36,026 nucleotides of DNA. Origin: an uncultured Flavobacteriaceae bacterium (GTDB lineage: Bacteria > Bacteroidota > Bacteroidia > Flavobacteriales > Flavobacteriaceae). The first letter of the stretch is position 1. Every line of letters begins with the position of its first letter. The position numbers were made by a program, and so were the translations under genes. The DNA lies in contig CAJVZM010000005.1 of NCBI GenBank assembly GCA_913020475.1, positions 1-36,026 on the forward strand. The letters run 5' to 3'. Shown in pieces: positions 1-36,026 of this stretch. A model generated the notes under the pieces. The model worked only from the letters and a program-made list of their open reading frames with translations. It searched no databases and was not told the origin of the DNA.

Positions 1-1
1 A

Positions 2-2044
2 AAAACATCCACTGCAGCAAAGAAAACTACTGCAGCAAAGAAAACTACTGCAGCAAAGAAAACTACTACAGGAAAGAAAACTACTACAGCAAAGAAAACC
101 ACTGCGGCAAAGAAAACTACTAAAGCAAACAAAACTACTACAGCAAAGAAAACTACTGCAGTAAAGAAAACTAATATTTCTAGTAGAAAAGCTGCATTAA
201 AAAATCCTGAGGTTGTTGAGGAAACTTTTGCCCTAGAGGAAGTTACTGCTGCTTCAGCAGAAGATGCAGCCCCTGCTAAAACAAAAGCCACAACACAAGA
301 CAATAGTGATGATTTTCTTGAGAATTTTAATTGGCACAACTACCAAGAGGGTATTGATATAATCGAAGATGATCAGTTGAAGGAATTTGAAGCCTTAGTC
401 GCTAAAAATTTTGTTGACACTGCAGACGAGGACTTGTTGGAAGGAATTATTGTCCACATGACTGATCGTGAGGCCATCATCGATATAAATGCAAAATCAG
501 AGGGTGTAATTTCACTTAACGAATTTAGATATAATCCCAACCTAAAAGTTGGTGACAAAGTTGAAGTAATTGTAGACACTCGAGAAGACAAAACCGGACA
601 ACTTATTCTATCCCATAGAAAAGCCCGTGTTATTAAGGCTTGGGAACGTGTTAATAATGCCCACGACAATGGCGAAATTGTAAATGGTTTTGTTAAATGT
701 CGTACCAAAGGTGGAATGATAGTGGATGTATTTGGAATCGAGGCTTTTTTGCCTGGCTCTCAAATTGACGTGAAGCCCATCAGAGATTATGATCAATACG
801 TTGACAAAACTATGGAATTCAAAGTAGTTAAAATCAATCACGAATTCAAAAATGTTGTTGTCTCTCACAAAGCACTGATTGAGGCAGATCTTGAAGAGCA
901 AAAGAAAGAGATTATTGGTCAGTTGGAGAAAGGACAAGTACTAGAGGGCACGGTGAAAAATATTACTTCCTACGGTGTGTTTGTTGATCTAGGAGGTGTA
1001 GACGGATTGGTTCACATTACAGATTTATCTTGGAGCCGAATCAACCACCCCAACGAAATATTGGAGTTGGATCAAAAACTTAATGTTGTAATCCTTGACT
1101 TTGATGATGACAAGACTAGAATTCAACTAGGCTTAAAACAATTGAGCCCACATCCGTGGGATCGATTGAGTGAAGAGCTTAATGAAGGAGATCACGTTAA
1201 AGGTAAAGTGGTTGTTATTGCTGACTATGGTGCTTTCATAGAAATTGAAGAAGGTGTAGAGGGATTAGTCCACGTGTCTGAAATGTCATGGTCAACCCAT
1301 TTAAGATCTGCCCAAGATTTTGTCAATGTCGGTGATGAAGTAGATGCTGTTTTATTAAGTTTAGATCGTGAAACCCGAAAAATGTCTTTGGGAATAAAAC
1401 AACTTACACCTGACCCATGGACTGATATTACCACCAAATACCCTGTAGGTTCCAAACATAAAGGAATTGTCAGAAACTTTACCAATTTTGGAGTATTTAT
1501 TGAATTGGAAGAGGGAGTAGACGGATTAGTTTATATCTCCGATTTGTCTTGGACCAAGAAAGTGAAGCATCCGTCTGAACTTTTGACCTTGGCTGATGAG
1601 ATAGAAATTGTGGTATTGGAACTAGATGTAGAAGGCAGAAAACTAAGCCTTGGGCATAAGCAAACCCAAGCTAACCCATGGGATAAATACGCTGATGAGT
1701 TTGCGTTGGATTCTATTCACAAAAGCTCCATCACAGAAATCGTTGACAAAGGGGCAACTATAAAGTTTAACGAGGATGTGATTGCATTTGTTCCACAAAG
1801 ACATATGATAAAAGAAGATGGTTCTAAATTAACCAGAGGCGAGGATGCAGAGTTTAAAATCATAGAATTCAATAAAGAGTTCAAGCGCGTTGTCGCTTCT
1901 CACACTAACTTGTTTAAGGAGCAAGAAAAGCTCAATTATAACAGGGCTGCAAAGAAAGTCAAAGAAAACAATTCAGAAAAAACCACATTGGGTGATCTAG
2001 ATGCTTTGGCAGACTTAAAGCAGAAAATGAAAGATAACAGTTAG
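2..2044 (+). CDS. rpsA: 30S ribosomal protein S1, 5'-truncated by the window edge
   Basis: S1 binds mRNA on the 30S subunit and helps translation start. The reading frame is open from base 2 to the stop at 2042-2044, so 680 residues are visible and the true start is off the left edge. A TTG at 377 is in frame but is an internal Leu codon: the segment before it (FNWHNYQEGID, then QLKEFE) is conserved in flavobacterial S1 as I recall it. Six S1 (OB-fold) repeats can be seen; the middle ones carry patterns such as YGVFVDLGGVDGLVHITDLSW, and the last (KGATIKFNEDVIAFVPQRHM) is degenerate. E. coli S1 has 557 residues, so this one carries an N-terminal extension of more than 100 residues. Its first part is a KKTTAA-type repeat and the next part is acidic and Ala/Thr-rich. 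The product call is very secure; the full length is unknown. Confidence 0.97.
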   Translation, partial: KTSTAAKKTTAAKKTTAAKKTTTGKKTTTAKKTTAAKKTTKANKTTTAKKTTAVKKTNISSRKAALKNPEVVEETFALEEVTAASAEDAAPAKTKATTQDNSDDFLENFNWHNYQEGIDIIEDDQLKEFEALVAKNFVDTADEDLLEGIIVHMTDREAIIDINAKSEGVISLNEFRYNPNLKVGDKVEVIVDTREDKTGQLILSHRKARVIKAWERVNNAHDNGEIVNGFVKCRTKGGMIVDVFGIEAFLPGSQIDVKPIRDYDQYVDKTMEFKVVKINHEFKNVVVSHKALIEADLEEQKKEIIGQLEKGQVLEGTVKNITSYGVFVDLGGVDGLVHITDLSWSRINHPNEILELDQKLNVVILDFDDDKTRIQLGLKQLSPHPWDRLSEELNEGDHVKGKVVVIADYGAFIEIEEGVEGLVHVSEMSWSTHLRSAQDFVNVGDEVDAVLLSLDRETRKMSLGIKQLTPDPWTDITTKYPVGSKHKGIVRNFTNFGVFIELEEGVDGLVYISDLSWTKKVKHPSELLTLADEIEIVVLELDVEGRKLSLGHKQTQANPWDKYADEFALDSIHKSSITEIVDKGATIKFNEDVIAFVPQRHMIKEDGSKLTRGEDAEFKIIEFNKEFKRVVASHTNLFKEQEKLNYNRAAKKVKENNSEKTTLGDLDALADLKQKMKDNS
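14..175 (+). repeat. Tandem 18-bp repeat encoding a KKTTAA-type hexapeptide in the S1 N-terminus
   Basis: Nine consecutive 18-base units with consensus GCAGCAAAGAAAACTACT are in frame with rpsA and encode A-A-K-K-T-T. The first three units are identical. Later ones carry substitutions (Ala to Thr, Gly, Lys or Val; one Lys to Asn; the last Thr to Asn). Bases 2-13 (KTST) look like a worn unit or its flank, so the array may extend beyond the window. The encoded stretch resembles the Lys/Ala/Thr tails of histone H1-like proteins. Confidence 0.95.
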
Positions 2045-2069
2045 AATAAATTATTATTCTGAAAGTCAT

Positions 2070-2095
2070 AACCCTTCCTATTGAAGGGTTTTTTT
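2070..2095 (+). terminator. Rho-independent terminator after rpsA
   Basis: An 8-bp perfect stem AACCCTTC (2070-2077) / GAAGGGTT (2083-2090) encloses a 5-base loop and runs straight into a T tract (2089-2095). It lies 25 bases after the rpsA stop, so it separates rpsA from the pyrR train. Confidence 0.85.
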
Positions 2096-2120
2096 GTTGA
2101 ATGGATTCATTAAAAAGTGA

Positions 2121-2128
2121 TACTTTTG
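2121..2128 (+). promoter_or_regulatory. Bacteroidota-type -7 element for the pyrR operon
   Basis: TACTTTTG matches the TAnnTTTG -7 consensus of the Bacteroidota primary sigma factor. A TTG at 2097-2099 lies 21 bases upstream and could be the -33 element. The ATG of pyrR is 18 bases downstream. Confidence 0.55.
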
Positions 2129-2146
2129 TACTAACAATAGTTGCTA

Positions 2147-2686
2147 ATGTCTCCAAGGGTACTGCTGTCTGATAAAAAAATAGAGATCATTCTCAAACGA
2201 TTGGCCAGCCAGTTGATTGAAAAATTCATTGATTTTGATGAAGTAGTTTTGGTTGGTTTACAGCCCAGAGGGATTCACTTGCTCGACCGTTTAGTAAAAC
2301 TGTTAGAAAATGATTACCATATCCAAAAAGTTATTTACGGAAAACTAGACATTACTTTTTTTAGAGACGATTTTAGAAGATTTGACAAAACACTCTCTCC
2401 ATCATCTTCCGAAATGGAGTTGACTATTGAGGGTAAATCCGTTGTCATTATAGACGATGTTCTCTATACCGGAAGGAGTATAAGAGCAGCCCTAACTGCT
2501 TTAGACAACTATGGTCGTCCCAATGACATTCAACTCCTAGTTTTGATTGATCGGAGATTCAGTCGTGATTTACCCATTCAACCAGACTATACTGGAGTTC
2601 AGGTCGACGCTTTGGAAGGAGATAAGGTCAAGGTACAATGGAAAGAACAATCAAAAGAAGATACTGTTTTCATTGAAAGAAGATAG
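2147..2686 (+). CDS. pyrR: PyrR-family phosphoribosyltransferase (pyrimidine regulator / uracil phosphoribosyltransferase)
   Basis: This is a type I phosphoribosyltransferase. The PRPP loop is VVIIDDVLYTGRS at about residues 99-111. The flavobacterial-style segments VLVGLQPRG and LDITFFRDDFRR are also present. Family members make UMP from uracil and PRPP, and in Firmicutes they also bind pyr mRNA to cause attenuation. I see no PyrR-binding leader here, so the regulatory role is unproven. I place the start at ATG 2147 (MSPRVLLSDKK, 179 residues) rather than at TTG 2141, because family proteins begin at this point. pyrB follows after 3 bases, which supports a role in pyrimidine metabolism. First gene of a plus-strand train running to ppx. 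Confidence 0.92.
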   Translation: MSPRVLLSDKKIEIILKRLASQLIEKFIDFDEVVLVGLQPRGIHLLDRLVKLLENDYHIQKVIYGKLDITFFRDDFRRFDKTLSPSSSEMELTIEGKSVVIIDDVLYTGRSIRAALTALDNYGRPNDIQLLVLIDRRFSRDLPIQPDYTGVQVDALEGDKVKVQWKEQSKEDTVFIERR

Positions 2687-2689
2687 GAT

Positions 2690-3628
2690 ATGGAACAATT
2701 AAGTGTAGATCATTTATTGGGCATAAAATACCTTAGTGAAGAAGATATTCAGTTAATTTTCAAAACCGCTGAGCATTTCAAAGAGGTGATCAATCGTCCT
2801 ATCAAGAAAGTACCCAGTCTGAGAGATATCACCGTTGCCAATTTATTTTTTGAAAACAGTACCCGTACCAAGCTCTCCTTTGAGTTGGCTGAAAAGCGAT
2901 TGAGTGCAGATGTTATTAACTTTTCCTCTTCCCAGTCTTCTGTCAAAAAAGGAGAAACCTTGATAGATACGGTTAAAAATATTTTAGCAATGAAAGTAGA
3001 TGTAGTCGTGCTCAGACATCCCAATCCTGGAGCGGCTCTTTTTCTCTCTAAAAATGTAAATGCCTGTATTATCAATGCCGGAGACGGCACCCATGAACAT
3101 CCGTCTCAAGCTCTTTTGGACGCCTATTCAATCAATGAAAAACTGGGAAAGCTGAAGGGGAAAAAGATTGCCATTGTGGGAGATATTCTCCACTCCAGAG
3201 TTGCCTTATCAAATATATATGTTTTGAAAATATTGGGGGCAGAGGTACAAATTTGTGGACCTAAATCATTGATTCCAAAGCATATTGAAGCACTTGGAGT
3301 TAACGTTAGTACAGATTTTATACAAACCCTTAAATGGTGTGATGCTGTAAATATGCTCCGTGTTCAAAATGAAAGAATGGATTTAAATTATTTTCCTTCT
3401 ACACGCGAATATGCCCAACTTTATGGTCTAAACGCCCAAAAAATGGCAAGTATAAAAAAGGAAATCGTTTTGTTACATCCTGGACCTATCAATCGTGGTG
3501 TGGAAATCACTTCCGATGTGGCCGACTCCAAAAACGCCATCATTTTGGATCAAGTGGAAAATGGTGTTGCTATTAGAATGGCCATTATTTATCTGCTGGT
3601 TGCTAAACTCAATATTCCATCCACATGA
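2690..3628 (+). CDS. pyrB: Aspartate carbamoyltransferase catalytic chain
   Basis: The enzyme condenses carbamoyl phosphate with aspartate, the committed step of pyrimidine synthesis. The carbamoyl-phosphate motif STRT is at residues 57-60 (FFENSTRTKLSFE). Downstream motifs are HPSQALLD and, near the C-terminus, HPGPINRG. The length of 312 residues is normal for the catalytic chain. No pyrI regulatory chain lies beside it. The stop overlaps the next start (ATGA), so the next gene is probably translationally coupled. Confidence 0.97.
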   Translation: MEQLSVDHLLGIKYLSEEDIQLIFKTAEHFKEVINRPIKKVPSLRDITVANLFFENSTRTKLSFELAEKRLSADVINFSSSQSSVKKGETLIDTVKNILAMKVDVVVLRHPNPGAALFLSKNVNACIINAGDGTHEHPSQALLDAYSINEKLGKLKGKKIAIVGDILHSRVALSNIYVLKILGAEVQICGPKSLIPKHIEALGVNVSTDFIQTLKWCDAVNMLRVQNERMDLNYFPSTREYAQLYGLNAQKMASIKKEIVLLHPGPINRGVEITSDVADSKNAIILDQVENGVAIRMAIIYLLVAKLNIPST

Positions 3629-3954
3629 TCTCAGAAAAAAAGGTGACCCATTTATATCTTAGGCCTAATAATAGCCTAGAGGATGTATTTAATCCTGAAT
3701 TGTTATCCTCAAACTTTACCTCAGATCTAATACTTGATTTATTATCCTTCGAAACAATAGACGAAAATATTGTAATTTCCCTGAACCAAATCCTTCAAAA
3801 GACCACTTCAAATGGATTTTGTATGGTTGTTGTTCTAAAAGAAATTCCAACTATCGCCAACATAGGATTGTTAAATATCGTTCCAACACTGATCGAGGCT
3901 GAAGATTATATTAAGATGGAAAAAATTCAAAGAGATCTCGGGCTATCGCAATGA
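3625..3954 (+). CDS. Small conserved protein, possibly STAS-like, between pyrB and rnz
   Basis: A 109-residue protein of unknown function. It overlaps pyrB and rnz by ATGA at both ends, so it should be co-translated with them. Its pattern of alternating hydrophobic strands and helices (NIVISLNQIL, GFCMVVVLKEI, IVPTLIEAEDYI) and its ending (MEKIQRDLG) resemble a small flavobacterial family usually found just before rnz. As far as I recall, that family looks like an anti-sigma-factor-antagonist (STAS) fold. I see no catalytic motif, signal peptide or membrane segment. The gene is real by context and packing; the fold assignment is inference. Confidence 0.8.
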   Translation: MISEKKVTHLYLRPNNSLEDVFNPELLSSNFTSDLILDLLSFETIDENIVISLNQILQKTTSNGFCMVVVLKEIPTIANIGLLNIVPTLIEAEDYIKMEKIQRDLGLSQ

Positions 3955-4856
3955 AATTAACAATTCTTGGCTGTCATTCTGCAACTCCACAAGAAAATGC
4001 CCATACAACCTCACAAGTTTTAGAAGTCAAAGGCCATCTTTTTTTAATTGACTGTGGGGAAGGGACTCAGATTCAAATGCGGAAACAAAAAGTTAAGTTC
4101 TCTAAAATCAAAAATATTTTTATATCTCATCTCCATGGAGATCACTTTTATGGTTTGGTTGGTTTGATCAGTACATTAAGATTGCTAGGTAGGACAGCCG
4201 ATCTTCATATTTACGGCCCAAAAGGGATAAAGGAAGTCCTTACACTTCAGCTTAAACTTGCTGATTCTTGGACTAACTTTAATTTGTTTTTCCACGAATT
4301 GGAGGAAAAAGAATCTATTCTCATTTTCGAGGATGATAAACTAAAGGTTTACACCATTCCACTCGATCATCGTGTTTATACCAATGGATTTTTATTTGAG
4401 GAAAAGTCTGGATTGAGGAGGCTGGAGGAAGAAAAGTTAAAAAATTACAACATTCCCCATTACTATTTTCAGTCTCTTAAACTTGGAAAGGATTTGGTTT
4501 TAGATGATGGAACTATAATCCAAAACGATTGGGTTACACTGAACCCCAAACCGAGTAAGCGTTACGCATTTTGCAGTGATACGGCCTATAATGAGTCTTT
4601 ACTCCCCCTGATTGAAGGAGTAGATTTGCTATACCACGAATCTACATTTCTTGATGCCCACGAAAATTTGGCTGAAAAGACTAAACACAGCACTGCAGTA
4701 CAGGCTGCAAAAATTGCTAAGTTGGCAAAAGTTAAACGCTTGGTTTTGGGGCATTTCTCTTCACGATATCGAGACAATTCTCGATTTTTAAATGAGGCCG
4801 CTCCCTTTTTTGATTCGGTGGAATTAGCTGCAGATGGTAAAATATTTGACATTTAG
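3951..4856 (+). CDS. rnz: Ribonuclease Z (tRNA 3'-processing endonuclease)
   Basis: A metallo-beta-lactamase-fold endonuclease that trims the 3' trailer of precursor tRNAs. The zinc motif HxHxDH is SHLHGDHFYG (H60, H62, D64, H65). Other ligands are visible in FCSDTAYNE, in YHESTFLDAHE and in the C-terminal GHFSSRYRD. The N-terminal ILGCHSATP and IDCGEGTQ are typical of bacterial RNase Z. Its 301 residues fit the short bacterial form. tRNA-Ser at 35359 does not encode CCA, the usual case in which RNase Z matures the end. The start overlaps the stop of the preceding small gene. Confidence 0.97.
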   Translation: MKLTILGCHSATPQENAHTTSQVLEVKGHLFLIDCGEGTQIQMRKQKVKFSKIKNIFISHLHGDHFYGLVGLISTLRLLGRTADLHIYGPKGIKEVLTLQLKLADSWTNFNLFFHELEEKESILIFEDDKLKVYTIPLDHRVYTNGFLFEEKSGLRRLEEEKLKNYNIPHYYFQSLKLGKDLVLDDGTIIQNDWVTLNPKPSKRYAFCSDTAYNESLLPLIEGVDLLYHESTFLDAHENLAEKTKHSTAVQAAKIAKLAKVKRLVLGHFSSRYRDNSRFLNEAAPFFDSVELAADGKIFDI

Positions 4857-4884
4857 TCTGAGGGATTAATTGTAAATTCGCTTA

Positions 4885-5544
4885 ATGAAAAGTAGAGATA
4901 CAAAACTTAGTTTGGCTGATTTACGGAAATCATACGATAAAGGAATCTTAGACCTCAATCACGTTAAGGACAATCCCTTACAGTTTTTTCAAACTTGGTT
5001 TAATGAGGCCAAAGAGTCAGATGCTATTGATGAGTCCAATGCGATGAGTCTCACCACCCTGGGTGATGATGGTTTTCCCCGTGCCAGAGTTGTATTGCTT
5101 AAGGATTTTTCTGAGGAGGGATTTGTGTTTTTTACCAACTACAATAGTGAAAAGGGGAAATCTCTGGTAAAACATCCCAAAGTTGGATTATCATTCTATT
5201 GGCCCAATTTGGAACGTCAAATTATCATTAAAGGAGAGGCCGAAAAATTGTCTAAAAATAAATCTGATCAGTATTTTGACTCCCGTCCAAGGGGAAGCCA
5301 ATTAGGAGCCCATGTCTCTCCACAAAGTGAAGTCATTCCAAATCGTAAATTTTTGGAAGATTTGCAATCAAGTTTAGAAAAAAAGTTTCAAAATAAAGAT
5401 ATTCCCCGTCCAGAGCACTGGGGAGGAATATTGGTTCGACCATATGAAATTGAATTTTGGCAAGGTCGCCCAAATCGCCTTCATGACAGAATTAATTGTT
5501 ATTTGGATGGAATTGATTGGATAGCAAAAAGATTAGCTCCCTAA
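4885..5544 (+). CDS. pdxH: Pyridoxine/pyridoxamine 5'-phosphate oxidase
   Basis: An FMN-dependent oxidase that converts pyridoxine 5'-phosphate or pyridoxamine 5'-phosphate to pyridoxal 5'-phosphate. Family signatures are the N-terminal LRKSYDKGILD, the FMN-binding ARVVLLKDF and YNSEKGKSL, RPRGSQLGAHVSPQS, and the C-terminal EFWQGRPNRLHDR that holds the substrate-contacting Arg and His. The 219 residues are full length. It follows rnz by 28 bases and is 3 bases ahead of the phosphatase gene, so it sits inside the same gene train. Confidence 0.97.
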   Translation: MKSRDTKLSLADLRKSYDKGILDLNHVKDNPLQFFQTWFNEAKESDAIDESNAMSLTTLGDDGFPRARVVLLKDFSEEGFVFFTNYNSEKGKSLVKHPKVGLSFYWPNLERQIIIKGEAEKLSKNKSDQYFDSRPRGSQLGAHVSPQSEVIPNRKFLEDLQSSLEKKFQNKDIPRPEHWGGILVRPYEIEFWQGRPNRLHDRINCYLDGIDWIAKRLAP

Positions 5545-5547
5545 CCT

Positions 5548-6030
5548 ATGAAAGAACTTGTAATCTTAAGGCATGCCAAATCCAATAGTGCTTATTCGGT
5601 TAACGATATCAACAGACCGCTCTCCCAAGCGGGTATTGAGAGGATCCAAAAGATATCTCATCAAAAGAGTGATTTTTTTGCAAAAGCAGAGACCATTTTT
5701 TCCAGTCCAGCTGTCAGGGCCCTGCACACGGCAATGATAGTGGTTCGTGAATTGAACCTTCCGATGGAAAAATTGAAGATTGAAAACTCACTTTATACTT
5801 TTTCGGGTTTAAGCGTCATAGACTATGTATATGCTTTGGATAATCAGTGGTCTAAGGTGGTTTTAGTAGGACATAACCCAGCTTTTACTGAGTTGATCAA
5901 TCATTTTTCCGATCTAAGTATCAATTATCTGAGGACTGCTGGAATTGCGCAAATTACTTTTGATGAAGATCATTGGAGCGATGTATATAAAGGTGTGGTT
6001 GTATTGGGTCAGAAAAAAAATAATATTTAA
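5548..6030 (+). CDS. SixA-like histidine phosphatase
   Basis: A 160-residue histidine phosphatase (phosphoglycerate-mutase clan). The catalytic RHA motif is at R8-H9 (LVILRHAKS), and the second histidine lies in VVLVGHNPAF. The size and these motifs match SixA, which in E. coli removes phosphate from phosphohistidine proteins. The substrate here cannot be told from sequence. The gene lies 3 bases after pdxH and 5 bases before ppk. The link to ppk suggests phosphate metabolism, but that is inference. Confidence 0.85.
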   Translation: MKELVILRHAKSNSAYSVNDINRPLSQAGIERIQKISHQKSDFFAKAETIFSSPAVRALHTAMIVVRELNLPMEKLKIENSLYTFSGLSVIDYVYALDNQWSKVVLVGHNPAFTELINHFSDLSINYLRTAGIAQITFDEDHWSDVYKGVVVLGQKKNNI

Positions 6031-6035
6031 AACAT

Positions 6036-8102
6036 ATGAGCGCAGTCCCTCAATACATAAATAGAGAAATTAGTTGGCTCGACTTTAACGCTCGTGTTTT
6101 ACAAGAGGCGAATGATGAAAATGTACCCCTTTTGGAACGCCTTCGATTTTTGGGAATTTTCTCTAATAATTTAGATGAATTTTTTCAGGTGAGATATGCG
6201 ACCGTAAAGCGCATTTCTCAATCCAGTAAAACGGGTAAAAGAGTTTTTGCAGGGAGAAGTGCAGAGGCTTTACTTAAAGAAATCACTAATAAAGTAATCG
6301 ATCTTCAGGATGAAAGCCTCAAAACCCTCAACGGTATCTATAAAGAGATGGAGCGGGAAAACATCTTTTTTATTGATCAAAATGAAGTAAAACCTGATCA
6401 GGAAGATTTTTTGAAAAATTATTTTATTCAAAATATTAACCCTGCTTTGGTGACCATCATTTTATCCCAAAAAAGAGATCAAGATTTGTCTTCCAATAAA
6501 GCTTTTTTGATCGTAACTATGACCCTGGATAAGGCATCGGAAGCGCAAAACATATATGCGCTGATCGAGATGCCTAAAGATACCAAAAGGTTTGTTGTAT
6601 TGCCTAAGAACAGTGATGGAAAGCAATACATAATGATGTTGGACGATCTGATTCGCTACCATTTTCATATGATCTTCAGCTTTTTTAACTATAAATTTAT
6701 TCAGGCGCATATGGTAAAAATTACTCGTGATGCCGAATTGGATTTAGAGGAAGATGTATCCATCAGTTATGTAGAAAAAATAACCCTTAGCGTAAAAGAT
6801 AGAATGATCAGTGATCCTGTAAGACTGGTTTATGACAAAGAAATTCCAGAACATACCCTTTGCTTTGTAATGGATAAACTCAAAATAGCCTCTACCGACA
6901 GTCTTATTCCTGGAGGAAAATATCACCAGCGTAGGGATTATATGGATTTTCCCAGTTTGAATCGTCCGGATTTGTTGTATTCTTCTTTCCCTCCATTACC
7001 TCTACCGGGGCTCAGTTTGGAGGAAAATATATTGGATGCTATTGATCAAAAAGATTATTTGCTTTATGCACCTTATCAGGACTTTTCTTATGTCAACAAG
7101 TTTTTGAGGGAAGCGGCATTAGATCCAAAGGTCAAATCGATAAAAATTACCATCTACCGTTTGTCCAAGGCCTCCCATATAGCCAGTGCGCTAGTCAATG
7201 CAGCAAAAAACGGGAAAAAAGTTTTGGTCCAAATCGAACTTCAGGCTCGATTTGATGAAGAAAACAACATTAATTTTGCTGAACAGTTAGAGGCCGCAGG
7301 TGTACAATTAATTTTTGGGATTCCTGGACTAAAAGTCCACTCCAAGATATGTGTTATAGAACGAGAGCACAATAAGAAAAATAGACGATACGGTTTTGTA
7401 AGTACAGGAAATTTTAATGAATCCACAGCCAAGGTTTATACCGATTACACCCTATTTACCTCAGATCAAAAAATATTAAAAGAGGTCAACAAAGTCTTTA
7501 ATTTCCTTGAGGTGAGTTATAAAATTAAGAAGTACAAACATTTGATCGTTTCCCCTCACTATACCGCCTCAATTATATCAAAGCTAATCGATAATGAAAT
7601 TCAAAATCACAAAAAGGGACTTCCATCTGGAATTTCTCTCAAACTGAATAATATTACTAATTATCCTTTAGTAGATAAACTGTATGAAGCCAGCCAAGCT
7701 GGAGTCAAGATTAAAATGATTGTTAGAGGTATTTGTTGTCTGGTTCCCGGAGTAAAAGGATTGAGTGAAAACATCTCTGTGATCAGTGTGGTGGATAAAT
7801 TTTTGGAACATCCTCGAGTCCTTATCTTTGAAAGTGAAGGAAAAAAGAAAATTTACTTGTCCTCTGCAGACTTTATGACGCGAAATATTGAAAATAGGGT
7901 GGAAGTAGCCTGTCCTATTTATGATAAAGAATTACAACAGCAAATTTTAGATACTTTTGAACTTTCATGGAAGGATAATACCAAGGCCAGGACAGTAAAT
8001 CAACATCCGCAAAACAAAATTGTTAATCCTCAATCGGGCGAGACCAAACAACGCTCCCAATGGACCATTTATGCATATTATAAAAATAAATTGAACTCAT
8101 AG
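6036..8102 (+). CDS. ppk1: Polyphosphate kinase 1
   Basis: Reversibly transfers the gamma-phosphate of ATP to polyphosphate. The N-terminal NREISWLDFNARVL is the PPK1 signature. The phospholipase-D-like C-terminal domains carry the phosphorylated histidine at H435 (GLKVHSKICVIE), which has the same number as in E. coli. The second E. coli histidine, H454, aligns with F454 (RYGFVSTGNFNE). The length is 688 residues, as in E. coli. The gene is followed after 4 bases by ppx, the classic synthesis/degradation pair, and preceded by a SixA-like phosphatase. Confidence 0.97.
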   Translation: MSAVPQYINREISWLDFNARVLQEANDENVPLLERLRFLGIFSNNLDEFFQVRYATVKRISQSSKTGKRVFAGRSAEALLKEITNKVIDLQDESLKTLNGIYKEMERENIFFIDQNEVKPDQEDFLKNYFIQNINPALVTIILSQKRDQDLSSNKAFLIVTMTLDKASEAQNIYALIEMPKDTKRFVVLPKNSDGKQYIMMLDDLIRYHFHMIFSFFNYKFIQAHMVKITRDAELDLEEDVSISYVEKITLSVKDRMISDPVRLVYDKEIPEHTLCFVMDKLKIASTDSLIPGGKYHQRRDYMDFPSLNRPDLLYSSFPPLPLPGLSLEENILDAIDQKDYLLYAPYQDFSYVNKFLREAALDPKVKSIKITIYRLSKASHIASALVNAAKNGKKVLVQIELQARFDEENNINFAEQLEAAGVQLIFGIPGLKVHSKICVIEREHNKKNRRYGFVSTGNFNESTAKVYTDYTLFTSDQKILKEVNKVFNFLEVSYKIKKYKHLIVSPHYTASIISKLIDNEIQNHKKGLPSGISLKLNNITNYPLVDKLYEASQAGVKIKMIVRGICCLVPGVKGLSENISVISVVDKFLEHPRVLIFESEGKKKIYLSSADFMTRNIENRVEVACPIYDKELQQQILDTFELSWKDNTKARTVNQHPQNKIVNPQSGETKQRSQWTIYAYYKNKLNS

Positions 8103-8106
8103 GATT

Positions 8107-9000
8107 TTGAGAATTAAAAAATATGCCGCTATAGATATTGGTTCCAATGCCATGCGTGTATTGATTTCAAATGTCCTGGAAACTAGAGAGGAAGTACATT
8201 TTCAGAAAAACGCTTTGGTAAGGGCACCCATCCGTTTGGGTGAGGATTCTTTTACGTTTGGGGAAATATCCAAAAAAAACCTCAAGCGCATGATCAGCGC
8301 TATGAAGGCCTTCAAACTGTTGATGAAAGTTCATGAGGTTTCTCACTACCAAGCTTATGCCACTTCTGCATTGAGGGAGGCAAACAACAGAAGGGAAGTT
8401 GTCGAACAAGTGAAAAAAAAGGCTGGAATCAAAATCGAAATTATTGATGGAAGAAAAGAAGCCGAAATCATTTCGAACAGTAAAATTTCCGATTTTTTAA
8501 ATACCCAAAAAACCTTTCTTTTTGTGGACGTTGGTGGAGGAAGTACCGAATTCACTTTTATCAATGAGGGAAAAAGAGTTTGTTCCAAATCGTTCAAAAT
8601 TGGGACTGTTAGACTGATCAATAATCTGGTTCATGACAGGGTTTGGGAGGCCATAAGAAATTGGATCACTAAAAAGGCCAAACCTTATCATAAGATAACA
8701 CTTATGGGATCTGGTGGAAACATCAACAAGCTCTTCAAACTATCCAATATTAGGGAGGGAAAACCGCTATCTGTGATTAAGCTTAATCAGATGTTTTTGG
8801 AATTGGAATCACTCAGTTATGAAGACCGAATCGTAAAGTTTGAGCTTAACCCTGACCGAGCGGACGTAATCATTCCCGCAGCAAGAATTTACCTTAAAGC
8901 CTTGGAATGGAGTGGTGGGCAAAAAATCTATGTTCCCAAGTTTGGACTTTCGGATGGAATGATCAAGTATATGCACAAAAATAAACGTAAAAAAATCTAA
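8107..9000 (+). CDS. ppx: Exopolyphosphatase (Ppx/GppA family), TTG start
   Basis: An ASKHA-fold phosphatase that removes terminal phosphate from polyphosphate or from pppGpp. The phosphate-1 loop AAIDIGSNAMRVLIS is at the N-terminus and the phosphate-2 loop FVDVGGGSTEFTF is near residue 140. A third glycine-rich turn is TLMGSGGNINKL. Its 297 residues match the short Ppx forms without the extra C-terminal HD-like domain. The start is TTG at 8107: the conserved N-terminus begins right there, and the next ATG (in GSNAMRV) would delete the phosphate loop. It is 4 bases after ppk and last in the train. Confidence 0.93.
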   Translation: MRIKKYAAIDIGSNAMRVLISNVLETREEVHFQKNALVRAPIRLGEDSFTFGEISKKNLKRMISAMKAFKLLMKVHEVSHYQAYATSALREANNRREVVEQVKKKAGIKIEIIDGRKEAEIISNSKISDFLNTQKTFLFVDVGGGSTEFTFINEGKRVCSKSFKIGTVRLINNLVHDRVWEAIRNWITKKAKPYHKITLMGSGGNINKLFKLSNIREGKPLSVIKLNQMFLELESLSYEDRIVKFELNPDRADVIIPAARIYLKALEWSGGQKIYVPKFGLSDGMIKYMHKNKRKKI

Positions 9001-9320
9001 ATGTGCATGATTCTCTTTTTGCCTAATTAGGTTATTAATTGTGCCTTAAAATACGATAAAGTCAAACATTTTTTATTGACTTTTTTTCCACATCTTTTTC
9101 ATATTGACGAGCAAATTTCAGAAAATGGATATCGAAGTGCTTTCTAATCATCATCTCATCCAGTTAACTTTACTCCATTATATTCTTACCATTAATTAAA
9201 TTTCTGTGCTGGCTGCCTTTTGTTTTCAAAAACTACGATCTATCAATATTTTTATATGTTTTTAACGATATTTTTTCCTACTATGGTCGGTTTGAAGTTT
9301 GATCACAAGCATGGCGGTTT
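9001..9320. other. 320-base gap between convergent ppx and dnaX
   Basis: AT-rich sequence with no coding frame I can support. It holds the ppx terminator at 9058-9087. I see no convincing terminator for dnaX, no tRNA and no repeat in the rest. Confidence 0.6.
9058..9087 (+). terminator. Terminator after ppx
   Basis: An 8-bp perfect stem AAAGTCAA (9058-9065) / TTGACTTT (9076-9083) with a 10-base loop is followed by a run of Ts. It lies 58 bases after the ppx stop and would end the pyrR-ppx transcript. Confidence 0.65.
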
Positions 9321-11047
9321 TTAAATATCTAAATCAAATACATTTTTTAGCACCTCAATATCGGGATTTATTTTTTTTAAGTAATCGTATTTTTCTTTAA
9401 CACCACAAAGATATTCATCACTTTTTTGGGTTACCACTTTAATTTCGAAAGTAATTTTATAGTTGTTTAAAGCTTTACTGAGGAAGCACATAAGGTTTGG
9501 CAGTTCTTGGGTCAATTCCAGTTTACTTAGGGAACTCGAGGTTTTCAATAGTATTTTATGATCGCCCAAAAGTTCGGGTTGACTCATTTCAAGCTGGGCA
9601 GCGATATTGTTTTCTCCTAGATTGTTTTTTTCTTCTATGTAGGTTTTCCAAACTGTCGTGAAGGCCTCTTGGGTGAATTTATCATTAGACTCATTAATAG
9701 AAATTTTCTTTGAGGATGACTTTCTTTCAGCTTCTTTTTTTAATCCAATACTGGATAGGGATAGGCTGGAAACCCCATCTTCCATATCAGGTTTTTTAAT
9801 ATTTATTTTGGGATGAGTATAAGCTTGATTATCTTCCGATATTGACACTTTGTATTGGGGCTGCGATTGATCTTTTTTTATAGCTGTGTATTCTACAGGG
9901 GTTTCTGCAACTACCGAATTTTTTGGTTCGGAGGCTTTTGAGCTTCGCGCTTTAAAGTGGCTCATCGGGATGATAAATTGATTTACTTTCCCCCGAAATG
10001 GAGAGAGGACATTTGCATGAGACATAATTCAATCAATAATCTTTTGTTTTTGGCATTTCTATAATCTAATTCACATTTACTGTTCAAATCAATCGCATTT
10101 AACAGTAATGGAAGTGGTGCTCTCAACGTCTGTTCCTTAAATTTTTCCTTAATACCCTCACTGACTTCGAGCAAGGGAAGGGTTTTGTTTTCTTTACTGA
10201 CCATCAAATTTCTGAAATGGGTTCCCAATCCTGTAATGAACTGTAACTCATCAAATCCTTTTTGGAGCAATCCGTCAAAAGCCAATAGCAAGGAGGGAAT
10301 GTCATGGTTTAGAATCAATGATGTAATGTAAAGAAAGGTCTCATGATCGAGTATATTTAGGTTTTCGGATACGGATTTTACAGTTAGACTTCGGTCAGTA
10401 AAACTAACCATGCGGTCATAGATGGACAACGCATCTCTTAGCGCACCATCTGCTTTTTGAGCGATTAAATCCAGCGCTTCCTCTTCGAATTCAATTTTTT
10501 GATCCTCTGCTATTTTTTTTAAATGTGCTCTGCAATCTTTTAAACTTATTCTCTTAAAATCATAGATTTGACAGCGGGAGAGTATGGTTGGGATAATCTT
10601 TTGTTTTTCTGTGGTGGCCAGAATAAAAATGACGTGCCTTGGTGGTTCCTCCAAGGTTTTTAGAAAGGCGTTGAATGCTCCTAGAGAAAGCATATGTACC
10701 TCATCAATGATATAAATTTTGTGAGTACCCACTTGTGGTGGAATTCTCACTTGCTCGTTTAGGGAGCGGATGTCATCTACAGAGTTATTGGATGCAGCAT
10801 CCAATTCAAAAATATTAAAAGCGAAGTCCTCATTGGAATCGTATTTTTCCTGACTGTTTATCTTTTTTGCTAGTATACGAGCGCAAGAAGTCTTTCCAAC
10901 CCCTCTCGGACCACAAAAAAGTAATGCTTGAGCCAATTGATTTTTTTTGATGGCGTTTTCCAATGTCTGCGTAATGGACTTTTGACCTACGACTTCCTCA
11001 AAGGTTTGAGGGCGATATTTTAAGGCCGAGACAATGTAAGTTTCCAT
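9321..11047 (-). CDS. dnaX: DNA polymerase III tau subunit, joined product across a -1 frameshift
   Basis: DnaX is the AAA+ subunit of the clamp loader; the long tau form also ties the polymerase core to it. The protein starts at ATG 11047 (METYIVSALKYRPQTFEEVVGQ). A longer reading from 11131 adds 28 residues without family resemblance. Walker A is GPRGVGKT (46-53), Walker B is IIDEVHM and the arginine-finger motif is LSRCQ. The four-cysteine zinc module of E. coli DnaX is absent. The first frame stops at 9983; the C-terminal part continues in the -1 frame to 9321. Joined at the heptamer 9986-9992, the product is 575 residues, close to what I recall for flavobacterial DnaX. The second part ends NPDIEVLKNVFDLD, a typical ending. 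The frame break could also be a one-base sequence error. Confidence 0.85.
9983..11047 (-). CDS. dnaX: DnaX short, gamma-like product (unshifted frame)
   Basis: Read without a shift, dnaX gives 354 residues ending LHFGGK, immediately before UAA (9983-9985). This covers the AAA+ ATPase domains and the helical domain III needed to oligomerise in the clamp loader, but lacks the tau-specific C-terminus. That is the domain content of E. coli gamma. Whether the cell makes both forms depends on the frameshift being real. Confidence 0.6.
   Translation of the reverse strand: METYIVSALKYRPQTFEEVVGQKSITQTLENAIKKNQLAQALLFCGPRGVGKTSCARILAKKINSQEKYDSNEDFAFNIFELDAASNNSVDDIRSLNEQVRIPPQVGTHKIYIIDEVHMLSLGAFNAFLKTLEEPPRHVIFILATTEKQKIIPTILSRCQIYDFKRISLKDCRAHLKKIAEDQKIEFEEEALDLIAQKADGALRDALSIYDRMVSFTDRSLTVKSVSENLNILDHETFLYITSLILNHDIPSLLLAFDGLLQKGFDELQFITGLGTHFRNLMVSKENKTLPLLEVSEGIKEKFKEQTLRAPLPLLLNAIDLNSKCELDYRNAKNKRLLIELCLMQMSSLHFGGK
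9986..9992 (-). promoter_or_regulatory. Candidate -1 ribosomal frameshift heptamer G-GGA-AAG in dnaX
   Basis: On the minus strand the zero-frame codons are TTC GGG GGA AAG TAA. The heptamer GGGAAAG is in the exact X-XXY-YYZ phase: GGA and AAG can slip to GGG and AAA, with good re-pairing at both sites. The stop follows directly. After slippage the next codon is GTA and the frame stays open for 221 codons. I found no strong downstream stem-loop and no upstream Shine-Dalgarno-like stimulator. Confidence 0.55.
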
Positions 11048-11136
11048 ATCTAGTAGTAACTTAGCAAAGATAAAAATTGAAAAATGTCCATGCTGGGCTG
11101 GACAAATAAATTCATCCCAAATTATCAACAAAAGAC

Positions 11137-11144
11137 TAACTTTG
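11137..11144 (+). promoter_or_regulatory. -7 element for the RNase P RNA gene
   Basis: TAACTTTG matches TAnnTTTG exactly and lies 5 bases before the predicted RNA 5' end at 11150, the expected distance. I see no clear TTG -33 element. Confidence 0.6.
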
Positions 11145-11149
11145 TATCT

Positions 11150-11438
11150 GGCAGGCTGTCTTATTGCTCTTGTTCACAAGAGAGGAAAGTCCGGACACCA
11201 CAGAGCAGTATAGCGGGTAACGCCCGTCGTTCGCTTCGGCGAATAGGACCAGTGCAACAGAAAGCAAGTACAGTTTGGCTGTAGTGAAATCAGGTAAACT
11301 CTATGCGGTGCAACGCCAAATAAGATTGCGTTTGAGGATGGCTCGTCCGATGCAATTGGGTAGGCGGCTAGAATGTTGTAGCAATGCAACATCCAGATAA
11401 ATAATAAGACTCGACAGAATCCGGCTTATAAGCCTGCC
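11150..11438 (+). ncRNA. rnpB: RNase P RNA, bacterial class A
   Basis: The catalytic RNA that cleaves the 5' leader of precursor tRNAs. Conserved blocks are present in order: GAGGAAAGTCCGGAC at 11182-11196, GTGCAACAGAAAGCAAG near 11252-11268, and AGATAAATAATAAGAC at 11395-11410 followed by CGACAGAATCCGGCTTAT. The ends pair as helix P1: GGCAGGCT (11150-11157) with AGCCTGCC (11431-11438). A T run follows. At about 289 bases it is compact. Open frames over this locus are chance. Confidence 0.95.
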
Positions 11439-11446
11439 TTTTTTTT
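11431..11446 (+). terminator. P1 3' strand plus T run ending rnpB
   Basis: The 3' arm of P1 is followed by eight Ts (11439-11446). The T run touches the stop codon of the convergent rsmD (11445-11447), so the two transcripts end on each other. Confidence 0.5.
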
Positions 11447-11981
11447 ATCCTTCAAAAAAGCTGAATACGTTACTGCCGTATTTTCTGGATTGGCTGAACT
11501 TGGGATGTTGTTCAAATTTCTCTTTATTATTGTGTTCTATGATCAATTGTCCTTTCCGACCTAAAAGTTGGTTGGCAAAAACCTTTTCAATGATCTCAAT
11601 GTATTTTTGTGTTCCTAAATCATAGGGAGGATCAGCAAAAATTAAATCGAATTGTGTTTTTACCGCTGACAAATATTTTAAAACATCCATTTGAGTCAGT
11701 TGAATCGGAAGCCCCAAAGATTCAGAGGTTTTGCGCATGAAATCGATACACATCTTGTTTCGATCTATGGTAATGATATTTTTAACTCCTCTAGAGCCAA
11801 ATTCAAAACTGATGCTACCAGTTCCAGCAAAAAGATCTAGAACAGCAGTGTTTTCCCAATCGTATTGGTGTTGAAGTATATTGAACAATGCTTCTTTGGA
11901 TCGGTCGGTAGTAGGGCGAACAGGAAGCTTTTTTGGGGCAGACAGTCTTCTGCCTTTATGAGAACCGCAAATGATTCGCAT
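11445..11981 (-). CDS. rsmD: 16S rRNA (guanine(966)-N2)-methyltransferase
   Basis: A SAM-dependent methyltransferase acting on 16S rRNA during 30S assembly. The N-terminal MRIICGSHKGRRL and RPTTDRSKEALFNIL are RsmD signatures. The SAM motif VLDLFAGTGSISFE is at 47-60, and the catalytic DPPY at 117-120 (FADPPYDLG). Its 178 residues are normal. The start overlaps the stop of the DUF3822 gene (TGATG). Confidence 0.95.
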   Translation of the reverse strand: MRIICGSHKGRRLSAPKKLPVRPTTDRSKEALFNILQHQYDWENTAVLDLFAGTGSISFEFGSRGVKNIITIDRNKMCIDFMRKTSESLGLPIQLTQMDVLKYLSAVKTQFDLIFADPPYDLGTQKYIEIIEKVFANQLLGRKGQLIIEHNNKEKFEQHPKFSQSRKYGSNVFSFFEG

Positions 11982-12754
11982 CAGTCAAAAAGATTGATGA
12001 AGTAGGGAGCAGGATGTTCCCTCTCGTCAAACATTATAAAGCCCTCCTGGTTGGTAAAAATTATTTTTTCGTGATAGAGACTCAAGGCTTCATAACATTT
12101 TTTATATCGAGCATATTTTCCGAAAAAGACCATTTCAAAGTCTTCAGGTGAAAGAGATAATTCCTCTGTAACAGCCAAAACGAAATAGAGAAAAACATCT
12201 TCATTCTTGTAGGGATAAGTATTGAAAAGCAATAGCTGTTTTCCTTTGAAAATCAAAAGATCAAATTCATCGTCTTGTATATGAATATTCATGACTATCG
12301 AATCGTCTTCCTTATTTGCGTTCGAACTGAGGTCATAAAGAATTTGGGAATAGTGGGTAAAGTGGATCTCTTTAAAATAATGTTGTAAAGTTTTCTCTAC
12401 AGTTGCATCAACAGGATAGAGAACCTTGATTCGCTCGTCTTTAGATTCTTTTTCTGAGATACTATGGTTTTCGTCAAGGGAAACGTTGTATTGGAGATAG
12501 TTCTTTTTTTGGTTGGGGTTGTAAAGTGTTTTGGGTACAAAAGTAGCATAGTGGTCAAAGTGGACACCTATAACTTTTGTGCTCTCTAAAAAGGAATAGG
12601 AATCTAATAACTTTTTGAAGGCATTTCCCTTAACTATACTGTGACTTTCAAACTTGAAAAACGGTCGGGCATTGGTGGTACAAAAAGAGAATCCATCTTT
12701 AAAAATTTGGATGGATAGTTGTTTATCTTGTATACTAGTTTTATTGAACGGCAT
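11981..12754 (-). CDS. DUF3822 family protein
   Basis: A 257-residue protein of unknown function, recognised as the DUF3822 family typically found upstream of rsmD in Bacteroidota. Features are the N-terminal KQLSIQIFKDGFSFC, a central SIVMNIHIQDDEFDLLIFKG strand series, and the ending EHPAPYFINLFD. The alternating strands look like a two-lobed actin-like or ribonuclease-H-like fold, but that is only an impression. I take ATG 12754 as start; TTG 12757 is one codon upstream. It overlaps the preceding gene by 14 bases and rsmD by a few. Confidence 0.8.
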   Translation of the reverse strand: MPFNKTSIQDKQLSIQIFKDGFSFCTTNARPFFKFESHSIVKGNAFKKLLDSYSFLESTKVIGVHFDHYATFVPKTLYNPNQKKNYLQYNVSLDENHSISEKESKDERIKVLYPVDATVEKTLQHYFKEIHFTHYSQILYDLSSNANKEDDSIVMNIHIQDDEFDLLIFKGKQLLLFNTYPYKNEDVFLYFVLAVTEELSLSPEDFEMVFFGKYARYKKCYEALSLYHEKIIFTNQEGFIMFDEREHPAPYFINLFD

Positions 12755-13385
12755 CAAAAATAGTTGGCCAGTTTCCGTTGGTACTTACTTCGGTAAGGGA
12801 GCCAAGTATGATCGTGGGACCATTGACGCCATCTACGGAAACAGTCTCATTTTCAATTTTTATCAAATCTCTATCCTGATCGTGAAGAATCACGTCCTTG
12901 GCAACTTTTACTTCAAAAACCGGCACTCTGTACCCATTTTTATTTATGATGTCTGCATTGATATCGAATTTAGCGTCGATTCCTTCTATAGGAACTACAG
13001 CAAAATTTTTGTAGGCGTTAGAATTTTTGAACATTGAGTCTTTGACAGGAACAAAACCTAGGGTATCCACTACTACAACCTCACGGAGCATATCAATTCT
13101 GTAGGTACGATCGTACTCCATGTAGGAAGAATCTCTCTTTTGAATTAAGGTAAAAATACCATCGTCAATAAATTTGACCAAACTGTCGAAATTGTTACTG
13201 TAGATTCCGTTAACATCTTTATGTGCGATTTGCGCTTTTCGAATCAGTTTTAATTTATTGATAACAACTGCATAGCGTTCATTCTTAGTTTTGTTGAAGT
13301 TGATCGGCCCATTGATTGAGTCATAAATTTTGTAACAAAAAAATATGGTGAGGATCCAAAGTACAGATTGAAGCGCTAATTTCAT
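12741..13385 (-). CDS. Conserved hypothetical protein with N-terminal membrane anchor
   Basis: A 214-residue protein. The first 20 residues (ALQSVLWILTIFFCYKIYDS) are a single hydrophobic segment without a clear cleavage site, so it is probably an anchored protein facing the periplasm. The next part (RYAVVINKLKLIRKAQIAHK, then NGIYSNNFDSLVKFI) resembles the helix and loop of pseudopilin-like proteins, in which an assembly helix is followed by a substrate-like region. The rest is beta-rich. I do not recognise a function. It leads an overlapping gene set with the DUF3822 protein and rsmD. Confidence 0.75.
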   Translation of the reverse strand: MKLALQSVLWILTIFFCYKIYDSINGPINFNKTKNERYAVVINKLKLIRKAQIAHKDVNGIYSNNFDSLVKFIDDGIFTLIQKRDSSYMEYDRTYRIDMLREVVVVDTLGFVPVKDSMFKNSNAYKNFAVVPIEGIDAKFDINADIINKNGYRVPVFEVKVAKDVILHDQDRDLIKIENETVSVDGVNGPTIILGSLTEVSTNGNWPTIFDAVQ

Positions 13386-13477
13386 TGTTTATTAATTTTT
13401 TAATAGAAACAAATCTACAATTTTTTTTGAATCGTAAAAGTTTTACAAATGAATTATCTTGTATCAAAATATACCAT

Positions 13478-14899
13478 ATGTCAAACCGATCTTTCCATAA
13501 AATTCTATCCGAAAAGTTTAGGTTTGAACCGACGCCCTCTCAAGCTAGGGGGTTAGAAAAAATTGCACATTTTCTATCCAACTCTTCCGAGGATTCACTT
13601 TTATTAATCAAGGGATATGCAGGAACGGGAAAAACTACATTAATCGGTCATTTAGTTCAGCAATTAGGGATCATTAGAAAAAAATCTGTATTGATGGCTC
13701 CGACGGGTAGAGCAGCCAAAGTACTCTCTGCCTATGCGGGTAAAACTGCCCTGACCATTCACAAAAAAATATATTTTCCTAAAAACGATAGCGCAGGTAC
13801 AGGGGTTCAGTTTACACTGAAAGAAAACAAGAACACCCACACGGTCTTTATTGTGGATGAATCTTCGATGATAGGGGACGAACGACAGCAAAGTAAACTT
13901 TTTGGTAATGGATCTTTACTACATGACTTGGTGCACTATGTTAACAATGGTGAGAAATGTCAATTGATTTTTGTTGGCGATACTGCTCAACTGCCACCGG
14001 TTAACTTGGGACTGAGTCCTGCATTAGACGAAGAGGAACTGGCCTCTCAATTCAATGCCATCGTCTATAGTGTTACCCTTGATGACGTGGTTAGGCAAAA
14101 AGCCGAATCTGGGATCTTATTCAACGCTACTTGCATTAGGGAGTTAATGGTTGAAGATCAGTTTGAGGGATTTAAATTTCATTTGGATGGTTACAAGGAT
14201 GTACAACGAATAATTGAGGGTAATGAGTTTTTGGAACTGCTCAACAATGCATTGGACGAAGATGGAATTGACCAAACTGTCTTGATCGTTCGCTCCAATA
14301 AAAGGGCTAATCTTTACAATAAAAGTATACGGGAACGTATCCTTTTTTTGGAATCCGATTTGGCTGCTGGAGATCAGCTGATGGTTGTAAAAAACAATTA
14401 TTTTTGGTTGGGATCCGATTCCCAACCTGGTTTTATTGCCAATGGAGATGTCATCCGAATTAATCGCATAAACAAATATGTGGACCGTTACGAAATGAAA
14501 TTTGCTGATGTGAATGTCCAATTGGTGGATTATCCTAATGAACCCTCTTTTGATACGGTGTTGTTGTTAGAAGCACTAAATAGTGAAACCGCGAACTTGG
14601 GCTATGAACAGTCACAGTTACTCTATAAAAAGGTGGCGCAAGATCACGCTCACGAAAAATCCAAATACAAGCGTTTTCTGAAAGTCAAAAAAGATCCCTA
14701 CTTTAATGCCTTACAAGTGAAATATTCATATGCCATAACCTGTCACAAGTCTCAAGGGGGGCAATGGAAAAACGTTTTTGTTGAGCAACCCTTCCTCCCA
14801 GAAGGCCCTAATAAAGATTATTTTAGATGGCTTTACACGGCGATTACACGTGCCAAAGAGCGTTTATATTTGATCGGATTTGGTAAGGAATACTTTTAA
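13478..14899 (+). CDS. RecD/Dda-like superfamily 1 DNA helicase
   Basis: An ATP-dependent 5'-3' helicase-type protein of 473 residues. Walker A is GYAGTGKTTL (46-55), followed by motif Ia MAPTGRAAKVL, Walker B VFIVDESSMIGDE, motif III VGDTAQLPPV, motif V/VI YAITCHKSQGGQWKNVFV and YTAITRAKERLYL. This order is that of SF1B RecD2/Dda/Pif1. It lacks the long N-terminal domain of RecD2, so it may be closer to phage Dda. I choose ATG 13478 (MSNRSFHKILSEKF). The longer reading from 13385 adds 31 residues of no family character and would overlap the divergent gene's start. Confidence 0.88.
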   Translation: MSNRSFHKILSEKFRFEPTPSQARGLEKIAHFLSNSSEDSLLLIKGYAGTGKTTLIGHLVQQLGIIRKKSVLMAPTGRAAKVLSAYAGKTALTIHKKIYFPKNDSAGTGVQFTLKENKNTHTVFIVDESSMIGDERQQSKLFGNGSLLHDLVHYVNNGEKCQLIFVGDTAQLPPVNLGLSPALDEEELASQFNAIVYSVTLDDVVRQKAESGILFNATCIRELMVEDQFEGFKFHLDGYKDVQRIIEGNEFLELLNNALDEDGIDQTVLIVRSNKRANLYNKSIRERILFLESDLAAGDQLMVVKNNYFWLGSDSQPGFIANGDVIRINRINKYVDRYEMKFADVNVQLVDYPNEPSFDTVLLLEALNSETANLGYEQSQLLYKKVAQDHAHEKSKYKRFLKVKKDPYFNALQVKYSYAITCHKSQGGQWKNVFVEQPFLPEGPNKDYFRWLYTAITRAKERLYLIGFGKEYF

Positions 14900-14971
14900 A
14901 GATCCTTTTTTTGTTGTAAAAACCTTAAAATCAGTACCAAATTATTAAAATTTGTCCTTTCTTTTGCATTA

Positions 14972-15715
14972 ATGAAAATAGTTTCAATTATACCTGCGCG
15001 ATATTACTCCACGCGTTTCCCTGGTAAGCTTATGCAGCAGTTGGGTGATAAAAGCGTTATTCTTAGGACCTATCAAAATGTAGTGGCTACGGGCCTTTTT
15101 GACGAAGTGGTGGTAGCTACCGATAGTGATGTGATCTTCAAGGAAATTTCTAACAACCAAGGCCGAGCGGTTATGACGCGAAGAGATCATCAGTGTGGAA
15201 GTGATCGTATTGCCGAAGCCGCATCTGATATGGAAGCCGATATTGTGATTAATGTCCAAGGAGATGAGCCTTTTGTGGATGCTGAAAGTTTAAACAAACT
15301 TATCGACGTCTTTAAGGATGATCATCAAAAGGAAATTGCTTTGGCTTCGTTAATGACGCCATTAACGAAATACAACGAAGTTGCAACTCCAAGTGTGGTT
15401 AAAGTTATCGTAGATTTGAACAACTTTGCACTTTATTTTTCCCGTTCACCCATTCCTTGTGATCGTGATAATGAACAATCTACCACCTATTATAAGCACG
15501 TAGGGGTGTATGCCTTTAGAAAGCAAGCCTTGATCGAGTTCAGTAAACAAGAGATGACCCCTCTAGAGTCGGCCGAAAAAATAGAATGCATTCGATATCT
15601 CGAACATGGAAAAAAAATTAAAATGGTGGAGACCCTGAATCTCAACTTTGAAATCGATACCCCATACGATTTGGAACGTGCAAAAGCCCATTTAAATGAA
15701 TTAAATTCCAAATGA
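14972..15715 (+). CDS. kdsB: 3-deoxy-manno-octulosonate cytidylyltransferase
   Basis: Activates KDO with CTP to CMP-KDO for the lipopolysaccharide inner core. The N-terminal nucleotide-binding IIPARYYSTRFPGK is the family signature. The segments VVATDSD, INVQGDEPF, SRSPIPCDRD and the C-terminal FEIDTPYDLERA also match. Its 247 residues are full length. The stop overlaps the following acyltransferase start (ATGA), so the two envelope genes are coupled. Its presence implies a Gram-negative outer membrane with KDO. Confidence 0.97.
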   Translation: MKIVSIIPARYYSTRFPGKLMQQLGDKSVILRTYQNVVATGLFDEVVVATDSDVIFKEISNNQGRAVMTRRDHQCGSDRIAEAASDMEADIVINVQGDEPFVDAESLNKLIDVFKDDHQKEIALASLMTPLTKYNEVATPSVVKVIVDLNNFALYFSRSPIPCDRDNEQSTTYYKHVGVYAFRKQALIEFSKQEMTPLESAEKIECIRYLEHGKKIKMVETLNLNFEIDTPYDLERAKAHLNELNSK

Positions 15716-16239
15716 TCTCAAATCTTGCAAAAATTATTTTCTTTCACTTGTTGGGGTGGAAAATTGAAGGTGATTTTCCGTCATTAAATAAATTTATCGT
15801 TGCCGTATTCCCCCATACCCGAAATATGGACTTTGTAATTGGGGTTTTGACTCGTACGGTAATTAATAAAAAAATCAGCTATGTGGGAAAAAAAGAATTA
15901 TTTAACCCCCTTACTGGTTGGTTTTTTCGTGCTTTAGGGGGAACTCCCATCAATCGTAATTCGAAAGAAAATAAAGTATCGGCCATTGCACAAATTTTTA
16001 AGGAAAAGGACTCTTTTCGAATGGCTATTGCTCCAGAGGGGACCCGAAGAAAAGTAGAACGATGGAAAACTGGGTTCTATTATATTGCCTTGGAGGCAGA
16101 AGTGCCTATATTATTGGTGCACTTTAACTACCCTTCCAAAAAGGTGTCTTTTTTAAAACTATTTGATCCAACGGGAGATATTGAAAAAGATATAAAAGAA
16201 ATGCGAGCCTATTTCAATGAGGCAAAAAAAAGTAATTAA
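15712..16239 (+). CDS. PlsC-like glycerolipid acyltransferase, short form
   Basis: A 175-residue acyltransferase. The catalytic H(x4)D is PHTRNMD (H35, D40). GTPINR around residue 78 and EGTR (109-112) are the other acyltransferase motifs. This is the 1-acyl-glycerol-3-phosphate acyltransferase superfamily, but it is shorter than typical PlsC (about 240) and has no strong N-terminal membrane helix. The acceptor could be lysophosphatidate or another lipid. Coupling to kdsB suggests envelope lipid work. Confidence 0.85.
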   Translation: MISNLAKIIFFHLLGWKIEGDFPSLNKFIVAVFPHTRNMDFVIGVLTRTVINKKISYVGKKELFNPLTGWFFRALGGTPINRNSKENKVSAIAQIFKEKDSFRMAIAPEGTRRKVERWKTGFYYIALEAEVPILLVHFNYPSKKVSFLKLFDPTGDIEKDIKEMRAYFNEAKKSN

Positions 16240-16321
16240 GGATTAAGGTACAGCGAAAGGCATTCGCCAAAAACTACTCTAATAGGTGTTTACTGCATTT
16301 ATGAATGATCATTAGGACTAC

Positions 16322-17038
16322 CTATTCTTTAATAAACATTGCGTGATATACATTTTGTACATCATCGTCTTCCTCAATTTTTTCTATAAGTTTGAGTACC
16401 TCCTCTTGCTGTTCAGTTGTCAATTGCTTGGTGACTTGAGGCATACGCTCGAAGCCCGAAGAAAGGATTTCTATAGAACGATTTTCCAATTCTTTCTGGA
16501 TGTCTCCAAAGTTTTCAAAAGGGGCATAGAGAAGTATCCCGTCTTCATCTTCAAAAACTTCTTCCACTCCAAAGTCGATAAACTCCAGTTCCATTTCTTC
16601 CGCATCTACCCCCTCAGAAGGGATTCTAAAATTGCAGCTTCGGTCAAACATAAACTCTACAGAACCCGATGTACCTAGGTTACCATTATATTTGTTAAAA
16701 TAACTCCTAACGTTGGCTACCGTTCTGTTATTGTTGTCAGTTGCGGTTTCGACCAATATTGCCACTCCGTGAGGTGAATAGCCCTCAAACAATACTTCTT
16801 TGTAGTTTTCTGTGTTTTTATCGGATGCTTTTTTGATGGCACGCTCTACATTGTCCATGGGCATGTTTGCGGCTTTGGCATTTTGTATGACTGCTCGAAG
16901 TCGTGAATTATTGTCTGGATCAGAGCCACCATCTTTGACTGCCATAACAATGTCCTTTCCTATTCGAGTAAAGGTTTTGGCCATGGCCGACCATCGTTTC
17001 ATTTTTCTTGCTTTCCGAAATTCAAATGCTCTTCCCAT
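16322..17038 (-). CDS. YebC/PmpR family protein
   Basis: A 238-residue protein with the family N-terminus MGRAFEFRKARKMKRWSAMA. Other signatures are RLRAVIQNAKAANMPMDNVERAIKK, split as ...NAKAANMP and VERAIKKAS, then FEGYSPHGVAILVE and GTSGSVEFMFDR. The family was long annotated as a transcription regulator, and recent work ties members to translation of difficult (polyproline) stretches. Which role applies here cannot be read from sequence. It is the last of three minus-strand genes beginning with gcvT. Confidence 0.93.
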   Translation of the reverse strand: MGRAFEFRKARKMKRWSAMAKTFTRIGKDIVMAVKDGGSDPDNNSRLRAVIQNAKAANMPMDNVERAIKKASDKNTENYKEVLFEGYSPHGVAILVETATDNNNRTVANVRSYFNKYNGNLGTSGSVEFMFDRSCNFRIPSEGVDAEEMELEFIDFGVEEVFEDEDGILLYAPFENFGDIQKELENRSIEILSSGFERMPQVTKQLTTEQQEEVLKLIEKIEEDDDVQNVYHAMFIKE

Positions 17039-17068
17039 AATGTTAATTGGTCACAAAGATAAAAACAA

Positions 17069-17893
17069 TTAAAAATCCTTTTTGAACAAAGTCAAATCGT
17101 CTAGAATTTCTGTGTAAGAAAAAAGAAGGTTATTGGGCAATTTGTTTTCCTTGGCCAATACGGCCAAGTATCGCATTTGGTTGGTGGTATATACTTGTTT
17201 GTAAACGGCTTTGCGTTGGTATCTCTTTTGAATAATTAATTTGATAAAGTCGAAATGATGGATCAAATCGGTACTTCCCAAATGAAAAATACCGGTGAGT
17301 TGCTGATTTATAATGTAGTGTATTTGTTGACTTAGTTTAATGTCGTTATTGATATTGATAATGGTATTGGGGAATACTTCTATGGGTTGATTTGCATTCA
17401 TGGCTTGGTCTAATTCCTGAATTCTGGGTGAATTATTACCAAAGACCATAGGCAACCTAACCAGAACAAACTTGGCGGGTGGCAGACGAAGTAAATCATT
17501 TTCGATTTTGATTTTAAAGCGGCCGTAAATACTTTCTGATAGAGTTTTGTCGTATTCATAGGATGGAAAGTGTTCGAAGGAGTCGAAGACATTGGCGGAT
17601 GAAAGGAACATCAATCTGCAATTGAAACGACTGATCAGATCTATCAAAAATTGATGGGTTTCGATCAAGGCATCGAAAGGTCCCCTCAACGCGGAAATTA
17701 TAAGTTTTGGTTTGATTTCTTTAATGATGCTAGCAAGCCCACCTTTTTGCATATCAAAATGAAAAAAATGATGGTTTTGCTCAAAACCTTTTTTGGTAAA
17801 ATAAGTTCCAAAAGTATCGTAGTAGGAATTTAACTCGTTATAAAGGGTGTTTCCTATATAACCACTTGCACCAAAAATCAAAATCCTTTTCAT
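17069..17893 (-). CDS. RfbD-like NAD(P)-dependent sugar reductase
   Basis: A 274-residue extended short-chain dehydrogenase. The Rossmann motif GASGYIG is at 8-14 and the catalytic YxxxK is Y123-K127 (SIYGRFK). The overall pattern, with FLSSANVFD and LVRLPMVFG, resembles dTDP-4-dehydrorhamnose reductase and sugar nucleotide-binding proteins. No other rhamnose genes lie nearby, so the substrate is unknown. It follows gcvT by 7 bases. Confidence 0.8.
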   Translation of the reverse strand: MKRILIFGASGYIGNTLYNELNSYYDTFGTYFTKKGFEQNHHFFHFDMQKGGLASIIKEIKPKLIISALRGPFDALIETHQFLIDLISRFNCRLMFLSSANVFDSFEHFPSYEYDKTLSESIYGRFKIKIENDLLRLPPAKFVLVRLPMVFGNNSPRIQELDQAMNANQPIEVFPNTIININNDIKLSQQIHYIINQQLTGIFHLGSTDLIHHFDFIKLIIQKRYQRKAVYKQVYTTNQMRYLAVLAKENKLPNNLLFSYTEILDDLTLFKKDF

Positions 17894-17900
17894 TGAGCGA

Positions 17901-18983
17901 TCATTTTAAAAAGGGAAGTTTTACAACAGTTCCTGAAACAAATTTTTCTCTGATCTGCACGTATAATTTTTGTCCGGGATTAGAAAAATCGGTTTTTACA
18001 TAGCCTAAACCGATTCCCCTTTTGAGAGAGGGAGACTGGGTTCCTGACGTAACCCTTCCTATTGGATTTTGATTGGTATCATAAAGGAGATAACCCGAGC
18101 GAGGAATGCCCCTCTCGTCTATTTGAAATCCTATCAGTTTTTCGGTGATGCCTTTTTCTATTGATTTATTATGGAGTTTAGCACTTAAAAATCCGGTATG
18201 TGGTTTTGTAATCCATCCCAGTCCGGCGTTGATAGGTGAGGTTTGTTCATCGATTTCATATCCATAAAGACAATACCCCATTTCTAAACGAAGTGTGTCC
18301 CTAGCAGCCAATCCTGCGGGTAATATGCCAAATTCTTTTCCTGCTTTGATTACAGCATTCCAGACTTTTTTAGCTTCAGTAACATCAAAATAGATTTCAA
18401 TCCCTCCTGCCCCAGTATAGCCAGTGGTTGCGATCAAAATATTTTTGACTCCTGCAAAAGTATTGGTAATATGACTGTAGTGTGACAAATGATCCAGTTG
18501 AGTATTACAAATGGATTGCATAGCAGTGATTGCTTTGGGGCCCTGAATGGCCAATAAAGCTATTTTTTCTGACGCATTTTCAAGCTTTGCACCGAATTTT
18601 TGATTTTGTTTTATGATATGGTTCCAGTCTTTTTCAATGTTGGAAGCATTAACCACAAGAAGGTATTTTTCGGTATGGATTTGGAAAACAATCAGATCAT
18701 CAACAACACCTCCATGCTCGTTTGGCAGATAGTTGTATTGTGCTTTTCCAGGAATGAGTTTTGAAATATCATTACTGCAAATAAACTGTAAAAGGTCAAA
18801 TGCGTTGGGGCCTTCTACCCAAAATTCCCCCATGTGGGAAACATCAAAGACACCCAATTTTTGTCTGACAGTCATATGTTCTTGTTTGACTCCACTGTAC
18901 TGAATGGGCATTTGATATCCCCCAAAATTGGAAATTTTAGCACCCAATTGGGAGTGAATATCATAAAATGGGGTTTTCTTCAT
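17901..18983 (-). CDS. gcvT: Aminomethyltransferase (glycine cleavage T protein)
   Basis: The T protein moves the aminomethyl carbon from the lipoyl H protein to tetrahydrofolate and releases ammonia. Signatures are MPIQYSGVKQEHMTVR, GVFDVSHMGEF, TGYTGAGGIEIYF, and LAARDTLRLEMGYCLYG in the folate site. The conserved aspartate is in LAARDTL. The 360 residues are full length. gcvH and gcvP are not in the window. Leads the minus-strand set with the sugar reductase and YebC-family genes. Confidence 0.97.
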   Translation of the reverse strand: MKKTPFYDIHSQLGAKISNFGGYQMPIQYSGVKQEHMTVRQKLGVFDVSHMGEFWVEGPNAFDLLQFICSNDISKLIPGKAQYNYLPNEHGGVVDDLIVFQIHTEKYLLVVNASNIEKDWNHIIKQNQKFGAKLENASEKIALLAIQGPKAITAMQSICNTQLDHLSHYSHITNTFAGVKNILIATTGYTGAGGIEIYFDVTEAKKVWNAVIKAGKEFGILPAGLAARDTLRLEMGYCLYGYEIDEQTSPINAGLGWITKPHTGFLSAKLHNKSIEKGITEKLIGFQIDERGIPRSGYLLYDTNQNPIGRVTSGTQSPSLKRGIGLGYVKTDFSNPGQKLYVQIREKFVSGTVVKLPFLK

Positions 18984-18997
18984 TGAGATATTTTGAA

Positions 18998-19005
18998 CAA
19001 AAATA
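18998..19005 (-). promoter_or_regulatory. Possible -7 element for gcvT
   Basis: TATTTTTG on the minus strand, 14 bases before the gcvT ATG, fits TAnnTTTG. No TTG at the right distance was seen. Confidence 0.35.
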
Positions 19006-19063
19006 TTACTTTTAGATCATAAGTAAGTTGAAAAAAAAGCTTAAAACCGGATAAAATCGCCTT

Positions 19064-20710
19064 ATGAAAAATCTTCTTATACTGTTTTTTTTGCTTTATT
19101 TTCTTTCCAGTCATGCTCAAAAATCTAAATTATCGGCCAAACATTATCAAAATACAAGGAACTCCTTTCGTCAGAAGATGCCAGACAATAGTGTTGCTGT
19201 TCTTTTTAGTGCACCGATAAGAAATCGGGCCAACGATGTTGATTATACCTATCATCAAGACCCCAATTTTTTCTACTTAACCGGATGGCATCAACCCCAT
19301 TCCGTTTTGATAATTTATAAAGATGAACAAAATGACAGTGAAGGTGTTTACCATGAAAAAATTTATGTACCAGAACGGAATGATTATGTGGAAATGTGGA
19401 ACGGAAAACGTTATGACTTGGAAGAGGTTAAAGAATTGGGTTTTGATCGTGTTGCTGAGCGGGTTGATTTTAAGTATGATATCCAAAACCTAGACCGCTT
19501 TGATAAGGTTTTGATGTTTGAATTTAAGAATGATATTCGAAATCAAAAGACCTATGTCTTTAGAGATAATCTTCGATATAAAGTTGATGACCCACTTGAT
19601 TTATTCGATCTCAAGGCCACTTTTAAAGAAGCAATTAATTTTCCTAATGATTTCAATCGCTTGGCCTATCTGGCTTATCAAAGAATTATTCAAGCAGATG
19701 AGGAAAATCATGAGGCGGTTAGAGATGAGGTTGCTTACTTGGTAAAGCAAGATAGTTTACTAATTGAAGATAAAATCATCAAAGATTTCCTCAAAGAATC
19801 TACCCAATCTTTTTATGATGAAGCTAAAATGAAAACAGCTTTTGCCCTGCATAATTTCAATTTTGATGTAGAAAACCTGTCCAAGATTATGGCCGATTTG
19901 AGAGAAGTAAAGACTAAAAATGAAGTTGATCTTATCAAAAAGGCGGTGGCCATTTCTGTTGTGGGTCAAATTGAAGTAATGAAAGCCATTCATCCTGGAA
20001 TGAGTGAGAGAGAAATTCAAGGTATCCATGAATTTGTTTTTCGAAAATATGGAGCTGCTGATGAGGGATATCCATCTATAGTTGGTGCAGGCGAAAACGG
20101 TTGTATATTGCACTATATCGAAAATGATAAAGAAGATCTTCACAATCAGTTGGTTTTAATGGATTTGGGGGCGGAGTATTATGGCTATACAGCTGATGTT
20201 ACCCGAACCATCCCCGCCAATGGTGTTTTTAGTAAGGAGCAAAAAGCCTTATATCAAATAGTTTATAATTCCCAAGAGGCGGCCATCAATGCATCTCAGG
20301 TAGGAAATGATTTTAGATCGATTTACAAACTTTCATATGACATTGTAGCTAATGGATTACAACAGTTAGGAATCATCAATGAGGTCTCTGAGGCGAGAAA
20401 ATATTATCCTCACGGCCTTTCACACCACATTGGCCTTGATGTTCACGACCCAGGAAATTATGGGGATTTGGAGTTGAATATGATTATTACAATAGAGCCC
20501 GGTATTTATATACCAGAGAACAGTCCATGTGACCCCAAATGGTGGAATATTGGTATCCGTATTGAAGACGATATATTGATTACTAGTGATGGCCCAATTA
20601 ATTTATCGGTTGGTGCTCCCAGAGACTGGGAAAGCATAGAGAAATTAATGAAAGAAGAGAGTGCGCTTAAGAATTTTATTTTACCTGAGATTGATAGCTT
20701 AATCAAGTAG
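19064..20710 (+). CDS. Secreted Xaa-Pro aminopeptidase (M24B, PepP type)
   Basis: Removes the first residue from peptides with proline in second position. An N-terminal signal peptide is visible (NLLILFFLLYFLSSHAQ), with likely cleavage after SHA, so the enzyme should be exported. The aminopeptidase P N-terminal domain follows (FRQKMPDNSVAVLF). The dinuclear metal ligands of the pita-bread fold are MDLGAEYYGYTADVTRT (two Asp), HGLSHHIGLDVHD (His), TIEPGIY (Glu) and IRIEDDIL (Glu). The length is 548 residues. Its 3' end overlaps the convergent thrC by 12 bases. Confidence 0.94.
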   Translation: MKNLLILFFLLYFLSSHAQKSKLSAKHYQNTRNSFRQKMPDNSVAVLFSAPIRNRANDVDYTYHQDPNFFYLTGWHQPHSVLIIYKDEQNDSEGVYHEKIYVPERNDYVEMWNGKRYDLEEVKELGFDRVAERVDFKYDIQNLDRFDKVLMFEFKNDIRNQKTYVFRDNLRYKVDDPLDLFDLKATFKEAINFPNDFNRLAYLAYQRIIQADEENHEAVRDEVAYLVKQDSLLIEDKIIKDFLKESTQSFYDEAKMKTAFALHNFNFDVENLSKIMADLREVKTKNEVDLIKKAVAISVVGQIEVMKAIHPGMSEREIQGIHEFVFRKYGAADEGYPSIVGAGENGCILHYIENDKEDLHNQLVLMDLGAEYYGYTADVTRTIPANGVFSKEQKALYQIVYNSQEAAINASQVGNDFRSIYKLSYDIVANGLQQLGIINEVSEARKYYPHGLSHHIGLDVHDPGNYGDLELNMIITIEPGIYIPENSPCDPKWWNIGIRIEDDILITSDGPINLSVGAPRDWESIEKLMKEESALKNFILPEIDSLIK

Positions 20711-21991
20711 ATGAGACTTGAGCTCACCGTAATTTTTAATGGAGATACTGGTTTTTTCTTTTGAAAGAGTATCCTTGAGTTTTTCGGGTATTTCGACTTC
20801 CAATTTAAGGGTATTGTTTACGGAATCTAAAAATTTAACAGGATGGGCGGTTTCCAAAAACACACCATAATAATCCTCATTTTGTTCCTCTAGATACTCC
20901 TTAAGCCCAAGATATCCAATAGCGCCGTGAGGGTCTGCAATGTAGCTTTTTAGTTCGTAGATTTCTTTCAAGGCTTCTTTAGTTTCCTGATCAGTATAAC
21001 TAAAGCCAGAGAGGATTTTTTTCATTTTTACAACGTCGTTGTTGAATATTTTTTGAATTCTGACAAAGTTACTGGGGTTTCCCACGTCCATGGCGTTAGA
21101 GATGGTTTGGATGGTTGGCATAGGATCATAATTTCCTGTTTCCATGAAACGAGGAACAGCATCGTTTACATTGGTACTGGCAATAAAGTGGTCAATAGGT
21201 AATCCCATTTGCCTTCCCATGATACCAGCGCAGATATTTCCAAAGTTTCCACTGGGAACTGAAAACACCAATTTTTTGTTTTTGTTTCTCAGCGCTCTGT
21301 AAGCAATAAAATAATAAAACATTTGGGGTAGCCACCTGGCAACGTTGATGGAGTTGGCAGATGTGAGATTAATGTTGGACAAAGCTGTATCTAAAAAAGC
21401 GGTTTTTACCATTTCTTGGCAATCGTCGAATACACCTTCGACTTCAAGGGCGGTGATGTTTTTTCCCAGAGTGGTCAGCTGTTTTTCTTGAATTTCACTC
21501 ACTTTACCCTTGGGGTATAAGATGACAACATTAACACCTTCTATACCCAGAAAGCCATTTGCAACCGCTCCTCCTGTGTCTCCAGAAGTAGCAACCAATA
21601 CAGTTATTTTATCTTTGGATCCCTTGTTGAGATATCCCAACGAACGCGCCATAAATCTAGCTCCAACATCTTTAAAAGCGAGGGTTGGACCTTGAAACAA
21701 TTCTAAGGCTGCAATATTATTAGTAATTTCTACAATGGGAAAGTCAAAGTCCAATGTTTCGGATATAATTTCCATCAGTTTTTCTTTCAATATTTGATTC
21801 CCTACATAGGGTTTTATCACCCGATAGGCCATCTGATGAATGCTCATTTTTTCGATATTGTCAAAAAAACTCTGAGGGAGTTGAGGTATGGATTCGGGGA
21901 AGTATAGTCCCCTGTCTGGAGCTAAACCTCTTTTTACCGCATCGTGAAAAAGTGTACTTTTTGAGTTATAGTTAAGACTGAAGTACTTCAT
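20699..21991 (-). CDS. thrC: Threonine synthase
   Basis: A PLP enzyme that makes threonine from O-phosphohomoserine, the last step of the pathway. The PLP lysine is K107 in FQGPTLAFKDVGARF. VATSGDTGGAVANGF and SVPSGNFGNI bind phosphate and cofactor. Its 430 residues match the longer family class. It begins within the thrB stop (TAATG), so translation is coupled. Confidence 0.97.
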   Translation of the reverse strand: MKYFSLNYNSKSTLFHDAVKRGLAPDRGLYFPESIPQLPQSFFDNIEKMSIHQMAYRVIKPYVGNQILKEKLMEIISETLDFDFPIVEITNNIAALELFQGPTLAFKDVGARFMARSLGYLNKGSKDKITVLVATSGDTGGAVANGFLGIEGVNVVILYPKGKVSEIQEKQLTTLGKNITALEVEGVFDDCQEMVKTAFLDTALSNINLTSANSINVARWLPQMFYYFIAYRALRNKNKKLVFSVPSGNFGNICAGIMGRQMGLPIDHFIASTNVNDAVPRFMETGNYDPMPTIQTISNAMDVGNPSNFVRIQKIFNNDVVKMKKILSGFSYTDQETKEALKEIYELKSYIADPHGAIGYLGLKEYLEEQNEDYYGVFLETAHPVKFLDSVNNTLKLEVEIPEKLKDTLSKEKTSISIKNYGELKSHLLD

Positions 21992-22917
21992 TAATCAGTT
22001 AAAATTTTTATTCCTTGTTCATTAATTTTAGATATATGTATTTCATAATCTATGTCAATGGAGGAAATCACTTCATTAATAGCACTATGAATTTTTTTGG
22101 CGCCGTCTATTCCCTTGGTTAGAGCATAGACTGATGGACCAGAACCGGAAATACCAAAACCAATAGCTCCTGCCTGAATGGAGGCTTTTTTGAGTGACTC
22201 AAACTCAGGGATAAGCATTGATCTCATGGGCTCAACAATTTCATCTTTTAGACTTCTCGACATTAAATCGTAATCTTCATTGTATAAAGCAGAGACAAAA
22301 GCTCCTAAATTTCCCCACTGTTGAATGGCTTTTTCCATTGTCACATTTTTTTTGATTATCTCACGTGCATGCATGGTTTTTAATTCAATCTTTGGATGTA
22401 AGACCACAGCAGTAAGTGCTTTAGGAATCGGGAGTTTTATAACATCGACAGGATCAATAGATCTGACCAAAGTGATCCCACCCATTAAGACGGGTGCTAC
22501 GTTGTCTGCATGGACTGTGCCACTGGCCATACCCTCTCCCTCCATGGCGAAAGAAATCAAATCGTGTGAAGTGTAGGGCTTGCCTAGCAACTCATTGATG
22601 CCATAAACAGCACCAGCAGCACTGGCAGCACTGCTTCCAATTCCACTCCCCGCCTTTATATTCTTGTAGATTTCGATTTCAAAGCCTGATTTCGTGGGAT
22701 GGGCTTTAAGTAGCGCTTCGGCAGCTACTCCAGCAACATTTTTTTTTACATCTAAAGGTAGGTTTTGCCCCTCAATTTTGGTGATTTTAATTCCTGATGA
22801 GTTTGTTTTACGAATGAGCATTTGGTCACCAACCGGTTCGAGGCAAAATCCCAATACATCAAATCCACAAGAAACATTGGCAACACTTGCGGGAGCAAAA
22901 ATTTTAATTTGATTCAT
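21991..22917 (-). CDS. thrB: Homoserine kinase
   Basis: A GHMP kinase that phosphorylates homoserine. Family motifs are the N-terminal IKIFAPASVANVSCGFDVLG, the ATP loop GSGIGSSAASAAGA, and the C-terminal GFGISGSGPSVYAL. I take ATG 22917 (MNQIKIFAPAS, 308 residues). The longer reading from 22950 lies inside thrA and adds nothing family-like. It starts one base after the thrA stop and overlaps thrC. Confidence 0.96.
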   Translation of the reverse strand: MNQIKIFAPASVANVSCGFDVLGFCLEPVGDQMLIRKTNSSGIKITKIEGQNLPLDVKKNVAGVAAEALLKAHPTKSGFEIEIYKNIKAGSGIGSSAASAAGAVYGINELLGKPYTSHDLISFAMEGEGMASGTVHADNVAPVLMGGITLVRSIDPVDVIKLPIPKALTAVVLHPKIELKTMHAREIIKKNVTMEKAIQQWGNLGAFVSALYNEDYDLMSRSLKDEIVEPMRSMLIPEFESLKKASIQAGAIGFGISGSGPSVYALTKGIDGAKKIHSAINEVISSIDIDYEIHISKINEQGIKILTD

Positions 22918-22918
22918 T

Positions 22919-25366
22919 TTACTGCTTTCCAATTCTGATGATATCGGCAAAAATACCAGAGGCGGTTACATCGGCACCCGCTCCAGCACCCTTTACAATA
23001 AGGGGTTGTTCTTTGTAGCGATTGGTGTAGAAAAGGATGATGTTGTCACTTCCCTCTAAATTATAAAAGTCATGTCCTTCTTTAATCAACTGTATTCCTA
23101 CTTTTGCTTTTCCACCTTCTAATTGAGCTACATATTTCATTTTGGCACCTTCTTTTTCGGCATTTTCCAACATCTTCTCAAAATGGCTGTTGTGTTTTAC
23201 GAGGGATTCAAAAAATGATTTGTTGTCTTTTGTATCCAAACACTCTTGGGGTAAAAAGGGTTCATTTTCAATTTCCACTAATTCTATTTTTATTCCACTT
23301 TCACGGGCTAAAATCAAAATTTTTCGAGCTACATCAATACCGCTGAGGTCGATCTTTGGATCAGGTTCAGTATAACCCTCTTGTTTTGCTTTCAGAACCA
23401 CTTCGTGGAAAGAATCTCCTTTTTTAAAGTTGTTGAAAACAAAATTTAGACTTCCAGACAAGACTGCTTGAATTTTGATAATTTGATCTCCTGAGGCAAT
23501 GAGGTTGTTTAGTGTATCGATTATGGGTAATCCAGCACCGACATTAGTTTCAAACAGGTATGGGCTTCCAAATTTTCTGGAAATTTTTTTGAGATTTAGG
23601 TAGTTGTTTAACTCATCGGCAGCAGCAATTTTGTTACAAGTGACGACTCCTATATTATTGTTTAAATAGTGGGTGTATTCTTTGGCAATAATCTCACTTG
23701 CTGTGTTGTCAACAAAAATGCTGTTTCGCATGTTGAGTTTTTTGACATGCTTAAAAAATAAATCTCTGTTGGCCTTTTTTTGGCTTTCTTCTAATTTTGA
23801 TTTCCAATTTTTTAAATCTAATGAATCATCACCCAAAACCATTTTTTTGGAATTGGAAATGGCAATGACACGAATTTTTAATCTTAGATTTTCAATTAGA
23901 TATTTGTTTTGCTTTTCTATTTGCTCTAAAAGCTTACTTCCAACATTTCCTAAACCTGTGACAAAAAGGTTCAATTCTTTGATTTGCGCTTCAAAGAAAC
24001 TTTCGTGAAGAGTGTTGATAGCCTTGGTGACATTTTTTCTATCGATAATGATAGAGATGTTTCTCTCCGATGCTCCTTGGGCAATTGCTCTAATATTGAT
24101 ATTATTGGCTCCAAGACTGCTGAATAGTTTTCCACTGATGCCTTGATGGTCTTTCATTTTTTCACCTACTACAGCGATATTGACCATATTTTTTTCAATT
24201 TGAGCTGGAGTAACTTTATTAATGGAAATTTCAAAGGCAAATTTCTCGTCTATCACCTTTTTGGCCGCCATGGCCTCATTTTCCTTAACTCCAATACATA
24301 TTGAGTGTTCGGAGGACGCCTGTGTGATCATTATTACATTAATTTTCTCATCGGACAAAGCTTCAAAGAATCTTTTAGAAAAACCAGTAATTCCGATCAT
24401 ACCGCTTCCCTCCAAATTTATTAAGGCCACATTGTCAATATGACTTATTCCCTTGACGATTTCGCCATTTTCAATTGAAGGGGTATCATCAATCAGAGTT
24501 CCCTTATCTTGTGGTGCAAAAGTGTTTTTGATGACAATGGGTATTTTTTTTTCAATAATGGGTTGTAGGGTAGGAGGGTAAATTACTTTCGCTCCAAAAT
24601 GAGATAGTTCCATGGCCTCATAATAACTCAATTTTTCAATTGGCTTAGCCTGTGCTACAATCTTTGGATGAGCGGTATACATACCACTGACATCGGTCCA
24701 AATTTCTAATACATCTGATTCGGTGGCATTGGCAATTATGGCAGCGGAGTAGTCAGAGCCTCCTCTGCCTAAGGTGGTCGTTTCTCCCAATGCATTGCTG
24801 GCTATAAAACCAGGAAGCAGAACCACATCGGAGGTGTTTTTTTTGAAATAGTCTAGAATGAGCTTATTTGTAAGTTCATGATCAACTACTTCTCTTCCGT
24901 TATGGGATGAGGTTTTTATTAGTTCTCTACTGTCTTTTAGGACAGAATTTATTTTGTTAAAAGTGAATATTTCCTGAATGATATTACTGGAGAGTATTTC
25001 GCCATAAGCGGAAATTGTCGATTTGTTTTTGGGGGTTGCCTCCTCTAGAAGATGAACAGCATCGAGTCGAGATTCCAATTCATTTAGATGTTTTTTAAGA
25101 AAACTAATAATGGCACTTTGGTTTTGAATGGGGACGCAATTTTTGATGGTTTCCAAATGACGTTTTTCAATCAGTGTAATATTGTCTTTGTATTGGTCGT
25201 CACCTAGTTGGGCCAGAGAAAGCATTTCAATAAGTAAATCAGTAATCCCTCCAAAAGCAGAGACCAACACTGCAATAGGACCTTTTTGATTTTGAACAAT
25301 TTTGAGAACACTGGATAGACTTTCTGATTTTGCAACCGATGTTCCTCCAAATTTTAATACTTTCAT
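22919..25366 (-). CDS. thrA: Bifunctional aspartokinase / homoserine dehydrogenase
   Basis: Catalyses the first and third steps from aspartate towards threonine and methionine. The kinase half starts MKVLKFGGTSVAKSESL and has TLGRGGSDYSAAI. Two ACT-type regulatory segments lie near the middle (VALINLEGSGMIGITG and MVNIAVVGEKMKDHQG). The dehydrogenase half begins about residue 460 with the Rossmann motif FVTGLGNVGSKLL and has TNVGAGLPIIDTL and EGYTEPDPKIDLSG. At 815 residues it is a full fusion like E. coli ThrA. It heads thrA-thrB-thrC and is preceded by a leader (25367-25610) that may respond to Thr or Ile. Confidence 0.97.
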   Translation of the reverse strand: MKVLKFGGTSVAKSESLSSVLKIVQNQKGPIAVLVSAFGGITDLLIEMLSLAQLGDDQYKDNITLIEKRHLETIKNCVPIQNQSAIISFLKKHLNELESRLDAVHLLEEATPKNKSTISAYGEILSSNIIQEIFTFNKINSVLKDSRELIKTSSHNGREVVDHELTNKLILDYFKKNTSDVVLLPGFIASNALGETTTLGRGGSDYSAAIIANATESDVLEIWTDVSGMYTAHPKIVAQAKPIEKLSYYEAMELSHFGAKVIYPPTLQPIIEKKIPIVIKNTFAPQDKGTLIDDTPSIENGEIVKGISHIDNVALINLEGSGMIGITGFSKRFFEALSDEKINVIMITQASSEHSICIGVKENEAMAAKKVIDEKFAFEISINKVTPAQIEKNMVNIAVVGEKMKDHQGISGKLFSSLGANNINIRAIAQGASERNISIIIDRKNVTKAINTLHESFFEAQIKELNLFVTGLGNVGSKLLEQIEKQNKYLIENLRLKIRVIAISNSKKMVLGDDSLDLKNWKSKLEESQKKANRDLFFKHVKKLNMRNSIFVDNTASEIIAKEYTHYLNNNIGVVTCNKIAAADELNNYLNLKKISRKFGSPYLFETNVGAGLPIIDTLNNLIASGDQIIKIQAVLSGSLNFVFNNFKKGDSFHEVVLKAKQEGYTEPDPKIDLSGIDVARKILILARESGIKIELVEIENEPFLPQECLDTKDNKSFFESLVKHNSHFEKMLENAEKEGAKMKYVAQLEGGKAKVGIQLIKEGHDFYNLEGSDNIILFYTNRYKEQPLIVKGAGAGADVTASGIFADIIRIGKQ

Positions 25367-25386
25367 TTTGTATGTTTTTCTGTTTA

Positions 25387-25412
25387 ACCCTTCACTATGA
25401 CGTTTTAAGGGT
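25387..25412 (-). promoter_or_regulatory. Hairpin just upstream of the thrA start
   Basis: Minus-strand stem ACCCTT (25412-25407) / AAGGGT (25392-25387) with a 14-base loop, ending 20 bases before the thrA ATG. No T run follows, so it would more likely hinder translation start than end transcription. Its 5' arm can also pair with the leader-peptide hairpin's 3' arm. Confidence 0.4.
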
Positions 25413-25476
25413 AATTGGCTTAAGATTATTGTATTTTGGATCTAAATCAAAGATTTGAGGATATTTGGCCATAGCG

Positions 25477-25596
25477 TTATATGTGATGAACTACCCCCAT
25501 AGGGGTGGTTATTGTCGAAATGGAAGTTTTAACAACAACAACTTTTGACCTGAAAAAGTAAGTACAAGTATTCTTTAAAATTTTATAATACAACAT
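25477..25596 (-). CDS. Putative thr operon leader peptide
   Basis: A 39-codon frame upstream of thrA, ending 110 bases before its ATG. The second half reads KVVVVKTSISTITTPMGVV, rich in Thr, Ile and Val, as expected of a leader peptide that senses these amino acids. E. coli ThrL similarly carries runs of Thr and Ile. The end of the frame overlaps a G/C-rich hairpin (25490-25511). The start is uncertain: ATG 25596 lies only 5 bases after a -7-like box, so the message may be leaderless or start elsewhere. Not a conserved domain protein. Confidence 0.5.
   Translation of the reverse strand: MLYYKILKNTCTYFFRSKVVVVKTSISTITTPMGVVHHI
25490..25511 (-). promoter_or_regulatory. Hairpin in the thr leader peptide end
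   Basis: Minus-strand ACCCC (25507-25503) pairs with GGGGT (25497-25493), with a small TATG-type loop. Outer AAC/GTT pairs lie beyond one mismatch. The 5' arm covers the tandem Thr codons (ACC ACC), so a ribosome held there would keep it open. No T run follows. Confidence 0.5.
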
Positions 25597-25601
25597 CAAA
25601 G

Positions 25602-25609
25602 CAAAAATA
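25602..25609 (-). promoter_or_regulatory. Possible -7 element for the thr operon
   Basis: TATTTTTG on the minus strand matches TAnnTTTG. No TTG sits at the usual distance upstream. Transcription from it would begin near the proposed leader-peptide start. Confidence 0.4.
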
Positions 25610-25663
25610 TTATAAAACTATTAGCTTTAAAATTTTTTGGAAACAATTTTAGTTTTGAATTGT

Positions 25664-25695
25664 ATAAAAAAAACCATCCAATTTGTTGGACGGTT
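25664..25695 (-). terminator. Terminator after clpC
   Basis: Minus-strand stem AACCGTCCAA (25695-25686) / TTGGATGGTT (25681-25672) with loop CAAA, ten pairs including one G-T, followed by about eight Ts. It lies 18 bases after the clpC stop. Confidence 0.85.
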
Positions 25696-25712
25696 CTGAA
25701 ACAGAATCATCT

Positions 25713-28259
25713 TTAATTTTCATTAACTAAAGTGGAAGGTTTGATATGTAGTTCTTCGTCACCTTTTCTGTGATCAAGGGTGATATGTGATCCTTCCTGA
25801 ATATTGTTGTTTACAACGTTTTCGGCCAATAAATCCTCTATGTATTTCTGAATAGCTCTATTAAGAGGTCGTGCTCCGTATTTCTTGTCAAACCCTTTTT
25901 GGCTTATGAAGTTTTTTGCCGATTTAGTGAGTGAAACTTCGTAACCGATATTTCCTACCCTTTTAGTGAGTTTAACCAATTCAATTTCAACAATTTTTTC
26001 AATATCTTCTTTTTCAAGAGAGTTGAATATTACTATATCGTCAATACGGTTCAAAAATTCGGGTGCGAAAGTTTTCTTTAATGCATTCTGTATGACACTT
26101 TTTTCGATTTCGCTAGCCTGAGATTTTATATTAGAGGTTTCAAATCCAACACCGCTTCCAAAATCTTTGACTTGCCTGGCTCCAATATTTGAGGTCATGA
26201 TTATAATCGTATTTTGGAAATTGATTTTCCTTCCCAAACTGTCGGTCAAGAATCCTTCGTCTAATACTTGCAATAGCATGTTAAAAACATCAGGATGAGC
26301 TTTTTCAACTTCATCCAATAATATGACAGAATAGGGGCGACGTCTTACTTTTTCGCTCAATTGTCCGCCCTCCTCATATCCAACATAGCCTGGAGGTGCT
26401 CCAATTAACCTGGAAATTGCAAATTTTTCCATGTATTCACTCATATCAACACGAATGAGATTTTCTTCAGAATCAAAAATTTCTTTTGCAAGAATTTTAG
26501 CTAGTTGTGTTTTGCCTACACCTGTTTGTCCAAGAAAAATAAATGATCCTATCGGCCGATCTGGGGCTTTGAGCCCTGCTCTGTTTCGCTGAATGGCTTT
26601 GACAACTTTTTGAACGGCCTCCTTTTGTCCGATGATTTTTTCACTAATAACATCAGTAAGGTTAGCTAATTTATTTTTTTCGCTTTTAACGATTTTATTG
26701 ACCGGTATGTTGGTCATCATAGATACTACATCAGCTATATGGGTGTCATTAACCGTAACTCTATTGAGTTTTGATTCTTCTTGCCATCTCTCTTGAGCTT
26801 CTAGAAGAGTTCTTTCTAATTTTTTCTCGTCGTCTCTGAGCTTTGCAGCTTCCTCGTATTTTTGCTTTTTGACAACAGAATTTTTCAAATCTTTTATTTT
26901 TTCGAGTTCTTCCTCGAATTTTATGATTTCGTCTGGGACATTCATATTGTTGATGTGAACTCTAGAACCGGATTCATCTAGAGCGTCGATGGCCTTGTCC
27001 GGAAGGTAACGATCGGTCATGTATCTTGAGGTTAGTTCGGCGCAGGCTACTAGTGCCTCATCGGTGTAGATAACATTGTGATGGTTTTCATATTTGTCCT
27101 TGATATTTTTCAATATCTCGAGGGTTTCTTCTTCTGTTGTTTCTTCTATTAAAACTTTCTGGAAGCGTCTCTCGAGCGCACCATCTTTCTCAATATTTTG
27201 ACGATATTCGTCCAATGTAGTTGCACCAATACATTGAATTTCTCCCCGAGCAAGTGCAGGTTTGAACATATTAGAAGCATCTAGACTTCCAGTGGCACCC
27301 CCTGCACCGACTATGGTGTGAATTTCATCTATGAAGAGAATGATATTGTTATTTTTTTCCAATTCATTCATTACTGCTTTCATGCGTTCTTCGAATTGTC
27401 CTCTGTATTTGGTTCCTGCAACCAAACTGGCTAAGTCAAGGGAGACAACGCGTTTACCATAGAGGACTCTAGATACTTTTTTATGTATGATCCGTAACGC
27501 TAAGCCTTCTGCAATGGCGGATTTACCTACTCCAGGTTCACCTATCAGCAGGGGATTATTTTTCTTTCTTCTGCTGAGGATTTGTGAGACTCTTTCAATT
27601 TCTTTTTCTCTGCCAACCACAGGATCCAATTTATTTTGTTCTGCTAATGCAGTCACATCTCGTCCAAAATTATCTAAAACAGGTGTTTTGGATTTGACGT
27701 TGACTCTTGATTCGGTGGTAGGAACAAATGGGTTCTCTTTTCCTGATTCATTTTCACCCTCTTTTTCTTCTGGAAATGATGAAGAAGATATGTCCATGTA
27801 GTTTTGGTCGTCACTGGCGATCATCAATTTAAATTGTTCTTTGACAATATCGTAATCAATATTCAACTTTAATAATAACTTAGTTGTAGGGTCATTTTCA
27901 TTTCTTAAAATGCATAAAAATAGGTGAGCAGTATTAATGATATCACTCTGAAAAAGTTTTGCCTCTAAGAAAGTTGTCTTGAGAGCACGTTCTGCTTGAC
28001 GGGTAAGGTGTAGGTTTTTCTTATTGTTAATCACCCCGGAATTTTCAATTACGGCAGGGTTAAGTATTTCAACTTTCCGCCTTAATTCATCGAGGTCGAC
28101 CTCAATAGATTTGAGAATTGATACCGCTTTACCTTCACCATCCCGCAATATTCCCAACATCAAGTGTTCTGTTCCTATGGAGCCGTGACCTAATCGCAGG
28201 GCTTCTTCTTTACTAAAGGAAATAACATCTTTGACTCTAGGTGAAAAGTTATCGTCCAT
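25713..28259 (-). CDS. clpC: ATP-dependent Clp protease ATP-binding subunit ClpC
   Basis: A Hsp100 unfoldase that feeds substrates to ClpP. Two Clp N-repeats fill residues 1-145 (SPRVKDVISFSKEEALRLG). The first AAA+ module has Walker A GEPGVGKSAIA (about 240-250) and Walker B ILFIDEIHT. A coiled-coil middle segment with YEEAAKLRDDEKKLE follows; this UvrB/UvrC-like piece separates ClpC from ClpA. The second AAA+ module has GQTGVGKTQLAK and VILLDEVEKAH. Its 848 residues are typical. Single-gene transcript with its own terminator, divergent from gyrA. Confidence 0.95.
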   Translation of the reverse strand: MDDNFSPRVKDVISFSKEEALRLGHGSIGTEHLMLGILRDGEGKAVSILKSIEVDLDELRRKVEILNPAVIENSGVINNKKNLHLTRQAERALKTTFLEAKLFQSDIINTAHLFLCILRNENDPTTKLLLKLNIDYDIVKEQFKLMIASDDQNYMDISSSSFPEEKEGENESGKENPFVPTTESRVNVKSKTPVLDNFGRDVTALAEQNKLDPVVGREKEIERVSQILSRRKKNNPLLIGEPGVGKSAIAEGLALRIIHKKVSRVLYGKRVVSLDLASLVAGTKYRGQFEERMKAVMNELEKNNNIILFIDEIHTIVGAGGATGSLDASNMFKPALARGEIQCIGATTLDEYRQNIEKDGALERRFQKVLIEETTEEETLEILKNIKDKYENHHNVIYTDEALVACAELTSRYMTDRYLPDKAIDALDESGSRVHINNMNVPDEIIKFEEELEKIKDLKNSVVKKQKYEEAAKLRDDEKKLERTLLEAQERWQEESKLNRVTVNDTHIADVVSMMTNIPVNKIVKSEKNKLANLTDVISEKIIGQKEAVQKVVKAIQRNRAGLKAPDRPIGSFIFLGQTGVGKTQLAKILAKEIFDSEENLIRVDMSEYMEKFAISRLIGAPPGYVGYEEGGQLSEKVRRRPYSVILLDEVEKAHPDVFNMLLQVLDEGFLTDSLGRKINFQNTIIIMTSNIGARQVKDFGSGVGFETSNIKSQASEIEKSVIQNALKKTFAPEFLNRIDDIVIFNSLEKEDIEKIVEIELVKLTKRVGNIGYEVSLTKSAKNFISQKGFDKKYGARPLNRAIQKYIEDLLAENVVNNNIQEGSHITLDHRKGDEELHIKPSTLVNEN

Positions 28260-28355
28260 ATTTGAAAGTTAATGATTTATTAAGAATTGATCAAAAAGCA
28301 TTCCAGTTATTTTACTTAAGCTAATAGACAAAAAAAATATCATTTAGCAAAATAG

Positions 28356-28363
28356 CAAAAGTA
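28356..28363 (-). promoter_or_regulatory. Possible -7 element for clpC
   Basis: TACTTTTG on the minus strand, about 96 bases before the clpC ATG, matches TAnnTTTG. A TTG -33 element was not seen. It would give a 5' leader of about 90 bases. Confidence 0.4.
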
Positions 28364-28481
28364 AAATTTTATAAGAAAAATATAATATTGTCATGTTGAT
28401 AAATTCAGTAAAAAATATTGTGTAAATCCCAATAAAAATCAGCTAATGAAGTAATTTAGCCTTTGCAATAAATTATATTAA

Positions 28482-30977
28482 ATGATTGACGGAGAAAAAT
28501 TAATTCCTATAAATATAGAGGATGAAATGAAGTCGGCTTACATTGATTATTCAATGTCTGTCATTGTGTCACGTGCTCTTCCTGATGTACGTGATGGATT
28601 GAAACCTGTACATCGAAGGGTGCTTTATGGAATGCATGAATTAGGTATTAGAGCTAATACTGCGTACAAGAAATCGGCTCGTATTGTGGGAGAGGTTTTG
28701 GGAAAATATCACCCCCACGGAGATAGCTCTGTATACGATACGATGGTGCGAATGGCTCAAGAGTGGAGCCTCCGTTATCTATTGGTAGATGGGCAAGGAA
28801 ACTTTGGGTCTATTGACGGAGACAGCCCTGCTGCCATGCGTTATACAGAAGCGAGGATGAAGAAAATGTCGGAAGATTTATTGGCCGATATTGAAAAAGA
28901 GACCGTTGATCATCAACTCAATTTTGACGATACCCTAAAAGAACCAACTGTACTGCCTACACGAGTTCCAAATTTATTGATCAATGGAGCCTCTGGAATT
29001 GCCGTAGGTATGGCAACTAATATGCCACCCCACAATTTAACGGAGGTGATTGATGGAACCATTAAATACATCGACAATAGCGACATTACTATAGAAGAAT
29101 TAATACAGACAATTAAAGCCCCCGACTTTCCCACTGGAGGAACAATTTATGGCTATGACGGAGTTAAAGAGGCTTTTATGACCGGTAGGGGGCGTGTTGT
29201 TATGAGAGGGAATGCAAATATTGAAATGGTCAAGGATCGAGAGTGTATTATTGTGACAGAAATACCTTACCAAGTCAATAAAGCTGAGATGATCAGAAAA
29301 ACTGCTGAGTTGGTCAATGACAAAAAGATAGAGGGTATAAGCAACATTAGAGATGAATCTGACAGAAACGGTATGCGTGTTGTTTATGTTCTTAAGAGGG
29401 ATGCAATTCCAAACATTGTTCTTAATAAATTATATAAATACACTACTCTACAATCTTCATTTAGTGTAAACAATATCGCCTTAGTAGAGGGACGCCCTCA
29501 GTTACTTAATCTCAAACAACTTATTCACTATTTTGTTCAACACCGTCATGAGGTGGTGGTTCGCAGAACTAAATTTGAATTGAGAAAAGCCGAGGAGCGC
29601 GCCCATATATTAGAGGGCTTGATTATCGCTTCAGACAATATCGATGAGGTTATAGCGATCATTCGAGGATCGGCCAATGCCGAGGAAGCTAGAGAAAATT
29701 TGATTGCCAAATTTAGCCTCTCGGAAATTCAAGCCAAAGCCATAGTTGAAATGCGATTGAGGCAGTTGACCGGACTGGAGCAAGATAAACTCCGTAATGA
29801 AAACGATGAGTTATTAAAAACAATTACCGACCTGAAAGATATCCTTGATAAAAAGGATCGTAGGATGGACATAATTAAAACCGAATTGCTTGAGATTAAG
29901 GAAAAATATGGTGATGAGAGAAGATCCAAAATTGAATATGCAGGCGGGAATTTCAGTATTGAGGATATGATTCCCGATGATAAAATGGTCATCACCATTT
30001 CACATGCAGGCTACATCAAGAGGACACCGCTGTCTGATTATAAGACACAAAACAGAGGTGGGGTTGGACAAAAAGCTTCAACAACACGTAATGAAGATTT
30101 CCTTGAAAACCTTTTTGTAGGAACTAACCATCAATACATGTTGTTCTTCACTCAAAAAGGAAAATGTTTTTGGATGCGTGTTTATGAAATTCCCGAGGGG
30201 TCGAGAACTTCCAAGGGTCGCGCCATCCAAAACTTGATTAATATTGAGCAAGATGATCGTGTCAATGCTTTTATATGTACTCAGGATTTGAAAGACGAGG
30301 AGTACATCAACAACCACTATGTAATTATGGCCACTAAGAAAGGCCAAGTCAAAAAAACTAGTCTAGAGCAGTATTCGCGTCCACGAGCCAATGGAATCAA
30401 TGCTATTACCATAAAGGATGAAGATGAACTGCTAGAAGCCAAGTTGACCAATGGAAATAGCCAAATCCTTTTGGCAGTTAAATCCGGAAAAGCTATTCGA
30501 TTCGAAGAGAGTAAAACCCGACCTATGGGACGAGGTGCCTCAGGAGTGAGAGGTATTACTTTGGCAAATGCGAACGATGAGGTTGTTGGAATGGTTTCGG
30601 TAAACGATATGGATACCAATATCTTGGTCGTTTCTGAAAATGGCTTTGGTAAACGCTCAGACTTGGAGGACTACAGAATTACAAATAGAGGCGGTAAAGG
30701 TGTGAAAACTATTTCCATTACCGATAAAACTGGCTCACTGGTCACCTTGAAAAATGTAACAGATCAAGACGACCTAATGATCATTAATAAATCTGGGATT
30801 GCTATCAGAATGGCTGTATCAGATTTGAGGGTCATGGGACGTGCTACTCAAGGGGTAAAATTGATCAATCTTAGAGAAGACGATTCTATCGCAGCAGTCG
30901 CTAAAGTGATGAAAGATGATGATGATGTAGAGGATATTTCAGATATTGACATAGAAGGTGGGACTATTGTTGAATAA
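28482..30977 (+). CDS. gyrA: DNA gyrase subunit A
   Basis: The DNA-cleaving subunit of gyrase. The catalytic tyrosine is Y121 ([10 protein letters not shown]). The quinolone region reads [17 protein letters not shown], with S82 and D86 at the positions of E. coli S83 and D87, so no common resistance change is present. The C-terminal beta-pinwheel carries a GyrA-box-like QNRGGVG (523-529) and a second TNRGGKG (734-740). The C-terminus ends in an acidic tail ([12 protein letters not shown]). The length is 831 residues. I call it GyrA and not ParC from its overall sequence and the box. Confidence 0.97.
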
Positions 30978-30999
30978 TTCATTACAAATACTATTTTTG
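30970..30999 (+). promoter_or_regulatory. Promoter of the TPR protein gene
   Basis: TTG (30970-30972), 19 bases, then TATTTTTG (30992-30999) is a full match to the Bacteroidota TTG/TAnnTTTG promoter. It overlaps the end of gyrA, so the next gene can be expressed on its own. Confidence 0.65.
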
Positions 31000-31043
31000 C
31001 AACAGTAAAATTTTAAATTTTAAAAATATTTTTTACAATAAAC

Positions 31044-32264
31044 ATGAAACGAATTAGCTTTTTTACTCTACTTCTCCTTTTCAATTTTTCTTTTTCCCAA
31101 AAAAAAGAACTAAGAAAAGCTCAGAAACTATATGATGCCGGTGACGTATCAGGATCCTTAAAACTTTTGGAAGAAAATCAAACCCTTTATGAAAATGCAG
31201 ACGGTAAAGTAAAGAGTAATTATAAATTTTTAAAAGCGAAAATTGCTCAAAATAATGAGAATTTTCAATTAGCATATGATCTCCTTATTTCCTTAGGTGA
31301 GGAGTTCATAAGAGAAGAAGTCATACAGCAATTAAATCTTTTGTCCGTTGACATCGTAAACAGCGCAATTGATGACAATAATACCGGTGATTATGAATCC
31401 TCTACTAATAAGTTGTATTTGGCTTTTCTTATTGATCCTATATCAAACATTGACTATCTTTATTATGCTGCCTCTAGTGCCATAAATGGCAATATGTATG
31501 ATGTTGCCCTAGACTATTACAATCAGTTAAAAGAAATAAATTACACGGGGGTAGTGACTAAATATTATGTGACTGAAGTTGAATCTGGGGTTGAAACAGA
31601 AGTGACTGAATCAGAGTATAATTTGTATAAGAGATCTAAATCTTATGAAAATCCTAGGCAAGAAGATACACCCTCAAAATTTCCTGAAATTGTTAAAAAT
31701 ATTGCATTGATTCATGCTCAAAGAGGAGATAATCAGAAAGCAATGACTGCAGTTAAGGAAGCAAGACTTAGCGATCCTACTGATCTTAATTTAATTTTAA
31801 CCGAAGCCAATATCTACATTCAATTGGATGAAAAAGAAAAGTTTAAGAGTTTGATGAGTGAGGCGATTGCTCAAGATCCTGACAATCCAAATTTGTATTA
31901 CAATCTTGCGGTTGTTACTGCCGATTTGGGGGAAAAAGAGGCTGCTAGAGGATATTATGAAAAAGCAATTGAAAAAGACCCCACATATGAGAATGCATAT
32001 ATGAATCTTGTTGCATTGGTTTTAGAGGGTGAAAAAACCATCGTTGATGAAATGAATAGTTTGGGAACATCTGCGGCAGATAATGCTAAATACGACGATT
32101 TGAAGTCAGATCGTGAGGAACTTTATAAGGAATGTGTCCCTATACTTATGAATTTGATTGAAATTGGAGAAAATATTGATGCGATCAAAACACTAATGAA
32201 TATTTATGGCACACTCGGGGACAGTGATGGGTATAAGAAAATGAAAGCTTTTTTGGATAAATAG
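31044..32264 (+). CDS. Secreted tetratricopeptide repeat protein
   Basis: A 406-residue exported protein. The signal peptide ISFFTLLLLFNFSFS ends before QKKELRKAQK. The mature part is made of helical TPR repeats. Clear ones are at about residues 215-320, with NPNLYYNLAVVTADLGEKEAARGYYEKA as the best, here split as NPNLYYNLAVVTADLG and EKEAARGYYEKAIEKDP. It probably sits in the periplasm as a scaffold; no enzymatic motif is seen. It follows gyrA by 66 bases, and from memory TPR proteins often follow gyrA in Flavobacteriia. Confidence 0.88.
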   Translation: MKRISFFTLLLLFNFSFSQKKELRKAQKLYDAGDVSGSLKLLEENQTLYENADGKVKSNYKFLKAKIAQNNENFQLAYDLLISLGEEFIREEVIQQLNLLSVDIVNSAIDDNNTGDYESSTNKLYLAFLIDPISNIDYLYYAASSAINGNMYDVALDYYNQLKEINYTGVVTKYYVTEVESGVETEVTESEYNLYKRSKSYENPRQEDTPSKFPEIVKNIALIHAQRGDNQKAMTAVKEARLSDPTDLNLILTEANIYIQLDEKEKFKSLMSEAIAQDPDNPNLYYNLAVVTADLGEKEAARGYYEKAIEKDPTYENAYMNLVALVLEGEKTIVDEMNSLGTSAADNAKYDDLKSDREELYKECVPILMNLIEIGENIDAIKTLMNIYGTLGDSDGYKKMKAFLDK

Positions 32265-32339
32265 TATAAACACATAAGCTGGTTATCAATTCAGGATAAT
32301 CTTAATTAATATTCCTTTCATAAAACCTATTGGATTTCT

Positions 32340-33089
32340 TCAAATCATTTTTTTGATGTATCGTAATTTATGGGAGTGGCTTTGTGTTTCTATGTTAAAT
32401 ATACCAGATTGGTCTATCCTGTCAATTCTAACGACTCCAGAGGCATGGATAATGTAATGGTTTTCTAGTAATAGACCTACATGATTGATTTTGCCTTCAT
32501 CATTATCGAAAAAAGCTAAATCTCCGGCTTCACTTTCCTCAATAAAGCTTAGGGTCTGACCTTGAAGTGCTTGTTGATCGGCATCCCGATTTAATTTGAT
32601 ACCGTTAATCTTATAAACCATTTGGGTAAAACCTGAACAGTCAATACCCAAAAGTGTTTTTCCTCCCCACAGATATGGGGCATTTAGGAATAAGTAGGCC
32701 GTCGAAATTAATGATTTTTTTGATTTTTTTGTTCGTTCAAATTCTCCCTCAAATCGGTGTTCAAGTATTTTTAAGGCCCTCAGATCACTGCCAATCAAAA
32801 TGGGAAATAATAAATTATCTTTGGTAGTAATATAATTTACCAGATCTATTGATATTTTTATGGTTGATTGGGTGATTTTATCAAAATTTTCTTTCGAAAT
32901 CTTAATCAGCTGATTTTCATCGATCCATCCTTCGTAACCGTCCCACTCGAGGCGAATTTTCACCCATTTTTTTCTTTTTTCAATAATTTTATAACACTCT
33001 CCGTAAAGCAGTTGAGATACCATTTCACTTTGGTGACTGTTCTCTATTCTCATAGGGATAATTCCCAAATGGCAGATACCGTATTCCAA
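32340..33089 (-). CDS. NlpC/P60 (C40) cell-wall hydrolase with SH3 domain
   Basis: A 249-residue peptidoglycan-peptide hydrolase. An SH3b-like domain lies at about 1-65 (MVSQLLYGECYKIIE, WVKIRLEWDGYEGWI). The NlpC/P60 catalytic triad is C151 (GIDCSGFTQMVY), H203 (INHVGLLL) and H215 (YIIHASG). No signal peptide is visible at this start, although family relatives I recall begin in the same way. It may therefore act in the cytoplasm on recycled murein peptides, or leave by another route. Convergent with the TPR gene and divergent from the HD-domain gene. Confidence 0.93.
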   Translation of the reverse strand: MEYGICHLGIIPMRIENSHQSEMVSQLLYGECYKIIEKRKKWVKIRLEWDGYEGWIDENQLIKISKENFDKITQSTIKISIDLVNYITTKDNLLFPILIGSDLRALKILEHRFEGEFERTKKSKKSLISTAYLFLNAPYLWGGKTLLGIDCSGFTQMVYKINGIKLNRDADQQALQGQTLSFIEESEAGDLAFFDNDEGKINHVGLLLENHYIIHASGVVRIDRIDQSGIFNIETQSHSHKLRYIKKMI

Positions 33090-33144
33090 ATCGGTTAATT
33101 TAAAAAAGAGTGATTTGTTACCAAAAAATGGTTGTTTGTTAATA

Positions 33145-33152
33145 CAAAAATA
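33145..33152 (-). promoter_or_regulatory. Possible -7 element for the NlpC/P60 gene
   Basis: TATTTTTG on the minus strand, 55 bases before the ATG, matches TAnnTTTG; no clear -33 TTG. Confidence 0.35.
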
Positions 33153-33217
33153 ATCAAATTGCCGTCATATGTTTGGAAATACATTTTTAAATACACATAC
33201 GAAACCTCATATTTCAT

Positions 33218-33225
33218 TAAATTTG
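33218..33225 (+). promoter_or_regulatory. Possible -7 element for the 7TM-HD gene
   Basis: TAAATTTG on the plus strand, 20 bases before the TTG start at 33246, matches TAnnTTTG; no clear -33 TTG. Confidence 0.4.
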
Positions 33226-33245
33226 AATTTCTGATTATTTAGGTA

Positions 33246-35291
33246 TTGAAAAAATTTTGGCGCTTTATATTGACCAATCAAAACCTTATTTACAAGGCCA
33301 TATTGTTGGTGGCATGTAGTTTTTTGGTTGTTTACTTGTTTCCCAAAGGCGCAAAATTTAAGTATGAATTCCAAAAGGGTAAGCCCTGGCAATATGCAAG
33401 CTTGTATGCTCCTTTTGATTTCTCTATCCTGAAGTCATCTAATGAGCTCGAGGCAGAGAAACAGGTCATATTGGACGCTCAATTTCCTTATTATAGATTA
33501 GATACTCAGGTATATGAAGTAGTTAAAAATTCCTATGCTTCTCAATTCTCAAATTTCTTCAGTTTTCCTGCTTCTAGCGAAGAATATCAAAAATTATATG
33601 ACTTTGGTCTCTTGCTCTTGGAACAAACCTATCTTAATGGAGTACTACCCCCTGGTTTTGAACAAAATGGAGGAGAGCGTGTGTTTTTGATCGAAGGTAA
33701 TTTTGAATCCACGGTTGATAAGGATCAATTTGTTAAAATTGAAACCCTTCAGGAAAGTATTGATAATCAAATTAATAATACTTCCTTTGCCCTTCATAAC
33801 ACCGACTATTACAAGCTCTTTTTTGAAATTGTCCAGCCCAATATAAGCTTGGATGAAAAGTTTACTTCCAATGCTATCAATAAATCCTTGGGTGATATTT
33901 CTCCTTATCGTGGACTTATACTAGAAAATACCATAATTATCAAACAAGGCGAAGTAGTTGAGGGTGAGAAATTTCAAATGTTGATTTCCTTAAGAGACGA
34001 ATACGAATCTCAATTGTGGAATGAGTTGAACTATTATTGGATCATTTTTGGATATACCATTCTGGTGGTTTTAACATTTATGTCGTTGATATTATTTATC
34101 AATAATTACCGATCCTCTATTTTTGAGGACAATAGAGAAATAACCTTTATTTTTCTAAATATGGTTGGTATGATTGCTCTGACGACCATAGTGGTGAATT
34201 TTGATGTTAGATTTCTTTATGCTGTCCCAATTTGTATTCTTCCCTTGATTTTAAAAACATTTTTTGATCCAAGGGTGGGGCTTTTTACCCATGTCATTAC
34301 AATATTGAATTTGGGTTTTGTCGTTCCCAACAGTTTTGAATTTGTTTTCCTTCAGTTGATGGTGGGCATTGTTACGATTTTATCTTCAACTCAGTTGCAA
34401 AACCGAGCCAATCTATTTATCACTGTAGGTAGAATTGTATTAGTTTATTTATTAGGCTATATAGCCTTTACAATCACACATGAGGGAGGTGTTAATAAAA
34501 TAGATTTTCTGGTTATTGGATTATTCTTACTTAATGGTCTGTTGACATTGTTTGCGCAACCCTTAATTTATCTCTATGAGCGTTTGTTTAAATTGGTTTC
34601 GGATGTATCATTACTCGAACTATCAGATACTAACGCTAAACTCCTGAAGGAATTGTCTGATTGTGCACCAGGGACTTTTCATCATTCACTTCAGGTAGCC
34701 AATTTGGCTGAAACAGCTGCAAATGAAATCGGGGCTAATACACTGTTGGTTAGGGTAGGGGCTTTGTATCACGACATTGGAAAAATGAGTGCTCCGACTT
34801 ATTTCTCGGAAAATCAAACCGGGAGTGTTTCTCCCCACGAGGAAATGCCAGCAGATCAAAGTGCTAAAGTCATCATCAACCATGTTGCAGAAGGCATTGC
34901 AATGGCGAAGAAGTTTAAATTACCGGATCGTATTATTGATTTTATTCGTACCCACCACGGAAACTCATGGGTTTATTTTTTCTACAAAAAAGCGCAAGAA
35001 CTGGGTGAGGATGTGGATGAAAAAGATTTTAGATATCCAGGGCCAAAACCTTTTTCGAAAGAAACCGCAATTTTAATGATGGCCGATGCAGTGGAGGCAG
35101 CCTCTAAGAGCTTAAGAGAGCCTACTGTTGACAAAATTCAACAGTTTGTAGATACAATAATCAACAAGCAAATTGATGAGAAACAGTTTAACGACTGTAA
35201 TATTACCCTTTCTGAGATAGAAACGGTCAAAAAAGTACTATCCAAAAAGTTAATCAATATCTACCACCTTAGGGTAGAATACCCAGAATAG
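33246..35291 (+). CDS. 7TM-HD domain phosphodiesterase, PgpH type, TTG start
   Basis: A 681-residue membrane protein. After one N-terminal helix (AILLVACSFLVVYLF) comes a long extracytoplasmic domain (to about 255). A block of membrane helices follows (FGYTILVVLTFMSLILFI through FLLNGLLTLFA). The C-terminal cytoplasmic HD domain has H479 (FHHSLQVANLAE), H509-D510 (LYHDIGKMSAP) and IRTHHGNSWVYFF. This is the PgpH architecture, whose known members hydrolyse cyclic di-AMP. A cyclase is not in the window. The start is TTG: it encodes the KKFWRFIL lead-in expected of the family. Confidence 0.92.
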   Translation: MKKFWRFILTNQNLIYKAILLVACSFLVVYLFPKGAKFKYEFQKGKPWQYASLYAPFDFSILKSSNELEAEKQVILDAQFPYYRLDTQVYEVVKNSYASQFSNFFSFPASSEEYQKLYDFGLLLLEQTYLNGVLPPGFEQNGGERVFLIEGNFESTVDKDQFVKIETLQESIDNQINNTSFALHNTDYYKLFFEIVQPNISLDEKFTSNAINKSLGDISPYRGLILENTIIIKQGEVVEGEKFQMLISLRDEYESQLWNELNYYWIIFGYTILVVLTFMSLILFINNYRSSIFEDNREITFIFLNMVGMIALTTIVVNFDVRFLYAVPICILPLILKTFFDPRVGLFTHVITILNLGFVVPNSFEFVFLQLMVGIVTILSSTQLQNRANLFITVGRIVLVYLLGYIAFTITHEGGVNKIDFLVIGLFLLNGLLTLFAQPLIYLYERLFKLVSDVSLLELSDTNAKLLKELSDCAPGTFHHSLQVANLAETAANEIGANTLLVRVGALYHDIGKMSAPTYFSENQTGSVSPHEEMPADQSAKVIINHVAEGIAMAKKFKLPDRIIDFIRTHHGNSWVYFFYKKAQELGEDVDEKDFRYPGPKPFSKETAILMMADAVEAASKSLREPTVDKIQQFVDTIINKQIDEKQFNDCNITLSEIETVKKVLSKKLINIYHLRVEYPE

Positions 35292-35315
35292 ACTATTTAA
35301 ATCTAAATAAAACTA

Positions 35316-35346
35316 TTGTTTTGTTGATTCTTAAGAATTACATTTG
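35316..35346 (+). promoter_or_regulatory. Promoter of tRNA-Ser
   Basis: TTG (35316-35318), 20 bases, then TACATTTG (35339-35346), 12 bases before the tRNA 5' end. It fits the TTG/TAnnTTTG promoter. Confidence 0.65.
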
Positions 35347-35358
35347 CATTTGAGCATA

Positions 35359-35442
35359 GGAGAGGTGCCAGAGTGGTAATGGAGCAGATTGCTAATCTGT
35401 CAACGGGCAACCGTTGCCAGGGTTCGAATCCCTGTCTCTCCG
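35359..35442 (+). tRNA. tRNA-Ser, anticodon GCT
   Basis: An 84-base class II tRNA. The acceptor GGAGAGG pairs with TCTCTCC, the anticodon stem-loop is CAGATTGCTAATCTG with anticodon GCT (reads AGC/AGU), the long variable arm is AACGG-GCAA-CCGTT, and the T arm is CAGGGTTCGAATCCCTG. The discriminator base is G, as in serine tRNAs. CCA is not encoded. Confidence 0.97.
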
Positions 35443-35448
35443 CTCAAT

Positions 35449-35487
35449 AGTCCTGAAGACCCAGTGTTTTTAGGACTTCTTTTTTTT
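35449..35487 (+). terminator. Terminator after tRNA-Ser
   Basis: The stem AGTCCT (35449-35454) / AGGACT (35472-35477) with a 17-base loop is followed by a long T run. Confidence 0.7.
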
Positions 35488-35506
35488 AGTTGCCTGTAGA
35501 GTTGCC
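35488..35506. repeat. Direct repeat AGTTGCC x2 downstream of tRNA-Ser
   Basis: AGTTGCC at 35488-35494 and again at 35500-35506, 12 bases apart start to start. Short spaced repeats of this kind just past a tRNA could be arm sites of a tyrosine recombinase. No integrase gene or second attachment site lies in the window. Confidence 0.4.
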
Positions 35507-35670
35507 TTTTCCTCTGTTTTTCAACTTTCACTCTAATATCTCAAATTTAGCAGTTTATTTTTTGATTACCTTAGGGTATTCAAATAAAATAATAACCCTA
35601 TTCACTTGAAAATCAGTATAAACAGGCATAGCATGCCTTAATCCCTGCTATTGTCTAAACTTAACCGAAA

Positions 35671-35949
35671 ATGAAAATAACAAAACATTACTCAGACTTC
35701 CTACAGCAGTTAAACTGGAACTACTTCATCACATGTAGAACACCTTACAAGATCCATACAATGACAGTAAGAAACTGGATCACTAAACTTCTAAAGACTT
35801 CGAACAAAGTAGAGAATGTCTTCTATGTATCTGAGAGAGATAAAGGAGATTATCAACCTATCTATGATAGTGAAGATGTTTGTAAGTATGTATCCAAGCA
35901 TATAGGAGAGAATGTGGACTATGACATAGTATTCAAAGAGATAAGCTAA
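35671..35949 (+). CDS. Small protein resembling a shortened replication initiator
   Basis: A 92-residue frame starting MKITKHYSDFLQQLNWNYF. The pattern YFITCRTPY, then VRNWITKLLK, VENVFYVSERDKGDY, and CKYVSKHIG is like the order of rolling-circle (HUH) replication proteins of small elements. The usual HxH motif expected after the ERDKGD segment is missing, and the following part joins straight to the C-terminal YVSKH. It looks internally deleted, or is a small family I do not know. Its surroundings (tRNA, short repeats) fit an element remnant. Function not asserted. Confidence 0.5.
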   Translation: MKITKHYSDFLQQLNWNYFITCRTPYKIHTMTVRNWITKLLKTSNKVENVFYVSERDKGDYQPIYDSEDVCKYVSKHIGENVDYDIVFKEIS

Positions 35950-36026
35950 AAACTTTCTAAGCTATCTGATTGCCTGACCAGGGGGTGGGTTTTGTGGTTT
36001 ATTACAAATAAATTTGATGTATAAAT

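Follow-up and report, generated by a model that had tools for sequence, protein, structure and literature searches.

A dnaX gene conserved as two overlapping frames in a genus of Flavobacteriaceae, with a proposed separate start for the tau tail

The gamma/tau pair encoded by dnaX is reached by ribosomal frameshifting, transcriptional slippage or proteolysis, as set out in a 2016 review that covers the Escherichia coli, Thermus and Caulobacter routes and describes the making of tau itself by frameshifting in fewer bacteria (PMC5009743). Antonov et al. reported tau made by a shift as a new dnaX organisation in 2013, with 17 two-ORF dnaX genes that need a −1 shift for tau, 12 of them with poly-A (PMC3711429). 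In E. coli, fused tau tethers the polymerases to the clamp loader (PMC3290774).

The dnaX gene analysed here lies in a 36,026-nucleotide stretch of DNA ("the window") of contig CAJVZM010000005.1 from an uncultured Flavobacteriaceae bacterium. Like the two-ORF genes of Antonov et al., it has an early end to ORF1 and a tail in frame −1, and tau needs both frames; unlike that set, where 12 of the 17 have A7–A10 (PMC3711429), none of the 18 sequences of its genus has a run of at least eight As, and the genus has a conserved ATG in frame −1. With the E. coli −1 frameshift (A_AAA_AAG plus stem-loop) the locus shares the gene, the direction and the position between the gamma part and the tail, but the roles of the two products are reversed, the heptamer is unconserved and no strong hairpin follows in the three congeners folded; a signal of this kind is present in two members of the order outside the genus, L056 and L191. 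The slippage of Thermus thermophilus dnaX on A9 is resembled by the A10 run common in the order, which the genus lacks. In bacterial overlapping gene pairs the second ORF can start inside the first in another frame. The proposed ORF2 start of the genus likewise lies inside ORF1, with a 43-nt overlap and an A at −3; unlike ordinary overlapping pairs, fission here would split a replisome subunit that works as one chain where studied. An earlier note on this DNA had considered a shift that makes the long form to be unusual. That much was reported in 2013 (PMC3711429) and reviewed in 2016 (PMC5009743); what is unusual here is the lack of an A-run and the conserved second start in its place.

On the minus strand the gene reads ...CTC CAT TTC GGG GGA AAG TAA, with the stop at 9983 after 354 codons, and frame −1 stays open for 221 codons beyond it, down to 9321. 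ORF1 is taken from the ATG at 11047; a TTG at 11131 is in the same frame. The features are as follows, with negative codon numbers counted back from the ORF1 stop.

9983 to 11047, minus strand: ORF1, the N-terminal part of DnaX, domains I–III (gamma-like), 354 codons with C-terminus ...MSSLHFGGK and stop; from profile matches.
9321 to 10025, minus strand: ORF2, the tau-tail gene in frame −1, with a proposed start of its own at ATG 10025–10023, 234 codons; from homology, dN/dS and an AF2 model.
10022 to 10027, minus strand: ORF1 codons −14/−13 (TTA TGT), which contain the −1-frame ATG; ATG in 18 of 18 genus sequences and both sister-genus species.
9998 to 10003, minus strand: codons −6 (CTC, invariant in 18 of 18) and −5 (CAT in 16, CTT in 2), where coding constraint moves from frame 0 to frame −1; from substitution counts.
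9989 to 10004, minus strand: a short predicted hairpin of 5 bp, possibly a relic of one that many relatives have just ahead of their A-run; from folding.
9986 to 9992, minus strand: the GGGAAAG heptamer, in phase, unconserved and probably not the mechanism; from the sequence and the genus comparison.
9983 to 10000, minus strand: the junction codons CAT 10000–9998, TTC 9997–9995, GGG 9994–9992, GGA 9991–9989, AAG 9988–9986 and TAA 9985–9983; from the sequence.

The earlier note read these letters correctly: a zero frame that closes with GGG GGA AAG TAA on a 354-residue gamma-like product, five Gs at 9990–9994, GGGAAAG in exact X_XXY_YYZ phase (G_GGA_AAG, 9992–9986) and a 221-codon tau-like tail in frame −1, a split now seen to be conserved across the genus. 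The stretch it singled out took in the ATG at 10025–10023, but its text was silent on that start for a second ORF and on the A-run of relatives. The window belongs to a draft genome of 1.5 Mb, 80% complete, in which the dnaX query found no second dnaX, only five further weak matches (E 1.8e-10 to 3.6e-5); one plasmid search with the dnaX region gave no match. As to the neighbourhood, an RNase P RNA (class A, 205.9 bits; window 11148–11444, plus strand) lies divergently, about 100 bp upstream of dnaX, and a polyphosphate pair, polyphosphate kinase followed by a Ppx/GppA phosphatase, adjoins it (window 6036–9000, plus strand).

Read from the TTG at 11131, the ORF1 frame matches NCBIfam TIGR02397 at 8.3e-114 over model positions 1–354 of 355 and PRK14971 at 3.3e-172. 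The Pfam families DNA_pol3_delta2 and DNAX_ATPase_lid are above cut-off in ORF1, and DNA_pol3_gamma3 is below it (18.3 of 24.4 bits). Residues 30–234 of ORF2 match PRK14971 positions 408–613 (3.1e-19; 69 bits for this fragment, where the full-length cut-off is 685), and the tail aligns with those of 56 relatives at 16–75% identity. The tail alignment omits L011 (which contains a stretch of Ns), L021 and L024. Pfam gave nothing significant on the tail, and among the four weak matches (best E 0.0084) that this alignment drew from the PDB sequences none is a DnaX. The AF2 model of ORF2 has a mean pLDDT of 74.9, rising to ~90 in residues 111–200, and the C-terminal domain is predicted with good confidence. 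Compared with known structures for a polymerase-binding domain V fold, the tail model has no Foldseek match at E 0.001 or better; the E. coli tau C-terminal domain appears weakly at ranks 2 and 6 (5fku_E, E 0.13; 2aya, E 0.27). Folds like DnaA domain I and DciA head the VIA-align list, the best being 4tps_B (Z 8.7, rmsd 2.6, 80 aligned), with the DnaA N-terminal domain 2e0g at Z 8.0 (rmsd 2.6, 78 aligned). With the matches to E. coli tau weak and other folds leading the VIA-align list, the identity of the tail rests on sequence homology. The tail begins with SPFRG or SPFRR in the genus and its sister.

Elsewhere in DnaX, a cysteine-rich module between Walker A and DAAS binds zinc. This module is missing here (window 10790–10920, minus strand): the interval has a single Cys in all 17 genus rows and in 99 of 105 other rows, and four to five in the six others, one of the 123 rows having no Walker match.

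The split is a property of the whole genus as sampled. Among 22 genomes, 18 have a dnaX match at the limit used (the four without one are all 65%–69% complete), and in all 18, the window included, the zero frame ends at the aligned codon after domain III and a tau tail of 188–221 codons continues in frame −1. The 188-codon tail is that of L011, with its N stretch, and second records of genus members (L061–L071) are excluded from the counts. The tail evolves under purifying selection, with dN/dS of 0.17–0.40 in six pairs without L011; three pairs with it (0.44–0.57) were disregarded.

Relatives outside the genus seem to join the two frames by slippage on a long A-run. Of 50 short-frame dnaX genes sampled in the rest of its family and order, 47 carry eight or more As in a row in the last 45 nt ahead of the stop (1 A8, 34 A10, 12 A11). 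The three exceptions are L056 (A6), L089 and L060, the last counted although it is truncated, tail-less and from a 0.3-Mb genome. Genes classed as unsplit have a run of at least nine As in 54 of 55 cases (L053 lacks it), a class that includes L032 and L049, both cut by a contig end; these two and L192 end before any stop is visible. A second draw of 158 order genomes, which overlaps the first (L166, L139) and leaves out the partial matches G545, G549 and G495 and the 476–539-codon frames of genus g257, gave 43 new genes with open frames of 361–407 codons. Of the 42 that were readable, 41 have a run of at least eight As, the exception being L191 (A6). The tail frame is mostly −1 and lies in +1 in the A-run genes L041, L151, L186 and L193, so RNA polymerase slippage fits better than ribosomal −1 shifting. 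The two A6 genes, both of family f7, read A_AAA_AAG TAG with predicted hairpins 6 nt (L056) and 5 nt (L191) past the heptamer; by their sequence these are E. coli-like frameshift signals with reversed roles, which would make tau rather than gamma.

In the window's genus, the region 45 nt before the stop contains A3–A5 in 18 of 18 sequences and a run of at least eight As in none, and A-run slippage was rejected for the genus on this count. Its sister genus, so placed by the tree (SH-aLRT 88) and represented by two species, has A8 in L084 and an interrupted run, AAAACAAAG, in L089. The ATG in frame −1 and the SPFRR motif are common to these two species.

Many of the runs in relatives are preceded by a hairpin. 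The segments before runs fall in the top tenth of their own gene for folding energy in 47 of 102 cases, compared to ~10 expected, and a stem of at least five pairs ending at most 2 nt from the run is found in 27 of 102, compared to 9.5% in shuffles; stems of at least six pairs at any upstream position show hardly any enrichment (34 of 102 vs 27%). In these tallies the run used for L056, one of the 27, is not its junction run. A terminator-like hairpin of up to 8 bp with a 4-nt loop adjoins the A-run in many Flavobacteriaceae (L026, L028, L030, L034, L036 and others), the same stem being built from different sequences, and hairpin plus run form a candidate site for stem-loop-aided transcriptional slippage. 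Penno and colleagues reportedly described in 2015 such slippage on heteropolymeric runs behind a stem-loop. The window's hairpin folds at −5.8 kcal/mol (rank 0.06 within its own gene), and in all 17 genus sequences tested (L024 excluded for Ns) the hairpin has a rank in its gene no worse than 0.21. It is weaker, at −3.8 to −4.2 kcal/mol, in L016, L020, L022 and L023.

Substitution patterns locate the change of coding frame. By parsimony on the tree of the 18 genus sequences, frame-0 positions 1/2/3 changed 14/0/23 times in codons −20 to −7 and 0/10/7 times in codons −5 to −1, which is the pattern of frame −1 (positions 2 and 3 compared by Fisher test, p = 2e-5). Between the two lies the invariant CTC at codon −6. 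Because the pattern switches there, constraint on frame −1 already acts before the proposed heptamer is reached, and the frame there encodes Pro and Phe in 18 of 18 sequences and Arg in 17 of 18 by way of cgg, cga, aga and cgt (Trp in L015).

The ATG in frame −1 at codons −14/−13 is followed by a −1 ORF of at least 100 codons in 18 of 18 genus sequences and both sister-genus species. The same combination at that codon is found in two of 48 other split genes (L047 and L050 of family f9, both with A-runs) and in none of 55 unsplit genes, two of which are cut by a contig end. The triplet by itself, with no long ORF, is not uncommon in relatives (4 of 48 other split genes, 6 of 55 unsplit genes and 6 of 12 in a genus with A10 runs), which counts against the start. 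Within the genus, no other −1-frame ATG reaches 90% conservation across the 18 sequences.

The codons around this ATG are frozen. Third-position change is absent from just two of 25 invariant Leu columns (Leu −14 and Leu −6), from one of 6 invariant Cys columns (Cys −13) and from one of 9 invariant Gln columns (Gln −10). Codons −15, −14, −13 and −10, picked after seeing the data, show 1 change compared to 14.5 expected (Poisson 8e-6). Leu −12, which covers ORF2 residues 2–3, is free to vary (seven third- and four first-position changes), as may fit an N-terminus. Lys −20, outside the overlap of the two ORFs, is also frozen. The A10 genus served as a control (12 species): these Leu, Cys and Gln codons vary there, and those that stay frozen belong to the hairpin, GCC TCT ATC and GAT GGA. 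The unchanging GCC TCT CTC of the window's genus may thus be a legacy of the hairpin; its frozen ATG is not. With codons −8 to −6 possibly held by the hairpin, it is mainly codons −15 to −10 that speak for a start. An A stands at −3 of the ATG in 17 of 18 genus sequences and at −6 in 3 of 18; in Flavobacterium johnsoniae, A at −3, −6, −12 and −13 is described as favouring initiation (PMC6847099). The surroundings of the ATG fold more weakly than 47%–100% of sites within the same gene, which is not clearly special. L084 retains the ATG alongside an A8 run, so this start codon is compatible with slippage. Taken as an overlapping gene, ORF2 has a start codon conserved in 18 of 18 and 2 of 2 sequences, suppressed synonymous change and frame-specific constraint in −1.

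These observations lead us to favour, with modest confidence, a fission of dnaX in the genus into gamma and a separate tau tail with its own start. The sequence supports are the conserved split, the lack of both a long A-run and a conserved heptamer, the ATG present in all members, the suppressed synonymous change at it, the −1 constraint upstream of the heptamer and the purifying selection on the tail. ORF1 would yield a gamma-like ATPase ending after domain III, and ORF2, translated from the ATG at 10025–10023, would yield the tau C-terminal tail as a protein of ~234 residues; from the sequences we infer both initiation at this ATG and the absence of fused tau. Historically, an ancestor would have relied on an A10 run and transcriptional slippage to join the frames, and the clade would then have opened frame −1 upstream, gained the ATG and lost the run. 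Against fission stands the consideration that polymerase and clamp loader, tethered in E. coli by fused tau, would not be held together by a free tail. We hold only tentatively, with doubt slightly the heavier, that the clamp loader of the genus lacks covalent tau, gamma and the tail, which elsewhere binds polymerase and helicase, being two polypeptides from overlapping genes that are re-joined non-covalently or leave polymerase and clamp loader untethered. The SPFRG/SPFRR start of the tail is a candidate docking motif for such re-joining.

An unlikely but serious alternative is that fused tau is still made, by a non-canonical frameshift near CTC codon −6, perhaps plus some internal initiation. 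Fused tau is possible because in E. coli it is one chain and tethers the polymerases to the clamp loader (PMC3290774). The frame of constraint changes at this invariant codon and the hairpin stem persists in all 17 sequences tested; possible variants are a ribosomal −1 or +2 shift and slippage of RNA polymerase with the help of what is left of the hairpin. On inspection, though, there is no perfect −1 tRNA re-pairing and no repeat common to all 18 sequences (L016 reads TCACTCC), the hairpin is weaker in four members, and a shift leaves the frozen ATG codons −14/−13 and Gln −10 unexplained. A (CT)n hop at CTCTCTCC was dropped because the repeat is broken in L016.

We consider it improbable that transcriptional slippage persists in a heteropolymeric form of the A-run mechanism, at the short G/A block GGGGAAAA that follows the hairpin. 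The hairpin remnant and the slippage attributed to heteropolymeric runs behind a stem-loop would suit it. The block, however, is GAGGAGAAA in L017, L021 and L024 and GTGGAAAAG in L020, L022 and L023, where inspection allows realignment only with several mismatches, and the −1 constraint begins before it.

Programmed −1 ribosomal frameshifting at G_GGA_AAG, the mechanism suggested in the earlier note, is less probable still. It has in its favour the exact phase, the stop directly after and an in-phase G_GGA_AAA in L014 and L016. When the relatives are aligned, the stop is kept in 18 of 18 genus sequences, but GGGAAAG is found in the window only and G_GGA_AAR in 3 of 18. The other 15 have no X_XXY_YYZ heptamer at the junction, and genus members without either form read GGGGAAAAG, GGGGAAAAA, GAGGAGAAA, GAGGAAAAA or GTGGAAAAG. 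Folds of 77 nt from the heptamer in L007, L009 and L020 gave no strong hairpin (−12.8 to −14.0 kcal/mol), unlike the positive controls L056 and L191 (−28.0 and −20.8 kcal/mol after A_AAA_AAG), which bears out the earlier remark that no obvious stimulatory stem-loop is present. Nor does the consensus of an alignment reaching ~50 nt past the stop contain a downstream helix; its two weak helices are both upstream of or at the stop. (This alignment has 15 rows for 13 species: L062 repeats L009, L064 repeats L012, and L008, L011, L013 and L020 are represented by L061, L063, L065 and L069.) That constraint changes frame upstream of the heptamer counts against it independently of these heptamer counts. 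On this comparison the proposed mechanism is not supported, and the split itself is real.

Sequencing or assembly error, such as the loss of one base from the G run that had been offered as the plain alternative, or a decaying pseudogene, can practically be dismissed even for a draft genome at 80% completeness, given that all 18 genus genomes share the same split, that for 11 of them there are records from several different assembly projects, and that the tail dN/dS is 0.17–0.40.

Within a single order, dnaX occurs unsplit, with poly-A and a tail in either −1 or +1, and with a signal like that of E. coli in which the two products swap roles, and in one clade a conserved second start is found where both the run and a conserved signal are missing. 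If the tail of that clade is free, it would be an exception to the rule of tau as the physical link between polymerase and clamp loader; if it is not free, a frameshift without a recognisable signal must exist.
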